DNA from: Bacteroidia bacterium
GTDB lineage: Bacteria > Bacteroidota > Bacteroidia > B-17B0 > Aurantibacillaceae
Direction of reading: 5' to 3'
Assembly: GCA_020846025.1 (NCBI GenBank)
Contig: JADLER010000128.1
Coordinates: 1-64,000 of the forward strand
DNA length: 64,000 bases
Shown here: in pieces, positions 1 to 64,000 of the stretch
Layout of the letters: each line of letters begins with the position of its first letter
Numbering within the stretch: the first letter of the stretch is position 1
Program-made: the position numbers and the translations under genes
The notes under the pieces: generated by a model
The model's input: the letters and a program-made list of their open reading frames with translations, nothing else
Told to the model about the DNA's origin: nothing
The model's database searches: none

Positions 1-212
1 AGATGTTTTTTAGGGTCAAAATCGTGAGCAATTCCACTGTCAATTCCTTCTTGAATTGCCGTTTTTAACGCTAAAATTTTACTTTCCTCATCTTCTAAAA
101 GTCGAAGTCCTGCACGAATAACTTCGCTTACATTTTTATATCGTCCTGCTGAAACTTGACTACTCACAAACTGGTCAAAATAGCTTCCAAGTGATATTGA
201 TGTATTTTTCAT
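1..212 (-). CDS. parD: ParD-family antitoxin, partial (C-terminus beyond window)
   Basis: Reading from the ATG at 210-212 on the minus strand gives 70 codons open to the window edge. The N-terminus MKNTSISLGSYFDQFV, followed by VSAGRYKNVSEVIRAGLRLL, is the ribbon-helix-helix DNA-binding fold of ParD/CopG-type antitoxins, and the segment after it (EDEESKILALKTAI, then GIDSG) matches the toxin-binding part of ParD. In this family the antitoxin neutralises a ParE toxin (often a gyrase poison) and represses its own operon. The parE toxin gene would lie just left of the window and cannot be seen. The operator-like palindrome and promoter directly upstream support the start. Family assignment is by sequence pattern; toxin identity is inference. 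Confidence 0.85.
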   Translation of the reverse strand, partial: MKNTSISLGSYFDQFVSSQVSAGRYKNVSEVIRAGLRLLEDEESKILALKTAIQEGIDSGIAHDFDPKKH

Positions 213-228
213 TTTTATAAACTTTCTT

Positions 229-258
229 CAAAGTTACCAAAAATTGGTAAATAAGCAA
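229..258 (-). promoter_or_regulatory. Promoter and palindromic operator of parD
   Basis: On the minus strand TAACTTTG (236 to 229) is a perfect match to the Bacteroidota -7 element TAnnTTTG, with TTG at 258-256 about 19 nt upstream as a -33 element. A perfect 7-bp palindrome TTACCAA-AAA-TTGGTAA (234-250) lies between the two elements and touches the -7 box. ParD proteins bind palindromes over their own promoters, so this is a good operator candidate. Binding is inferred, not shown. Confidence 0.6.
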
Positions 259-520
259 TTTTTAAGATTAAATTTTTATGTTTTGTTATTGATTTTTTGT
301 CAGAAGTTCGGTTCGCCAAAATTGCTACTAACGGCAGCCTGTGAAAAAACTCAATATAATTAACACAAGCTGTTTGTTTTTTAAAGAAAAAAATTAAAAT
401 AAAAACTAAAAACGTTGAGTACTTCAATGCAGTTTTAATTTAAAAAGCCACCCATCAATTTTTAAAACCCCATAATATATTTTATTTGCAACAGAGGCTC
501 CCGAAGCTTCATTCAACACA

Positions 521-552
521 GGATTAAATCGAAGCAGAGCTTCGTTTAATCC
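521..552. repeat. Long near-perfect inverted repeat (hairpin)
   Basis: GGATTAAATCGAAGC (521-535) and GCTTCGTTTAATCC (539-552) are complementary apart from one bulged T, with a 3-nt loop AGA. There is no T-tract directly after it on either strand, so it is not a classical terminator. It lies in a 363-bp stretch (213-575) between parD and the tRNA-like element in which I see no credible gene: a 70-codon reading frame at 215-427 overlaps the parD promoter and has no recognisable features. The hairpin may be a REP-like or recombination-associated element of the accessory island. Confidence 0.6.
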
Positions 553-576
553 CTATATGTTACCAGCAGTTTTTCT

Positions 577-666
577 GTCCTTAGTCTCGTAGGCACACGG
601 TGGAGACTTGATAAACAACCTTTGTCGGTTGTTCCTGTCAATGCGGTTCGAGTCCGCAGAAGGACA
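577..666 (+). other. tRNA-like cloverleaf with atypical anticodon arm
   Basis: A 7-position acceptor-like stem (577-583 with 659-665, last pair mismatched), a D-like arm (585-588 with 603-606), and a perfect T-arm (TGCGG 642-646, loop TTCGAGT, CCGCA 654-658) directly joined to the acceptor stem are visible. The anticodon-like arm is abnormal: an outer stem TTGA/TCAA (608-611, 638-641), an internal loop, and a 7-bp stem AACAACC/GGTTGTT (614-620, 627-633) closing a 6-nt loop TTTGTC. There is no variable arm, and no CCA follows position 666. It could be a tRNA pseudogene, a tRNA mimic, or a relic of an integration site. It ends against the stop codon of the convergent gene at 667. Confidence 0.45.
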
Positions 667-1368
667 CTACTCGTTTTCAAAGTATGTGCTAATTGTTGTT
701 TCATCATTTAGTATCTCTTTGTATGCGTCATTAGTTAAAATAAGGTCAACGAATTTGTTATATGAATAACACAGCTTGTCAGTCAGTTTTGCAATGTCAG
801 GAAATAAAACAAGAATGTCTTTTTTATTTTTTAAGCGATTGTATAACTCTTTGTTTTGTCTTTTTTGGTCAGCAGTGTCAGAATGTCCTTTGTAAAACTG
901 TTCAACAAATTGCTCATTAATTATAACCGAAAATTGTCCGTCATGAACTGTCCCGCTATTTTCAAAGTCATACTCTGGATGATGTGTCAGAATAAATGCT
1001 TTTGGGTGTTTAATGAAGTTTGCCCACTTTCTAATTTGTTGAAATACTTTAAAGTGTTTTTCCCTATAAGTGTCTGGAAGTTGGATAATGTCAAAGACAA
1101 TTTCTATACGCTCAACCAGAAGATATATCAGAAGTATATAAACCGTAAAATCTTGTTGTATGTCCGATAACTCATCATTTTTTTCTAAGTATCGTGAAAT
1201 TAAAGTTGTGCTGTCAGCGAAGTTGCAACCTAAACAGTTGTGGTGTTCACCGTCCATGCCACCAAAAGCATCATGTATTTTACAGGCGTTTGGTGTACCT
1301 TCTTCGTCAATGGCTTTAGTTGAAAATATTTCAAAACACTCTTTAAATTTTTCGTTAGCTGTCGGCAT
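667..1368 (-). CDS. Hypothetical protein, accessory region
   Basis: I do not recognise this 233-residue protein. The open frame reaches a TTG at 1425, but a perfect -7 element (TATATTTG) lies at 1420-1413, so transcription should begin inside that extension. The ATG at 1368 (MPTANEKFKEC) is therefore preferred. Visible features are a Cys/His cluster near residues 40-55 (GEHHNCLGCNF) that could bind a metal, a hydrophobic helix (YILLIYLLVERIEIVF), and a helical, charged C-terminal half. It is cytosolic by appearance, with no signal peptide. Its place beside parD and a tRNA-like element suggests a cargo gene; a defence role is possible but nothing in the sequence proves it. Confidence 0.6.
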   Translation of the reverse strand: MPTANEKFKECFEIFSTKAIDEEGTPNACKIHDAFGGMDGEHHNCLGCNFADSTTLISRYLEKNDELSDIQQDFTVYILLIYLLVERIEIVFDIIQLPDTYREKHFKVFQQIRKWANFIKHPKAFILTHHPEYDFENSGTVHDGQFSVIINEQFVEQFYKGHSDTADQKRQNKELYNRLKNKKDILVLFPDIAKLTDKLCYSYNKFVDLILTNDAYKEILNDETTISTYFENE

Positions 1369-1405
1369 ACTGTCCGTTTTTAAAATTGCTGGTAACTCAG
1401 TTATA

Positions 1406-1420
1406 TGAGTATCAAATATA
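1406..1420 (-). promoter_or_regulatory. Putative -7 promoter element for the gene at 667-1368
   Basis: TATATTTG on the minus strand (1420 to 1413) matches TAnnTTTG. No convincing -33 TTTG is found at the right spacing. The implied start site near 1406 gives a leader of about 38 nt to the ATG at 1368. The rest of the gap to 1691 is AT-rich and shows no gene. Confidence 0.4.
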
Positions 1421-1691
1421 CACAAATATTTGCATTTGGTTGGTTTTGTGTAGTTTTTATATTATAAATCATTAAACGGGCTTTTGATGTTTTGCAAACT
1501 TTTAGAGTTCACGTGGGTGTATATTTCGGTGGTTGTGATGTTGTAATCGCAAGTTAAAATTATTTTATAGTATTTACTCTAAAATACGCAAAAAAATCTA
1601 CTGTCTGTTTTAAGTTCAGATAGAACATAACAGGGTATTAGCAATTACACACAGGCCTAATAATTTCTGAAAGAAAAAATATAACAACCTA

Positions 1692-2243
1692 TTACAACTT
1701 TAAAAACTTATGAAGCGAAGCAACAATTTTTTTGGCTTCATCGTCTTCGAGCTGCAAGCCAAAGCGTTGTAACTTATGTTGGGTATTAAATTCTATTCGC
1801 TCTCCACCTTTTACCCAATACGATTGAAAAAAAGAGTCCACAAAACTGGATTCTTTAATAGGTAATACCCTAAATTCAGAAATAAGATTGATGTCATATT
1901 CTTTTATTTTACCACGCCCATTGATATCTTGCTGATAAAATAAAGTACCATTTTTAATCCATAGTTTTTCTTTTCCAAAGCGTTTCCACATGTACACCCG
2001 CATAATCTTAAATTCAAAATATGCCCAAAATGCCAACCAAACAATTAATACTGTTTTTTCATTCTCATTCGTTAATGTAAAGTAATTAGCAATTACTAAA
2101 ACACCACTCACACTCCAAGCCATTAACCACAAGAATAACAAATTGAGTTTTCGTTTCTCGGAAGTGGGTAAAATAACCAAACTATAAATTTGATTTTTGA
2201 TTAATAACGAACTGCGCTTACCTAGTGTTTGAGTAGATTCCAT
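1692..2243 (-). CDS. Two-helix membrane protein with a C-terminal PH-like region
   Basis: 183 residues. Two hydrophobic helices lie at about 35-55 (LLFLWLMAWSVSGVLVI) and 65-82 (VLIVWLAFWAYFEFKI). A soluble C-terminal half of about 100 residues follows, with alternating hydrophobic strands (LWIKNGTLFYQQD, EFRVLPI, ERIEFNT, RFGLQLEDDEA) and a final helix. This resembles the small bacterial PH-like membrane proteins in which a helical hairpin anchors a PH-type beta barrel, but I cannot name a specific family. It begins 3 bp after comB, so it is probably the last gene of the gcvT-comB unit. Function unknown. Confidence 0.7.
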   Translation of the reverse strand: MESTQTLGKRSSLLIKNQIYSLVILPTSEKRKLNLLFLWLMAWSVSGVLVIANYFTLTNENEKTVLIVWLAFWAYFEFKIMRVYMWKRFGKEKLWIKNGTLFYQQDINGRGKIKEYDINLISEFRVLPIKESSFVDSFFQSYWVKGGERIEFNTQHKLQRFGLQLEDDEAKKIVASLHKFLKL

Positions 2244-2246
2244 TCT

Positions 2247-2954
2247 TTATAATTTCACTAAATATTTTCCTTCCATTACCGGAATAACAGGGCATTGATT
2301 AGGTGTTAAGCAATATTTTATATCTCTTTCTAAATCTAGTTTTGCTAAACGGTTACGATGTGATGATGTTGCTAAAAATTCATACAAATCATCTTTAGCA
2401 GTTTCGTATAATAAACGTGAGGCAATGGCCGAATCGCAATTGGTTTCATAGCCAGCCTCTTTGGTTAATTTACTTACAATAGCTCCTGCAAAGGTTGAAT
2501 CCTCTAAATTAAATTTGTTTTTCCAGCCTGCACACACTAATACCACATCTTTCTTTTGTTCAATTAAATACTCGCACAATACATCTAAGTTTAAAAAACT
2601 ACCAATTACCACCTTCGATGCTTTTCTGCTAGCCTCAATAGCTTGTGTGCCATTGGTAGTAGAAATTGCAATGGTTTTACCTTTTACTTTATTATTCATA
2701 TAACCAAAAGGGCTATTACCTAGTTCAAATCCTTCTATCATCTCTCCATTACGTTCGGCAGCCGCCATAAATCCATTACGCTGATATTCTTTGGCTTCAT
2801 CAACAGTGGCTACCGGAATCATTTTATTAACGCCATTATAAAATGCTGTAACAATAGCCGACGTTGCTCTTAGTACATCAATTACAACTACAATGGCCTC
2901 GTCTTTGTGAAAAAGATGATAAGCTTGTGGTGTAAAACAGACTTCAATATTCAT
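2247..2954 (-). CDS. comB: 2-phosphosulfolactate phosphatase family protein (ComB)
   Basis: 235 residues, the usual ComB length. Family signatures are the early IDVLRATSAIVTAF segment, ELGNSPFGY, then VKGKTIAISTTNGTQAI, and the Asp/Glu-rich metal site region LEDSTFAGAIVSKL. ComB is a Mg-dependent phosphatase that converts 2-phosphosulfolactate to sulfolactate (EC 3.1.3.71), known from coenzyme M synthesis in methanogens. In Bacteroidota the physiological role may instead be sulfolactate or sulfonate metabolism, and no other coenzyme M gene is seen here. It follows gcvT by 17 bp on the same strand. Family assignment is firm; the in vivo substrate is inference. Confidence 0.9.
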   Translation of the reverse strand: MNIEVCFTPQAYHLFHKDEAIVVVIDVLRATSAIVTAFYNGVNKMIPVATVDEAKEYQRNGFMAAAERNGEMIEGFELGNSPFGYMNNKVKGKTIAISTTNGTQAIEASRKASKVVIGSFLNLDVLCEYLIEQKKDVVLVCAGWKNKFNLEDSTFAGAIVSKLTKEAGYETNCDSAIASRLLYETAKDDLYEFLATSSHRNRLAKLDLERDIKYCLTPNQCPVIPVMEGKYLVKL

Positions 2955-2971
2955 GTGCTTAAATAAATGGT

Positions 2972-4054
2972 TTATTTCTTTAAGAAAGGGATTTTACAAA
3001 CTTTAGCTTTAATGGCTTTATCTCGAATTATAATAAAAATTTCAGTATCAACCTTTGAGAAATCTTTTGAAACATAACCCATACCTATTGCTTTATTTAA
3101 TGTAGGCGACTGAGTACCAGAAGTTACTCTTCCGATGATAGTTCCTTGTGCATCTGCAATTGGGTAATCATGTCGAGGAATACCTCTATCAATCATCTCA
3201 AAGCCAACTAATTTTTTGGTTACTCCTTCTATTTTTTGTTTTTCAATTGCTGAACGATTTGTAAAATCTTTAGTGAATTTAGTTATCCAACCCAATCCCG
3301 CTTCAATTGGAGATGTGGTATCGTCAATATCATTTCCATACAAACAAAAGCCCATCTCTAAACGCAAGGTATCTCGTGCTCCTAAGCCAATTGGTTTAAT
3401 CCCAAACTCCTCGCCAGCTTTAAAAATAGCATCCCACATTTTATTAGCATCTTCATTCTTAAAATAAATTTCAAAACCACCTGCGCCTGTATAACCTGTG
3501 TTAGAAATAATTACATTATCAAATCCATTAAACTTTCCTTTTGCAAAGGAATAATATGGAATATCAGCCAGTTTCACATCAGTCAGTTTTTGTAAGGTTT
3601 CTAATGCTTTAGGACCTTGAATAGCTAATAACGATGTTTCATCAGAAATATTTTTCATCTCTACTCCAAAAGTGTTATGCTTACTAATCCAATTCCAATC
3701 TTTTTCGATATTAGATGCGTTTACCACTAATAAATAAGTTTTCTCGTCAATGCGATATACAATTAAATCATCTACAATACCACCATCGGCATTAGGTAGG
3801 CAAGAGTATTGGGCTTTTCCATCTGTTAAAACAGAAGCATCATTACTAGTTACTTTTTGAATTAAATCTAAAGCTTTATCACCTTTTAAAATAAATTCTC
3901 CCATGTGGCTTACATCAAATACACCCACGGCATTACGAACAGTATGATGTTCTTCATTTAATCCGCTATAAGAAACGGGCATATTATATCCAGCAAAAGG
4001 AACCATTTTTGCACCTAAGGCAATATGTTTTTCAGTTAATGATGTGTTTTTCAT
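2972..4054 (-). CDS. gcvT: Glycine cleavage system T protein (aminomethyltransferase)
   Basis: 360 residues, typical GcvT length. The N-terminus [22 protein letters not shown], the DVSHMGEF motif, [10 protein letters not shown], the folate-site region [12 protein letters not shown], and [19 protein letters not shown] are all diagnostic. The enzyme transfers the methylene unit of the aminomethyl-lipoyl H protein to tetrahydrofolate, releasing ammonia (EC 2.1.2.10), in glycine breakdown and one-carbon supply. The other glycine cleavage genes (gcvH, gcvP) are not in the window. It is the first of a tight gcvT - comB - membrane-protein unit. Confidence 0.97.
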
Positions 4055-4096
4055 AATAGGTTTAAGTTGTTGATATAAAATGAGGTAAATTTACAA

Positions 4097-5206
4097 TTAT
4101 ATTAGGGATTTCAAAACCTCTAAATAATGATGTTTGTTGGCTTCTACCGAGTATTTCTCAACAACTGTTTTTCGACCAGCTAAGCCCAATCGGTGTCTTA
4201 ACTCAACATCTTCAATAAGTTGCGATAAATAACGCACCCATTCTTCATGTGTATGAGCTAAAAATCCATTTTCACCATGTTGTATAATTTGGGTATTAAC
4301 TCCCACAGCCGACATAATAGTAGGCGTTCCACATGCCATATAAGTTATACCTTTTAAGCCACATTTTCCCTTTACCCATTCATTATCTGGCAAAGGCATA
4401 ATTCCTATATCAAAGGCATTCAAATCAGCATTTTCTGTTTTAGGGTTCCAATTTTTACTCACAACTTGTAATACAGGGTGGGTATAATTTCCTTGCCCCA
4501 TTACATGAAATTCTAATCTACCGGGATATTTTTTATCAAGCTCCAACAATGCAGGAATAGCCATCTCAAAATGTTTAATAGTACTTATACTTCCACTCCA
4601 TCCAATAATAATTTTCCCATCTCTTTTATAATCCTCCACTGTAACTTTTTGAATTGGAAAATGAAACTGGGTATCTACCGTTGTTGGAATAACTACCACC
4701 TGCTTATGAAACTGCTTGGCATACTCGGCCAAATAACTATTTCCGGCAATAACGATATGAGCATGCTGAATATTAATTCTAGTTTTTTGAGGATTTTTTA
4801 AGAACTCAAATTTTTTATTTCCAGGAGAGGTGTCTAATAGCCAAATGCTATCATCAAAATCAAAAATTATTTTACGATGGCGTTTATAAAATTGTTTCTC
4901 AAAAAAAGAAGAACCAATTAATAAAGCTTCGCGTTGAATAAAAATAACATCAAACTGTTTGGCACGTTTCAAATCATTAAAACGAATAAGAATTGATTTC
5001 AATATCACCCAAGTTTTAGCAATGTATTTCTTAGATTGATAAAATATTTTATCATCCTTTTCACTAATAATCTCCGATAAAACCCACTCAAAACCTTGCT
5101 GCTTAAAAAATGTTAGATACTGTTCGAAGCGGTAACGCTGACTAGGCGAACGATTTAAGCGATGATCGACTATAAAAAGTATTTTCGGCAAATTATATAT
5201 ATTCAA
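4097..5206 (-). CDS. Glycosyltransferase, GT4-like
   Basis: 369 residues with a GT-B organisation. The C-terminal half carries IIIGWSGSISTIKHF, the acceptor-side region LNAFDIGIMPLPDNEW, and KGKCGLKGITYMACGTPTI followed by a Glu-containing NTQIIQHGENGFL loop, the nucleotide-sugar site of GT4 enzymes. No signal peptide or membrane segment; it probably acts at the cytosolic face of the membrane on polysaccharide or lipid-linked glycan. Donor and acceptor are unknown. There is no ATG near the N-terminus: TTG at 5206 or TTG at 5191 must start it. It lies 42 bp before gcvT on the same strand. Confidence 0.85.
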   Translation of the reverse strand: MNIYNLPKILFIVDHRLNRSPSQRYRFEQYLTFFKQQGFEWVLSEIISEKDDKIFYQSKKYIAKTWVILKSILIRFNDLKRAKQFDVIFIQREALLIGSSFFEKQFYKRHRKIIFDFDDSIWLLDTSPGNKKFEFLKNPQKTRINIQHAHIVIAGNSYLAEYAKQFHKQVVVIPTTVDTQFHFPIQKVTVEDYKRDGKIIIGWSGSISTIKHFEMAIPALLELDKKYPGRLEFHVMGQGNYTHPVLQVVSKNWNPKTENADLNAFDIGIMPLPDNEWVKGKCGLKGITYMACGTPTIMSAVGVNTQIIQHGENGFLAHTHEEWVRYLSQLIEDVELRHRLGLAGRKTVVEKYSVEANKHHYLEVLKSLI

Positions 5207-5335
5207 TTAAATTGTACAAATCTACAAAATACTACCAAACTAAAAGTGTAGGTAATAGTAAATAGCTTCTTTTAATCCAATCTATTTTGAAGTAATTGGT
5301 GTAATGTTTATATAATGAAAAGAAAATCAAAATAG

Positions 5336-5365
5336 TTTGCTCAGTATTTTTAAAAAGTATATTTT
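5336..5365 (+). promoter_or_regulatory. Putative promoter of the thioesterase gene
   Basis: TTTG (5336-5339), an 18-nt spacer, then TATATTTT (5358-5365), one mismatch from TAnnTTTG. The spacing is right for a Bacteroidota housekeeping promoter and would give a leader of about 45 nt to the ATG at 5419. Confidence 0.45.
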
Positions 5366-5418
5366 AGCTTAAACAACAAGAGATTTTTTCAAATATAACC
5401 ACATCGCAACGTATTTAT

Positions 5419-5853
5419 ATGAATTTAATTGAGCAATACAATACACATAATCAATATGGTAAATACTTGGGTATGGAATTTAAAGTCATAGAACCTGGCT
5501 TAGTAAATTATTTTTTAACTATAACTTCAAATCATTTAGCCACTCCACAGGCTGCACATGGTGGTGTTATTGCTAGTTTAATGGATGGGTTACTTGGTGT
5601 TACAGCCTTATCAGCTACTCAACACCATCAGCAAATTGTTTCAACAGTTGAGTTTAAAATAAACTTTTTAAATGCTGCTTTTGAAGGTGATGTATTAAAA
5701 GGAATTGGTAAAGTAGAACAACAAGGAAAACGTTTATTGGTAGTTAGTGGTGATATTATATGTGAAAAAAGAAACTGCATCATTGCTAAGGCCATTGGTA
5801 CTTTTAACGCCTATCCAGCAGAAAAAGCAGGTTATCAAATCTCACAAGATTAA
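5419..5853 (+). CDS. PaaI-like hotdog-fold thioesterase
   Basis: 144 residues. The hotdog signature AAHGGVIASLMDGLLGVTAL (residues about 52-71) holds the HGG and Asp expected of the PaaI/4HBT-II group, followed by the strand VSTVEFKINFLNAAFEGDV and KGIGKVEQQGKRLLVVSGDI. Such enzymes hydrolyse acyl-CoA or aryl-acyl-CoA thioesters in the cytosol. There is no phenylacetate cluster nearby, so the substrate is open. It is a single gene with its own likely promoter. Confidence 0.88.
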   Translation: MNLIEQYNTHNQYGKYLGMEFKVIEPGLVNYFLTITSNHLATPQAAHGGVIASLMDGLLGVTALSATQHHQQIVSTVEFKINFLNAAFEGDVLKGIGKVEQQGKRLLVVSGDIICEKRNCIIAKAIGTFNAYPAEKAGYQISQD

Positions 5854-5911
5854 ATATAAAAATCATTCGCCTACTGTAAACTCGTCATAAAACAACGAGC
5901 CAATCCGCCAA

Positions 5912-5960
5912 AAAGTCGCAGTATAACACGGTTTCACGACTTTATTTCATAAAATATGAA
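5912..5960. repeat. Two adjacent inverted repeats in the clpB upstream gap
   Basis: AAAGTCG (5912-5918) pairs with CGACTTT (5937-5943) across an 18-nt loop. Directly next to it is a perfect small hairpin TTCATA-AAA-TATGAA (5946-5960). A third, weaker pair CTCG/CGAG occurs at 5881-5899. Neither has a terminator T-tract. They could be a degenerate mobile repeat or structures in the clpB leader. Confidence 0.4.
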
Positions 5961-6050
5961 CTGGAACATTTGTTGAGGATAGCCCATTGTTATTGAAATA
6001 ATGTTTTGTAAAAAAAACAATTTTAATCTTAAACCAAAAACAATATAAAT

Positions 6051-8645
6051 ATGAACTTAAATAATTTCACTATTAAATCGCAAGAAGCTATCCAACAAGC
6101 CATCACCCTTGCAACAGCAAATGGCAATCAATCCATCGAAAACGGTCATATACTAAAAGCTATTCTTGAAGTAGATGAAAACGTTACCCCTTTTGTACTT
6201 AAAAAATTAGGTATTAATCAATCGGTATTTTCCAAAACAATTGATGCCATTTTAAATTCTTATCCTAAAGTAAGTGGCGGACAGCCGTACTTGTCTAATG
6301 CCGCTAATCAAACCATTGCAAAAGCCACTAACTATTTAAAAGAGTTTAAAGATGAGTATGTTTCTATCGAACATCTTTTATTGGGTATCTTAGCCAGTGG
6401 CGATCAAGTATCGCAATTAATGAAGGATAACCATATTAAAGAAAAAGAATTAAAATTGGCAATTACTGAATTACGAAAAGGCTCTAATGTAACCAGTCAA
6501 ACAGCCGAAGAAACGTACAACTCACTCAATAAATATGCCATTAACTTAAACACGCAAGCTCGAAATGGAAAACTCGATCCCGTTATTGGGCGCGATGACG
6601 AAATACGAAGAGTACTACAAATTTTATCTCGTCGAACTAAGAACAATCCTATTTTGGTGGGTGAACCAGGCGTTGGAAAAACAGCCATTGCCGAAGGTTT
6701 AGCACATCGTATCATTGCAGGTGATGTACCTGAAAATCTAAAATCAAAACAAGTCTATTCCTTAGATATGGGCGCGTTAATTGCCGGAGCTAAATACAAA
6801 GGCGAATTTGAGGAACGTTTAAAATCGGTTGTAAAAGAAGTAATAAGTTCGGATGGAGAGATTATTTTATTTATTGATGAGATTCACACACTAGTAGGTG
6901 CTGGTGGTGGCGGAGAGGGCGCTATGGATGCCGCTAATATTTTAAAACCTGCATTAGCTCGTGGCGAGTTAAGGGCCATTGGTGCCACCACACTAAATGA
7001 GTATCAAAAATATTTTGAGAAAGATAAAGCACTTGAACGTCGTTTCCAAAAAGTAATGGTAGATGAACCTAGCGAAGAAGATGCGATTTCTATTTTACGT
7101 GGTATTAAAGAAAAATATGAAACACACCACAAAGTACGAATAAAAGATGAAGCAATTATTGCTTCTGTAGAACTTTCTACTCGATACATCAGTGATCGTT
7201 TTTTACCTGATAAAGCCATTGATTTAATGGATGAGGCAGCCTCTAAATTAAGAATGCAAATCAATTCCATGCCTATTGAACTTGATGAAGTGGAACGTAA
7301 GATTATGCAACTTGAAATAGAGCGTGAGGCCATGAAACGCGAAGGAGAAGACTCTAAAGTAACCGAATTAAATAAAGAATTAGCAGAGCTTAATGATAAA
7401 CGTTCAGCATTAAAAGCTAAATGGCAAAGTGAAAAAGAAGCAATTGAAGGTGTTCAAAAAATAAAATTACAAATTGAAGACCTAAAATTGCAAGCATCGA
7501 ACTACGAAAAGCAAGGCGATTTTGGAAAAGTAGCCGAGATACGCTATGGCAGAATTCAGGAGGCTGAAGCTAAATTAAAAGAATTAGAAACTAAACTTAC
7601 TGAAGCTAAAGAAAGTGGTTCTCAATTAGTAAAAGAAGAAGTGGACAGTGAGGATATTGCAGATGTTATTAGTGCGTGGACAGGAATTCCTGTATCCAAG
7701 ATGGTACAAAGTGAAAAAGAAAAATTATTGTACTTAGAAGATGAATTACACAAACGTGTAGTGGGGCAACATGCCGCAATTGAAGCCATTTCTGATGCAG
7801 TAAGAAGAAGTCGTTCGGGTTTACAAGATGCTAAAAAACCAATTGGTTCGTTTATTTTTTTAGGTACCACGGGTGTTGGTAAAACCGAATTAGCTAAGGC
7901 ATTAGCAGATTATTTATTTAATAACGAAAACGCTATGACTCGTATTGATATGAGTGAGTATCAAGAACGCCATTCTGTAAGTCGTTTAATAGGTGCACCT
8001 CCAGGCTATGTTGGATTTGATGAGGGAGGTCAACTAACCGAAGCTGTGCGTCGCCGACCATATAGTGTTATATTATTAGATGAAATAGAAAAAGCACATC
8101 CCGATGTTTTCAATATTTTACTTCAAGTATTAGATGATGGAAGATTAACGGATAACAAAGGTAGAACAGTGAATTTTAAAAACACCATTATTATTATGAC
8201 AAGTAATATTGGTTCGCATCTCATACAAGAAAACTTTGATGCCATGAATGAAGGCAACAAAGAACAAACATTATCTAAAACTAAAAACGAAGTATTTGAA
8301 TTATTAAAGAAAACCATCCGTCCTGAGTTTTTAAACCGAATAGATGAAATCATTATGTTTGAACCTTTATCTCGTGAAGATGTAACTGAAATAGTTCGAT
8401 TACAATTTATGAGTATTGCTAAACGATTAGAAGAACAGCACATTAAAATAAGTGCTACCGAGGAAGCAATTGATTGGTTAGCTCAATTAGGTTACGACCC
8501 ACATTTTGGTGCCCGTCCAGTAAAACGTACCTTACAAAAACAAATACTGAATGAGTTATCTAAACAAATACTTGCGGATAAGGTTAATAAGGATAAAGAA
8601 ATAATTGTAGATATGTTTGAAAATCAAATTGTGTTTAGAAACTAA
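6051..8645 (+). CDS. clpB: ATP-dependent disaggregase ClpB
   Basis: 864 residues, full ClpB length. Domains in order: Clp N domain (1-145), first AAA+ module with Walker A GEPGVGKT (about 204-211) and Walker B ILFIDEIHTL, a long coiled-coil middle domain (about 400-525, the part that distinguishes ClpB from ClpA/ClpC), and a second AAA+ module with Walker A GTTGVGKT (about 605-612) and the ALERRFQKV / RPEFLNRIDEI arginine regions. It uses ATP to thread and dissolve protein aggregates with DnaK. No ClpP-binding loop is evident. A terminator follows at 8666. A heat-shock promoter is not recognisable upstream. Confidence 0.98.
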   Translation: MNLNNFTIKSQEAIQQAITLATANGNQSIENGHILKAILEVDENVTPFVLKKLGINQSVFSKTIDAILNSYPKVSGGQPYLSNAANQTIAKATNYLKEFKDEYVSIEHLLLGILASGDQVSQLMKDNHIKEKELKLAITELRKGSNVTSQTAEETYNSLNKYAINLNTQARNGKLDPVIGRDDEIRRVLQILSRRTKNNPILVGEPGVGKTAIAEGLAHRIIAGDVPENLKSKQVYSLDMGALIAGAKYKGEFEERLKSVVKEVISSDGEIILFIDEIHTLVGAGGGGEGAMDAANILKPALARGELRAIGATTLNEYQKYFEKDKALERRFQKVMVDEPSEEDAISILRGIKEKYETHHKVRIKDEAIIASVELSTRYISDRFLPDKAIDLMDEAASKLRMQINSMPIELDEVERKIMQLEIEREAMKREGEDSKVTELNKELAELNDKRSALKAKWQSEKEAIEGVQKIKLQIEDLKLQASNYEKQGDFGKVAEIRYGRIQEAEAKLKELETKLTEAKESGSQLVKEEVDSEDIADVISAWTGIPVSKMVQSEKEKLLYLEDELHKRVVGQHAAIEAISDAVRRSRSGLQDAKKPIGSFIFLGTTGVGKTELAKALADYLFNNENAMTRIDMSEYQERHSVSRLIGAPPGYVGFDEGGQLTEAVRRRPYSVILLDEIEKAHPDVFNILLQVLDDGRLTDNKGRTVNFKNTIIIMTSNIGSHLIQENFDAMNEGNKEQTLSKTKNEVFELLKKTIRPEFLNRIDEIIMFEPLSREDVTEIVRLQFMSIAKRLEEQHIKISATEEAIDWLAQLGYDPHFGARPVKRTLQKQILNELSKQILADKVNKDKEIIVDMFENQIVFRN

Positions 8646-8665
8646 AGATTTTTTGCTTTGATAAG

Positions 8666-8698
8666 ATAGGCTGACTTAAGTTAAATCAGCCTATTTTT
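8666..8698 (+). terminator. Rho-independent terminator of clpB
   Basis: ATAGGCTGA (8666-8674) and TCAGCCTAT (8686-8694) form a perfect 9-bp stem, followed by a T-tract. It begins 21 bp after the clpB stop codon. Confidence 0.85.
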
Positions 8699-8752
8699 CT
8701 GACTAAAAACAACTTGCTACAATTTATAGCAAGCTATCGTTTGTATTTATAG

Positions 8753-8760
8753 TAATTTTG
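8753..8760 (+). promoter_or_regulatory. Putative -7 element for the 2H phosphoesterase gene
   Basis: TAATTTTG is an exact TAnnTTTG match. A start site near 8767 would exclude the TTG at 8771 as a useful start and favours the ATG at 8789. No good -33 element is seen. Confidence 0.35.
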
Positions 8761-8788
8761 TAACAAGATTTTGTTAATAATTATACCC

Positions 8789-9445
8789 ATGAATACAGTA
8801 CAACTTAATTCAACACAAGGAGTGGCACAGTTATCACTGTTTCCATCAAGCAATGCAAGTACTCAAGAAAGTAATCAACTTAATACTGTGTATCAGTATT
8901 TTTTTGTAATTAATCTACCCCCTACTCTTTCACAGTCAATTAAACAACTAAAGCTAAGGTTACATAAATTAATAGGATTAAGTGATTATAACGTATTTGC
9001 TACGCCCAATATTACGTTAATGTCGTTTCATACTATGCGTCCCGTAAATCAAAATTTTATAACGGCGGTTCAGCAATTACTTGATAGAATTACCAATTTC
9101 GAAATACAAATAGATGGCTTTGCTCATTTTGAACATGGTTGTGTGTCAAATACACTTTATGCTCACGTTCAAAAAACAGATTCCTTAAATCAGCTTTACC
9201 ACGAATTGCACCAGTTATTAGGATTAAAAGTGCGTACATTTATTCCACATCTTACCATTGCACGCACCATACCTCGACATAAATTTGATAAAATAGCCTC
9301 GCTTTTCAAAAACAGAAGTATAAAAGATCAGTTTAACTGTTATCAAATTAGTATTTTACAACGCACCATCGAGTTTGGTACAGCTAGTAAATTTAGTGTA
9401 CTTAAAGAATTTGATTTAAAACATTCTTTGAAATTTGCTGCTTAG
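8789..9445 (+). CDS. 2H phosphoesterase / 2'-5' RNA ligase (LigT)-like protein
   Basis: 218 residues from the ATG at 8789. Two HxT/S-type motifs define the 2H superfamily: HTM within LMSFHTMRPVNQ (about residue 80), and HLTIAR within TFIPHLTIARTI (about residue 155), each preceded by hydrophobic strands. Members act on 2',5'- or cyclic phosphodiester bonds in RNA or small nucleotides. The first motif is HTM rather than the usual HxT/HxS, so catalysis is not certain. No signal peptide. Single gene between the clpB terminator and a convergent gene 20 bp away. Confidence 0.75.
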   Translation: MNTVQLNSTQGVAQLSLFPSSNASTQESNQLNTVYQYFFVINLPPTLSQSIKQLKLRLHKLIGLSDYNVFATPNITLMSFHTMRPVNQNFITAVQQLLDRITNFEIQIDGFAHFEHGCVSNTLYAHVQKTDSLNQLYHELHQLLGLKVRTFIPHLTIARTIPRHKFDKIASLFKNRSIKDQFNCYQISILQRTIEFGTASKFSVLKEFDLKHSLKFAA

Positions 9446-9464
9446 TAACCATCTAAACAAAAAC

Positions 9465-9818
9465 TTAAAACTTAACGTGATACACATCCATTTCATTGCG
9501 AGGAATGTTAAAAACTTCAAACCCACCAGCTTGAGGGATTTCTTCTACCAAATCAAATGATTGACAAGATTTGCTTAATCCGGCAAAAATCAAAGTAAAT
9601 CCTTTGCCATCATTTAATGTCCATTGAGGTGCAAATGAAATATTAAAAGCTGTAATTAAACGTACTTTTTTATTTGTACCATGTTCAATTAAAAAAGTGC
9701 TTGGCCAAATACGATAGGCGCTATCATCGGCGGCAGGGCACATGCAATGCACAATGGTTTGTCGTTCTTCACTTTCTAAAGTTTTTACCTCTGCTTCAGA
9801 TATAATTTCGGTTTCCAT
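9465..9818 (-). CDS. Hypothetical protein, 117 aa
   Basis: I do not recognise a family. The protein has an acidic N-terminus (METEIISEAEVKTLESEE), then an apparent all-beta body with a CMCPAADDSAYRIWPSTFLIE segment, several aromatic strands (VRLITAFNISFAPQWTL, FTLIFAGLSKSC), and a DVYHVKF end. There is no signal peptide or membrane helix. It lies 63 bp upstream of hrpB's stop in the same orientation, but downstream in transcription. Length, composition and codon use look like those of a real gene. Confidence 0.7.
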   Translation of the reverse strand: METEIISEAEVKTLESEERQTIVHCMCPAADDSAYRIWPSTFLIEHGTNKKVRLITAFNISFAPQWTLNDGKGFTLIFAGLSKSCQSFDLVEEIPQAGGFEVFNIPRNEMDVYHVKF

Positions 9819-9881
9819 AATGAAAGTTCAAAATTAAAAAAAATTCTTTATCAACTCTACTATATACTTCAGTCATATTCG

Positions 9882-12365
9882 TCAACTATTAAATTTTCTA
9901 CCCTTTGCAACGGGTTTAGCCTGTAATGGGTTTTCAGGCCAAGCATGTTTTGGGTAACGGCGTTGTAATTCTTTTCGAACTTCAAAATAAGTATGGTTCC
10001 AAAAACTATCCAAATCATTAGTAACTTGTACAGGTTTGTACCCTGGTGATAATAAATGTAAAAGCGTTTTTATTTTTCCATTATTAAGTAAAGGTGTATG
10101 TAACCAACCAAACACCTCTTGTAATCTTACAGCAATTACAGGACTTTCTCCATTAAAAAAATACGTAATTCTAATTTTTGAACCGCTAGGCACTTCTATC
10201 TTTTCTGGAACCAACTGTTCAAGCTGTTGTTGTTGTTCCCAAGATAAAACATGCAAAAGACATGCCGATAAATCTATTTTCTTTAAATCTTCAGAATACT
10301 TTATATCGTTTAAAAATGGTGCTAACCACTCGTAAGCGTTTTTAATTAAAGCATCTAACTCAACATTTGGAAAAGTGTCATCTTTATTCCAAATTTTTAG
10401 GCTATTAATTCGGTTTTGTAACTGATAAAATGCTTCATTAAAATGAAGCAAAGTATCAGCCTCTGTTTGAATAGCTTTAATAATTACATCTACATTTTTT
10501 GATTTATCAGGATTTTGTAAAGGTTTCGATTGAAGAACGATATTTCCTATTTTCAACTCATTGGCACATATTAAGCCACCTTTATGTGTATCCCAGTATA
10601 TTGTTTCTGTTTCTTTAACTAAATGAATTAAGTCTTTAGGGTTAAGCGGCGCAGCTAAAAATATTTTACCTATTCCATCTCGTAAACTCATATTTGCTAC
10701 AGCCAGCCACGATTCGTGAGCTAAGCTATCTTGATGACCTATTGCCGCTATCTTTCCATTAGAGAGTTGAAATTGAGCGTTATTCCCTGGTTTTGCCGAT
10801 GCAATTCTTTCAGGGAAAGCATAAGCCAAAAGTAAACCTGTATCATAAGCATCTACTACAGCATTATTTTCTGGTATGTTTAAAAGTTTCCGAAAACTAT
10901 CAGCGTTTTTATCAACCCGTTTTAATTTATTATTAAATGTGTTTTGAACTCTAGCCCTTCTCAATGTTTCAATTCTTAAATTCAAATCAGCACCTGCATC
11001 TTTTGATAAAAAATCTCGCTCTTCTAAAATACCAGCAATGTCACAAGCTAATTGTTTTAATAAAGTAGTATCAGCCATTAATAACATGTGTGCAATTCGA
11101 GGATGACAGGCTAATTGATGAATTTGCTTCCCATGTTCAGTTAATTTAAAATTCTCTAAGGCTGAAATTTGATGCAAGGTTTCATAGGCTTGTTGAACAG
11201 CAGATTTTGGTGGTGGTGATAGCCAACAAAATGAGTTTACATCATGGGCACCCCATTTACTTAACTCTAAAATTAAGCTACACAAATCGGCATCCATAAT
11301 TTCAGGAATACGCTGCTCGGCTAATCGTTCATGAGTTGCTAATGACCACATTCTGTAACAAACACCTGGAGCTAATCTTCCAGCGCGACCCGCTCTTTGA
11401 TCGGCTGCATCTTTTGAAATTCTTACTGTTTCAAGTTTTGATAAACCCGATGCAATATCAAATCTTGAACGACGTGTAAAACCAGTATCAATCACTACTC
11501 TCACACCTTCAATGGTTAATGAGGTTTCGGCAATTGATGTAGCTAGAACTACTTTACGTTTTCCGAATTTACTTGGAACTAAAGCGACATATTGTTCTTT
11601 ATAAGGTAAAATGCCATATAAAGGGTGAATGCTTATATTAGGAATTTGAGATTGTAAAATGGATTCGCATTTTTTAATTTCCGATTCACCAGGCAGAAAA
11701 ACCAACACATCACCTTGTTGTTCATGTATGGCTCGTGAAACCATCTGAGCGGCTAACTCAGGAAGCAGAAATTCATCCGCATCGTTTGAATAAATTAGTT
11801 CAACAGGATGTTGCTTGCCTTTGCTTTCTATAACTGGAGCTGAAAGTTTTTGTTGTAGTTGAGGCACATTTAAAGTAGCCGACATGATCACAATTCTTAA
11901 ATCAGGTCTTAAAATTTGTTGAGACTCAATACACAAAGCTAAAGCTAAGTCGCCTTGTAAATTTCTTTCATGAAACTCGTCGAACAATACTACACTTACT
12001 TGCTCTAAAGCATTATCATGTTGCAACATGCGAGTTAAAATACCTTCGGTAACTACTTCAATTTTTGTATCTGCGCTTACACAAGTTTCCATTCTCACTC
12101 TATAACCAACTGTTTTCCCAACATCCTCACCCAATAAATCAGCCATACGCTTAGCAATAGACTTAGCAGCTAAGCGTCGAGGCTCAAGCATGATGATTTT
12201 TTTACTGTTTAAAAATGATTGATTTAATAGTGCTAACGGTAGAATTGTACTTTTTCCTGCACCTGGAGGCGCAACAACAATCAGTGTTTGATGAGTTTGT
12301 AGTGTTTTTATAAACTCCGGAATAATCTCGGTAACAGGAAGTTGTATATGTGAATAATCAAACAA
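9882..12365 (-). CDS. hrpB: ATP-dependent RNA helicase HrpB
   Basis: About 827 residues from TTG at 12365. Motifs in order: Walker A APPGAGKST, DEFHERNL (the DEAH-box variant usual in HrpB), the SATLN motif, and QRAGRAGR, followed by winged-helix/ratchet regions and the HrpB-specific C-terminal domain ending with KHAWPENP. DEAH/RHA-type helicase; physiological RNA target poorly known. The open frame runs upstream through both tRNA genes, which cannot be coding. The only ATG after them (12392) lies inside the tRNA terminator hairpin, whereas TTG at 12365 gives an N-terminus (FDYSHIQLPVTEIIPEF) of the usual family length. Start is therefore uncertain. Confidence 0.9.
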   Translation of the reverse strand: MFDYSHIQLPVTEIIPEFIKTLQTHQTLIVVAPPGAGKSTILPLALLNQSFLNSKKIIMLEPRRLAAKSIAKRMADLLGEDVGKTVGYRVRMETCVSADTKIEVVTEGILTRMLQHDNALEQVSVVLFDEFHERNLQGDLALALCIESQQILRPDLRIVIMSATLNVPQLQQKLSAPVIESKGKQHPVELIYSNDADEFLLPELAAQMVSRAIHEQQGDVLVFLPGESEIKKCESILQSQIPNISIHPLYGILPYKEQYVALVPSKFGKRKVVLATSIAETSLTIEGVRVVIDTGFTRRSRFDIASGLSKLETVRISKDAADQRAGRAGRLAPGVCYRMWSLATHERLAEQRIPEIMDADLCSLILELSKWGAHDVNSFCWLSPPPKSAVQQAYETLHQISALENFKLTEHGKQIHQLACHPRIAHMLLMADTTLLKQLACDIAGILEERDFLSKDAGADLNLRIETLRRARVQNTFNNKLKRVDKNADSFRKLLNIPENNAVVDAYDTGLLLAYAFPERIASAKPGNNAQFQLSNGKIAAIGHQDSLAHESWLAVANMSLRDGIGKIFLAAPLNPKDLIHLVKETETIYWDTHKGGLICANELKIGNIVLQSKPLQNPDKSKNVDVIIKAIQTEADTLLHFNEAFYQLQNRINSLKIWNKDDTFPNVELDALIKNAYEWLAPFLNDIKYSEDLKKIDLSACLLHVLSWEQQQQLEQLVPEKIEVPSGSKIRITYFFNGESPVIAVRLQEVFGWLHTPLLNNGKIKTLLHLLSPGYKPVQVTNDLDSFWNHTYFEVRKELQRRYPKHAWPENPLQAKPVAKGRKFNS

Positions 12366-12380
12366 ATTAATAAAAATAAA

Positions 12381-12405
12381 AAAGCCTCTCATTTCTGAGA
12401 GGCTT
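12381..12405 (-). terminator. Rho-independent terminator of the tRNA operon
   Basis: AAAGCCTCTC (12381-12390) and GAGAGGCTTT (12396-12405) form a 10-bp stem with a 5-nt loop. On the minus strand it is followed by a T-rich tract. It sits 3 bp after tRNA-Leu. Confidence 0.9.
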
Positions 12406-12407
12406 TG

Positions 12408-12491
12408 TACCCCAGACGGGACTTGAACCCGTACAGCGTTGCCGCCACAGGATTTTAAGTCCTGCGTGTCTACCAATTCCACCACCGGGGC
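12408..12491 (-). tRNA. tRNA-Leu (anticodon TAA)
   Basis: 84 nt class II tRNA with a long variable arm. The acceptor stem begins GCCCCGG, the D-loop contains AATTGGTAGAC, the anticodon loop is CTTAAAA (anticodon TAA), and the T-loop is TTCAAGT. No CCA is encoded. It reads UUA codons, abundant in this AT-rich genome, and follows tRNA-Gly in the same transcript. Confidence 0.95.
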
Positions 12492-12509
12492 GTAACAGTT
12501 AAACTGTTG

Positions 12510-12582
12510 AGCGAAAGACGGGTCTCGAACCCGCGACCTTAACCTTGGCAAGGTTACGCTCTACCAACTGAGCTACTTTCGC
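12510..12582 (-). tRNA. tRNA-Gly (anticodon GCC)
   Basis: 73 nt canonical cloverleaf: acceptor GCGAAAG/CTTTCGC with discriminator U, D-arm GCTC/GAGC, anticodon stem TAACC/GGTTA with loop TTGCCAA (anticodon GCC), and T-arm GCGGG-TTCGAGA-CCCGT. No CCA encoded. First gene of the tRNA operon. Confidence 0.95.
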
Positions 12583-12625
12583 CTGTAATTATCTAAAAGA
12601 ACAACCAATTTTTCAATCGGGAGTG

Positions 12626-12655
12626 CAAAGATATAGGTTTTTTTACTTTTGCAAA
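12626..12655 (-). promoter_or_regulatory. Promoter of the tRNA-Gly/tRNA-Leu operon
   Basis: On the minus strand TTTG (12655-12652), an 18-nt spacer and TATCTTTG (12633-12626) match both halves of the Bacteroidota consensus exactly. The implied start site is about 35 nt before tRNA-Gly. The remainder of the gap up to 12827 is AT-rich and shows no gene. Confidence 0.8.
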
Positions 12656-12827
12656 ATTTTTTTGAAAAAATTTAATCCTTAATTACATAACTGGATGTAT
12701 AAAATATGCACAGCCATTATATTGCATAACCTATGCACAAAATTACTCTCTAAAAAGACTAATACCGTATTAGGTTTCTTATAGGTAATTAAACAAAGTT
12801 ACTCAATAAAAGCTTTAGATTCCAATA

Positions 12828-15482
12828 CTATTCCTTTCCAGTAATCATTTTCTTAATTTCATGTAATTTCATTAAAGCCTCTACGGGAGTAAGCGTATTG
12901 ATTTCTGTACCTAAAATTTCTTCGCGTATATGTTGTAATATTGGATCGTCTAACTGAAAAATGCTTAATTGAAAATCATCTTGCTTTGCAATTTTAGAAG
13001 GTTTTGATTTAAGTGCAAATTGCTCAATAGTATTGCCTTCAGTTTCTGCTAGTTCTAGTTCATGTTCTCTCTCTAGTTTTTTTAAAATATCATTTGCTCT
13101 ATCTACCACTTGTTTAGGCATACCAGCCATTTTGGCAACATGTATCCCAAAACTATGTTCACTTCCACCTTCCTGTAACTTACGTAAAAAAATAATTTTA
13201 TTATTAATCTCTTTTACCGATACATTAAAATTCTTAATACGCGGAAAATAAGTAGTCATTTCATTTAACTCGTGATAGTGTGTAGCAAAAAGAGTTTTCG
13301 CTCTATTTTTAGATTGAGAATGAATAAACTCAGCAATTGCCCAAGCTATTGAAATACCATCATAAGTAGAGGTTCCACGTCCTATTTCATCAAGTAATAT
13401 TAAACTTCTATCGCTTAGGTTATTTAAAATGCTAGCTGTTTCATTCATCTCTACCATAAAAGTTGATTCGCCAGACGAGATATTATCACTAGCACCTACA
13501 CGAGTAAAAATTTTATCTACAATACCTATTTCGGCATTTTTAGCAGGCACATAACAACCAATTTGAGCCATTAATGTTATTAAAGCTACTTGACGTAATA
13601 AAGCCGATTTACCACTCATATTAGGCCCTGTAATCATCATGATTTGTTGCGAATCATTATCTAAATAAACGGTATTACTAACATATTCTTCGCCAATAGG
13701 TAATTGTTTTTCAATAACTGGATGACGCCCATCTACAATATGAATTGCGTACTCATTACTTAATTGAGGGCGTATATATCGATTTTCACGAGCTAACTTA
13801 GTGAAATTTAATAAACAGTCTAAGCGAGCAATTAATGAAGCATTTAATTGGATTGGAATAATAAAGTCTGTCAAATCACGAACTAAGGCCTCAAATAGCG
13901 ATTGTTCCAAAACCATGATTTTATCTTCTGCGCCTAAAATCTTCTCTTCATACACTTTAAGTTCAGGAGTAATGTATCGTTCTGCATTAGTTAATGTTTG
14001 TTTCCTAATCCAATCATTGGGTACTTTATCCTTATGAGCATTAGTAACTTCTAAATAATATCCAAATACATTATTATAGGACACTTTAAGTGAAGAAATA
14101 CCTGTACGTTCAATTTCACGTTGTTGTATTTGTAATAAATAATCTTTTCCGCTATAAGCAATACTCCTTAATTCATCTAATTCTGAATTTATTCCACTAT
14201 TAATAACATTACCTTTAGCCACTAAAACAGGTGCTTCTTCGTTCAATTCCTTTTGCAAACGATCACGCATTAAGTTACATGGATTAAGCTGTCCGGCAAT
14301 TTTTTGAAGAGGATGACTGGCACAAGATGCCAATTGTTGTTTAAAATTTTCGATATACGTTAATGAGCGTTTTAATTGTATCAACTCTCTAGGATTTACC
14401 CTACCTGCAGCTACTTTAGAAATTAATCTTTCTAAGTCTCCTATTTCATTAAATTGTTCGCAAAGTTGGTGGTGCAATTCGGTATGCTGATAAAAATATT
14501 CAACTATATCTAAACGTTCATTTATTACTTCCAATTGTTTGAGTGGGAGTGCTAACCATCGTTTTAAAAGACGCGATCCCATTGGTGTAACTGTGTCATC
14601 TAAAACATCAATTAAACATTTACCATTTTCATGGCTCGTTCCAAAAATTTCCAAATTACGAATAGTGAATCTATCTAACCAAACATATTGATCTTCTTCG
14701 ATCCTACTTACTGATGTGATATGTTGTAATTTATCATGTTTGGTTTCGCTTAAATAATGTAAAATAGCGCCACAACTCATAATAGCAAGTTGTAGATGTT
14801 CCACTCCAAAACCTTTTAAACTATTTGTACCAAACTGTTTAATAAGAGCTTCATATCCAAAATCTTTAGTAAAAGCCCAATCGTCTATCCCAAAAATATA
14901 AAAACGTTCACCAATTAAATTGATTAATTGCTGGCGTTTGTTTTTCTCAAATAAAATTTCATTGGGTTTAAAGCTTTGAATTAATTTTTCAATATAAGTT
15001 AAAGTACCCTCTGCAACTAAAAACTCACCTGTAGAAACATCTAGGAAAGAAATTCCAGCATGTTCGTTATCAAGATAAATACTTGCTAAGAAATTATTTG
15101 TCTTATGTTCTAAAATTTTATCATTAAAACTCACACCAGGCGTTACCAACTCAGTAACACCACGCTTCACAATCCCTTTAACCATCTTAGGATCTTCCAA
15201 CTGATCGCAAATAGCCACTCTATATCCTGCTCTTACTAATTTTGGCAAATAAGTATCAATACTATGGTGTGGAAATCCAGCTAACTCAATGTGTGATGCC
15301 GATCCATTTGCTCGCTTTGTAAGTGTAATTCCTAATACTTGTGCCGTTTTTATGGCATCTGCTCCAAATGTTTCATAAAAATCACCCACTCTAAACAATA
15401 ATATAGCATCAGGATATTTTGATTTTACCTCATTATATTGCTTCATTAAGGGTGTTTCCTTGGTATCTACTGATTTTGCCAT
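12828..15482 (-). CDS. mutS: DNA mismatch repair ATPase MutS
   Basis: 884 residues, standard MutS1 size. The mismatch-contacting Phe-Tyr-Glu lies in [13 protein letters not shown] (about residue 36-40). Connector, lever and clamp domains follow, then the ATPase with Walker [13 protein letters not shown] (about 617-624), the Walker B region [15 protein letters not shown], and ATHYHEL. The C-terminal tail carries the MutL/beta-clamp and tetramer region. It recognises base mismatches and small loops and recruits MutL. Preceded by a terminator that isolates it from the upstream gene. Confidence 0.98.
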
Positions 15483-15556
15483 TCCTTAAAAATACAGAAT
15501 AAGTAAAGTGCAGATTGAATTAATTTTTAACAGAATGAGTAAAATTGTTAATATAA

Positions 15557-15582
15557 AAAAAGAGGCTCCTCGCCTCTTTTTA
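15557..15582 (-). terminator. Terminator after the Spy-like gene
   Basis: AAAAAGAGGC and GCCTCTTTTT flank a 5-nt loop (TCCTC), giving a symmetrical A-stem-T structure that could act on both strands. It lies 26 bp after the stop of the gene at 15609. Confidence 0.85.
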
Positions 15583-15608
15583 TCGTATTTATTTATAGAA
15601 ATTAACTA

Positions 15609-16061
15609 CTAATCATTTACTTCAAGTACGTTATCTTCTGTAGAATTTGCAGCTCTAGAATTTGCTTTCGCTGCTCTTTGTTCCTTAGCTTTAGCTTTTA
15701 CTTTCTCTAGTTGTTCAGGAGTTAAAATTGCTTTCACACTCTTTCGGTAATCTGCCTGTGCCGCTTCTACCTCTTTGTGCATGATTTCCTTATTTTCAGC
15801 TTGCCCTTTATATTTTTGTCTGATGTCATGTACTTTAGATATACGAGCTAAGGCTAATTCCTTCACTTTCGATTTTTGTTCCTCAGATAATGAAGCAATT
15901 TCGTTTAATCTATCAACATTCTTTTGTGCTCTTTGTTCTGGGGTTAATTTTTCTTTAGCTGGTTGTTGAGTAGGTGTTGCTTGAGCTTTAGTTGCTACTT
16001 GTGCATTTAGTGCAGTTGTAACTGCAAATAAACATACAGCTAATACAATTATTTTTTTCAT
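15609..16061 (-). CDS. Exported Spy/CpxP-like helical protein
   Basis: 150 residues. A clear signal peptide (MKKIIVLAVCLFAVTTALNAQ) is followed by a low-complexity Gln/Pro/Thr stretch and a charged helical body with two LTPEQ motifs: LTPEQRAQKNVDRL and ILTPEQLEKVKAKAKEQR. This spacing of LTPEQ motifs resembles the periplasmic Spy/CpxP type of LTxxQ protein, common in Bacteroidota as small secreted helical proteins. A periplasmic chaperone-like role is plausible but unproven. It is a single gene ending at a strong terminator. Confidence 0.75.
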   Translation of the reverse strand: MKKIIVLAVCLFAVTTALNAQVATKAQATPTQQPAKEKLTPEQRAQKNVDRLNEIASLSEEQKSKVKELALARISKVHDIRQKYKGQAENKEIMHKEVEAAQADYRKSVKAILTPEQLEKVKAKAKEQRAAKANSRAANSTEDNVLEVND

Positions 16062-16144
16062 GTGGTTATTTTTTTAAAGTTAATATAAATATAAGGTCAA
16101 TTATTATACAATTTATCAAGTTGAATTGTTAAATTTACTGAAAA

Positions 16145-16432
16145 CTAATTAAGTTCAACTGAAAGTCCTTTTTCTAAAAGTGCTTCACAAATTGGTTTCA
16201 GTTTCATAAAATCACCCTTTTTAATAGAGCATTTTCCATTAAAATGCACAATATGAGCACATTGCTCAGCTTGAATCACATCATGATGACAATAACGAAC
16301 CAGGCATTCTATTACCCATTCAAATGTATTCACATCGTCATTAAATAAAACTAAATGACTTTCTTTATTCTCTTTAGTTAGAACTTTCTCATCTAACAAA
16401 ACATCAACTTCAGTTGAAAAGGTTGCATTCAT
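16145..16432 (-). CDS. clpS: ClpS adaptor for the ClpAP/ClpCP protease
   Basis: 95 residues, normal ClpS size. The motif LVLFNDDVNTFEWVIECL is the hallmark Asn-Asp-Asp region of ClpS that binds N-end-rule residues; the later HHDVIQAEQCAHIVHFNGKC matches the second helix and strand of the fold. ClpS hands proteins with destabilising N-termini to Clp ATPases. It is 78 bp from the giant envelope gene and not linked to clpA or clpC here. Confidence 0.95.
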   Translation of the reverse strand: MNATFSTEVDVLLDEKVLTKENKESHLVLFNDDVNTFEWVIECLVRYCHHDVIQAEQCAHIVHFNGKCSIKKGDFMKLKPICEALLEKGLSVELN

Positions 16433-16511
16433 ACTTTATTATTATATTTATTAATGCTTACAGATTATACATAAGTATAACTTTATTGTTATATAAAGAT
16501 ACAGCTTTTTT

Positions 16512-19500
16512 TTATCTCGTCAAGTATTGAGAGGCTTCTGCCCCATATAATTTTTTACCGTCTTTAAATACGGTAATAAATGCATCGGTAATACCCAGCG
16601 AAACCGCTTCATCTTTTAATGATTTAGCAAACGATGCATTTATAAAATTACCAATGGTGTATATATACAAGCCATTAATTACCGTATTTTTAACTGGCCA
16701 AGTTTTAATATTTAAAAATTTAGCGGCAACTTCGTTAGGCACTTGATTTTTATAAGCGCCAATTTGTACTTTAAAAGAAATACCCGATTCATCGGCTTTT
16801 ACGCCATTATCGGCAGTAGGTTTTGGTCCTTCTGTTACACCGTTATTAAATGCTTGGGTTGACGGATTTGCTGAAGCAGTTGTTATATTGGATGTAGTTG
16901 AATTAGATACAGGTTGTGTTGAAGTAACTGGATTTTCCCCAGGGAAAATAATCGGATTTTCAGGTTCTAACTTTAAATTATTATTTTCTGATTGTAGTTT
17001 TTGAGCCTCAGTATACGGAACACGTTTTGCATTGTAATATGCAGATACAAAGGCATCTTTCACACCTAAATCAACTACCTTGCGTTTATCTTCAATAAGT
17101 TTATTAGTTTGATTGTAAATACCTGCAGTGTAACGGTACAATCCATTTGGTAATTTCTCGGTATAAATTGGTTTTAAATTAAATAATTGGGAACGCGTAA
17201 CTTGTTTAGAATAAACACCAATTTGAACTGTATAAAGTAAGCCATTTATTTGCTCTAATTGTCCACTTACCTCAACAGGTTGTGTTTCTGTTGGCGTAGA
17301 AGTTGTGAGATTAGTTGTTGTACTTGAAATGGTATTCCTAGGAATATTGGCATCAGCTGTTATACCAGCACTTGTGTTAGTAGTCATCTCTATCACTTGT
17401 CCTTTAACTTGTGCTTGAGCTGTTGCTTCACTCAATGTAATACGTTTACCATTATAATAAGCTACCACAAAGGCATCGGAATAACCTAAATTTCTTAAAT
17501 CATTCTTTACTGCATTAGCACTTGCATACTGTTCAAAATTTCCAGCCATGTATCTTATATAACCATTAGGTGTTGTTTGAGCAATAACTGGATCTAATCC
17601 TTTAAATGTATTATTAGGTAATCTTGTTCTAAATGCACCTACTTGAACTTTAAATACTAAACCATCTGGCATCTTTTCATCAATAGGAATGGGTTTACTA
17701 TCCGAATAAGCATCTGATTTCTTTACCTCTAAACCTTCTACCTTTATAACCTTGGTAGGAGCAGAAGAAGTTGTTGCATTATTTTCATTTGAACTGATTA
17801 GATTTGTATTAGATGTCGTAGTATTGGTATTAGTTACAGCTGTATTTGTATTATTCTCGTTTGCTTCGGTTCTATTCGTATCAGTAGTTCCTACTGTATT
17901 ATTATTAACTACAGAATCGGAATTCACATTTATTTGATTTAGTACATTAATAGACTCTTGGCCGGATTGAACTGCTTGTACTAACAAAGATTTACGACTA
18001 GCCACATCTGTTGTTTGATTAGCCTGATTAACTAATTCTAAACTTCTATTATATGCCGATTGAGCTTTAGTTTTAAGGTTATTCTGATTAGAGTTCAAAT
18101 TAGCTGGTAACAAATTCTGACGATGATTATATTCCAGTTTATTAGCTTCCACTAATTGTAATAATCCATCTATATGACTTTGATTATTACTCTGAATTTG
18201 CCCTTTCGTTTCATCTAACTTGGCTAACATTTCTGGGCTTTCTGTTGATACTGTTGCTTGTTTAGGAATATAACTAGGAAAATGTTTTTTATATAAAGCT
18301 AATGCACTTTGTTGTTTTGCAATGGCTTGTTGCTCTTTTTCTTCGGCATTACTATAACCTCCTAATTTCGCAGCATCACTTGGGTAAGCATCCGATTCTT
18401 CACGTAGCTTTTGAGCTTGTTTATTAAACAAATCCGCCTCTGTAAGCATCATACTTACCGAGTTTAACTCAGCGATATCTTTCCCTTGAGCTAATTTTTC
18501 TAAGTCGTTTAAACTTTGTTTATTGGCTTCAAAATTCGCCTTATTTAATTGTTTTTGTTTATTGGCAGCTTCTACTTTTTTAGATAAGGCATTCTTTTCT
18601 AATTCTTTCGCTTGAGCAATATCTTTATCTCTTTCGGTAGCAGGTTTAGTCGCTGAGTTTCTTCTTAATACTGCTGCTTCATCATTTAATTTTTCGGCAT
18701 CAGATAATAAATTTGAAATGGAATTTTGTGTTAAAGGGCTTGTGCCTCCCATTTGCTTAAGTTGATCAATAGCTCCTTCTAATTGTTTGTCTTTTGCTAA
18801 GGCTGAGTTAATTTGATTGTTTCCTTTATTTTTCTTATCAACAGATTCATTAGATGTGTATAAAGCAAAAGCTGTTAATGCTGCTTCATTAGAATTATTT
18901 AATGAAGCTTTAAGTTTTTCTAAATCATTAGCTGACGCATTATCAGTATTTGTAAGTGTTGAAGATGATGTATTAGAAGGTGAAATGGTATTAGTAGCCG
19001 CTGTAGATTGAGTTGTAGCTGATGCAATATTAGTTGTATTATTTACAGCCTGCGTATTATTGTTTAATGAGGTTGTAGGGGTTGTTGTTACTGATGGTGA
19101 ATTAGTACTCGTTACACGGTTGGTATTATTGGCATTTTCATTAGCCTGTGTGTTATTGGCAATGGTATTTGTTTCATTATTTTGAGGCGTTGTGGAATTG
19201 GCTAAACTATTATTCTCAAGTGATGTCGTTGCCTGATTCAATAATTTAATAGCCTCAATCTCTTTTTGATTAGCTTTTAGCAATAGATTAGCATTAGTAC
19301 TTGCATCCGATGTATTCGAGGCCTGAGTAATTAAAGCTTTAGCTTCATTATTTAATTGTTCAGCATTCGTTTTTAAATCTTGTGCATTTTTATTCTCAGG
19401 CTTAGATAAATTTTGATTTTTAAGTAATCTATTAGTTTGTACATTCAACTCATTTTGATTAGCCTTACTTAAAGCTAAGAATGATTCAGCCTGTTGTTGT

Positions 19501-22500
19501 GCTACTTTGTTTAACTCGTTATTTACATTTGCAACAATATCGTTAGTTGTTGGTGAGTTTGTATTTTCTTTTGGTTTAAATGAAGGATTCGCTTTCATAA
19601 GCAACTCCATAGCTTTTTGCTGTTTTGCTAAAGCTTGATTTTCTTTTTCTTCAGCATTACTCAATCCACCTAATCTTGCAGCACCATTAGGATAAGCTTC
19701 AGCTTCGGTTCGTAAGTTTTTAGCTTGTTTAAAATTTAAGGCTGCCTCATCAACTAACATATTTGCTTGAGATATGTCGTTGCTTTCTTTTCCTGCAGTG
19801 AGTTTTTGCAAAGATTCCAAATTGTCAGCATTCAAATCAAAAGAAGTTTGATTCTTATTTTTAACTACTGTAGCAGCTTCCAACTTTTTATCAATGGCTA
19901 GTTTTTCATTATCAACAGCCTGTTTTATCAAAGCATCTTTTTCAGCACTTGTTTTTGTTGCTGATTCTTTACGTTGCTCAAATGCCTTATTATACAAAGC
20001 ATCTGCTTCGGCCAATAAAGCATCTGCATTTTGTTGTTGGCTATTTTTAATATCCTGTTCGGCTTTGTTAAGCACATTATTAAAACTATTTTCAAGTTGT
20101 TTGGCTGACTCAAATTTTTGTGTGGCTGTTTGTTTTAAAGAAACAGAATTTTGTTCTTTATATTCATTAAAAGTAAATAATTGCGAAGCAGTTGCAGAGT
20201 TAGATTGCAAACCTGTTCTTAAATTGTTTAATTGATTAAGTACTGCCTGGTTATCGTTTGAATTATTTGCTGTGATAGGTTTTAATGCAGTTTGATTATC
20301 GGAACTATTATTTGTAATTGATGTATTATTTTTTGAGGCATTAGCATCAGAATTTGTTGTAGTAACAGTTACGTTATTATTAGTTACTTCTAAATTATTA
20401 TTATCATTTTCAATTTTCTGAGTGCTTTCAGGGTTTTGATTATTATTTTCGATATTGCTATCATTATTATTTTGTTGTTTCGATGTATTGTTAATTACAA
20501 TTTCTGATGTGTTTAATTTCTTTAAACTAGCGTCGTTATTAGCAATTAATTTATTATTATCTGATTTTAATTTTTCTAATTGTTTAATTTCATCCGACAG
20601 TTTTTTCTTTTCAGTTGAGTTTTTAGTTTTTGTAAGTTCATTCTTATCTAATGCTATTAAATCATTAATGTCTTTGTTATAATTCTTCAGTATTTCGTTT
20701 TGCTGGGTTAGCTCTTCTTTACTAGATTGTTCGATCTTATCTGCATTTACTTTATCTGCATATTTATTTACAATTCCATCATACGAAAGGCTAGTTGTAT
20801 TTTGTGATGAAGTATTATTAATTGCAGTTACTGAGTTGGCATTTTGATTATTTTTTTCATTAGTTGTAATGGAATTAGAAACCAATTGATTATTCTTTTC
20901 AGAAGCATTTAATGCCACAGCATCTGTTGCATTATCCTGCATATTTGAAGCTATTTGGATACTTTGTTTAATTCCATCAATATCACTGCGCAATGCATCA
21001 ATTCTTTTATTTTTGGTGGTTAATTCATTGTTTTTAGCATCTATCTCATTGTTAACTTCACGTATTTGTGCAGCGATATTTTCTTTTAATGTTTTATCCG
21101 TTTCATTAATTCTATCCTTTTCTAATGTTTCTACTTCCGATTTTAGCGTTGTAATTTCTTGTGAAATATGATTAATTGATTTCTCTGTAGATGAAATCTC
21201 TTGTTGTTTCAAATCAACCTCAGCCTTTAAAGAAGCCAACAACTCGTTTGATTGATTTTGTTGTTTTGAAACCGTATCTAATTCTTTTTGAATTTGCTCA
21301 AGTTTAGTAAGGGCTTCTTTATTATTCTTGTTATTTATTACTTCTTGTAATTGGTTTACATATTGATTAGTTAATTCAGCTTCTTTTTGTTTAGAATTAG
21401 CATCTACCTCAAGACTTTTAGCCAAATTTGTTGCAATATTAGCAATAGCAGTTGCTTGTCTTGCCTCTTCCTTCAATTGATTAGCTTTAGCGAGTTCCTC
21501 ATTTTTTTTAGCAATATCCGTTATAGTATTAGCTTGTTGTATGATTTGCTCGGCTTCTTTTTGTTTCTCATTCGCTTCTAACGTTTTTTGAGAAACTAAT
21601 GAATAAGCGTCTTGTGCGTCTTGTCTTAATTCAGTTGATTCTTGTTCAGCTTCTTTTGCATCTTCCTTGGCAATATTTAATAACTCTTCGTTAGTTACAT
21701 TTTTATTTGCTGGTGTAGTCGATGATTTATTAGAGTTAGTTTCATTTGTACTTCCTTGCACCGTAGGATTATTTGAATTTACGGCACTTAAATCATTTTT
21801 ATTACTACTTTGGATATTTGCTTGATTTTTAGATTGGTTCAACAAGTTTTGATCGTAAGGTTCGTTTTCATTAACTTCTAACTTTGCCTTTTTCTCAATT
21901 AAATCCATCATTACACTGTAATTTTCATCAGGAATATCTCCATCAAAATAATTAGTAATTTTTAACCGCTGTTTGTCGTACGAAATCATCTGGCGATACG
22001 GCTTTAATGTATAAGCCACTGGAATCTGTACACCATCTGATTGAGTAGGAATACCTGGTGTTTCCACTTTAAAGATAAATTTACCACCGTTAGGTAATTC
22101 CATAAAATAATCGCCGTTATCAGCCGCTTGATAAGTCCCCACAATTTCACCATTCGACATATCAGTAACGGTAATTTTTGATTTTAAACTCTGAGATGCT
22201 TCTTCTTTTACTACTGTACCTTTAATAATGGCAAAATTCATTGGACGACGCTCCGTATTTATTTTCAACACATCCAGCTTGCCATAAGGGCTATATCTTC
22301 CTGTACTAAAAAAAGCTGTTTTCTCTAACGAATCAGTTACAAATAAAATATCATCATCAGGAGAATTAATAGGAAACTCTAAATTTTCTGGTTGGCTCCA
22401 TGATTGAGTAGCTTCGTTATAAGTAGTTTTAAACACATCATAACCTCCCATACTATTATGCCCCTTTGATGAAAAATAAAGTGTTTTTCCATTAGGATGC

Positions 22501-23288
22501 AGAAAAGGATAATCTTCATCAAACTCCGTATTTATAGATGTTGGTAATTTAGTGGCTTTACTCCAACTACCATTTGGTAATCTATTCACATAATAAATAT
22601 CACGTCCAGAACTACCACCATCACCGTAGCTCGAATAATACAAACGCTCGCCTGTACGTGGTAGATATACTACCGATTTATCTTTCTTTTTTTTATCATA
22701 ACTCGATTTATAATCATCTGGTTTCACTAATAATTTTCCACCAATATCTTTAACATCGTAGGCTTTAAAATAATCAATTTCATTCAGTTGTTTTTTACTA
22801 ATAATTACTAAATCTGATAAATTGGACAATAAGCGTTTACCATTTTTACAAGACTGAATTTCTCTATCTACTTCTAATTTCTTTACTAATGCGGAACCAG
22901 CGGTTTGCTTAAATTCTGTATATAATTTAATGGCCTCATCAAAGTGATAATTCACATGATAGGTTTTTGCTAAATAAAATTTCGTTTCCTTTGGCGCTTC
23001 ATTTGGATTTTTTAATGCTACCTGAAAATAGGTGAATGGTTTTTTCTTATCAGGTTCAGAATACAACATACACACACCCAATTTAAAATTATATTCTGGG
23101 TCCTTTGGGTAAAGTGAAACTAATTGCGAATAATGTTTGTATGCCTGAGCGTATTCCTGTTCTTCAAAAAACTGATTAGCCTGTTTTTTGAGTTCATCTT
23201 CGTTTTTTACTTGAGCATGAAGATAAGTGGAATTAAAAAATACAAATAACACCCATAAGTAAGCAAACATGTGCTTACTACTGACCAT
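16512..23288 (-). CDS. Giant envelope protein: TPR, PD40, carboxypeptidase-regulatory domain, coiled coil, three SPOR-like repeats
   Basis: About 2258 residues. Start chosen at ATG 23288: the upstream TTG (23327) overlaps a perfect -7 element. Order: signal peptide (MVSSKHMFAYLWVLF to HAQ); TPR-like helices (30-160); PD40 beta-propeller strands (about 220-345) including YFSSKGHNSMGGYDVFK; a carboxypeptidase-regulatory-like domain (about 350-440); a long coiled coil; Asn/Thr/Ser-rich linkers; a duplicated helical module (about 1060-1240 and 1460-1675); and three SPOR-like repeats (about 1874, 2014 and 2168 onward), each FKVQVGAF-like and ending DAFV/DAFI plus a G/A-K-R/K turn. TPR-PD40-CRD is the order of PorE of the T9SS, where an OmpA domain holds peptidoglycan; here SPOR repeats may do so. 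Role is inferred. Confidence 0.85.
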   Translation of the reverse strand: MVSSKHMFAYLWVLFVFFNSTYLHAQVKNEDELKKQANQFFEEQEYAQAYKHYSQLVSLYPKDPEYNFKLGVCMLYSEPDKKKPFTYFQVALKNPNEAPKETKFYLAKTYHVNYHFDEAIKLYTEFKQTAGSALVKKLEVDREIQSCKNGKRLLSNLSDLVIISKKQLNEIDYFKAYDVKDIGGKLLVKPDDYKSSYDKKKKDKSVVYLPRTGERLYYSSYGDGGSSGRDIYYVNRLPNGSWSKATKLPTSINTEFDEDYPFLHPNGKTLYFSSKGHNSMGGYDVFKTTYNEATQSWSQPENLEFPINSPDDDILFVTDSLEKTAFFSTGRYSPYGKLDVLKINTERRPMNFAIIKGTVVKEEASQSLKSKITVTDMSNGEIVGTYQAADNGDYFMELPNGGKFIFKVETPGIPTQSDGVQIPVAYTLKPYRQMISYDKQRLKITNYFDGDIPDENYSVMMDLIEKKAKLEVNENEPYDQNLLNQSKNQANIQSSNKNDLSAVNSNNPTVQGSTNETNSNKSSTTPANKNVTNEELLNIAKEDAKEAEQESTELRQDAQDAYSLVSQKTLEANEKQKEAEQIIQQANTITDIAKKNEELAKANQLKEEARQATAIANIATNLAKSLEVDANSKQKEAELTNQYVNQLQEVINNKNNKEALTKLEQIQKELDTVSKQQNQSNELLASLKAEVDLKQQEISSTEKSINHISQEITTLKSEVETLEKDRINETDKTLKENIAAQIREVNNEIDAKNNELTTKNKRIDALRSDIDGIKQSIQIASNMQDNATDAVALNASEKNNQLVSNSITTNEKNNQNANSVTAINNTSSQNTTSLSYDGIVNKYADKVNADKIEQSSKEELTQQNEILKNYNKDINDLIALDKNELTKTKNSTEKKKLSDEIKQLEKLKSDNNKLIANNDASLKKLNTSEIVINNTSKQQNNNDSNIENNNQNPESTQKIENDNNNLEVTNNNVTVTTTNSDANASKNNTSITNNSSDNQTALKPITANNSNDNQAVLNQLNNLRTGLQSNSATASQLFTFNEYKEQNSVSLKQTATQKFESAKQLENSFNNVLNKAEQDIKNSQQQNADALLAEADALYNKAFEQRKESATKTSAEKDALIKQAVDNEKLAIDKKLEAATVVKNKNQTSFDLNADNLESLQKLTAGKESNDISQANMLVDEAALNFKQAKNLRTEAEAYPNGAARLGGLSNAEEKENQALAKQQKAMELLMKANPSFKPKENTNSPTTNDIVANVNNELNKVAQQQAESFLALSKANQNELNVQTNRLLKNQNLSKPENKNAQDLKTNAEQLNNEAKALITQASNTSDASTNANLLLKANQKEIEAIKLLNQATTSLENNSLANSTTPQNNETNTIANNTQANENANNTNRVTSTNSPSVTTTPTTSLNNNTQAVNNTTNIASATTQSTAATNTISPSNTSSSTLTNTDNASANDLEKLKASLNNSNEAALTAFALYTSNESVDKKNKGNNQINSALAKDKQLEGAIDQLKQMGGTSPLTQNSISNLLSDAEKLNDEAAVLRRNSATKPATERDKDIAQAKELEKNALSKKVEAANKQKQLNKANFEANKQSLNDLEKLAQGKDIAELNSVSMMLTEADLFNKQAQKLREESDAYPSDAAKLGGYSNAEEKEQQAIAKQQSALALYKKHFPSYIPKQATVSTESPEMLAKLDETKGQIQSNNQSHIDGLLQLVEANKLEYNHRQNLLPANLNSNQNNLKTKAQSAYNRSLELVNQANQTTDVASRKSLLVQAVQSGQESINVLNQINVNSDSVVNNNTVGTTDTNRTEANENNTNTAVTNTNTTTSNTNLISSNENNATTSSAPTKVIKVEGLEVKKSDAYSDSKPIPIDEKMPDGLVFKVQVGAFRTRLPNNTFKGLDPVIAQTTPNGYIRYMAGNFEQYASANAVKNDLRNLGYSDAFVVAYYNGKRITLSEATAQAQVKGQVIEMTTNTSAGITADANIPRNTISSTTTNLTTSTPTETQPVEVSGQLEQINGLLYTVQIGVYSKQVTRSQLFNLKPIYTEKLPNGLYRYTAGIYNQTNKLIEDKRKVVDLGVKDAFVSAYYNAKRVPYTEAQKLQSENNNLKLEPENPIIFPGENPVTSTQPVSNSTTSNITTASANPSTQAFNNGVTEGPKPTADNGVKADESGISFKVQIGAYKNQVPNEVAAKFLNIKTWPVKNTVINGLYIYTIGNFINASFAKSLKDEAVSLGITDAFITVFKDGKKLYGAEASQYLTR
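18260..20110 (-). repeat. Internal duplication in the giant envelope protein
   Basis: Two copies (about 19570-20110 and 18260-18920) encode the same helical module. Shared landmarks are DALLAEADALYNKA versus NLLSDAEKLNDEA, KLTAGKES versus KLAQGKDI, AYPNGAARLGGLSNAEEKE versus AYPSDAAKLGGYSNAEEKE, and NPSFKPK versus FPSYIPK. An Asn/Thr-rich linker separates them. Confidence 0.8.
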
Positions 23289-23324
23289 AAAATATGTATT
23301 TCCGTTGTTACTCAGAGCTAATAC

Positions 23325-23332
23325 CAAATTTA
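23325..23332 (-). promoter_or_regulatory. Putative -7 element of the giant envelope gene
   Basis: TAAATTTG on the minus strand (23332 to 23325) matches TAnnTTTG. It predicts a start site near 23317 and a leader of about 29 nt before the ATG at 23288, which excludes the longer TTG-initiated frame. Confidence 0.5.
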
Positions 23333-23441
23333 CCTAAAATAACTAAAATAGTTAGGTTTTAGATGCTAAATAATGAGAAATTACATAATTTTTAAATAGA
23401 ATTTTCAGGAATTGTTCAATGTAATTTGTTAAGAAATCAAA

Positions 23442-24791
23442 TTATCGAGCATTATAGAGCCAACCGCTTGGATCCATCGTTTTTTGTCCTTTCCATATCT
23501 GCAAGTTCATACTTGATTTTCCATCTTCATCTATAATGGTTCCAATAGACTGTTTAATCTTTACCTGTTGTCCTTGTTTTACAAATACATTTTCTAAATT
23601 ACTATATACGCTTAAATATTCTCCATGCCTAACTATTACAAGCTTACCACCTGTAGGAGAAATCGCAATACTGGTTACTTCGCCATCAAATACAGCACGT
23701 GCTTCAGCCCCTTTTCCAGTACAAATATCAATACCATTATTATTCATCATAAAACCTTTAATTGCTGGATGCTCATATTCTCCATAAGGCTGACAAATAA
23801 CGCCTTTGGTTACTGGCCAAGGTAATTTTCCTCGATTGCTAGAAAAATCAGCACCTAATGCTTCAGCAGCTTCAGTAAGTTCAGGGGCCGTTGGTTTAGT
23901 CTCAATAGTTTTAATTTCCGTTTTATTTGGTTTTTTGGTTTTATTCTTTTCTTTGGCCAATTTTTCTGCTTTGGCGGCTTTCTCAGCAGCAATTCTAGCC
24001 GATTCTTCTGCCTTACGTTTAATCTCAGCTTCAATTAATTTTTTGATAGCTAATTGCAAATTTTCAGCATCACGTCTCTTTTTCTCAAGTTCGGCTTTTA
24101 ATTCTTTTTCTTGTTGTTGTAATTCATTTAATACTATCTCTTGTTGTTGTTTTTCGGCATCTAAATTCAATCTTTCTTCTTTTTCATTACCAAGTAATAC
24201 ATTTTTCTCGTGTCTTTGTTCTTCTAGTTGTTTTATTTTTTCATTTAATAAAGTTTGTGTACTTACTATTTCCATAGCTTGTTTCTTACGAAAGGCTGAA
24301 TATTGTTGAAAATATTTAAGTCTTAAATAAGCTTGATTAAAATCTCCGGCAGAGAATAGAAACATCAACTTGGTATATGAATCTCGATTACGTTGTGCAA
24401 AATAAATCATTTTAGCGTATTCGGATTTAAGTTGATTTAAGTTGGCCTGTAAAGCATTTACTTCGGTTACTGTTCTTTTAATTTGAGTATTGATGTGTAA
24501 TAATTCGTTATTAATTGTAGTAATCAATTCCTCTCTTACTTTAATTTTAGTATTAATTACAACGATTGAATTAATTTGCGATTTCTTATTTGCCTTAGTT
24601 TGGCTCAACTGCGAATTAAGTTGCTTTATATCATCATTCAACTTGTTTCGTTTTTTTTGAAGTTCTTTATGAGAAGTTGATTGATTTTGCCCCTTAGTTT
24701 GAGCTAATGAAAAAGAGAATATACCTAACCAAAAAAAACAAAAACACACAAAAACTTTAATGTGTTTCTTTTTTAGTGGTAATAGGTTCAT
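23442..24791 (-). CDS. EnvC/NlpD-like murein hydrolase activator with degenerate M23 domain
   Basis: 449 residues: signal peptide (VCFCFFWLGIFSFSLAQ), a long coiled coil (about 40-260), a Lys/Ala/Glu linker, and a C-terminal LytM/M23 domain (about 325-449). The zinc ligands are mostly missing: the position of the first His in HxxxD is Asn (NNGIDI), the YxHL His is Asn (VYSNL), and the final His is replaced (LQIW). EnvC has the same kind of loss and activates amidases instead of cutting peptidoglycan itself. It overlaps the DUF4292 gene by 35 bp, and is last in the block starting at 28412. Likely periplasmic, in cell division or wall turnover (inference). Confidence 0.88.
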   Translation of the reverse strand: MNLLPLKKKHIKVFVCFCFFWLGIFSFSLAQTKGQNQSTSHKELQKKRNKLNDDIKQLNSQLSQTKANKKSQINSIVVINTKIKVREELITTINNELLHINTQIKRTVTEVNALQANLNQLKSEYAKMIYFAQRNRDSYTKLMFLFSAGDFNQAYLRLKYFQQYSAFRKKQAMEIVSTQTLLNEKIKQLEEQRHEKNVLLGNEKEERLNLDAEKQQQEIVLNELQQQEKELKAELEKKRRDAENLQLAIKKLIEAEIKRKAEESARIAAEKAAKAEKLAKEKNKTKKPNKTEIKTIETKPTAPELTEAAEALGADFSSNRGKLPWPVTKGVICQPYGEYEHPAIKGFMMNNNGIDICTGKGAEARAVFDGEVTSIAISPTGGKLVIVRHGEYLSVYSNLENVFVKQGQQVKIKQSIGTIIDEDGKSSMNLQIWKGQKTMDPSGWLYNAR

Positions 24792-25641
24792 AGCTTTTTG
24801 GTATGTTTAAATTTGTTTTTTGAGGTTTATTTACCTCTATGCGAACATAATTAATTTTAAGGTTAATTTTCTTCTCTGCCTTTATCTCAATATTAACAAG
24901 GTGTGGTGCAAAAACAGAATCTGGAGCTACAAAATTTGAGTACTCCGCTCTAAAGCTTCTATTGGTTGCAATATCCTGAAACTCGTTATTTACTATCTTG
25001 TAATTTATAGGATTTAAACGCATTATCTGCAACGAGCGTTTTAAAGAATCTTGCTTATTGCTTATTCGGCGTAGCTTTCGCTTTCTTTCGGTACTTAATA
25101 TATAATGACATAATTCTCTATCAATAATTGGTTTCATTTTAGTGTCATCTTCATCAAAATCGGCACTATTGCCTATTAAAGCAGCTTGTATCAAATCAAA
25201 ATCTAATTCTGCATTTAATAACTGATTGATATAATTAAAATCGCCTATAAAATATTTCTTCTTAATATATACCACCATTTTTACACTGTCTTTAGTTATA
25301 AGAAGCTTAGCTACATCTATCATGCCCACTGCCTGAATCGAAATCCAAATAATGCTATCCTTTTTAGCCTTTACTCTTACATCTAAATTATGATCTTCAT
25401 CATCAATCCTTACTTCAACATCTGCCTTGGAGCTAATCCAATCATATTTTAACTCATTATCTTTAATGTGTCGTGATAAGGATTTTGCAGTTTTAAAAAT
25501 TAATCGGCATTTACCTAAGGTGTCTTCTGTATTGGATATAACAGGCTGAGTTTGCTGAGTCTTTTGTTTAGATTTACAAGAAAATAAAGTCAATAAAGCC
25601 AAAAAGAAACTAAAATATATAACCGTACTTAACTTATTCAT
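24757..25641 (-). CDS. DUF4292 lipoprotein
   Basis: 294 residues. The lipobox LFSC (about residue 22) follows a hydrophobic signal, so this is a lipoprotein. The body has the DUF4292 pattern: WISSKADVEVRIDDEDHNLDVRVKAKKDSIIWISI, then VAKLLITKDSVKMV and FDLIQAALIGNS, which resembles LolA/LolB-like half-barrels that hold lipid. Gene order nucleotidyltransferase - TPR - DUF4292 - EnvC-like is a familiar Bacteroidota arrangement. It overlaps both neighbours (8 and 35 bp), so translation is probably coupled. A role in outer-membrane lipid or lipoprotein handling is inferred from fold resemblance only. Confidence 0.85.
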   Translation of the reverse strand: MNKLSTVIYFSFFLALLTLFSCKSKQKTQQTQPVISNTEDTLGKCRLIFKTAKSLSRHIKDNELKYDWISSKADVEVRIDDEDHNLDVRVKAKKDSIIWISIQAVGMIDVAKLLITKDSVKMVVYIKKKYFIGDFNYINQLLNAELDFDLIQAALIGNSADFDEDDTKMKPIIDRELCHYILSTERKRKLRRISNKQDSLKRSLQIMRLNPINYKIVNNEFQDIATNRSFRAEYSNFVAPDSVFAPHLVNIEIKAEKKINLKINYVRIEVNKPQKTNLNIPKSYEPITTKKETH

Positions 25642-27382
25642 TTAATGTTTTGGTATTAATTTTCTTAATTAATTCATCAGTAGAAATTCCACTCTCTTTA
25701 GCTATTTTCCAATAATTTAATGCTTCATCTACTTTCCCTAACTTAAATAATACATCGCCATAGTGTTCAGCAATACTTCCTTTATTACTTAGTTTAACCG
25801 CTCTTGATAACCATTGCTCAGCTTCAGCATATTTTGCTTGTTGAAATAATATCCAACCATAGGTGTCAATAAAATTCACATTATTGGGCTTAAGTTCATT
25901 ACTTCTTCTCGAGAATTTTTCTGCTTTATCTAAATACTCTTTTCTTAATGACAAATAATACGCGTAATTATTAAGTACCATGGCGTTATCTGGATTTATT
26001 TTTAAAGCATCATCAAATGCTTTATCAGAATTTGCATAATCTTTATTAGCATTATAACAGTCGCCTAATGTTGTAAAAAAACTAAGTAAAAGGGCGTTAT
26101 TACCATACACAAACTCCACACCATTATTTAAAGACTCTATGGCTTTAGAATAATTCTTTAAAGCAGAATTTGCTAATCCATTAAAAAAATACGGTAAAGG
26201 TTGATTTGGAAATAACTCCATCGCTTCGGTAGAGTTTTCATCTAATAATTTATGTTCACCTAACTCTGACTCCACAAGCATTAACTGACGCCAGATTTCA
26301 AAATTACCTTTATCAATCTTAATTGCTTTTTGATATTCAATGTGAGCTTCATGTAATTGGTTATCTCTATAATAAAAATCACCTTTTAATCCATGAATCT
26401 CCGATGCATCGGGTGATGTGTGTAATGCTATATCAAATAATTGAAATGCCTGAGTTTTCATCGTCGAATCATTTTCAGACAACTCATAATAAGATGCTAA
26501 TATTTTTGCTTTGGTTTCTGTTTCTAAATCCTGACTAGAAAAAGCTATTTTAATCTCATTAAAAAAATTGATTTGGTCGTTTTTTAATTTATAATAATCT
26601 GCAAGTGCTAAATGAATCATAGGATTATTGGGATCCTTTTGCAAAGCAGTTTGATAAATTGAAAATGCTTTCTCTAACTGTTTAGTATTTTGATAAAACT
26701 CAGCCAAAAAAGTATAATATCTTATCTCTTGTGGATAATTATCAATTAATTTTTTAAGTTCAAGTTCTGCTTCTTCGTTCTTATTAGTTTGTTGTAATAG
26801 CTTTATTTTATTTAATATAACCATTTCACTTTTACCAAACTTGTTTTCCATCTCATCAAATACCTTAAAGGCCTTCTCAATATTACCTAGATAAACATAT
26901 TGCTCTGCTAGTCCTTGAAAAAACTCAATTCTATATGGAAAATTTTTAATTAAACGATTATACACATCTACTGCCTGAGCATATTGCCTTTTATTATTCA
27001 AACAATCAATATATAATATTTGATACCATTCATTTTGGGAATTAATTGTTGCACATTCTTTAGCATACTTTAATGCATCATCTAACATACCAATGTGGCG
27101 ATATAAACTTCCTAACTCATACTTTACTGCTGCTGAATTTGGATCAAGTATTAAACATTCTTTAAATAAACGTTCAGCTACTTCCAAATTACCTTTCATT
27201 CGCTCTCTACATCCATCAATAAAATAAAAGGTAAATTTTAATTGATCGCTTTCAGAAATGTGCTTGGATTTTGAATTTGATTCGGTATGACCTGAGGCTG
27301 TTTGTTTTTTTAACTTACACGATACTAACACAACTAATAAAATTAGTTGTACTACCAAAACGATATATCTTTTTCCTCTCAA
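25634..27382 (-). CDS. Tetratricopeptide-repeat lipoprotein
   Basis: 582 residues beginning at a TTG (27382); no ATG occurs before the mature protein, and the signal with lipobox (LVVLVSCKL, Cys about residue 22) needs this start. The rest is a chain of TPR units, for instance AAVKYELGSLYRHIGMLDDA, NPMIHLALADYYKL, and NPDNAMVLNNYAYYLSLRKE near the C-terminus. It should sit in the outer membrane facing the periplasm and act as a protein-interaction scaffold. Second gene of the nucleotidyltransferase block, 19 bp from the first gene. Confidence 0.9.
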   Translation of the reverse strand: MRGKRYIVLVVQLILLVVLVSCKLKKQTASGHTESNSKSKHISESDQLKFTFYFIDGCRERMKGNLEVAERLFKECLILDPNSAAVKYELGSLYRHIGMLDDALKYAKECATINSQNEWYQILYIDCLNNKRQYAQAVDVYNRLIKNFPYRIEFFQGLAEQYVYLGNIEKAFKVFDEMENKFGKSEMVILNKIKLLQQTNKNEEAELELKKLIDNYPQEIRYYTFLAEFYQNTKQLEKAFSIYQTALQKDPNNPMIHLALADYYKLKNDQINFFNEIKIAFSSQDLETETKAKILASYYELSENDSTMKTQAFQLFDIALHTSPDASEIHGLKGDFYYRDNQLHEAHIEYQKAIKIDKGNFEIWRQLMLVESELGEHKLLDENSTEAMELFPNQPLPYFFNGLANSALKNYSKAIESLNNGVEFVYGNNALLLSFFTTLGDCYNANKDYANSDKAFDDALKINPDNAMVLNNYAYYLSLRKEYLDKAEKFSRRSNELKPNNVNFIDTYGWILFQQAKYAEAEQWLSRAVKLSNKGSIAEHYGDVLFKLGKVDEALNYWKIAKESGISTDELIKKINTKTLNE

Positions 27383-27401
27383 TTATTATTCTTGGAAACT
27401 A

Positions 27402-28412
27402 TTAATTTAATACAGTTGTATAATCACTCATGCTTACATCTAAAGCTTTTCCTTTTATTTCAGCGCCTTCGCCAATCATACTGTTGGTTAATACCACCGA
27501 ACTTAATTTGGTATTAGGTTGCACAATGGTGTTTTTAATAACTGTATCTGTAATTTTACAACCACTTCCAATAGAGGTATGAGGTCCAACAATAGCATTT
27601 TTTATTTCAACATTATCGCCAATAAAGCAAGGTTCAATAATAACGCTATTTTCTGTTACAATATTTTTTCCTTTTAAGGAAGCTTTTCCTTTCTCAAATT
27701 CAAGCACGCGCTGGTTGGTATAAACTGTGGCATCTTTATTACCACAATCCAACCACTCCGTTACCTTTCCGGGCGTGAAAGCTATTCCTTTTTGTTTCAT
27801 ATTTTCTAAGGCATTAGTAAGTTGATACTCGCCTTTTTCTTTTATATCGTTATCTAATAAATATTGTAATTCTTTTTTGAGATTATCACCATCTTTAAAA
27901 TAATAAATACCAATAATTGCTAAATTACTTACAAAGGTTTCGGGTTTTTCTACAAAATCAGTTATAACTCCTGCCTCATTTACCTTTACAACTCCAAACT
28001 GGCGTGGATCCTCAATGCCTTGTACCCAAATCACACCTTCTTGGTTTGTGTCCATTACAAAATCCGCTTTAAATAAAGTATCAGCAAATGCCACTACTGT
28101 TTTTCCAGTGATGCTATCTTTAGCACACATAATTGCATGCGCAGTTCCTAATGCTTTATCTTGATAACAGATAGTACCCTTTGCCCCTTGCGACTGGGCA
28201 ATTTTTACTAAATTATCTTCTACTTCCTTTCCAAAATCAGGGCCAATAATAAATGCAATTTCATCTACCTTTTCGCCACATACTTTAGTAATGTCTTCTA
28301 CTAAGCGTTGCACAATAGGTTTTCCGGCTACATTAATTAATGGTTTTGGAACTGTAAGTGTATGCGGGCGCATTCTTTTTCCTTTTCCCGCCATTGGTAT
28401 AATAATTTTCAT
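27402..28412 (-). CDS. Sugar-phosphate nucleotidyltransferase with left-handed beta-helix tail
   Basis: 336 residues. The N-terminus MKIIIPMAGKGKRMRPHT with PKPLINVAGKPIVQRLV is the nucleotidyltransferase signature (GxGxRxxP...K), and CYQDKALGTAHAIMCAKD carries the nucleotide/sugar contacts. The C-terminal 90 residues have hexapeptide-type turns (GDNVEIKNAIVGPHTSIGSG, ITDTVIKNTIVQ) of a left-handed beta helix. It transfers a nucleotidyl group to a sugar-1-phosphate, GlmU/RmlA/RffH-like; exact sugar unknown. It heads an operon with the TPR, DUF4292 and EnvC-like genes, which ties it to envelope glycan supply. Confidence 0.9.
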   Translation of the reverse strand: MKIIIPMAGKGKRMRPHTLTVPKPLINVAGKPIVQRLVEDITKVCGEKVDEIAFIIGPDFGKEVEDNLVKIAQSQGAKGTICYQDKALGTAHAIMCAKDSITGKTVVAFADTLFKADFVMDTNQEGVIWVQGIEDPRQFGVVKVNEAGVITDFVEKPETFVSNLAIIGIYYFKDGDNLKKELQYLLDNDIKEKGEYQLTNALENMKQKGIAFTPGKVTEWLDCGNKDATVYTNQRVLEFEKGKASLKGKNIVTENSVIIEPCFIGDNVEIKNAIVGPHTSIGSGCKITDTVIKNTIVQPNTKLSSVVLTNSMIGEGAEIKGKALDVSMSDYTTVLN

Positions 28413-28532
28413 AGAGCTATCATTAAAGTTTTAAAATCACAAAAAATATAGGGTTAAAATACAGACTTTTTGCTAAATACAAGGCTAAGCCGAGTGTTAA
28501 ATTAACACAAAGTAATTAACAGTAAAAAGATG

Positions 28533-29321
28533 TTATAAGTTAGCTGTTCTTCCACCATCTACTGGTAAATTAATGCCATTAATGTAAGAAGCTGCAGGCG
28601 ATGCAAGAAATGCCACCGCATTGGCAACCTCTGAAGCTTCAGCAAATCTTCCCATCGGAATTTCTGCTAGCATTTCATCTGAAATTAAACTAACAGAATG
28701 CCCTGATTTGATAGCCTTATTTTCAATAATACTTTTTAACCGAACTGTAGAAGTTGCACCAGGCAATACATTATTTACAGTAATATTAAATTTACCTAAC
28801 TCATTTGCTAATGTTTTAGCCCAGTTACCAACGGCAGCCCGAATCGTGTTAGAAACTCCTAAATTTGGTAAAGGCGCTTTTACAGAAGTAGAAATAATAT
28901 TAATAATTCGACCATATTTAGCATTTTTCATACTCTCTAAGCAGGCTTGCACTAAAATATGATTACATATTAAATGATTATTAAATGCCGATGTAAACTC
29001 TTCTATTTTTGCTAAATGTGCCGGGCCTGCTGCTGGGCCACCAGTATTATTTACAAGTATATGAACAATTGGCTGACGTTGTAAATAAGCCTCTATAATT
29101 TGTTTTAATTCATTTGGCTTACTAAAATCTACACATAAATACGAATGTAATTGACCCGATGAAGTATTCAACTCCTGCTTTACCGCTTTTAAACTCTCTT
29201 CATTACGAGCTACTAATGTTACATGAGCCCCCATATTTGCTAACTCAATAGCTACAGCCTTTCCAATACCCTGTGTACTACCACATACAATGGCTTGCTT
29301 ATTTTTTAAATCTAAATTCAT
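28533..29321 (-). CDS. SDR-fold oxidoreductase-like protein with altered active site
   Basis: 262 residues. The cofactor motif GSTQGIGKA (14-22) and NNTGG (91-95) are those of a short-chain dehydrogenase/reductase related to FabG. The catalytic YxxxK, however, is replaced: the aligned segment GVSNTIRAAVGNWAKTLA has Ser157 where Tyr is expected and Arg161 where Lys is expected. The C-terminal AVAFLASPAASYINGINLPVDGG is normal. This matches a known divergent FabG-like subgroup without an exact active-site match. Whether it still reduces a substrate is unknown. It stands alone, with 120 bp to the downstream nucleotidyltransferase. Confidence 0.85.
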   Translation of the reverse strand: MNLDLKNKQAIVCGSTQGIGKAVAIELANMGAHVTLVARNEESLKAVKQELNTSSGQLHSYLCVDFSKPNELKQIIEAYLQRQPIVHILVNNTGGPAAGPAHLAKIEEFTSAFNNHLICNHILVQACLESMKNAKYGRIINIISTSVKAPLPNLGVSNTIRAAVGNWAKTLANELGKFNITVNNVLPGATSTVRLKSIIENKAIKSGHSVSLISDEMLAEIPMGRFAEASEVANAVAFLASPAASYINGINLPVDGGRTANL

Positions 29322-29377
29322 ACCGTTTTAATTAAAACACGAATATACAAATTTGATTTAAGACTATTTTATCAGTG

Positions 29378-29815
29378 CTAATTATAAAATAAGTCGAAAC
29401 TAGAGTTAGCAATTTTTATGGTTGCCGATTGTTCTTTTAATAAAACTTTATAGGGTTTTAAATCAAATAAAATTTTCACAACAGTCATAGCTTTACACAT
29501 AGAAGGTTCAGCCCAACGTGGCATAAACACTAATTGATTTTGATGATTTATAATGTTATCAGTCATTAACTCTAAATTGCCATTACAACCACCATATACC
29601 ACTGATAACTCTAGGCAGTCATCAATCATTTGGGCATTTCTTACTTCACACACAAAGCCTGAAAAAAGTTCTGGTAATTGTTTTACCTTTTTCACTTCAT
29701 AACAATTGTTGTAATCCACTATTTTACCATTTACTTTAAATTCATTAATATTCTGCCCCATTATTGCAAAGGGAAATAAAAAGTAGATGATTAAATTTTT
29801 AAATAAGAACATCAT
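29378..29815 (-). CDS. Exported hypothetical protein
   Basis: 145 residues. A short signal peptide (FLFKNLIIYFLFPFAIMGQ) precedes a body with five cysteines (NNCYEV, GFVCEV, DDCLEL, YGGCNG, PSMCKA) that might form disulfides in the periplasm. No recognisable family. The start codon overlaps the ybeY stop by 4 bp, so it is the last gene of the DUF4175 - ATPase - ybeY unit and probably translated by coupling. Two adjacent ATG codons (29815 and 29812) are possible starts. Confidence 0.75.
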   Translation of the reverse strand: MMFLFKNLIIYFLFPFAIMGQNINEFKVNGKIVDYNNCYEVKKVKQLPELFSGFVCEVRNAQMIDDCLELSVVYGGCNGNLELMTDNIINHQNQLVFMPRWAEPSMCKAMTVVKILFDLKPYKVLLKEQSATIKIANSSFDLFYN

Positions 29816-30228
29816 TTTTCAATAAACTTGAGTGCCCAGTTTTCTTTTTTACGCATGGTTTCCGATTCTAACTTAGTTTTATCTTTATAACCACACAAAT
29901 GTAAAATACCATGAATCATTACACGGTATAATTCTTCTTGAAATGTTACCTTAAATTTATTAGCGTTTTCTTCTACACGCTCTATACTAATAAAAATATC
30001 GCTATTAATAGTTTTAGATTGGGTATAATCAAAAGTAATAATATCTGTATAGGTATGATGATGGAGGTGTTTAATATTAATTTCTAATAACTCATCATCG
30101 CTACAAAAAATATAATTGATATTACCTAAAACATGTTTCTCCTTTTCGGTAATGGATTTTATCCATTGCTTAATTTTAGTTTTATTCTTTAAATTAAAAT
30201 TAAGACTGAGGTTTGAAAACGTAATCAT
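29812..30228 (-). CDS. ybeY: Endoribonuclease YbeY (rRNA maturation factor)
   Basis: 138 residues. The motif MIHGILHLCGYKDKT (about 110-124) is the YbeY zinc site; INIKHLHHHTYTDIITFDY is the conserved upstream segment. Two His ligands are kept, while the third position of HxxxHxxxxxH is not His (GYKDK instead of GYDH), a form I associate with this phylum. YbeY trims the 3' end of 16S rRNA and takes part in ribosome quality control. It overlaps the ATPase gene by 1 bp. Confidence 0.93.
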   Translation of the reverse strand: MITFSNLSLNFNLKNKTKIKQWIKSITEKEKHVLGNINYIFCSDDELLEINIKHLHHHTYTDIITFDYTQSKTINSDIFISIERVEENANKFKVTFQEELYRVMIHGILHLCGYKDKTKLESETMRKKENWALKFIEK

Positions 30229-30638
30229 TAATTAACATGAAAGGTAAGCATTACCTCATTTCCATTGTTTTTAAACTCAACTTTATCGGCTAGGTTTTTC
30301 ATTAAAAAAACACCTCTACCATGTGGTTTATCTATATTAACCGGATCAGTAGGGTCGGGTAAATTATTATAATCAAAACCCTGTCCTTCATCTGCTACAA
30401 TAAACTTGATGTTTTTTTCTTCCGATTCAAATCCAATTTTTATTTGTTTTTGTGGATTACTTTTATTGCCATGGTATATAGCATTATTTACAGCTTCGGT
30501 AACTGCTATTAAAATATTGCCGTAGCTGTCTTCATTAATATTAAATACATCGCACACATCATCTACCAATCGCTCTACTAATCGAATGTTTTCTGATGAT
30601 GATGGGATATTTATTTTCTCTCCTCTTCCCGGTATCAT
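30228..30638 (-). CDS. Anti-sigma-factor-type ATP-binding protein (RsbW-like HATPase)
   Basis: 136 residues. The GHKL fold is shown by the N-box AVTEAVNNAIYHGNK, the G1 box VADEGQGFDYNNLPD, and HGRGVFLMKNLADKVEF. Such stand-alone HATPase proteins are Ser/Thr kinases or anti-sigma factors (RsbW, SpoIIAB). No partner anti-anti-sigma (STAS) gene is present here, so its target is unknown. The gene overlaps the DUF4175 stop by 4 bp, consistent with one transcript. Confidence 0.9.
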   Translation of the reverse strand: MIPGRGEKINIPSSSENIRLVERLVDDVCDVFNINEDSYGNILIAVTEAVNNAIYHGNKSNPQKQIKIGFESEEKNIKFIVADEGQGFDYNNLPDPTDPVNIDKPHGRGVFLMKNLADKVEFKNNGNEVMLTFHVN

Positions 30639-33600
30639 TTATTCATACTATTAAAATATTCGTTTACTTTTTGTTTATAATAAGGTGTTAAACTTGGTGA
30701 AACCGTATTTAACAACTCCAATTCTTTTTCTTTTAGTCTTTTATACTCTAAAAATTGGCTAGGGTTACTAAAATCTTGATTTTTTGCTTCATTACTTTTC
30801 CGTTGTTCATCTTGTTCACGTTCCCGCTCTGCTTTTTCACTTTCTAAAAGTTTAGTTATTATATCTTGCTGTCTTTTAAGAGTTTCCTGTGTAATTTTTC
30901 GATTAACTAAATCTCGCTCCGTTTCTTCCATCATATCAGCAATGTTTCCGCCAGGGTTTGATCCCCCCTCTTTTTTAATTTTATCCATCATTTGTTGCAT
31001 TTGGCGACGTAAAGCCTCTTGCTGAGCCGCCATTTTGGCTAATTGCTCACTCATACCTTGTCCTTGTTGGCCTGGCATAGAGCCTTGTTGCCCCTGTTGT
31101 CCTACTCCACCTTGTCCGCCTGGTTTTTGTCCACCTGGTTTCTGTCCTGGTTTTTGTCCACCTGGCTTATTAGCTTGTTGTTCTAATTGTTTTTTTAACT
31201 CTTCAATTTGCTGATTTAGACGTTGCTGCATTTGCTTTAAGCTTTGCATACTCGGAGTCCCTTCTCCTGGTTTTTGCCCCGGACTTGGTTTTTGACCTTT
31301 GCCTGGTTTCTTACAACTACCACTACCTGGTTTACCTTGTTTCTGGTCTTTAGCTTGTTTTTGCATCTGTTCCAATGATTCGTTGAGCAATAAAGCTAAA
31401 TTATTTATAGAGGTCATAGAATACTGCATACGCATTTGCGCATTTGATTGCATCCTCTCAGCTAATTCCTCTACTGCTTTACCCATATTCATATTAATTG
31501 CCGAAATTTCGCGATTAACCGTTGCGCTAATCATAGGTTGGCGTTTGCTTAAAGCTAATAAACTATCTTCAATTATCTTAGAGTCATCTTGCAATTTTTT
31601 TTGAGTTTGTGTTACTTTTAAATATTGTGGATTGTCACTTCTTATTTTAGAAAGTTGTCCCATTAAATTTTCTTGAGCAAAAGATAGGTTTAATAAATTT
31701 TCTAAAATTTGGCGAACTGCCTGCATATCTTCATCTTGAGATTCTTGTTGCATGGCATCTAAGGCTTGTTGCATTTGTTGTTGCATTTGCTGCATCCCTT
31801 CTGATGCTTTTTGTTGTGATTGCGATGCTTTCTTTTTATTATTTTGATTTAGTTGATTGGAACTATTTTGCATCTCTTGCGACACCTCTTTTTGCTGTTG
31901 CTCTGTTTTTGGAATTTCATTAGGGCTTTCGAGTGCTGCATTTTTCTCTTGCAGCTCTTTTAAATCTTTTTTTAAATCGTCAAATTGTTTATTGAGTTCG
32001 TTTTGTTTTTGTTCTAATTCTTTTGATGAATTTGATTTTTGTTCTTTATCATTTTTAGCATCTGTTTTTGATGTATCATCATTTTTAGCATCCTTCTCAT
32101 TCGTTTTTTCGTTATCCTTTTCGTTTGGTTTCTCGCTATTTTTATTGCCTTCAGTTTCTTTTTTTAACGCATCTTCTTTTGTTTTTATATCTTGTAATTT
32201 ATCAATGGCTTGTTCTAGTTTTTGTTCTATCTCCATTTGTTTAAAGGCTTCTAAGGTACGATCGAGTTCCTTTTCCATATCTTTATTGGTTAGTTTCAAT
32301 TCTTCTAACTTTTGCTGAACCTGATTTTTATCTAATTTATCCATCAATTTATTTAGCTCATCAAATAGTTTTTTCATTTCGGGCGACATAATATTTTCAA
32401 ATAACTCTTCGAGTTGTTTTTGTTTCTCAAGTAAAGATTCGCTCAATTGTTGATTTTCTTGTTGTTGCTGATTGTTGAGTTGATTTTGTTGTTTATTCTC
32501 GTCTATTTTCGATTTCAACTCATTTTGTTTTTTAATAATCTCTTCTAATTTTTTCTTAGCCTCATAATCAATTTGTTTTTTATCTACTAATTTTCTACTC
32601 AAATCATTTATATCTTTTTGTAAATCTTTAGCTTGCTTAGCATTTTGCTCAAGGTCTTTCTTAATTTCGGAATTTGTTTTATCTGTAGCAGCATTCAATT
32701 CATCCATCGTTGGCGATTTATATTGCATAGTTTGTGTTTTTGCTGATTTTGCACCTATGATGCCATCGTTATCCCAAACTTCAAAATAGTATTCAATTTT
32801 ATCGCCAGGTAATAATTGAAATTTAGACGCATCTAAAAAATAAAAATAAGGTTGAGAAATTTGTTGTTTATCAATTCCCATGGCTTGCTCTCCCGTTTTA
32901 ATTATTGGCTTTCCTAAAGAATCTTGGGTGTAGAGTATGTACTTAAATTGCAATTTAGTAAAGCCATAGTCATCTTTAACAGTTCCAGAGAAATAAATAT
33001 TTTTCGAATTTAATGAATCTACTTTCTCGCTCACATCAATTAAAGGAACTTGGTCTGGAATAACATTAATGGTATAATTAACCGAATCGGGATTTTGTTT
33101 TAAAAAATGATTCATTGTTTTAATACTATATGATGTGCTTTGCATCATTTGTTTAGAAAACAAAAACTCTTTATCTGATTTTTTATTTGCATCAAGTATG
33201 GTATCGGCAAATCTTAAATAAATTTGATCGGTGTTTTTTGTTTGAAACAACCATTGTAGTTTGGTGCCTTGTGGCAATTGTAAATCGCCAATATTAGAAA
33301 CTGTTTCGTTAGCTTTATGTAAATATGCAGGATAGGTTAGCTGAATATCAAAACGCATTAACATAGGTTTTGGTAGCACCAATAATTCGTAAGATTTAGA
33401 ATTATACCCTGCTGCCACAAAAACAAAATTTTGATTTTTTTGAACATTTTTAAATGTATAAGCAAAATTTAATTTATCTGCTTTGTCCATTTTATGTTCA
33501 ATACCATCAACTAATACAAAAACTTCATTTGGTATTTCATTGCCTTTAAGTTTTAATTCCAATTTAAAATCTTGTTGTTGTATGGCTTCTAAATTTTTAT

Positions 33601-34210
33601 TAGTAATTTCAAATTGAAATGGCGCTTGTTTTTCAAAATAAGTTTGATGAAACACCATTCTTTCAGTACCATCGGTAATAATACTTGGTTTAATCAAAAA
33701 AATAAGTACAAATAAAATAATAGGTGGTAACGCATATTTTAAATATTGCTTGTTGTCTTTAAGATTAATTGCCGAAGTAAATGGAATAGGCTTTAACTCT
33801 TCCATTTTTTGATTAATGCTTGCCGTTAATAATTCAACGGACAAAATAGAGCCAGCATTTTTTTGTAATTGTAAAGTATTAAGCAATTTATCATTTATAG
33901 AATTAAAATGTTTACCAACAATATGTGCTGCCTCCTCATAAGAAATCACAGAACCAAGCCTATTTAATTTTAATAAAGGAATGACAATGTATTTAGCTAA
34001 TACAAAAGCGCTGCATGTCATAAACACATAAAATAATATAGTGCGCGCAGTGATACCAAACTCAGCAAAATACTCGGTAATTACAATAAATAAGAATACT
34101 GCTACTAACAACCCTGTAGCATACAACAAGCCTTTAATGAGTTGATTTTTATAATACTTCCGAATAAACTCATCGAGCTTTAGAATAAGTATGTTTTGTG
34201 ATGTATTCAC
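30635..34210 (-). CDS. DUF4175-family membrane-anchored coiled-coil protein
   Basis: 1191 residues from a GTG. Three N-terminal membrane segments (about 24-46, 54-76, 160-175), then an Ig-like periplasmic part (about 190-490), then a very long coiled coil rich in Lys, Gln and Glu, a Gly/Pro/Lys/Gln low-complexity stretch (about 985-1050, repeated GQKPGG units), and a final charged helical region with MMEETERDLVNRKITQETL. This layout is that of DUF4175 proteins, common in Bacteroidota but of unknown function. It starts 70 bp after dxs and leads the ATPase - ybeY - unknown unit. Confidence 0.85.
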   Translation of the reverse strand: MNTSQNILILKLDEFIRKYYKNQLIKGLLYATGLLVAVFLFIVITEYFAEFGITARTILFYVFMTCSAFVLAKYIVIPLLKLNRLGSVISYEEAAHIVGKHFNSINDKLLNTLQLQKNAGSILSVELLTASINQKMEELKPIPFTSAINLKDNKQYLKYALPPIILFVLIFLIKPSIITDGTERMVFHQTYFEKQAPFQFEITNKNLEAIQQQDFKLELKLKGNEIPNEVFVLVDGIEHKMDKADKLNFAYTFKNVQKNQNFVFVAAGYNSKSYELLVLPKPMLMRFDIQLTYPAYLHKANETVSNIGDLQLPQGTKLQWLFQTKNTDQIYLRFADTILDANKKSDKEFLFSKQMMQSTSYSIKTMNHFLKQNPDSVNYTINVIPDQVPLIDVSEKVDSLNSKNIYFSGTVKDDYGFTKLQFKYILYTQDSLGKPIIKTGEQAMGIDKQQISQPYFYFLDASKFQLLPGDKIEYYFEVWDNDGIIGAKSAKTQTMQYKSPTMDELNAATDKTNSEIKKDLEQNAKQAKDLQKDINDLSRKLVDKKQIDYEAKKKLEEIIKKQNELKSKIDENKQQNQLNNQQQQENQQLSESLLEKQKQLEELFENIMSPEMKKLFDELNKLMDKLDKNQVQQKLEELKLTNKDMEKELDRTLEAFKQMEIEQKLEQAIDKLQDIKTKEDALKKETEGNKNSEKPNEKDNEKTNEKDAKNDDTSKTDAKNDKEQKSNSSKELEQKQNELNKQFDDLKKDLKELQEKNAALESPNEIPKTEQQQKEVSQEMQNSSNQLNQNNKKKASQSQQKASEGMQQMQQQMQQALDAMQQESQDEDMQAVRQILENLLNLSFAQENLMGQLSKIRSDNPQYLKVTQTQKKLQDDSKIIEDSLLALSKRQPMISATVNREISAINMNMGKAVEELAERMQSNAQMRMQYSMTSINNLALLLNESLEQMQKQAKDQKQGKPGSGSCKKPGKGQKPSPGQKPGEGTPSMQSLKQMQQRLNQQIEELKKQLEQQANKPGGQKPGQKPGGQKPGGQGGVGQQGQQGSMPGQQGQGMSEQLAKMAAQQEALRRQMQQMMDKIKKEGGSNPGGNIADMMEETERDLVNRKITQETLKRQQDIITKLLESEKAEREREQDEQRKSNEAKNQDFSNPSQFLEYKRLKEKELELLNTVSPSLTPYYKQKVNEYFNSMNK

Positions 34211-34280
34211 TAAATAAGTTAATTACCAAATTTAACGAAAACTTGGGAGGTATAAAACGAAATTTGTGTTAAAGAAGAAA

Positions 34281-36230
34281 TTAAACAGCCTTAATATGTT
34301 GTTTTAATTTAAGAATTTCTAAAACTTCTTGATAAATAAGCGAAGCAGAGAAACCACATTCTTCATATAACTCGGGCTGTTCACCATGTTCAATAAATTT
34401 ATCAGGAATACCAAGGCGTTTTACTTGGGCACTGTAATTATTTTCTGCCATAAACTCTAATACTGCACTTCCAACGCCACCTACAATGGTTCCATCTTCT
34501 ACCGTAATAATTTTTTTATAACGAGAAAATACCTCATGTAACAAGGTTTCATCTAATGGTTTAGCAAATCTTAAATCGTAATGTGCTACTGATATTCCCT
34601 CTTCTTCAAGTTTTGAAATAGCTTGAGTAACCAAGTTGCCTGGATGCCCTAATGAAAGAATTGCCAGCTCCTTACCATCTTTTAATTTTCTTCCTTTTCC
34701 AATTTCAATTTTCTTAAAAGGTGTTTTCCATTCTACCATTACTCCATTTCCGCGTGGATATCGAATACTAAACGGTGCTTGAATTTCATCTAACTGAGCT
34801 GTGTACATTAAATTACGAAGTTCCTCCTCATTCATTGGTGCACTTACAATCATATTAGGGATACAACGGAAGTAAGCAATATCAAAGGCACCATGATGCG
34901 TTGGTCCATCAGCACCTGCCAATCCGCCTCTATCTAAACAGAACACTACTTTTAAATTTTGTAGAGCTACATCATGCACAACTTGATCGTAAGCACGTTG
35001 CATGAAAGAAGAATAAATATTGCAAAAAGGCACTAAACCTTGCGTAGCTAATCCGGCACTAAATGTAACAGCATGTTGTTCGGCAATACCTACATCAAAG
35101 GCTCTATCAGGCATTGCTTTCATCATTAAATTTAATGAACAGCCTGTAGGCATAGCTGGTGTAATGCCCATTATTTTTGAATTTTTTTCTGCTAACTCAA
35201 TAATGGTATGCCCAAACACATCTTGGTATTTTGGTGGTTGAGGTTCTTTAGGCGTTACTTTTATAATTTCGCCTGTATCTTTATTAAACAATCCTGGAGC
35301 ATGCCACACGGTTTCATTTCCTTCTTCAGAAAATTTATATCCTTTACCTTTTTTAGTTAGTACATGTAATAATTTAGGGCCTGGAATATCTTTCAAATCT
35401 GCCATCACTTTTGTTAAGCGCACCACATCATGTCCATCCACAGGACCAAAATATCTAAACTTTAACGATTCAAAAAGATTACTTTGGTGTAATAAAGATG
35501 TCTTTACGGCATTTTCTACTTTACTGGCAATTTCTTGAGCATTAGGGCCAAATTTGCTTATCTTTCCAAGTAAATCCCACACCATATCTTTTGCTTTATT
35601 ATAGGTGTGTGAAGTGGTAATATCAGTTAAATATTCTCGCAATGCTCCAACATTTGGATCGATACTCATGCAATTATCATTCAGTACAACTAATAAATTA
35701 GCATTAGAAATTCCTGCATGATTTAAGGCTTCAAAAGCCTGGCCAGCTGTCATAGAACCATCTCCTATAACAGCAATATGATGTTTATCCTTTATACCCT
35801 TGTACTGACTAGCTACCGCCATTCCTAAAGCTCCACCTATCGAGGTAGATGAATGTCCCACGCCAAAAGTATCGTACTCACTTTCTGATCGCTTAGGAAA
35901 ACCACTAATACCTTTATAAATACGGTTAGAGTGAAACACATCTCGGCGACCGGTAATAATTTTATGACCATAGGCTTGATGTCCTACATCCCATACCAAT
36001 TGGTCGTAAGGTGTATTAAACACATAATGAAGTGCCGTAGTTAATTCCACAACACCCAATGAAGCACCAAAGTGCCCACCTTTTACAGAAACAATATCAA
36101 TAATAAATTGACGTAGCTCAGAACAAAACTGTTCTAACTCATCTTCCTTTAGTTTCTTTAAATCGGCAGGAGAATTAACTTTAGCTAATAAATCCCCAGG
36201 AATGACACCCGAACCTTTTACAATTTCCAT
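34281..36230 (-). CDS. dxs: 1-deoxy-D-xylulose-5-phosphate synthase
   Basis: 649 residues, normal length. The thiamine-diphosphate motif AVIGDGSMTAGQAFEALNHA, with later NDNCMSID (about 153-190), the early GHQAYGHKIITGR segment, DGPTHHGAFDIAYFRCIPN and FDVGIAEQHAVTFSAG (transketolase-like pyrimidine domain), and the C-terminal transketolase domain are all present. It condenses pyruvate and glyceraldehyde-3-phosphate, the first step of the MEP isoprenoid pathway. A TAnnTTTG match ends only 5 nt before the ATG, so the transcript may have almost no leader. Confidence 0.97.
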   Translation of the reverse strand: MEIVKGSGVIPGDLLAKVNSPADLKKLKEDELEQFCSELRQFIIDIVSVKGGHFGASLGVVELTTALHYVFNTPYDQLVWDVGHQAYGHKIITGRRDVFHSNRIYKGISGFPKRSESEYDTFGVGHSSTSIGGALGMAVASQYKGIKDKHHIAVIGDGSMTAGQAFEALNHAGISNANLLVVLNDNCMSIDPNVGALREYLTDITTSHTYNKAKDMVWDLLGKISKFGPNAQEIASKVENAVKTSLLHQSNLFESLKFRYFGPVDGHDVVRLTKVMADLKDIPGPKLLHVLTKKGKGYKFSEEGNETVWHAPGLFNKDTGEIIKVTPKEPQPPKYQDVFGHTIIELAEKNSKIMGITPAMPTGCSLNLMMKAMPDRAFDVGIAEQHAVTFSAGLATQGLVPFCNIYSSFMQRAYDQVVHDVALQNLKVVFCLDRGGLAGADGPTHHGAFDIAYFRCIPNMIVSAPMNEEELRNLMYTAQLDEIQAPFSIRYPRGNGVMVEWKTPFKKIEIGKGRKLKDGKELAILSLGHPGNLVTQAISKLEEEGISVAHYDLRFAKPLDETLLHEVFSRYKKIITVEDGTIVGGVGSAVLEFMAENNYSAQVKRLGIPDKFIEHGEQPELYEECGFSASLIYQEVLEILKLKQHIKAV

Positions 36231-36356
36231 TGCTTCAAAAATACGCTATTTTTTCAATATGTAAAAACATGATTTTTAGATATTTATTGTGTTAAACACC
36301 GTTAATAAACACTAATCCTTTATTAAAATAAGTATTATTGCAATTGAATAAAAGCT

Positions 36357-38237
36357 ATGATACAAGAGCAAACTACATATTCAGAACTCATTAACCTCAC
36401 TAAACAAGTAAGAGCTTTTTCCAGTAATTCTCATGACTTATTTAATGAAAAATTAGAAAAACTTTTACGAACAAAATCTTCAGATGATTTATTAAAAAGT
36501 GAACTCACCATTTTTTGTTTTCAGATACTCGAAAACGCCTCATTTGTAAAAGCTTTTACAGAATATGGTATTCTCTCTGATAGAGGTTTTATATCCGAAA
36601 TTATATTAAGACTCAAACATAAAATTTTACCACCTAATTATGATGAGAAAGAGTTAAACCAATTTATACGTTTATTATTTCATAAACAAGATGATTATAT
36701 ATGGTTGCAGAAAATAAATTCCAGTAATTGGAAATTAATTGCTCAACTCATAGATGGCAAACAACTTATCACACATTCCAAACAACTCACACATCAAATT
36801 TATCAAGCCATTATTATTTTAAGCTATCGTTTATCATCTATTGTTATAAATCCATATATCACTTCAAAATTTAGGGATACTGGTTATACCGATGAAACCT
36901 TTTTTGAGTTTAATAACCAAATTTTAAGTTTTATAAAAAAACATTTTAACGATAACACTATTGAAATAGATGATAACGAATTTGAAATTGTTTTAAAAAA
37001 CTTAAACTCAGCCGAAGAATTATTTTTACAATTAGAATCAAAAAAAGATGAGATAGGTACGAGCTTACATTTAACTTTTTTATCCATTCGAGCGCGTCAG
37101 CATATTGATAGAATTAGATTATTGCTTGAGTTATTTGTGACAAAAGGCGAACAAGACAATATCTTAAATGTCTCTAAATTATTAACCGAGCTAGTAAAAG
37201 CAGAGCATAAAAAAAATAGTTTAAGTGAATTTGTAAAAGCAAATACTCATTTAATGGCTTATCGAATTATTTGTCATGCTTCTGAAAAAGGAGAACATTA
37301 CATTGGATTTTCAAAGAAAGAAAATAGAAAATTACTTAAGTCAGCTATGGGTGGTGGATTAATAGTCGTTTTTTTAGTATTCATCAAACAATTTATACAC
37401 ACACTTCATTTATCTTTATTTTTTGAAGGATTTTTATTCGGATTAAACTATGGATTAGGATTCGTTTTAATGCACTTACTTCATTTTACATTAGCCACCA
37501 AACAACCCGCTATGACTGCTGCCTATATTGCCAGTGGTATTGATAAATCAAACAAAGAGAATACAAACCCTTGGTTAATGTTTAAACAAGTAATTAATAG
37601 TCAGTTTATTTCCTTAATAGGGAATTTGATTATTGTATTACCCTTGTGTTTTCTAATAACATGGGGGTTCATGAATTTCCTCGATTTGCATGTGTTAAAT
37701 GAGGATGAAGCTAAAAATAGTTTGTATTCTAATCATCTATTTTATAGTGGTTCGTTAATTTTTGCAGCCATTGCAGGCGTATTTTTATCTATTACAGGTA
37801 TTATTATTGGTTATGTAGATAATAAAGTAGTATATTCAGAAATTCCAGAACGCATTATAAAACATCCAAGTTTAGTTGCCATTTACTCCTTAACACTTAG
37901 GAAAAAAATCGCTGCGTTTATTGGGAAAAATTTAGGTGGTATTATTGGTAATTTATTACTCGGTTTTATGCTCGGAATGGCTGGAAACATTGGCCATTTT
38001 ATTGGCATTCCCTTTGATATTAGACACGTTACTATTTCCTCAGGTTACTTTGGATTAGCTCTTGGAAGCGGTTATCAATTGGGATTAGATTTAATACTCA
38101 CTGTTTTTGTTAGTGTATTATTAATAGGCACTGTCAATATCATTTCAAGCTTTCTCATCTCATTTATTTTAGCTTGTCGCTCACGTAATTTATCATGGAA
38201 AGAAACCCTGAAAATTTTAACTAAAGTAACTAGCTAA
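36357..38237 (+). CDS. SpecificRecomb ('site-specific recombinase', Gcr-like) family membrane protein
   Basis: 626 residues. The N-terminal half (about 1-320) is helical and soluble; the C-terminal half has about seven hydrophobic segments, including GGGLIVVFLVFIKQFIHTL, LNYGLGFVLMHLLHF, LIGNLIIVLPLCFLITWGF, and LILTVFVSVLLIGTVNIISS. The conserved TKQPAMTAAYIASGID segment and the overall layout identify the family (Pfam SpecificRecomb), named after a Neisseria gene. Nothing here resembles a known recombinase active site; it looks like an envelope protein. It converges on selD with an 8-bp overlap. Confidence 0.85.
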   Translation: MIQEQTTYSELINLTKQVRAFSSNSHDLFNEKLEKLLRTKSSDDLLKSELTIFCFQILENASFVKAFTEYGILSDRGFISEIILRLKHKILPPNYDEKELNQFIRLLFHKQDDYIWLQKINSSNWKLIAQLIDGKQLITHSKQLTHQIYQAIIILSYRLSSIVINPYITSKFRDTGYTDETFFEFNNQILSFIKKHFNDNTIEIDDNEFEIVLKNLNSAEELFLQLESKKDEIGTSLHLTFLSIRARQHIDRIRLLLELFVTKGEQDNILNVSKLLTELVKAEHKKNSLSEFVKANTHLMAYRIICHASEKGEHYIGFSKKENRKLLKSAMGGGLIVVFLVFIKQFIHTLHLSLFFEGFLFGLNYGLGFVLMHLLHFTLATKQPAMTAAYIASGIDKSNKENTNPWLMFKQVINSQFISLIGNLIIVLPLCFLITWGFMNFLDLHVLNEDEAKNSLYSNHLFYSGSLIFAAIAGVFLSITGIIIGYVDNKVVYSEIPERIIKHPSLVAIYSLTLRKKIAAFIGKNLGGIIGNLLLGFMLGMAGNIGHFIGIPFDIRHVTISSGYFGLALGSGYQLGLDLILTVFVSVLLIGTVNIISSFLISFILACRSRNLSWKETLKILTKVTS

Positions 38238-39258
38238 AATTAATCATCTTTTCTTTAGGCGTTGTTACCACACCAATTTGATAAAAAGCCGTTTGATGTT
38301 GAAGTAATAATGCTTCAAATTCATTTTGATTCATAGCATCAACACTTAGTAATAAGCCGCCTGATGTCTGAGGATCACAGTATGCAATAAAATCTAAATG
38401 TTCCACGTCATCAATAAAAGGCGCATGTGCATTATAATTTCTTGTTGTGTTATCAGGCATAACAAATTGCTGAATATATTTTTGGGCTACCTCAATAATT
38501 GGAACTTTATTTTTAAAAATAGTGGCTGATAAATTAGAACCTTGTAACATTTCTAATAAATGTCCTACTAATCCAAAACCAGTTACATCCGTCATAGCAT
38601 GCACATAAGTTTGAGAACCTAATTCATAACCCACTTTATTTAATTGAGTAGTAAGTTTAATAAAAACTTCATATTCGTTATCCAACAATAAACCTCTTTT
38701 TAAAGCTGTGCTTAATATTCCTAACCCTAATGGTTTGGTTAAATAAAGTAAATCATTTTGTTTTATTGTATTGTTTTTCTTTATATGAGCTTTTTTAACT
38801 ACGCCAGTAACAGCTAAGCCAAATAAAGGTTCTTGAGTATCTACACTATGCCCACCAGCTAAAGGAATACCCGCTAATGTACATATTTCTTGGGCACCTT
38901 TTATAACTCGTTGTGCTAGTTCTACAGGAATTTTTTCGATTGGCCAACCCAATATTGCAACAGCCATTACTGGTTTACCTCCCATTGCATACACATCACT
39001 TATAGCATTAGTTGCCGATATCTTTCCAAAATCAAAAGCATCATCAACTATTGGCGTAAAAAAATCGGTGGTACTTATAATACACTGCTCGTTATCTAAC
39101 TCAAAAATTGCTGCATCATCATTTGCTTGATTACCTACCAATAATTTCTCGAAAATTTGGTTTTGCTTACAATCTTTTAAAATTTCATGTAATACTGCAG
39201 GTGCAATTTTACAACCACAACCTGATGCTTTACTATATTGTGTTAATTTAACTGACAT
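38230..39258 (-). CDS. selD: Selenide, water dikinase
   Basis: 342 residues. The N-terminus YSKASGCGCKIAP holds the active Cys14 and Lys17 (equivalent to Cys17/Lys20 of E. coli), and ANDDAAIFELD, STTDFFTPIVDDAFDFG and GGHSVDTQEPLFG are the PurM-like ATP and metal motifs. It makes selenophosphate from selenide and ATP. The residue is Cys, not selenocysteine. It overlaps selU by 11 bp, so selenophosphate is probably directed to tRNA 2-selenouridine. Confidence 0.96.
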   Translation of the reverse strand: MSVKLTQYSKASGCGCKIAPAVLHEILKDCKQNQIFEKLLVGNQANDDAAIFELDNEQCIISTTDFFTPIVDDAFDFGKISATNAISDVYAMGGKPVMAVAILGWPIEKIPVELAQRVIKGAQEICTLAGIPLAGGHSVDTQEPLFGLAVTGVVKKAHIKKNNTIKQNDLLYLTKPLGLGILSTALKRGLLLDNEYEVFIKLTTQLNKVGYELGSQTYVHAMTDVTGFGLVGHLLEMLQGSNLSATIFKNKVPIIEVAQKYIQQFVMPDNTTRNYNAHAPFIDDVEHLDFIAYCDPQTSGGLLLSVDAMNQNEFEALLLQHQTAFYQIGVVTTPKEKMINFS

Positions 39259-40288
39259 GATGACTAAGAGTTTGAAATATTTGTTTAACTTTTTGAGAGT
39301 TTGTTATAACATTTGTATCATCGCAATGCAAAGTAATAATTGTTTGTTGTTTATTTTGATAATTAAATTCATAGGTTTTGTCGTAATAGGTTAATGCCAT
39401 TTTAACAACATCGTATAAACAATTATTATCTATCAATTCTAAACACTTTTTGGTATTAAGTGTTCCTAGTTGCTGACTTATCTTTAAAACAGATTTTTTT
39501 AAAACATCCCTCTCTACATTTCCATACTCCTCTACCAATTTATGAATACGAGCTTCAAATGGCACTTCAATTTTAATAATGGGAGCGGCTTTCATGTTTT
39601 GCCATAATCCAAATGGAATTTTATTAAAACCAATAGTTTGAGATTCATCTTCAATAAGGGTAGCTTCAGTTTGATTTAAACTATACATTTCACAAAACAC
39701 ATGGTGTTCAAAAATTTGTTGTGGATTTTGTGATTTTTGATGAATAGTACCAAATGCCGAACCTTTATGATGGGCGTGGTATTCTAAATCTATTGTTTGT
39801 ATGTGTTGCTGGGCTAATTCTTTAAGTATATCTGTTTTGCCACAACCTGTTTTTCCACCCAACAACACCACTGGAAACGATTGATTAAAATAATTTAAAA
39901 CATAATTTCTATAAGCTTTGTAGCCACCATTTAATACAACAGCCTGTAAGCCCACACTATTTAAAAGCCATGCAAAACTATTACTTCTCATACCACCTCT
40001 AAAACAATAAACAAATACCTTCTTGTTTTTTGACAATTGATAAACCTGTTCTATAAATTTATCTGTTTTAGGAGATACAATTTCTTTTCCTCTTGATATT
40101 GCTAATTCTCTGCCTCTTTGTTTAAATATTGTACCAACTTCGGCTCTCTCTAAATCATCAAACAAGGGAATGTTTATGGCAAGAGGAATATGCCCTTTAA
40201 AAAATTCAATTGGTGCACGAACATCAATTATTAATTGATGCCTAATTGCTTGTATAAAATCTGCTACTGAAAGAGAAGGTGCCGTCAT
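39248..40288 (-). CDS. selU: tRNA 2-selenouridine synthase
   Basis: 346 residues. The N-terminal rhodanese domain (1-135) carries the catalytic Cys95 in VYCFRGGMRSNS; a P-loop GGKTGCGKTD (144-153) and the SelU-specific C-terminal domain follow. The enzyme replaces sulfur by selenium at the wobble 2-thiouridine of tRNAs for Lys, Glu and Gln, using selenophosphate from SelD. Same operon as selD. Also called mnmH/ybbB. Confidence 0.95.
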   Translation of the reverse strand: MTAPSLSVADFIQAIRHQLIIDVRAPIEFFKGHIPLAINIPLFDDLERAEVGTIFKQRGRELAISRGKEIVSPKTDKFIEQVYQLSKNKKVFVYCFRGGMRSNSFAWLLNSVGLQAVVLNGGYKAYRNYVLNYFNQSFPVVLLGGKTGCGKTDILKELAQQHIQTIDLEYHAHHKGSAFGTIHQKSQNPQQIFEHHVFCEMYSLNQTEATLIEDESQTIGFNKIPFGLWQNMKAAPIIKIEVPFEARIHKLVEEYGNVERDVLKKSVLKISQQLGTLNTKKCLELIDNNCLYDVVKMALTYYDKTYEFNYQNKQQTIITLHCDDTNVITNSQKVKQIFQTLSHHVS

Positions 40289-40470
40289 GAACCCCTAAAG
40301 TAAAAGAAAAAATTAACTAAAAATAAGGTGATTTAAGAAAAGCTAAAATCTGAATTATTTTTGTATAAGCAACTTATTCATACTTTATTGTTAAAATCTT
40401 ATTCGATTTATATCAAAAATAAGATGGGAATCATACCTTTTTATGATTTTTTTTATATAATATTGTAATA

Positions 40471-40881
40471 ATGAAACTGACAAAACTCATAACCTTTATA
40501 TTTTTGCTTTTTGCAATAGGTTTCGTTACTCCAGCTCTAGCACAAACAAGAGGAGGACGAAAAAAAGAGCATCGCAACCAAAGAGCAGGAGGAAAGAAGC
40601 TATTTGGAGGTAAAGCAAGGGGAAATGCTAATGCGTTTGCAAAAGGTGGACACCGAAGAGGCTTTATCGCTAGAGTTTTTAAAGGAAACAAAAGTGGTAG
40701 TTCATGGACTTACCGACCTACCAGACCTGGCAGAGTACAAAAGAAAGAACAGCCACACTTATTTAAACGTAATCGTACCAAGGGTAAACGCCTAACAGAT
40801 GGTATATTAGCACAACAAAACAGACAACGTAGCTTACACAGAGTAAGAGGTAATAAGACGTTCTCGAAAAAAAGACATTAA
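40471..40881 (+). CDS. Exported, highly basic small protein
   Basis: 136 residues: a good signal peptide (residues 1-25, ending PALAQ), then a mature part of about 111 residues with 35 Lys/Arg and only three acidic residues. It is Gly-rich (RGGRKKEHRNQRAGGKK, GGKARGNANAFAKGG) with few hydrophobic positions, so it is probably unstructured outside the cytosol. No family recognised. Its own gene ends at a strong terminator before purD. Possible roles are binding of acidic polymers (LPS, DNA, exopolysaccharide) or of RNA; none is shown. Confidence 0.75.
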   Translation: MKLTKLITFIFLLFAIGFVTPALAQTRGGRKKEHRNQRAGGKKLFGGKARGNANAFAKGGHRRGFIARVFKGNKSGSSWTYRPTRPGRVQKKEQPHLFKRNRTKGKRLTDGILAQQNRQRSLHRVRGNKTFSKKRH

Positions 40882-40904
40882 TCAATTAATAAAAGATAAC
40901 TCAC

Positions 40905-40938
40905 AAAATCCCACCTAATACGGTGGGATTTTTTATTT
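40905..40938 (+). terminator. Rho-independent terminator after the basic protein gene
   Basis: AAAATCCCACC (40905-40915) and GGTGGGATTTT (40922-40932) form an 11-bp stem with a 6-nt loop, followed by more T. Confidence 0.92.
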
Positions 40939-40976
40939 TTACACTTTATTTACAATCTTATCGCAATTATTTATAT

Positions 40977-42275
40977 ATGAACGTTTTAATATTAGGCTCA
41001 GGAGGAAGAGAACATGCCTTTGCATGGAAAATAGCACAAAGCAAACAACTCGAGAACTTATATATAGCACCAGGTAATGCAGGCACTGCTCAATGTGGTA
41101 CTAACATTAATGTATCTGTTAACGATTTTGATGGCATTAAAAATATTGTTTGGGAAAAAAACATAGATATGGTGTTAGTTGGTCCCGAAGACCCTTTAGT
41201 AAAAGGAATACATGATTATTTTTTACAAGATGAAGTTTTAAAAGATGTGGCTGTAATAGGTCCTAAAAAAGATGGAGCTCAACTCGAAGGCAGTAAAGAT
41301 TTTAGTAAACAATTTATGATGAAGCATGGCGTGCCTACTGCTCGATATAAAAGTTTCATAAAACAAAATATTAATGAAGGAGCAAGCTTCTTAGAAAGTT
41401 TAAAACCCCCTTATGTTTTAAAAGCAGACGGCTTAGCCGCAGGAAAAGGCGTGTTAATTATTAATGACATTGAAGAAGCTAAACAAGAATTAAAAAATAT
41501 GATTTTAAATTCAAAGTTTGGCAATGCAGGAAATACCGTAGTTATAGAGGAGTTTTTAGATGGAATTGAATTATCTGTTTTTGTATTAACTGATGGAAAA
41601 TCATATAAACTTTTACCAGCCGCCAAAGATTACAAACGCATTGGGGTAGGTGATACCGGTTTAAACACCGGAGGTATGGGAGCTGTTAGTCCTGTTCCGT
41701 TTGCCAATAAAACTTTCTTACAAAAAGTAGAAGAACAAATTGTAAAACCAACTATTAATGGATTAGTAAAAGAAGGGATTGATTATAGAGGTTTTATATT
41801 TATAGGATTAATGAACTGTGACGGAGAGCCTAAAGTTATTGAATATAATTGCCGAATGGGAGATCCAGAAACAGAAGTAGTTATTCCTCGTATTGAGTCG
41901 GATTTATTAGATTTATTACAAGGTGTGGCTACTCAAACTTTACACAACAAACAATACAAAACCATAACCGATACATCAACAACAGTTGTATTAGTTTCTG
42001 GTGGCTATCCAGAAGATTATGAAAAAGGCAAACTCATTTCGGGGTTAACACCTACACCATCACACCAACACATCTTTCATTCAGGAACAACCTTAAAAAA
42101 TAATGATGTAGTAACCAATGGTGGACGTGTATTTGCCTTAACATCTTTTGGTAAAAACATAGAAGAAGCGACTTCTAGAAGTTTTGAATTAGCAGAACAA
42201 ATTCAATATGATGGAAAATATTATAGAAATGATATAGGAAATGATTTAATAAACTGGATTAAAAATAATCAATAA
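40977..42275 (+). CDS. purD: Phosphoribosylamine-glycine ligase
   Basis: 432 residues from the ATG at 40977 (MNVLILGSGGREHAFAWKI), the family's usual start; the longer frame to 40923 runs into the upstream terminator. ATP-grasp motifs: PPYVLKADGLAAGKGVLI, VVIEEFLDGIELSVFVL, and PKVIEYNCRMGDPETEV. It couples phosphoribosylamine to glycine, the second step of purine synthesis. purN, the next step, lies at 60166 in the same window but is not linked. Confidence 0.97.
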   Translation: MNVLILGSGGREHAFAWKIAQSKQLENLYIAPGNAGTAQCGTNINVSVNDFDGIKNIVWEKNIDMVLVGPEDPLVKGIHDYFLQDEVLKDVAVIGPKKDGAQLEGSKDFSKQFMMKHGVPTARYKSFIKQNINEGASFLESLKPPYVLKADGLAAGKGVLIINDIEEAKQELKNMILNSKFGNAGNTVVIEEFLDGIELSVFVLTDGKSYKLLPAAKDYKRIGVGDTGLNTGGMGAVSPVPFANKTFLQKVEEQIVKPTINGLVKEGIDYRGFIFIGLMNCDGEPKVIEYNCRMGDPETEVVIPRIESDLLDLLQGVATQTLHNKQYKTITDTSTTVVLVSGGYPEDYEKGKLISGLTPTPSHQHIFHSGTTLKNNDVVTNGGRVFALTSFGKNIEEATSRSFELAEQIQYDGKYYRNDIGNDLINWIKNNQ

Positions 42276-42286
42276 AACATAGTAAT

Positions 42287-43732
42287 ATGAACGACACTAT
42301 TCGTCAACTCGAACCTAAAGAACTTTGGAATCATTTCACTGATTTGAATGCAGTTCCACGCCCTTCAAAAAAAGAAGAACGTGTAATTGCTTTTATGAAA
42401 TCTTTTGGTGAAAAACTAAGCTTACCAACTATAGTAGATGAGGCTGGAAATGTGATTATAAAAAAACCAGCAACTAAGGGCATGGAAGACAAAATGACTA
42501 TTGTACTTCAAAGTCACTTAGACATGGTACATCAAAAAAATACAGCCACTCCATTTGATTTTGATACACAAGGTATTGAAATGTTGGTTGATGGTGATTG
42601 GGTAAAAGCAAATGGTACAACTTTAGGTGCTGATAACGGCATTGGTGTGGCTAGTATTATGGCTATACTTGAGTCGAAAGATATTCCACATCCCGCAATT
42701 GAAGCCTTATTTACAATTGATGAAGAAACGGGCATGACCGGTGCTTTAGCACTAAAAGGAGGTGTGTTGAATGGACAAATATTATTAAATCTAGATACTG
42801 AAGCAGATCATGAACTAACCATTGGATGTGCAGGAGGTGTAGATGTAACTGCAGTGGGTACTTATCAAAGTAAAAAAACAACACACACGCAAGCTGTTAA
42901 AATTACCTTAAAAGGTTTAACTGGAGGTCATTCAGGAATGGACATACATCGAGGACGAGCGAATGCCAATAAATTAATGAACCGCATACTTTTTCAGTTA
43001 CAATCGTATATTGAAATAGCAAGTATTGATGGTGGTAGCTTACGAAATGCCATTCCTAGAGAATCAGTAGCAATAATTTGCATATCAGATAAAGCAAGAT
43101 TAGAAAAAGAAGTAAAAGCATTAGAACAGGTACTAAAATCAGAATATCAAACTACCGACCCAAATCTTACATTAATTATACAAGATTGCGAATTACCATC
43201 TACAGTATTTGAACACCAGTTTCAAAAACAATTATTAAATTGTTTATATGCTTGTCCGGTAGGTATATATCGCATGAGTCCTGATATTGCAGGTTTAGTA
43301 CAAACTTCCAATAATTTAGCAAGAGTAATTGTAAAAGACAGCAATTATCAATTTCAATGTTTAACACGTAGTTCGGTTGATACTTAGAAAACCGATTTAC
43401 AATTAGCCATTACTTCGGCTTTTGAATTATTAGGTGCAAAAGTTACAGCAAGTGGCGCATATCCAGGTTGGACGCCTAAGCCATCCTCAACTATCGTCAG
43501 CTTAATGAGCCAATTATATCATGAATTATATAAAACCGAAGCCAGTGTAAGTGCTTGCCATGCGGGATTAGAATGTGGTATATTAGGAACTAATTATCCT
43601 CAAATGCAGATGATTTCTTTTGGACCAAATATTACAGGAGCTCACTCGCCAGACGAGCGTGTGCAAATAAGCTCAGTACAAAAATTTTGGGGATTTTTAT
43701 TAGAAACTTTAAAAAGAATACCTAGGCTATAA
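42287..43732 (+). pseudogene. pepD: Aminoacyl-histidine dipeptidase (PepD) interrupted by an in-frame amber codon
   Basis: An M20-family peptidase of about 481 codons, close to the 485 of E. coli PepD. Metal-site motifs QSHLDMVHQ, GADNGIGVA and IDEETGMTG, and the GGHSGMDIH region, lie in the first 366 codons. A TAG at 43385-43387 then breaks the frame within SSVDT-KTDLQLA; downstream in the same frame are AYPGWTPKPSS, CHAGLECGIL and GPNITGAHSPDERVQ, which include the C-terminal metal and substrate residues. Product cut at the stop lacks these and should be inactive. Only one base need have changed. Starts 11 bp after purD. Confidence 0.85.
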
Positions 43733-43739
43733 AACAAAC

Positions 43740-44636
43740 TTATTGTCCTGGTGCATTAAATTCATTGCGTTCTACGAATTCTATTATTCTACTGGCAATA
43801 TCTATTCCAGTGGCAGCTTCTATTCCTTCTAAACCTGGAGAGGAATTTACTTCCATTACTAATGGCCCTCTACTACTTTGTAAAATATCTACACCAGCAA
43901 TGGCTAAGCCTAATTTTTTACAGGCCTTAATGGCCGTTGAACGTTCCTCTGGAGTTAACTGAATAAGTGTTGCAGTACCACCACGATGTAAATTGCTTCT
44001 AAACTCCCCTTCTTTAGCTTGGCGTTTCATAGCACCTACCACCTGACCATCAACTACAAAAACCCTTACATCAGCACCATTGGCTTCTTTTATAAATTCC
44101 TGTACCAAAATATTAGCTTCTAATTTTAAGAATGCCTCCACAACTGACTTAGCTGCTTTATGATTTTCAGCTAATAGAACACCTATCCCTTGTGTACCTT
44201 CTAATAATTTAATAACACACGGTGCCCCACCAATACTATCAATTAAACTACTTATATCTTTATCCTTTGGTGAGTGGGCAAATGCTGTTTTAGGAATACC
44301 AATCCCTGCACGCGATAAAATTTGCAAGCTTCTTAATTTATCTCGTGAACGTACTAAGGCCTGAGACTCAACAGCTGTAAAAATTTTCATCATTTCAAAC
44401 TGACGTACTACAGCTGTTCCATAAAATGTAGCACTTGCGCCGATACGTGGAATAACAGCATTTACATCTGTTATTTCTTTTCCATTATAATAGATATGTG
44501 GTCTTCCTTGCTCAATAAGCAACACACATTTCATGTGATCTAAAACTAACACTTCGTGTCCGCGTTGCTCGGCAGCTTCTACCAAGCGTTTAGTAGAATA
44601 CAATTTTTTATTACGAGATAATATGACAATTTTCAT
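43740..44636 (-). CDS. rimK: RimK-type ATP-grasp glutamate ligase
   Basis: 298 residues, normal RimK length. [22 protein letters not shown], the ATP-grasp core [35 protein letters not shown], and the Mg-binding [15 protein letters not shown] are diagnostic. RimK adds glutamates to the C-terminus of ribosomal protein S6 in E. coli. The next gene, 31 bp or so upstream, is a RimK-associated protease-like protein, a familiar pairing. The precise target here is inferred. Confidence 0.92.
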
Positions 44637-44667
44637 GAAAGGAAGTATTTAATTTTATTTAAGTTAA

Positions 44668-45111
44668 CTATTGGGTTATATAATCATTAAGTTTTATACC
44701 ATTTGTATATTTTTGTTTTACATCTACAATAAATTTTCCTCTTAACAATTTTCGGCCAATTAACACAGGATAGCGCATTTCTTCACGGTTAGTTAATGAT
44801 ACCGTTGTAAGAATCTTTTTTCTGCCTATAACAATCAATGTTTTAATCACGAAGCGTTCCTCTATTTCACCAAATGAATTTTTAATTTTCTTTTTTTCAA
44901 ATTTTGATGTTTGAAATTCCTTGTCATTAAATAAAGTAAATGATAAATGCATTTGATTATTCATTTGTATCATTTCTAACTTCTTACAACTTAAAGTACA
45001 TGAATAGGCTCCGGTATCAATCTTTGCATCAATTTTAAAAGTATCAAACAAAGGAAAATCGACCCATTCTCTTCGCCCAATTATCTTTATTTTCGTCTCT
45101 TGAGACAGCAT
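44668..45111 (-). CDS. RimK-associated retropepsin-like 'ATP-dependent zinc protease' family protein
   Basis: 147 residues from ATG 45111 (a GTG at 45135 is possible). The motif FKIDAKIDTGAYSCTLSC has the DTGA of a retropepsin-like aspartic fold, and RREWVDFP and YPVLIGRKLLRGKFIVD are typical of the PF05618 family. These proteins occur beside rimK-type ligases and are thought to process or control the glutamyl tails. The name 'zinc protease' is inherited and the DTGA motif suggests an aspartic mechanism. Confidence 0.88.
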   Translation of the reverse strand: MLSQETKIKIIGRREWVDFPLFDTFKIDAKIDTGAYSCTLSCKKLEMIQMNNQMHLSFTLFNDKEFQTSKFEKKKIKNSFGEIEERFVIKTLIVIGRKKILTTVSLTNREEMRYPVLIGRKLLRGKFIVDVKQKYTNGIKLNDYITQ

Positions 45112-45241
45112 GTTATTTATAATACTAAAGTACACTTTATATTATTAGAAATTATGACTGATAAAAAAATATTTATCAGTAATAAGAAGAAAAATGTAAT
45201 TTCCATAATAATTGATAAATAATAAGATAATAAACAGAGAG

Positions 45242-48187
45242 TTACTCTAAAAAATACATATCATCGTAAGGGGAATTTAATGGAGAGCCAAGATTCACTG
45301 GCTTTGACCAGGTTTCTGTTTTTTCGTTCCATTCACTTTTAAATATATCATAACCACCCATAGTGTTATGTCCTTTTGAAGAGAAATATAATATTTTCCC
45401 ATCTTTTGATAAAGCGGGGTATTCTTCGTCAAATTCGGTATTAATATCAGTTAAGTTTTGAGGCTGAGGTGCCCATTTGCCATTACTTAATTTCTTCAAC
45501 AAATAAATATCCTTGCCTTTTTTTTCATCATTCCCGTAACTACTATATACAATCATATTTTTATCAGATGATAAATATAATAATGATTTAAAGGCATTTT
45601 TTTTATCAAGTTCTGTTTGCATATCTTCGGTTACCACTAAAACTTTTCCACCAGATTCTAAATTGGTGAATGAATTTTGTATAACATCTAGATCAATGTG
45701 TTTTCTATTATACACTTCTAATATCACAGGGTTATCAATTAACTTCATTCCATTTTGGCAATACACCATCTCTTGTTCTAGTTTCCAAGCCTTAACATCT
45801 TCTGGTTTACAAACGGCCATATATTTTTTATAATAATTGATAGCTGTACTGAAACGATAACTTAATTGATTAGCTTTAGCTAAATAGTAATAAACTTCAA
45901 TTGGTATATTTTTATCATCTTCGCATAGTGAAAACAAATTAATACACTCTGATTTATCTTTCTTCGTATTAAATAAACATACGCCATATCTATATGTATC
46001 AATTACAGATAAATCAATATATAAGTTTAGATTTTGATATATTAGTGCAGCTTCCTGATAAGTAGCTTGTTCAAATAACTTTAAGGCCAAATCTAAATCC
46101 TCTTTATCTTTCAACATCTCTTCCGGAGTTCTTTTTACTTTTAATATTTTATTTTGTTTTTGAACTGTTTTAGCATCTATGTTTTTCATTGGAACTTCTG
46201 ATTCAAATACTACTTTAGATGCCTCTTGTTCGGTAAAATAATTATTCACACTTAACGCATTATTATTTTTATCCGTACTTAGCTTTATCATTTGTTTTAG
46301 TTCAAATTCTTTCTTTTTAACAGGTATTTCAAATGTAGTTGTAAATGTGTTAACTCCATTTACTTCTACAAGCATTTCATATTTTGTACCAGAAGGTAAA
46401 ATCATTAAATATTTTCCAGTTAGAGTGTTTGATTTATACACTCCACTAATCTCGCCAGTATTCGAATTATACACTGTTATATAAGCATCTTTCTTAGTAG
46501 TATCTGTGTAATTATACCAACCTTTTATGATGGAAGTTTGCAACTCATCTTTAGGAAAACTGATTTGCAAATATTCATACGAAGCATTTTTACGATTACT
46601 ACAATAAGATGCGGTTTGTTTACCTTCATCAGGTATATACATAATATCATCATAAGTAGAATTAATAGGATATCCTAGATTTATAGGTTTAGACCATGCA
46701 GAAGCTGAATCTTTCCTAATGCATTTAAAAATATCATAACCACCCATGCTATTATGTCCTTTTGATGAAAAATAAAGTGTTAATCCATCTTTACTCAAGT
46801 ATGGATAATTTTCATCATAAGGGCTATTAATTTCCGGCCCGATACCGATGTACTGTGGAGCACTCATTGTGCCATTAGGTAATTTTGTGTTTTTATACAA
46901 ATCAGTATGTTTCTGATCTTTTGTACCATAACTTACTTGGTATATTTCATTAGATTTGGAGGCGCACATCCATAAAGGTATTTGCTTTTTTTTATCAATA
47001 TCTGAATAATAAATCTCAGGCTTTAGTTTTACAATTTCATTTACTAAATCAGGATTATAATTTGAAAGTATGCTTTCAAACTGAACAGGAGTGCGGTTTA
47101 ACACTTCTATATTTTCCTGATTACTCAAAAACATAGTACCATTAAAGCAGTTATTTATTAATTGAGGGCCGTTATTCCCTTCAAAATCATAAGGTTTTAC
47201 CCGTGCTTTGTATTGATTAAATGCCTTTATAGCATCTTGAAAAAGATAAGATAAATGAAAAGCCTGTCCTAAATACAGATAGACATCAGCTGGAATTTCT
47301 TTGATGCCTGTAGCTACTTGTAATGCATTAATAGCTTTTGCCTTATTACCATTACTTTTAAATAAACTCACGCCATAATAATAATTTAAGAAAGGATCTA
47401 AAGGATCGTTTTTTAGCAATGGTTCGTAAAGTGTAGTTGCTAACTGATAATTTCCAGCATTATATGCTGCTAAGGCCTCTTGTGGCTTTTTTTGTTCTTC
47501 AGATTGTTGTTTTTTAACTAGCTCATCAATATTTGCATATAAATTTCCGTGTTTATCTACTTGTTTTATTAGATTATTGACATCAGTTACTTCATATAAT
47601 TTAGCGGTATCTATATTCGTTCTTAAATAAAAAACCTTTTCATTTTCATCGGCAAAATAATTATTAATTAAAATCATTGGTTTTTGCTTCTCATTAAGTT
47701 TAATAGAAATATTCTGCTGACAAATTTCATAATCTATTTTCAATGGAATTTCAACTATTTCTTGCATTGTACCATAACCAGCTACTTCAACCTTAAACAT
47801 GTATTTAATATCAGGCGCCAATATCATTAAGTAATTTCCTGTGAATTGACTGGTGTTATATATTCCAATTAATTCATTATTCGTTGAGTTATAAACACTA
47901 ATCTTAGCTTTCTTTTCATTGGCATTTCCTATTACCTGAAAGTGCCCTCGAATAACAACTAATGAAGGCGATGAACTCCCCGGGATAGCTTTAAATACAT
48001 CAAATTTATCATCATCGCTTAATCGGTTTGATATAAAATAAATAAATTTCTTTTGAGATTTTAATAAGGGTAATTCTTTTGATTCAGAGCTAGAAAAAGA
48101 TGACAGAGTATCTTGCTGTTGGGCAGAAATAACGCTAGGGAGTAAAATAACTATCAAAAATAGAATTTTAATCACAACATGCTTCAT
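45242..48187 (-). CDS. Large exported protein with duplicated CRD - TPR - PD40 architecture
   Basis: 981 residues from ATG 48187 (the frame opens at a TTG 6 bp earlier). Signal peptide IKILFLIVILLPSVISAQ. Order: a short PD40-like piece (FIYFISNRLSDDDKFDVFK), a carboxypeptidase-regulatory-like domain, a TPR block, PD40 repeats with YFSSKGHNSMGGYDIFK, then again CRD, TPR and PD40 with YFSSKGHNTMGGYDIFK. The protein stops immediately after the last NSPYDDMYFLE, before any further beta blade and without an OmpA or SPOR domain. It resembles the giant protein at 16512, so the two are probably paralogous envelope proteins, perhaps of the T9SS or gliding machinery. Function is inference. Confidence 0.8.
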   Translation of the reverse strand: MKHVVIKILFLIVILLPSVISAQQQDTLSSFSSSESKELPLLKSQKKFIYFISNRLSDDDKFDVFKAIPGSSSPSLVVIRGHFQVIGNANEKKAKISVYNSTNNELIGIYNTSQFTGNYLMILAPDIKYMFKVEVAGYGTMQEIVEIPLKIDYEICQQNISIKLNEKQKPMILINNYFADENEKVFYLRTNIDTAKLYEVTDVNNLIKQVDKHGNLYANIDELVKKQQSEEQKKPQEALAAYNAGNYQLATTLYEPLLKNDPLDPFLNYYYGVSLFKSNGNKAKAINALQVATGIKEIPADVYLYLGQAFHLSYLFQDAIKAFNQYKARVKPYDFEGNNGPQLINNCFNGTMFLSNQENIEVLNRTPVQFESILSNYNPDLVNEIVKLKPEIYYSDIDKKKQIPLWMCASKSNEIYQVSYGTKDQKHTDLYKNTKLPNGTMSAPQYIGIGPEINSPYDENYPYLSKDGLTLYFSSKGHNSMGGYDIFKCIRKDSASAWSKPINLGYPINSTYDDIMYIPDEGKQTASYCSNRKNASYEYLQISFPKDELQTSIIKGWYNYTDTTKKDAYITVYNSNTGEISGVYKSNTLTGKYLMILPSGTKYEMLVEVNGVNTFTTTFEIPVKKKEFELKQMIKLSTDKNNNALSVNNYFTEQEASKVVFESEVPMKNIDAKTVQKQNKILKVKRTPEEMLKDKEDLDLALKLFEQATYQEAALIYQNLNLYIDLSVIDTYRYGVCLFNTKKDKSECINLFSLCEDDKNIPIEVYYYLAKANQLSYRFSTAINYYKKYMAVCKPEDVKAWKLEQEMVYCQNGMKLIDNPVILEVYNRKHIDLDVIQNSFTNLESGGKVLVVTEDMQTELDKKNAFKSLLYLSSDKNMIVYSSYGNDEKKGKDIYLLKKLSNGKWAPQPQNLTDINTEFDEEYPALSKDGKILYFSSKGHNTMGGYDIFKSEWNEKTETWSKPVNLGSPLNSPYDDMYFLE

Positions 48188-48331
48188 AATCAATTATAAA
48201 GCACAAGATAATTAAAATAAATAATATAGTTGGAGTAGCTTCTTATTTTTAAGTTTAACTTAATAACATATCTCTAATTATTAATTTCGAATCAATACAC
48301 TTCGATTTTAATCAAAACATCCAATCCTCAA

Positions 48332-48339
48332 TATATTTG
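48332..48339 (+). promoter_or_regulatory. Putative -7 element of the S41 peptidase gene
   Basis: TATATTTG on the plus strand matches TAnnTTTG; the implied leader to the ATG at 48431 is about 85 nt. No convincing -33 element. The rest of the gap 48188-48430 shows no gene. Confidence 0.35.
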
Positions 48340-48430
48340 CAAAATTACCTCTCCATTCGTAACTTGCCAGTAAAAACTTCAGATGTTATTTGCAATTATT
48401 TTGCATGAATTGACTTACAATGAAAAATAT

Positions 48431-50656
48431 ATGAAAAAACTGATCTTAAATGTAACTATTACTTTATCCCTTTTAAATCTCGGTTGTGCTCAAACATCTG
48501 AAATTCATAAATTGAATCTTGACTTTGAACAATTCGGAAACAATTATCCCACAAAATGGGAAAACTTTGGAAGCAAAGATTACAAAATTTATGTGGATTC
48601 GGTCAATGCTCAAAACGGCAAAATTTCGGCTGTAATAGAAAGTCAGGGGGATAAATCTGACTTTAAAGCATTGGCAATAAATCTACCGAATAATTATAAT
48701 GGAAAGTTTATCCGCTTGTCGGGATACATAAAGACAGAAAATGTAACTGAAGGTTATGCAGGATTATGGTTGAGAATCGATCCTCAAATCGGTTTCGATA
48801 ATATGAATAGTAGAGGAATTACAGGCACAACCAATTGGAAAGAATACGAGATTACTTTACCGCTAAATCCGAAAAAGACTGACAAAATTGTAATCGGTGG
48901 ACTTTTAGTCGGAAGGGGGAAAATGTGGTTAGATAATTTGCAAGTTTCAATAGACGGAAAAGATTTGGATAACAATAATCTTGAAATTTATACAAGAGAA
49001 ATCCTACCAGCAGAAAAAGACAAAGAGTTTGATAACGGTTCAAACATTACTTTTTCTAACTTGACAAATGAAACCATAAGTAATTTAGAATTATTGGGGA
49101 AAATTTGGGGATTTTTAAAATACCACCACCCTGAAATTGCCAAAGGAAATTACAATTGGGACTATGAATTGTTTAGAATTCTTCCCGAATATTTGAAAGC
49201 AAAAAACAATCAGGAAAGAGATAAAATACTCACATCTTGGATTGGAAAATACGGAAATTTATCACCTTGTAAAAAATGCAAATCTACAGCTAAAGATGCA
49301 GTACTTAAACCTGATTTGTCGTGGATTGATGATTCAAATTTATCAAACAGCCTAAAATCAACATTACGAGAAATTTATAACAATAGAAATCAAGAGGAAA
49401 ATTATTACATCAAACTTCACCCTTATGTTGGAAATCCCGACTTCACAAATGAAAATCCGTATTTTAATATGCCCTTTCCTGATAGTGGTTTTAGGTTGTT
49501 AGCTCTTTACAAATATTGGAATATGATTGAGTATTTTTTCCCAAACAAGCATTTGACTAATAAAAAATGGAATACAGTCCTTAAAGAATATATTCCTAAA
49601 TTCATTAACGCAAATAATGAATTAGAGTATGAACTTGTCGCAATTCAAGTTATCGGAGAAATAAACGATACACACGCAAATTTATGGGGTGGCAAAAATA
49701 AAATTGATGAATTAAGAGGAAATAATTATGCACCTTTCAAAGCTGAATTTATTGAAAATAAATTGGTTGTTACCGATTATTTCAATCCCGAATTTTCAGA
49801 CCAAGCTAAATTGAAAATTGGCGACATAATCACTCATATCAACGGAAAATCCGTTGAATTTATCGTAGATAGTTTAAAAGTATATTATCCGTCATCTAAT
49901 GAAGCATCTATGTTAAGAGATATTTCAGCCGATTTACTGCGTTCTACAAAAAACACAATCAATTTGAAATATATTTCTGAAAATCAAGAAAAAGAACAAG
50001 AGGTTAAATTATACGATAGAGAACAATTAAATATGTACCATTGGTATAAAGTAAATAAGGATGAAAAATGTTATAAATTATTAGGCGGAAATATCGGTTA
50101 CATCACTTTAGCAAATATCAAGGCAGAAGATATTCCTGAAATCAAAAAATCTTTTAAAAATACTAAAGGAATCATTATTGATATTCGTAATTACCCATCC
50201 ACATTTGTTCCGTTCGCTTTAGGCTCTTATTTTGTATCTAACCCAACCGATTTTGTAAAATTCACTCAAGGCAATCCTAATAATCCAGGAGAATTCATTT
50301 TTAGAGAAGGAACAAAAATCAAAAGTGATAAAAGAAAATACAAAGGAAAATTGGTTGTATTGGTCAATGAGAAATCACAAAGTCAAGCGGAATATACTGC
50401 AATGGCATTTCGAGCGGTCCAAAACTCAACCATCATTGGAAGTACAACAGCAGGAGCTGACGGAAATGTTTCTGAAATCCTATTACCCGGAGGATTACAA
50501 ACAATGATTTCAGGAATTGGTGTTTATTTTCTGGATGGAACGGAAACACAACGGATAGGAATTGTTCCCGACATTACGGTAAAGCCAACCATTATAGGTA
50601 TTAAAGAAGGGAAGGATGAAGTCTTAGAAAAAGCTATAGAAGTAATAATTCAATAA
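48431..50656 (+). CDS. S41-family tail-specific-type peptidase, lipoprotein-like signal
   Basis: About 741 residues from ATG 48431 (MKKLILNVTITLSLLNLGCAQ, with a lipobox-like NLGC); an in-frame ATG 48 bp upstream lacks a sensible signal. An N-terminal beta-sandwich region (about 25-170) precedes a helical part, a PDZ-like segment (KIGDIITHINGKSVEF), and a C-terminal S41 domain with GYITLANIKAEDIPEI, GIIIDIRNYPS and the Ser-containing VNEKSQSQAEYTAMAFR. The enzyme should cut proteins in the periplasm or on the cell surface. It ends 119 bp before the hip operon. Substrates unknown. Confidence 0.88.
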   Translation: MKKLILNVTITLSLLNLGCAQTSEIHKLNLDFEQFGNNYPTKWENFGSKDYKIYVDSVNAQNGKISAVIESQGDKSDFKALAINLPNNYNGKFIRLSGYIKTENVTEGYAGLWLRIDPQIGFDNMNSRGITGTTNWKEYEITLPLNPKKTDKIVIGGLLVGRGKMWLDNLQVSIDGKDLDNNNLEIYTREILPAEKDKEFDNGSNITFSNLTNETISNLELLGKIWGFLKYHHPEIAKGNYNWDYELFRILPEYLKAKNNQERDKILTSWIGKYGNLSPCKKCKSTAKDAVLKPDLSWIDDSNLSNSLKSTLREIYNNRNQEENYYIKLHPYVGNPDFTNENPYFNMPFPDSGFRLLALYKYWNMIEYFFPNKHLTNKKWNTVLKEYIPKFINANNELEYELVAIQVIGEINDTHANLWGGKNKIDELRGNNYAPFKAEFIENKLVVTDYFNPEFSDQAKLKIGDIITHINGKSVEFIVDSLKVYYPSSNEASMLRDISADLLRSTKNTINLKYISENQEKEQEVKLYDREQLNMYHWYKVNKDEKCYKLLGGNIGYITLANIKAEDIPEIKKSFKNTKGIIIDIRNYPSTFVPFALGSYFVSNPTDFVKFTQGNPNNPGEFIFREGTKIKSDKRKYKGKLVVLVNEKSQSQAEYTAMAFRAVQNSTIIGSTTAGADGNVSEILLPGGLQTMISGIGVYFLDGTETQRIGIVPDITVKPTIIGIKEGKDEVLEKAIEVIIQ

Positions 50657-50670
50657 TTTAAACATAATAG

Positions 50671-50768
50671 TATACCCTAACGGGATTTTATCAATTAAAA
50701 TAAATTATTTTATACCCGAATGGTTCATTTATTTAATTTTTTAATATATTTGTACCCGTAAAGGTATA
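50671..50768 (+). promoter_or_regulatory. hip operon control region: -7 element and three 40-bp-spaced operators
   Basis: TATACCC-TAAC-GGGAT (50671), TATACCC-GAAT-GGTTC (50711) and TGTACCC-GTAA-AGGTATA (50751) are imperfect palindromes whose starts lie exactly 40 bp apart. A perfect -7 element TATATTTG (50745-50752) abuts the third, placing the likely transcription start inside it. HipB proteins bind such inverted repeats (TATCC-N8-GGATA in E. coli), so these are probably autorepression sites. Binding is inferred. Confidence 0.7.
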
Positions 50769-50775
50769 ATTAAAG

Positions 50776-51207
50776 ATGAACAATCTGTCGTTATTTATCC
50801 GTTTTCAGAGAAAAAGACTTGGCATTACTCAAGAAGAACTTGCAACAAAAGCAGGAGTGGGACTTCGTTTTATCCGTGAGTTAGAACAAGGTAAGTCAAC
50901 ATTACAGTTAAACAAAGTTGAACAAGTCCTGCGTTTATTTGGATTTCAACTTACCCCAAACAAACAACGAATTGATCCTTACGATATTTTTTGGAATTAC
51001 ATGAATAAAGGTGTAAAAATTACATTATCTAACAAAGTAATTAAGTATGGAATTATAATAGCAGAAATTATTGACAAAAAAGAAAATAAAATTAACGCAT
51101 GGAAGTTTATTCCGAATAATAATGCTATACAGTATCAACAAAAACCAGATGATAAATTAACGGAAACAATTATCCACGCAGACATAACTGTTATTGAAAA
51201 TCAGTAA
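50776..51207 (+). CDS. hipB: HipB-like XRE repressor/antitoxin component
   Basis: 143 residues. The N-terminal helix-turn-helix FQRKRLGITQEELATKAGVG with LRFIRELEQGKSTLQLNKVEQVL is the Cro/C1 fold seen in HipB. The C-terminal half (about 75-143) is not the usual short HipB tail; it has beta strands (GVKITLSNKVIKYGIIIAEII, INAWKFIPNN). It probably represses the operon through the three operators and may bind HipT. First of three genes, 12 bp before the next. Confidence 0.85.
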   Translation: MNNLSLFIRFQRKRLGITQEELATKAGVGLRFIRELEQGKSTLQLNKVEQVLRLFGFQLTPNKQRIDPYDIFWNYMNKGVKITLSNKVIKYGIIIAEIIDKKENKINAWKFIPNNNAIQYQQKPDDKLTETIIHADITVIENQ

Positions 51208-51219
51208 TGCACATCTTAT

Positions 51220-51543
51220 ATGAAACAAGGATTAGTTTATAAAAAAGACAAAATAGCAGGAAGAATTTGGGAAGATGAAAACGGATATTCATTCCAATAT
51301 AATGAAGAATATTTATTAAATCCTATATACGGTGCTGTTAGCAGAACACTACCCTTGCGTTCAGAAATATTTAATGATAAAACCATGTTGCCGTTTTTTG
51401 ACGGATTAATCCCTGAGGGTTGGTTGTTACAAATTGCTATAGAAAATTGGAAGCTCAATCAGAGAGATAGAATGAGTCTGTTATTAACTCTCTGTAATGA
51501 TTGTATTGGCGATATCTCCATAATTCAAAATAAAATAAAATGA
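51220..51543 (+). CDS. hipS: HipS-like protein (HipA N-terminal subdomain alone)
   Basis: 107 residues matching only the N-terminal 'couple_hipA' domain: AGRIWEDENGYSFQYNEEYL, AVSRTLPLRSEIFNDKTMLPFFDGLIPEGWLL, and a C-terminal TLCNDCIGDISII. In single-chain HipA this piece precedes the kinase. In E. coli HipBST the same split-off domain, HipS, is the antitoxin that neutralises the HipT kinase. Its stop overlaps the next start (ATGA). Confidence 0.85.
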   Translation: MKQGLVYKKDKIAGRIWEDENGYSFQYNEEYLLNPIYGAVSRTLPLRSEIFNDKTMLPFFDGLIPEGWLLQIAIENWKLNQRDRMSLLLTLCNDCIGDISIIQNKIK

Positions 51544-52472
51544 ATTGTTTACTTTGCTATAAAACGTTACAAGCAGAAGAAAAAGATTATCACATAAAAT
51601 GTATTGATAAAGTTTTAGGATTGAAACAGATGCCAGAATTTGACATTGACGAAAAAAAATTAAGTGATTATGCTAAAAAATTCATTGGTGCTAATAAAGC
51701 AATTACAGGCGTTCAACCAAAATTAAGTTTGTGGTTAGAAAAAACTAAAAAAAATACACGTTTTACAATTGTTGACGACAAGAGTAATTATATCATTAAA
51801 CCTCAAAATGAATTCTATTTATCCTTACCCGAAAATGAAGACTTGTGTATGCACCTTGCAAATGAATTTGGAATTAAAGTAGCAACTCATAGTTTAGTTC
51901 GATTAAAGAGCGGTAACCTTGCATACATTACAAAAAGGTTTGACAGAGATGGTGTAAAAAAAATTGCTTGTGAAGACTTATGTCAGCTTACAGAAACCCT
52001 TACAGAACATAAATATAGAGGTAGTTATGAAAAAGTTGGTAAAACTATCAAACAATACTCAACACAGTATGGGTTAGACATCTTACATTATTTTCATTTG
52101 ATTTTATTTAGTTTCATTACGGGTAATGCTGATATGCATTTAAAAAATTTCTCAATGATGGAAAGAGAAGACGGAGCATTTTATTTAAGCCCATCATATG
52201 ATTTAGTAAGTACACATCTTGTAATTAAAGATGAAGAAGAACAAATGGGTTTGAATCTTAATGGCAAAAAAAATAAAATCTCAAAAAAAGACTTTGATAT
52301 TTTAGGGCAAAACTTGGAATTAACGCCAAAACAAATTCAAAATAGCTATGATTTATTTATTGACGAAACTGATAAATTTCATTGGTGGATAGATAATTCA
52401 TTTTTGACTTCAGAGCATAAAGACGCTTTTAAAACAATTGTTTCCGACAGAATAGTTATTCTAAAATCATAA
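51540..52472 (+). CDS. hipT: HipT-like serine/threonine kinase toxin
   Basis: 310 residues, the HipA kinase core without its N-terminal domain. The Gly-rich loop is AITGVQPKLSLW (54-65); catalytic Asp198 lies in TGNADMHLKNFSM, with metal-binding Asp221 in SPSYDLVST. It begins with a possible zinc motif Cys3-x2-Cys6 ... His18-x2-Cys21. E. coli HipT has SxS in the Gly-rich loop (autophosphorylated); here the pair is Ala54/Thr56. HipT of E. coli inactivates TrpS by phosphorylation; the target here is unknown. Confidence 0.87.
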   Translation: MNCLLCYKTLQAEEKDYHIKCIDKVLGLKQMPEFDIDEKKLSDYAKKFIGANKAITGVQPKLSLWLEKTKKNTRFTIVDDKSNYIIKPQNEFYLSLPENEDLCMHLANEFGIKVATHSLVRLKSGNLAYITKRFDRDGVKKIACEDLCQLTETLTEHKYRGSYEKVGKTIKQYSTQYGLDILHYFHLILFSFITGNADMHLKNFSMMEREDGAFYLSPSYDLVSTHLVIKDEEEQMGLNLNGKKNKISKKDFDILGQNLELTPKQIQNSYDLFIDETDKFHWWIDNSFLTSEHKDAFKTIVSDRIVILKS

Positions 52473-52532
52473 AGAAACATAGTGTTGTAAAATTGTTCCG
52501 TTTCAAACCAAAGTGTATTTTTAAGCAACAAA

Positions 52533-54461
52533 CTAGTTTAGAGAATTAGTTAATTCCTCCCATTTTTTCATTTCTAATTCTAAACTATTTTTAAGTTGAT
52601 GGTATTGATTAAAAAAATTAGGATCCTTTGTTAATTCATTATATGTATCTGGATTAGCCAATTGTGTATCAATTTGTTTAATTTCAGTTTCTAATTGAGC
52701 TATTTTTTCTTCTGCCTTTTTTATCTGAGATTGTATTTGTGATTGTTGTTTCTTTTTTTCAGTAGCCTCAATTTCTGAAACACTTGGCTGTTTTTTCTCA
52801 GAAACAGCAGGCGATTTTACACCCGATTTATCTAAATCAAGTTCATTTAATCGCTCTACTTTTCTAATTTCCATAAATTCCTTAATGTCGCATAAATGCT
52901 CTTTCACATGTCCATCTCTAAACTCAAACAAACGATTACACATACCCGCCATAAAATCTCTATCATGACTTACCATTACAACAGTACCTTCATAATCTAG
53001 TAAAGCATTCTTTAATACTTCTTTTGATTTAATATCTAAATGGTTGGTAGGCTCATCAAGTAATAATAAATTATAAGGTTCTAATAATAATTTACACAAA
53101 GCTAAGCGTCCTCTTTCTCCACCGCTTAATACTTTCACTTTCTTGTCAATATCATCTCCTCCAAATAAGAATGAGCCTAATAAAGTACGAACTTGCTTCC
53201 TTACTTCGCCAACAGCTAATTCGTCAATTGTTTCAAAAACCGTTTTATTTAAGTTTAATTTTTCTTCTTGATCTTGTTCAAAATAGCCCATTAATACACT
53301 ATGTCCTAATTGCACAGTTCCATCAAAAGGAATTTTACCTGCAATCATTTTCATCATCGTTGATTTCCCTTCTCCGTTTCTTCCAACTAAGCCAATTTTT
53401 TCACCTTTAGTAATTATAAAATTTGCATCCGAGAATATTTGTTTTTGGTCATATTTTTTCCCTGCATGTTCTGCAGTAATTACAATTTTACCACTATGGG
53501 CAGGTGCCGGAAAACGAAAACGCACCGCCGCCGTATCTACATCATCTACCTCTACCCTTTCCATTTTATCTAACTTTTTAATTAACGATTGTGCAAAAGC
53601 TGCTTTACTCGCTTTAGCTCTGTTTTTATCAATTAAAGTTTCATACTGATTAATGATACGTTGTTGATTTTTTGCAGCATTTTCTTGTTGCTCTCTTCTT
53701 TCCTCACGCAAAACAAGGTAATGAGAGTAGTTTGTTTTGTAATCATATATTTTTTGATTTACAATTTCGATGGTACGTTTGGTTACAGTATCTAAAAATG
53801 TTTTATCATGGCTAATTAAAACTACAGCACCACTAAATGTTTCCATAAAATCTTCTAACCATTGTATTGCCTCAATATCTAGGTGATTGGTTGGCTCATC
53901 TAATAATAACACATCAGGTTTTTGGAGTAAAAGTTTGGCTAACTCTATTCGCATTCTCCACCCTCCACTAAACTCGGAAGTTTGTCTAGTAAACTCTTTG
54001 CGTTCAAAACCCAAACCACGTAATACTTTTTCTATTTCCTCACTAGTATTACCAGCCCCAACCACATCTAATCTTGCATTAATCTCCGTTAAATCCTCAA
54101 TGAGTTGCATATACGAATCGCTCTCGTAATCGGTACGAGTTTCTAATTGATGGTTAATGTCATCAAGTCTCTTTTGCATTGCTTGAATTTCCGCAAAGGC
54201 AGTTTCGGTTTCTTCAAAAACAGTTCTACCGTGCTGATGCACCATGTCTTGAGGTAAATAACCAATCTTACAATCTTTTGGAATTGAAATCTCTCCTTTA
54301 GTTGGTGATTGCAAACCCGACAATAATTTTAACATCGTACTTTTACCAGCACCATTTTTTCCAGCCAATCCAATTCTATCTTTAGGATTAATTAAAAAAG
54401 AAACATTATCAAATAAGTTGTATCCTCCAAAAGAAACCGTAACACTATTTACTGAAACCAT
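52533..54461 (-). CDS. ABC-F family ATPase (ribosome-associated)
   Basis: 642 residues from ATG 54461. Two ATP-binding cassettes: first Walker A GLAGKNGAGKST with signature TSEFSGGWRMRIELAKLLLQ and Walker B PDVLLLDEPTNHLD; second Walker A GLVGRNGEGKST with VLSGGERGRLALCKLLL and YNLLLLDEPTNHLD. A linker with charged helix joins them, and a C-terminal coiled coil (about 560-642) ends the protein. There is no membrane domain. ABC-F proteins act on the ribosome (translation factors, Uup/EttA type; some give antibiotic protection); the subtype cannot be fixed here. A -7 element TATCTTTG (54492-54485) lies upstream. Confidence 0.93.
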   Translation of the reverse strand: MVSVNSVTVSFGGYNLFDNVSFLINPKDRIGLAGKNGAGKSTMLKLLSGLQSPTKGEISIPKDCKIGYLPQDMVHQHGRTVFEETETAFAEIQAMQKRLDDINHQLETRTDYESDSYMQLIEDLTEINARLDVVGAGNTSEEIEKVLRGLGFERKEFTRQTSEFSGGWRMRIELAKLLLQKPDVLLLDEPTNHLDIEAIQWLEDFMETFSGAVVLISHDKTFLDTVTKRTIEIVNQKIYDYKTNYSHYLVLREERREQQENAAKNQQRIINQYETLIDKNRAKASKAAFAQSLIKKLDKMERVEVDDVDTAAVRFRFPAPAHSGKIVITAEHAGKKYDQKQIFSDANFIITKGEKIGLVGRNGEGKSTMMKMIAGKIPFDGTVQLGHSVLMGYFEQDQEEKLNLNKTVFETIDELAVGEVRKQVRTLLGSFLFGGDDIDKKVKVLSGGERGRLALCKLLLEPYNLLLLDEPTNHLDIKSKEVLKNALLDYEGTVVMVSHDRDFMAGMCNRLFEFRDGHVKEHLCDIKEFMEIRKVERLNELDLDKSGVKSPAVSEKKQPSVSEIEATEKKKQQSQIQSQIKKAEEKIAQLETEIKQIDTQLANPDTYNELTKDPNFFNQYHQLKNSLELEMKKWEELTNSLN

Positions 54462-54484
54462 ATTAAATTCTAAATTAAAGGGCG

Positions 54485-54492
54485 CAAAGATA
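54485..54492 (-). promoter_or_regulatory. Putative -7 element of the ABC-F gene
   Basis: TATCTTTG on the minus strand is an exact TAnnTTTG match giving a leader of about 17 nt to ATG 54461. It rules out the TTG 72 bp upstream as start. The -33 region is weak. Confidence 0.45.
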
Positions 54493-54611
54493 CAAAATTT
54501 CTTTAAGGTAATTGTTAGATGAAGTATGTACAAAGATACTGTACGTTAAAAACTTTAGAATAAGTTACAAAAAGCATTAAATTCACAGTTTTTAAAACAT
54601 ATTTACTTAGC

Positions 54612-56507
54612 ATGCAAAATAGTAATTCGATTAATAATGGCATTCCTGTCTCACCATCTTTAAACCCAACTTTAGAAGCTGAAAATTTTAAACCCCAAAA
54701 AGGAGAAGACAAGAAAAGATTACTTATTATCTCAGGAATAGCTTTAATAATTGCTGTAGTTGTTAGTTTAATAGCCCGATTTCTAGTATATCTCATTGAT
54801 TTAATTACCAACATCTCATTTTATGGTACTTTCTCATTTAATCATTCAAACCCCATAGATAATCAACTTGGGATTTATGTTATTTTTATACCAGCATTAG
54901 GTGGAATTATCATAGGTTTTATGGCGATGTATGGGTCTAAAGCAATCAGAGGTCATGGAATTCCAGAAGCAATGGAACAAATTTTAACCAATCATAGCAA
55001 AATAAAGCCGAGTATCACCTATCTCAAACCTTTATCTGCTGCAATATCAATAGGTACAGGAGGTCCATTTGGTGCTGAAGGTCCAATTATTGCTACTGGC
55101 GGAGCTCTTGGCTCAACGATAGGTCAATATTTAAAAATTTCACATCAAGAACGAAAAATTTTATTAGCAGCAGGTGCCACAGCAGGTATGTCAGCTATTT
55201 TTAATAGCCCTATTGCGGCTATTTTTCTAGCTATTGAATTACTTTTATTTGAATTCTCACCTCGTTCAATAATTCCAATAGCTATTGCCTGTATGACTGG
55301 AGCATCCTCACACTTTATCTTATTTGGTCACGAACCAGTCTTTTTTACAAATCAAATTATAGAATCACCAAATGCATATACCCTACCCACTTATGTTTTG
55401 CTTGGTGTAATATTTGGATTTGTTTCGGTTTTTGTTAGTAAGGCTGTTTACTTTATTGAGGACAAATTTGAGAAACTTCCAATTCATTGGATGTGGTGGC
55501 CAGCTATTGGTGGATTATTTGTAGGGCTAATTGGTTACTATTCTCCAAGAACATTGGGTGTAGGATATGAAAATATCATTGATGTATTGTCTGGTACACT
55601 TTCGGTTCAGATATTATTATCCCTATGCATTTTAAAATTTATTTCTTGGGCTATTGCATTAGGTAGCGGGACATCAGGTGGAACATTAGCACCATTACTT
55701 ACCATTGGCGGTGCTATTGGTGCTTTATTAGGTTTAGCTACTAAACATTATTTTCCATCAATCGATATTTCAATATCACTAACAGCCTTAGTTGGAATGG
55801 CAGCTGTTTTTGCTGGTTCATCAAGAGCTCTATTAACATCCATTATTTTTGCAATGGAAACAACTGGTCAGCAAAATGTATTAGTGCCGTTACTAATTTC
55901 CTGCGTAATTGCATATTTGATTTCATATCTATTAATGAAAAACACAATCATGACAGAAAAAATTGCAAGACGTGGCATTAACACCCCTCATTCATACAAA
56001 GCTGATGTATTAGAAAAAATCACAGTAGAGCGTGTGTTAAATGATAGTGGAATAGTAATAAGCGAAGAAAATACAATTAAAGAAACTAGAAATTTCTTAT
56101 CAAAAGAAGGAAATTATCAATCAAACTACTTTATTATTTCTAGTAATCAGGGTGACTATAAAGGAATTATAAGCTCATCTAATTTATTTAGTGAACATCA
56201 TGAGGATTCAAAAAACTTGGGTGCTTTAATTCGTAGAAATTCAGCGTATGTTTACCAAAATAGCTCATTAAGATCAACTGTAGAAACTATGGTGAAAGAA
56301 AATATTGATGTGTTACCTGTTATATCAGATATGAATAAACAAATAATTGGAGTTATTTCCTATAAAGACATATTAAGTGCCTATAAAATTGATGTAGAAG
56401 AACACGAAGAAGTGAAGTCTCAACTCTCAATTAAGAAGCAACAACTAAAAATTTTATTGAGTGGACAAAAAATTATGGAATTAGCAAAAATAAAACGCAA
56501 AAAATAA
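54612..56507 (+). CDS. ClC-family chloride/proton transporter with C-terminal CBS pair
   Basis: 631 residues. About ten membrane segments (36-440) carry the ClC filter motifs: RGHGIPEAME, GTGGPFGAEGPII (gating Glu156) and GTSGGTLAPLL. Two CBS domains occupy about 465-600 (TVERVLNDSGIVISEENTI, VETMVKENIDVLPVISD). A gating Glu at this position usually means coupled Cl-/H+ exchange rather than a plain channel; the proton-side Glu was not located with certainty. CBS pairs generally bind adenine nucleotides and regulate transport. Inner membrane. Confidence 0.93.
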   Translation: MQNSNSINNGIPVSPSLNPTLEAENFKPQKGEDKKRLLIISGIALIIAVVVSLIARFLVYLIDLITNISFYGTFSFNHSNPIDNQLGIYVIFIPALGGIIIGFMAMYGSKAIRGHGIPEAMEQILTNHSKIKPSITYLKPLSAAISIGTGGPFGAEGPIIATGGALGSTIGQYLKISHQERKILLAAGATAGMSAIFNSPIAAIFLAIELLLFEFSPRSIIPIAIACMTGASSHFILFGHEPVFFTNQIIESPNAYTLPTYVLLGVIFGFVSVFVSKAVYFIEDKFEKLPIHWMWWPAIGGLFVGLIGYYSPRTLGVGYENIIDVLSGTLSVQILLSLCILKFISWAIALGSGTSGGTLAPLLTIGGAIGALLGLATKHYFPSIDISISLTALVGMAAVFAGSSRALLTSIIFAMETTGQQNVLVPLLISCVIAYLISYLLMKNTIMTEKIARRGINTPHSYKADVLEKITVERVLNDSGIVISEENTIKETRNFLSKEGNYQSNYFIISSNQGDYKGIISSSNLFSEHHEDSKNLGALIRRNSAYVYQNSSLRSTVETMVKENIDVLPVISDMNKQIIGVISYKDILSAYKIDVEEHEEVKSQLSIKKQQLKILLSGQKIMELAKIKRKK

Positions 56508-56518
56508 CATTTTAAAAC

Positions 56519-57526
56519 CTAACTAAATTTTAATGTGTTTTGTTTACCAATGTTATTAAAGTTCTTTGCTAACCATTCATCGCAAGCTTTGTAGCCAATA
56601 TCCTTAAGATACATCATAAAATCCCAACTTGTATTAAATTTAGAAGATAATGTCAAATCATTAAATGTTTCATCGGCACTGATATTATGAAGATATACAG
56701 GTTTTAATTCTCCATCAAGTGTAATTCCTTTCTCTACTAATCTTTGCTTAAATTGTATTAGTTCTAACTCTAACATTAATGATGTATTAAAACTTAGCTC
56801 ATCTACCCTATTTTTTATACCCTCAACATTGGTTGGAATCGAACGGATATTTTTTGAATTAATTTGAACCAAAAGTATATCATCAGTATCTTGTGTATAA
56901 TCAATTAAGGGCTGAATTAAGGGATTACCACTATAACCTCCATCCCAATAATATTCTCCGTCTATCTCAACAGCATCATGCAAATAAGGCAAACAAGTAG
57001 AAGCCAAGATTGATTTAGCTGTGATTTCTTTATGGCCAAACACTTTTGGCTCACAAGTCTTAACATTTGTAGCGCACACAAATAATTTTTGAGGAGCAAA
57101 TTGTTTTAACTCATCAAAATTTATTACCTCAGATAAAATCTTTTCAAGTGGATTAAACTGTAAAGGGTTTAATTGTTTAGGTGTGAAATTTTCGGTACTT
57201 AAACTAAATAACTTATAAGTTGGAGAATAATCCATGTTACCAGGACTAAGAAGCTTATCAAACCAGCTAGGTTGTAAAGGAGATAATTTTCCTGCTTCAG
57301 ACATTTTATACCAAAATTTAACTAAACTATGTTTAGCTAAATTCCTTCCACCTTTGTTCAATCCATAAATTGTACATACACCATTCATAGCTCCCACTCC
57401 AGTCCCACAAATTCCATCAATTTCTATGCGTTCATCATCTAATAACCTATCTATAACTCCCCACGTATAGGCTCCGTGAGAGCCCCCACCTTGTAAAGCA
57501 AGGTCAATTTTCTTTACTTTAGACAT
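56519..57526 (-). CDS. Patatin-like phospholipase fold without the catalytic serine
   Basis: 335 residues. The oxyanion motif QGGGSHGAYTWGV (12-24) and the catalytic-dyad Asp195 in YYWDGGYSGNPLI are present. The nucleophile elbow, GxSxG in patatins, reads CGTGVGAMNG (40-49): Gly43 replaces Ser, the codon being GGA at 57400-57398. Unless another residue serves, hydrolysis of lipids is unlikely. No signal peptide; probably cytosolic or peripheral. The rest of the patatin core seems intact. A sequencing error would have to change two bases. Confidence 0.88.
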   Translation of the reverse strand: MSKVKKIDLALQGGGSHGAYTWGVIDRLLDDERIEIDGICGTGVGAMNGVCTIYGLNKGGRNLAKHSLVKFWYKMSEAGKLSPLQPSWFDKLLSPGNMDYSPTYKLFSLSTENFTPKQLNPLQFNPLEKILSEVINFDELKQFAPQKLFVCATNVKTCEPKVFGHKEITAKSILASTCLPYLHDAVEIDGEYYWDGGYSGNPLIQPLIDYTQDTDDILLVQINSKNIRSIPTNVEGIKNRVDELSFNTSLMLELELIQFKQRLVEKGITLDGELKPVYLHNISADETFNDLTLSSKFNTSWDFMMYLKDIGYKACDEWLAKNFNNIGKQNTLKFS

Positions 57527-57650
57527 AATTCTTAATATTACACGAGTTCCATTTCAAACTTACGAATTTATTGTACGAAGTTTTGTAAAGTAAGTTGTAA
57601 AAAATCTAAAAAAATCCACTTTCTTGATTTTTATCAGTGTAAATAGATGA

Positions 57651-59369
57651 CTAATAATCCACCTCTAAATCAAAACGTTTCTTAAGATCGCCTAATAGTG
57701 GGTTTTTTTCAAGTAGCAACTTGAATTTATCATTAGGTTTATATGCCTTTATCTCCGAAACACTTTGAGACACATATATTTCTAATTGTGTTTGCTTATT
57801 AGATAATAATTTTCTAAGCTCATCTAATAAATCTTGTTTTACATTCAATAACATTTCTTTCTGCACTTCATTAGTAAGCTCAATTTGTATTGTATTTTGA
57901 TTAAACGTAATTTTATTAGATGTTAACGTTGTGTACAATTGTCTATTTCCTTGCGAAGCCTTATTCTCTGCAATTGTTTTAATTGCATAGGTTATTCTTT
58001 CATCTGATAAAGGAATATCTTCAGTTAATGCTTCTTCGAGCTTTATTTCTACATCATGTACAACTGCTGGCTGTTGTATTTGTTCTTTCAGCATAAACTG
58101 AGATTTAATTTTTAAGTCATTAAACCCTACAACTGGTTTAGCGCTTGTTTGAACTAAAGGCTGTGCTGTAAATTTTTGTACCGTTGGTATTTGAGGAGTT
58201 GTTTTAACAACTTGTTGAGAAGGAAGCTCAAAAGATGAGGCACTCAACTCATTTTTTTTTTCCGCTTCTTGTGAAGCGGCATTCAAATAAGCAATCTGCA
58301 TCAGCGACATCTCAACTTGTAATCGTTGATTCTTAGCTGATTTATAATTAACATCGCATTTATTTATAATAGATAATGCTTTTAATAAAAAAATAGTGGT
58401 TATTAAATTTGCCTGTTCTGCATATCTTTTTCTTAACGCATCACTTGCCTCAATTAAATTAAGAGTTATCGAATCTTTACAAACTAATAAGTTTCTTAAA
58501 TGTTCGCCAAAACCAATAATAAAATTATGTCCGTCAAATCCTTTTTTAAGTATTTCATCAAACGTAACCATAATTTCAGGAAGTCGGTTATTAAGAGCAG
58601 CATCCGTGATTTTAAAGTAGTAATCGTAATCTAATACATGTAAATTTTCAACTACCGATTTGTAGGTTAATTGATTACCTGTGAAAGTAACCATTTGGTC
58701 GAAGATAGAACAAGCATCTCTTAATCCACCATCTGCTTTTTGTGATATAATTTGAAGCGCTTCAATTTCATAGGAAACACCTTCTGTTTTGGCTATATAC
58801 TCTAACTGCCCAGTAATATCTTCGGTTTTAATTCTATTAAAATTAAAAACCTGACAACGAGATAAAATTGTAGGAATAATCTTATGTTTCTCTGTTGTCG
58901 CCAAAATAAATTTAGCATGTTTTGGAGGTTCTTCTAATGTTTTTAGAAAGGCATTAAAAGCTGCACTCGACAACATGTGCACCTCATCTATCACATATAC
59001 TTTATAATCTCCTAGTTGTGGTGCAAAACGAACTTGATCTACTAAATTTCTAATATCCTCTACTGAGTTATTAGAAGCCGCATCTAATTCATAAACATTT
59101 AAAGAAGCACCCGAATTAAACGACTGACACGATTCACAAACATCGCAAGCCTCAGCATCAGTGGTAAGATTGGTGCAATTAATAGTTTTGGCAAAAATTC
59201 GTGCACAAGTAGTTTTACCTACTCCTCTAGGCCCACAAAACAAATAAGCCTGGGCAATTTTCCCATTTTTAATAGCTTGTTTTAATGTATTGGTAATATG
59301 GCTTTGCCCAACAACTGTATTAAAATGTTGTGGGCGATACTTACGAGCCGATACAATAAAACCATCCAT
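57651..59369 (-). CDS. dnaX: DNA polymerase III gamma/tau subunit
   Basis: 572 residues. SARKYRPQHFNTVVGQ, Walker A GPRGVGKTT (46-54), a zinc site with Cys65, 75, 78 and 81, VYVIDEVHMLSSAAFNAFLK, and the sensor ILSRCQVFNF define the clamp-loader ATPase. The tau-like C-terminal part (about 370-572) is present. It loads the beta clamp and couples the replicase. No programmed frameshift slippery site was obvious between the two parts. Confidence 0.96.
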   Translation of the reverse strand: MDGFIVSARKYRPQHFNTVVGQSHITNTLKQAIKNGKIAQAYLFCGPRGVGKTTCARIFAKTINCTNLTTDAEACDVCESCQSFNSGASLNVYELDAASNNSVEDIRNLVDQVRFAPQLGDYKVYVIDEVHMLSSAAFNAFLKTLEEPPKHAKFILATTEKHKIIPTILSRCQVFNFNRIKTEDITGQLEYIAKTEGVSYEIEALQIISQKADGGLRDACSIFDQMVTFTGNQLTYKSVVENLHVLDYDYYFKITDAALNNRLPEIMVTFDEILKKGFDGHNFIIGFGEHLRNLLVCKDSITLNLIEASDALRKRYAEQANLITTIFLLKALSIINKCDVNYKSAKNQRLQVEMSLMQIAYLNAASQEAEKKNELSASSFELPSQQVVKTTPQIPTVQKFTAQPLVQTSAKPVVGFNDLKIKSQFMLKEQIQQPAVVHDVEIKLEEALTEDIPLSDERITYAIKTIAENKASQGNRQLYTTLTSNKITFNQNTIQIELTNEVQKEMLLNVKQDLLDELRKLLSNKQTQLEIYVSQSVSEIKAYKPNDKFKLLLEKNPLLGDLKKRFDLEVDY

Positions 59370-59470
59370 AGCTAATGGTAAAGGTAAGCTTAAAAATCTC
59401 TACAAAAAAGGTTAAATTATTAACTAAATGTGAATAAGTAACTACCTTTGAGTGAGTCGTTTATTAGTAT

Positions 59471-60169
59471 TTGAAAGGCAAAGCAAATATATTTTTTCTT
59501 TTTTTCTTCCACTTCACAGCTCTTGTAATTGGGCAAAACGCTATTAAAGGTGTTGTAGTTGAACCCGATAGTATCACTCCTTTGCCTTTTGTATATGTTA
59601 TTAACTCTCAATCTGGTCATGGACAAATGAGTGATGGTAACGGTAGATTTACCGTTATAGCTAAAGATAATGACACCATCATTTTCTCATTTGTAGGTTA
59701 TGCACGGTTAAAAATTCCTGCTTCAAGTATTAAAATGAAAGGATTAAATGAACCTAAAGTTGTTATGCAAGCCCTAGCCTATAAACTCAATCAAGTGGTT
59801 GTAAGTAGTTTTAAGTTAAAACCTTATGAAAGAGATTATATGAAAAGGGTGATTGATGATTCAAAAACGAAACCTATTAATGCTATGGAAAGTCCAATAT
59901 CTGCTTTATATATGCAATTTAGTAAAAAAGGAAAAGAACAACGTAAACTAGCTGCAATATTTGAAGAGATCTTTATAAAAGAAGCAGTAGAAAAAAAGTT
60001 TAATGCTGAAGTACTTCGTAAACTCACAGGTGATGATACTATTGACTTTGATAGGTTTAAGAAATATTGTTTTTATCTTAGTAACGAATTCATTATGTCT
60101 CACGAGGGTTATGAACTGTACTACCGCGTAATGGATTGCTACTATCGTTGGAAAGAAGAAAACCGTTAA
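59471..60169 (+). CDS. Exported CarboxypepD_reg-like domain protein
   Basis: 232 residues starting at TTG 59471, the only start that includes the signal peptide (MKGKANIFFLFFFHFTALVIGQ). The domain IKGVVVEPDSITPLPFVYVI, then GQMSDGNGRFTVIAKDNDTIIFSFVGYARLKI, is the carboxypeptidase-regulatory-like beta-sandwich used in many Bacteroidota envelope proteins, often on TonB-dependent receptors. The C-terminal half is helical and charged, with no barrel, so this is a small stand-alone form. Its last 4 bases overlap the convergent purN. Confidence 0.8.
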   Translation: MKGKANIFFLFFFHFTALVIGQNAIKGVVVEPDSITPLPFVYVINSQSGHGQMSDGNGRFTVIAKDNDTIIFSFVGYARLKIPASSIKMKGLNEPKVVMQALAYKLNQVVVSSFKLKPYERDYMKRVIDDSKTKPINAMESPISALYMQFSKKGKEQRKLAAIFEEIFIKEAVEKKFNAEVLRKLTGDDTIDFDRFKKYCFYLSNEFIMSHEGYELYYRVMDCYYRWKEENR

Positions 60170-60729
60170 ACTATCTGTTCAATTGCCTTTGGCAAATATT
60201 CTAACTCTAGTTGTCTAATTTTTGTTGCAAGTGTTTGAGAGGTATCTGTATCGTTAATGCTACATTTTGCCTGTAAAATAATTTCTCCTTTATCATATTC
60301 TTCATTTACAAAATGTATTGTAATGCCACTTTCTGTTTCTCTTGCCTGAATAACTGCTTCATGTACATGCATACCATACATGCCTTTTCCGCCAAATTTT
60401 GGCAATAATGAAGGATGAAGGTTAATAATTTGATTTGGAAACGCTTTTACAAATGGCTCTGGAATTTTAAGAAGAAATCCAGCTAATACAATTAAATTAA
60501 TTTTCTCAGCCTTTAAAAATTCAATAAACTGATGAGTATATTCATTAAAGGCATGTTTACTGATAATTTGAACTGTTTTTTTAAATTTATCGGCTCTTGC
60601 AACAACTCCTGCCGATTCATTATTTGTAACTACCATCTTTACCTTTATAAGTTTATGGTTATTAAAATAACTCATAAGATTCTCGGCATTAGTTCCTTCA
60701 CCCGACGCAAATATGGCAATATTCGTCAT
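60166..60729 (-). CDS. purN: Phosphoribosylglycinamide formyltransferase
   Basis: 187 residues. IAIFASGEGTNAENLM, VVTNNESAGVVARADKF, and the folate/formyl site LAGFLLKIPEPFVKAFPNQIINLHPSLLPKF plus TESGITIHFVNEEYDKGEII give the N10-formyl-THF-dependent GAR transformylase, third step of purine synthesis. The family has the catalytic Asn-His-Asp set; here NLHPS (His) and the downstream Asp are in place. Single gene. Confidence 0.95.
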   Translation of the reverse strand: MTNIAIFASGEGTNAENLMSYFNNHKLIKVKMVVTNNESAGVVARADKFKKTVQIISKHAFNEYTHQFIEFLKAEKINLIVLAGFLLKIPEPFVKAFPNQIINLHPSLLPKFGGKGMYGMHVHEAVIQARETESGITIHFVNEEYDKGEIILQAKCSINDTDTSQTLATKIRQLELEYLPKAIEQIV

Positions 60730-60767
60730 AAAATAAATTTGGGCGAAATTACAAATTAATTCAAATA

Positions 60768-60797
60768 AAAAAGCCGCCTTTTAAGGGCGGCTTAATT
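60768..60797 (-). terminator. Terminator of the SprB-like adhesin gene
   Basis: AAGCCGCC (60771-60778) and GGGCGGCTT (60784-60792) form a GC-rich stem; on the minus strand it is followed by a T-tract. Very close to the adhesin's stop. Confidence 0.9.
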
Positions 60798-60798
60798 T

Positions 60799-63700
60799 TT
60801 ATTGTGGTGTTTCCTTATGTGTAACAGTTACATGCCCTACAAATGGATGTTTATTTCCTTGTAAGTCTGTAATAAATAATTTATATACATAAACACCTTG
60901 AGGTACAATTTTAGAATTTCCTTTCACACTTCCATCCCATCCTTTTCTAAATTCTGTACTCGAGAAAATATTCTCACCCCAACGATCATAAATATCCATT
61001 CTATATTCGTCTTCATTAATTCCTACACCTTTTGGTTGGAATATATCATTCAGTCCATCACCATCAGGTGTAAAGGCATTTGGAATATAAACTGCAAAGT
61101 CTGGTACAATCTCAACACTTGCATAAGCGGTATCTTTACAGCCAAAAGCAGATGTAGCAATTAAATACACATTATAGTTACCAGCATTGTCATAAAAATG
61201 ACCAGGGTTAGTTAATGTAGATGTATTATTAGCTGGACTTGCAGATGGATCTCCAAAGTTCCAATAATAAATACTCGCCCCCATAGATGTATTTACAAAA
61301 TTCACAGATGGTGTTAATACACTAGTTGATTGTGGGTCTGGATAGAAAGAAGCAATTGGCTGTTTATGTAAAACAATATAATTTGTTTTTACCAATGAAT
61401 TACTACAACCCGTAACATTATCCGTTATAGTAACGCTCACATCTATCGAGTCTGAATCTGGGAATGTGTAAGTAATTGGATTTCCTGTTCCCATCGAATT
61501 TTTATTATCATTCAACCAAGAATAAGTATAATTACCAGCAGATCCTGGGGTAGCCGTAAAATCAATAGTTGCAGGAGCACAAGCAACTGTTGTACTTGCC
61601 ACAAAATCAACTGTAGGTTTTGGATTGGTAATTAATGTAAATACAGCTGCAGCCGTTGGAATTGTACATCCATCATCCACTACCAATGTATAAGTAGTAG
61701 TAGTTTGAACCGAAGGTGCACTACCTGTTGCTGTTAAAGTTGGCGTATTACTTGTATTTGGCGTCCAATTATAGGTGTATGGACCGCCGTTTCCTGGGCT
61801 AGTAATTGTAGGTGTGAAGAACACTGATTCTCCATCACATCTTGTAGCCGATGTAGCTGAAATAGCTAAAGATGGTGTAACGCTCACATTAATTACTTTA
61901 GGAGATGGAGAACAACCTTTACTATCTGCAACCGTTACTGTATATTGAGAGTTTACAGTTGGATTTACAGTATGAGGACCGCCTCCAACAAACGGATTTG
62001 GCGACCAAGTATAGCTATAAGCAGGTGTTCCACTTTGTCCTGATGCGCTTAATTGTGTAGTTTGACCATAACAAATTGTAACGTTTGGCGAAACCACTAA
62101 AGTTAATAATCCAGGCTGTGTTACATTAACTGGTTGAGAAGTTGTACAACCATAACTATCTGTTAATGTAGCAGTATAAACTCCTGACGCAATCCCAGCT
62201 ACACTTTGTGTTAAGGCTGATGAAGTTAATGTTTGAGAGATAGGGCTCGACCATGCAACGGTATAAGGTGCAGTACCAGCACTATAATTAATGATAATTT
62301 CACCATCAGATAAACCAAAACAACTAGGTTGAGTTACACTAAAACTTGTAATAGTTGGAACTGGTGGCGCAATAATATTGACAGTTTGAGATAAAAGACA
62401 ACCATTTGCATCTGTAATATTAGCAGTCCATGTACCTGGAGCCATATTAATTGCAGTTAAACCAGTTTGAATTGGTGCTGTATTCCAACTTACAGAGTAA
62501 CTAGGAATTCCTCCTCCAATATTCACACTCGCAGAACCATTCGCTTGACCACAAGTTGCAGGTAAAGCAGTGTAAGTAGAAGTTAAGGCAGAAGGTTGAG
62601 TTAAATTAAAATTAGCAGTAACACTACAGTTATTCATATCTGTAACCGTGAAGCTATAAGCGCCAGCACCTAAACCATTCGGAGAAGATGTGTTTCCTGG
62701 TTGTGTAGGATTCCAAACATGGGTATAACCTGGTGTACCTCCCTGAATAGTTGTTGAAATCTGACCATTATTTCCACCGAAACACGAAATATTTGTAAAA
62801 CTAGACGCTGCAATAACTAAAGCTTGTGGTTGTGTTATAACCACAGATGATGTAGTTGTACATCCATTAGCATCTGTAACATTTACAGAATAGGTATCCG
62901 CTACAACATTTATTAATATTGAATTAGTCTGAGCACTCGGAGTCCATGCGTAAGTATATGGTGTAGTGCCTCCATTTACTAAAACAGTTGCTCCACCATC
63001 ACTTAAACCAAAGCAAGAGATATTAGTAGAACTACCAATTGCACTTACAAATAGTGCTGGTTCAGTTATATCTACTGAGGCTGTCCCCACACAACCTGCC
63101 ATATCAGTAACTGTTATATTATGTAACCCAGCTCCAAAATTTGTAACTAATGTACCTGTATTAGCTGAAGCTTGAGCTCCAGTCCAGTTTATTGAATAAG
63201 CAGGAACACCTCCTGTAATACTGGCTGTAGCTCCACCATTAAATAATCCATAACAAGTTACATTTGTAAAACTGTTGATAGTAACTACAGGGCCAGATAT
63301 ATCATTTACAAGTGCACTTGCATCTTCTGTACATCCATTAGCATCTGTTACAGTAAATGTATAAGCACCAGCTAAAATATTATTATTACACAATGTAGTA
63401 ACACCATTGCTCCATAAATAACTTAAAGTTCCAGTACCGCCACCTACTACTGCACAAGCCGAACCATTAGACTGACCACAATTTGAATTAGTATTTGATA
63501 CAACTGCCGTTAAAGCTGCTGGTTGATTCAATGTAAAGGTTAATGAAGAAGAACAAGTTGAGTTATATGAAATAGTTACAGTTTGATTACCTGCTCCTAA
63601 AGTATTTACAGATGGACCACTTTGCAATCCAGGTTGCCACAATACAGTTGGAATACCAACACCACCCGACCAAACAATATTAGCAGTACCATCTGTAGAA

Positions 63701-64000
63701 CCATTACATAAAGGATCTGTTGTTGTTAATGTTGTTGCAAATGGAGCAGGTTCAATAATTGTTGTATTTGCTGTAGCCACACAGTTATGATCATCAGTAA
63801 CAGTTACTGTATAATTACCTGCAGGTAAATTATTTGCATTATTACTATTACCACTTGCCGCTGCTGCACCCGACCATGAATAAGTATATGGAGTTGTACC
63901 GCCTGTGGTTGAAGCTGTTGCAAAACCATTGTTACCACCGTTACAAGTGATAGTGCCTGTTGTTGGAATACTTACTGTTAATGCAGCAGGTTCAGTAATA
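60799..64000 (-). CDS. SprB-like surface protein with T9SS type B sorting domain, partial (N-terminus beyond window)
   Basis: At least 1066 codons, open to the window edge at 64000; the GTG at 63780 is internal, not a start. From the C-terminus: a T9SS type B sorting domain (about 100 residues: IPNAFTPDGDGLNDIFQP, RWGENIFSS, VPQGVYVYKLFITD), two PKD-like domains (YYWNFGDPSASPANN), two Ig-like domains, and about eight SprB-type repeats of about 75 residues. Type B domains direct proteins through the T9SS to the cell surface; SprB itself is the mobile adhesin of gliding Flavobacterium. Whether this organism glides is not shown. Confidence 0.9.
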   Translation of the reverse strand, partial: ITEPAALTVSIPTTGTITCNGGNNGFATASTTGGTTPYTYSWSGAAAASGNSNNANNLPAGNYTVTVTDDHNCVATANTTIIEPAPFATTLTTTDPLCNGSTDGTANIVWSGGVGIPTVLWQPGLQSGPSVNTLGAGNQTVTISYNSTCSSSLTFTLNQPAALTAVVSNTNSNCGQSNGSACAVVGGGTGTLSYLWSNGVTTLCNNNILAGAYTFTVTDANGCTEDASALVNDISGPVVTINSFTNVTCYGLFNGGATASITGGVPAYSINWTGAQASANTGTLVTNFGAGLHNITVTDMAGCVGTASVDITEPALFVSAIGSSTNISCFGLSDGGATVLVNGGTTPYTYAWTPSAQTNSILINVVADTYSVNVTDANGCTTTSSVVITQPQALVIAASSFTNISCFGGNNGQISTTIQGGTPGYTHVWNPTQPGNTSSPNGLGAGAYSFTVTDMNNCSVTANFNLTQPSALTSTYTALPATCGQANGSASVNIGGGIPSYSVSWNTAPIQTGLTAINMAPGTWTANITDANGCLLSQTVNIIAPPVPTITSFSVTQPSCFGLSDGEIIINYSAGTAPYTVAWSSPISQTLTSSALTQSVAGIASGVYTATLTDSYGCTTSQPVNVTQPGLLTLVVSPNVTICYGQTTQLSASGQSGTPAYSYTWSPNPFVGGGPHTVNPTVNSQYTVTVADSKGCSPSPKVINVSVTPSLAISATSATRCDGESVFFTPTITSPGNGGPYTYNWTPNTSNTPTLTATGSAPSVQTTTTYTLVVDDGCTIPTAAAVFTLITNPKPTVDFVASTTVACAPATIDFTATPGSAGNYTYSWLNDNKNSMGTGNPITYTFPDSDSIDVSVTITDNVTGCSNSLVKTNYIVLHKQPIASFYPDPQSTSVLTPSVNFVNTSMGASIYYWNFGDPSASPANNTSTLTNPGHFYDNAGNYNVYLIATSAFGCKDTAYASVEIVPDFAVYIPNAFTPDGDGLNDIFQPKGVGINEDEYRMDIYDRWGENIFSSTEFRKGWDGSVKGNSKIVPQGVYVYKLFITDLQGNKHPFVGHVTVTHKETPQ
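62110..64000 (-). repeat. Tandem SprB-like repeats in the adhesin
   Basis: About eight units of 70-80 residues, each with a cysteine and Gly-Asn/Ser start (ISCFGLSDGGATV, ISCFGGNNGQI, ITCNGGNNGFAT), then a GG-P-Y-Y-W strand pair (GGTTPYTYAWTPS) and a VTDANGC turn followed by a TQP-type end. Cysteines recur twice per unit. The array continues past the window edge. Confidence 0.85.

Follow-up and report, generated by a model that had tools for sequence, protein, structure and literature searches.

Comparative support for functional 40-bp phasing of putative HipB operators in Bacteroidota hipBST operons

We begin by considering a stretch of 64,000 nucleotides from a Bacteroidia bacterium (contig JADLER010000128.1), which we call the window. 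It holds three similar sites at equal steps in front of a split hip operon, and the question it raises is "does the step between these sites have a function, or is it merely inherited?"

Operators and operon in the window

The features are collected in Table 1. As the original prediction had it, the heptamers TATACCC, TATACCC and TGTACCC begin at 50671, 50711 and 50751, with steps of 40 and 40 and gaps of 22 bp between the operators. The prediction had also described all three sites as palindromes with a 4-nt centre followed by a GGG or GGT half, and this description holds in part. O1 is the only near-full palindrome of the three, and it reads AGG after the centre; in O2 one half is good (TATACCCG) and the other degraded, which makes it a poor palindrome.

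The sites are scored with a motif built on 100 homologous upstream regions, and in a scan of the 260 bp upstream of the window hipB no position apart from O1, O2 and O3 exceeds -0.7 bits. The probability that a random 18-mer scores at least as well as O2 is 3e-4 per position, and the downstream half of O2 is degenerate both in the window and in its closest relatives. Judged by its letters, O2 alone is a weak candidate, yet it is positioned exactly where relatives carry a site. In a pattern search of the 3.24-Mb genome the exact TRTACCYNNNNRGGTAYA occurs at O1 only, and 116 sites with up to two mismatches are found against 93 for the reversed control, so that a wider regulon in this genome is not evident.

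Table 1. Positions of the putative operators, the promoter box and the hip genes in the window
Feature	Position	Strand	Description
O3, upstream operator	50671..50688	.	TATACCCTAACGGGATTT; 15.2 bits; relatives have a homologous site at the same step
O2, middle operator	50711..50728	.	TATACCCGAATGGTTCAT; 1.6 bits; at the conserved step
-7 promoter box	50745..50752	+	TATATTTG; Bacteroidota TAnnTTTG type; overlaps O1 by 2 nt
O1, operator over the end of the -7 box and the likely transcription start	50751..50768	.	TGTACCCGTAAAGGTATA; 23.7 bits
hipB	50776..51207	+	143 aa; Cro/C1 helix-turn-helix (residues 3-59) and extra C-terminal domain; couple_hipB; HipB(Lp) 8ezt
HipB extra C-terminal domain, residues 66-143	50971..51204	+	Sm/LSm-like predicted fold, pLDDT 95.5
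hipS	51220..51543	+	107 aa; HipA N-terminal subdomain (Couple_hipA); presumed antitoxin
hipT	51540..52472	+	310 aa; HipA_C kinase; HipT(Lp) is the closest relative with a solved structure

The split hip operon proposed downstream is present with its domains in order: hipB (HTH), hipS (HipA N-subdomain 1) and hipT (the HipA_C kinase without that subdomain), with 12 nt between hipB and hipS and a 4-nt overlap of hipS with hipT. The best PDB sequence matches of HipT are 8ezr and 7vkb (E 1e-45), against 8e-17 for the O127 type 7ab3, and for HipB the sole PDB sequence match and the best fold match are both 8ezt. Since both proteins are nearest to those of Legionella, the operon is classed from its sequence as an intact hipB-hipS-hipT of the HipBST-Lp type, with predicted toxin and antitoxin roles. 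This type is common in Bacteroidota and their relatives (PMC10653801). The window genome has one HipT copy, and a search of 19 genomes of the same genus gives no relative of comparable similarity (best E ~1e-29), so the locus is patchy.

The window HipB belongs to the long HipBs (135-151 aa, with the extra C-terminal domain), roughly one in four of those found. An Sm/LSm-like fold is predicted with high confidence for this domain. Its best fold matches are Lsm/Hfq at E ~0.01-0.05 (best 0.013, none below 0.001), while Pfam LSM is hit weakly in one of 20 and no Pfam model is convincing.

Conservation of the step among hipB homologues

The original prediction named beforehand a result that would overturn it, namely homologues lacking both the motif and the 40-bp phasing, and it survives this comparison. 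Relatives are gathered by HipT, 100 non-redundant hipB upstream regions are extracted, and the iterated motif, TATACCC-N4-GGGTATA, is palindromic over 18 nt and carries 22 bits. At 8 bits it gives 256 sites, against about 2 in Markov shuffles. Sites are carried by 84 of the 100 regions, with a range of 2 to 5 per locus (exactly three in 58, four or five in 15). The 172 adjacent steps are 39 bp (4), 40 bp (79), 41 bp (75), 42 bp (7) and others (7); that is, 165 of them lie within 39-42 bp (mean 40.5, s.d. 0.6), and the gaps between sites in relatives are 21-24 bp. Some of the outliers are skipped sites: 79, 80 (in the window, whose O2 scores under the threshold) and 126 bp (3 x 42).

Among named organisms the steps are 41 and 40 on a Runella slithyformis plasmid, 40 and 40 in Persicobacter, and 41 and 41 in Bacteroides finegoldii; an Arcobacter relative with 29% HipT identity has no such array. 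A motif-free autocorrelation peaks at 40/41 in 68 of 100 loci; shuffled sequences give 1-8. When 30 representatives below 70% HipB identity are taken, 58 of 61 steps still lie within 39-42 bp, so relatedness is not the cause of the constant step.

The operator sequence itself has changed twice under this step. In one clade of ten HipBs (support 100/100) the operators read TATATG-N6-CATATA, and in another of three HipBs they are 17 nt long and read TATAC-N7-GTATA; the steps between clear sites are 39-41 bp in both. These changes go together with residue 31 in the recognition helix of HipB, which is Arg in 84 of 84 TACCC loci (83 parsed automatically, and L075 by eye, with the helix TGLRF), Thr in all ten TATATG loci and His in all three TATAC-N7-GTATA loci. 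The separately branching L018 also has His31, with TGTACTTTAAATAGTATA-like sites ~40-41 bp apart. Arg31 is lost where the GG/CC core is lost, and we infer that it reads guanine. This covariation of residue and operator is the best evidence, at the level of sequence, that HipB reads these sites.

We also search for the array without using hip genes. In a pattern search of 395 Bacteroidia genomes with steps of 26-56 bp allowed, 24 of the 25 operator-like steps listed are 40-41 bp and one is 52 bp; the other matches lack the flanking palindrome and look like chance. With a stricter motif and steps of 55-85 bp allowed, only 80-82 bp is found, i.e., two steps. One pair of TACCCAATTGGGTA 38 bp apart (G118) is rejected as a hip array; it precedes a gene for a LuxR-like regulator, not hipB.

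Of 14 operator-like arrays, ten have a complete hipBST downstream. The rest stand before a hipB that lacks hipST (L145), hipB remnants (the second array of L141, and L146) or nothing recognisable (L144). In L145 (665-2453, array at ~2435-2540) hipB and its 41, 41 array are followed by an MqsR-like gene and the gene of a Panacea (SocA-like) antitoxin, possibly a toxin cargo swapped behind the HipB control region. In L141 a four-site array occurs twice in almost the same form, at a distance of 7.7 kb (10152-10433 and 2549-2687); the second, apparently a duplicated control region, lies before a truncated hipB, beyond which are AbiEi-AbiEii genes. L144 (2441-2499) has a pair of perfect operators at a 41-bp step next to a serine recombinase; its 5-kb stretch contains no hip gene, and this orphan array is possibly a remnant. 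L060 (= L152) has steps of 41, 52 and 41 upstream of hipB; its 52-bp step, one helical turn longer, is a natural phase variant.

What sets the step

We turn our attention to the promoter. The third site had been said to meet the -7 box; the contact is there, but as the 2-nt overlap of Table 1 rather than as abutting elements. In 40 of the 84 loci, the window among them, TAnnTTTG starts exactly 6 nt before O1, and a perfect box near O1 overlaps it at this one fixed offset; there is no TAnnTTTG enrichment at O2 or O3 in the 84 loci. O1 begins with the final TG of the box, and hence reads TGTACCC in place of TATACCC. The fixed offset supports the earlier suggestion that O1 covers the start site. 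From the established layout of Bacteroidota promoters, O1 would lie over the start region and O2 over the -33 region.

The reading that we prefer, and consider probable, is that these are autoregulatory HipB operators of an operon of the HipBST-Lp type, and that the 40-41 bp step is itself functional, with neighbours probably in contact and repressing cooperatively. By analogy with the relatives, a HipB dimer, alone or as HipB2(HipS-HipT)2, would bind each 18-nt palindrome and repress. O1 takes in the -7 box and the likely start site, the -33 region would fall under O2, and O3 follows just upstream; with O1 and O2 occupied, RNA polymerase would be excluded. Along the helix, adjacent HipB complexes would be separated by about four turns, near one face of the DNA. 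Each site would nucleate one HipB2(ST)2 whose HipS-HipT arms reach along the DNA and touch the backbone; the 40-bp step would bring neighbours into register, so that bound complexes probably contact each other. Against this reading stand the poor palindrome of O2, the lack of a cooperativity signature and the similar affinities of the three operators in Legionella (PMC10653801), a shortfall of ~50 degrees from four turns for each step at 10.5 bp/turn, and the L145 array without hipS-hipT, which indicates that HipB alone may set the step.

Alternatively, the operators may be independent and additive, giving graded occupancy or titration, and the even step a functionless relic of a 40-bp tandem duplication. 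The variable number of sites is what duplication would allow, and the authors of the Legionella study propose intermediate occupancy instead of cooperativity (PMC10653801). The linkers speak against this. O2-O3 linkers compared across loci have a similarity of 0.40 against 0.38 when shuffled, and linkers within one locus 0.42 against 0.40; O1-O2 linkers are somewhat alike across loci because the -7 box lies there. The outer linkers resemble each other no more than shuffled DNA does, yet they keep a length of 21-24 nt across HipBs below 70% identity, so that length and not sequence is kept. Neutral linkers so diverged should hold indels, as does the interval from O1 to the ATG, which ranges between 18 and over 50 nt at a constant operator step; the step also outlives the two changes of operator sequence. 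We therefore regard independent operators with a relic step as unlikely, and selection of the 40-bp step, rather than mere inheritance, as strongly supported by these comparisons.

Could the promoter alone dictate the step? With O1 on -7/+1 and O2 on -33, a 40-bp step would fit RNA polymerase with no contact between repressors. The fixed offset of the -7 box and the expected coverage of -33 by O2 agree with this, and the degenerate downstream half of O2 in the closest relatives is as expected of overlap with a promoter element. But O2-O3 and O3-O4 are equally tight (40 bp in 41 and 3 loci, 41 bp in 23 and 11 loci), O3 and O4 stand outside the core promoter, and a -33 box sought in the homologous upstream regions gives no TTG peak; we hold promoter geometry as the cause to be quite improbable.

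That the Sm-like domain of long HipBs sets the step by ringing three dimers (six subunits, as in Hfq) is very improbable and is rejected as the cause of spacing: its predicted fold would suit such a ring, but the fold matches are weak, and short HipBs without the domain share the step (46 at 40 bp and 69 at 41 bp, against 33 and 6 in long HipBs), which makes the step independent of it.

Helical phase and comparison with other hip systems

The remaining part of the original prediction placed bound repressors on one face of the DNA. A step of 40.5 bp is 4.0 turns at 10.13 bp/turn and 3.86 turns at 10.5; the placement is plausible but hinges on which helical repeat is assumed. Bending or looping of the DNA, which the prediction also raised, finds no support in these comparisons. 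The linkers are 84% A+T, and the helical repeat of A+T-rich DNA is nearer 10.1 bp.

The nearest known system is the hipBST of Legionella pneumophila, of the same Lp subfamily (PMC10653801). It also has three 18-nt inverted repeats at equal steps, with O1 on the promoter and the upstream operators less symmetric than O1, as in the window; according to its published description the gaps are 53 bp (~71-bp steps), whereas here they are 22-23 bp (40-41 bp steps). Legionella HipB binds each of the three operators in EMSA, in a complex that HipT and HipST also enter; the authors saw no signature of cooperativity, and the three sites were bound with similar affinity. They analysed operators within Legionella only, and left open which HipB residues give specificity and whether the operators act together (PMC10653801).

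The hipBA of E. coli K-12 likewise has several 18-nt palindromes (four sites) over the hip promoter, bound by HipB dimers. Its half-sites are TATCC-N8-GGATA at uneven measured steps of 28, 39 and 28, unlike the TATACCC-N4 sites and 40/40 steps of the window, and its HipA is one protein. E. coli HipB bends its operator by ~70 degrees (PMC3920265). In the unrelated YefM-YoeB of E. coli, palindrome spacing governs cooperative binding of the toxin-antitoxin complex, at 12 bp centre-to-centre (PMC3920265).

HipBST of the O127 type in Bacteroidia shares the tripartite hipB-hipS-hipT and even palindromic sites before hipB, but its HipT is ~30-35% identical, its operator in part of the loci is TCACATTATAATGTGA, and its step is 61-62 bp. 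In 39 such loci the best lag is 61-62 bp in most (60-62 bp weighted 26.8/39, against 2-3 in shuffles); loci with this step of their own upstream of hipB are L026-L030 and L163-L203. HipBST of E. coli O127 is a far stronger repressor than HipB by itself, being active at much lower levels, and basic residues of HipT lie near the DNA backbone (PMC10627512).

The steps of 40.5, 61.3 and 71 bp correspond to about 4, 6 and 7 turns of 10.13-10.2 bp (3.86, 5.84 and 6.76 at 10.5), a match of three values that is suggestive only. Tentatively, and with somewhat more doubt than belief, we propose that HipB arrays are built on whole turns, each step near n x 10.15 bp, with a number fixed per HipBST subfamily: four in the Bacteroidota Lp-type, six in the Bacteroidia Ec-type and seven in Legionella. 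The rare 52-bp step would be a one-turn variant, geometry would be conserved above operator sequence, and the period of the phased nucleoprotein array would reflect how large the HipBST complex is on DNA.

On these comparisons, the idea that HipB operators are functionally phased at 40 bp is strongly supported, not proven. Even operators before hipBST are already known in principle from Legionella; what appears new is a 40-bp phase under strong selection in an autoregulatory HipB array. The 22-bit motif and the fixed period make hipBST operons easy to locate in Bacteroidota genomes. The comparison bears on both of the questions from Legionella, with residue 31 (Arg, Thr or His) as a candidate specificity determinant and operator phasing for cooperation. 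Growth arrest and persistence are under the control of hip kinases, whose switching hinges on repression of the operon; that the step is kept even where the operator sequence differs suggests a need for repressor complexes to be aligned along the DNA.
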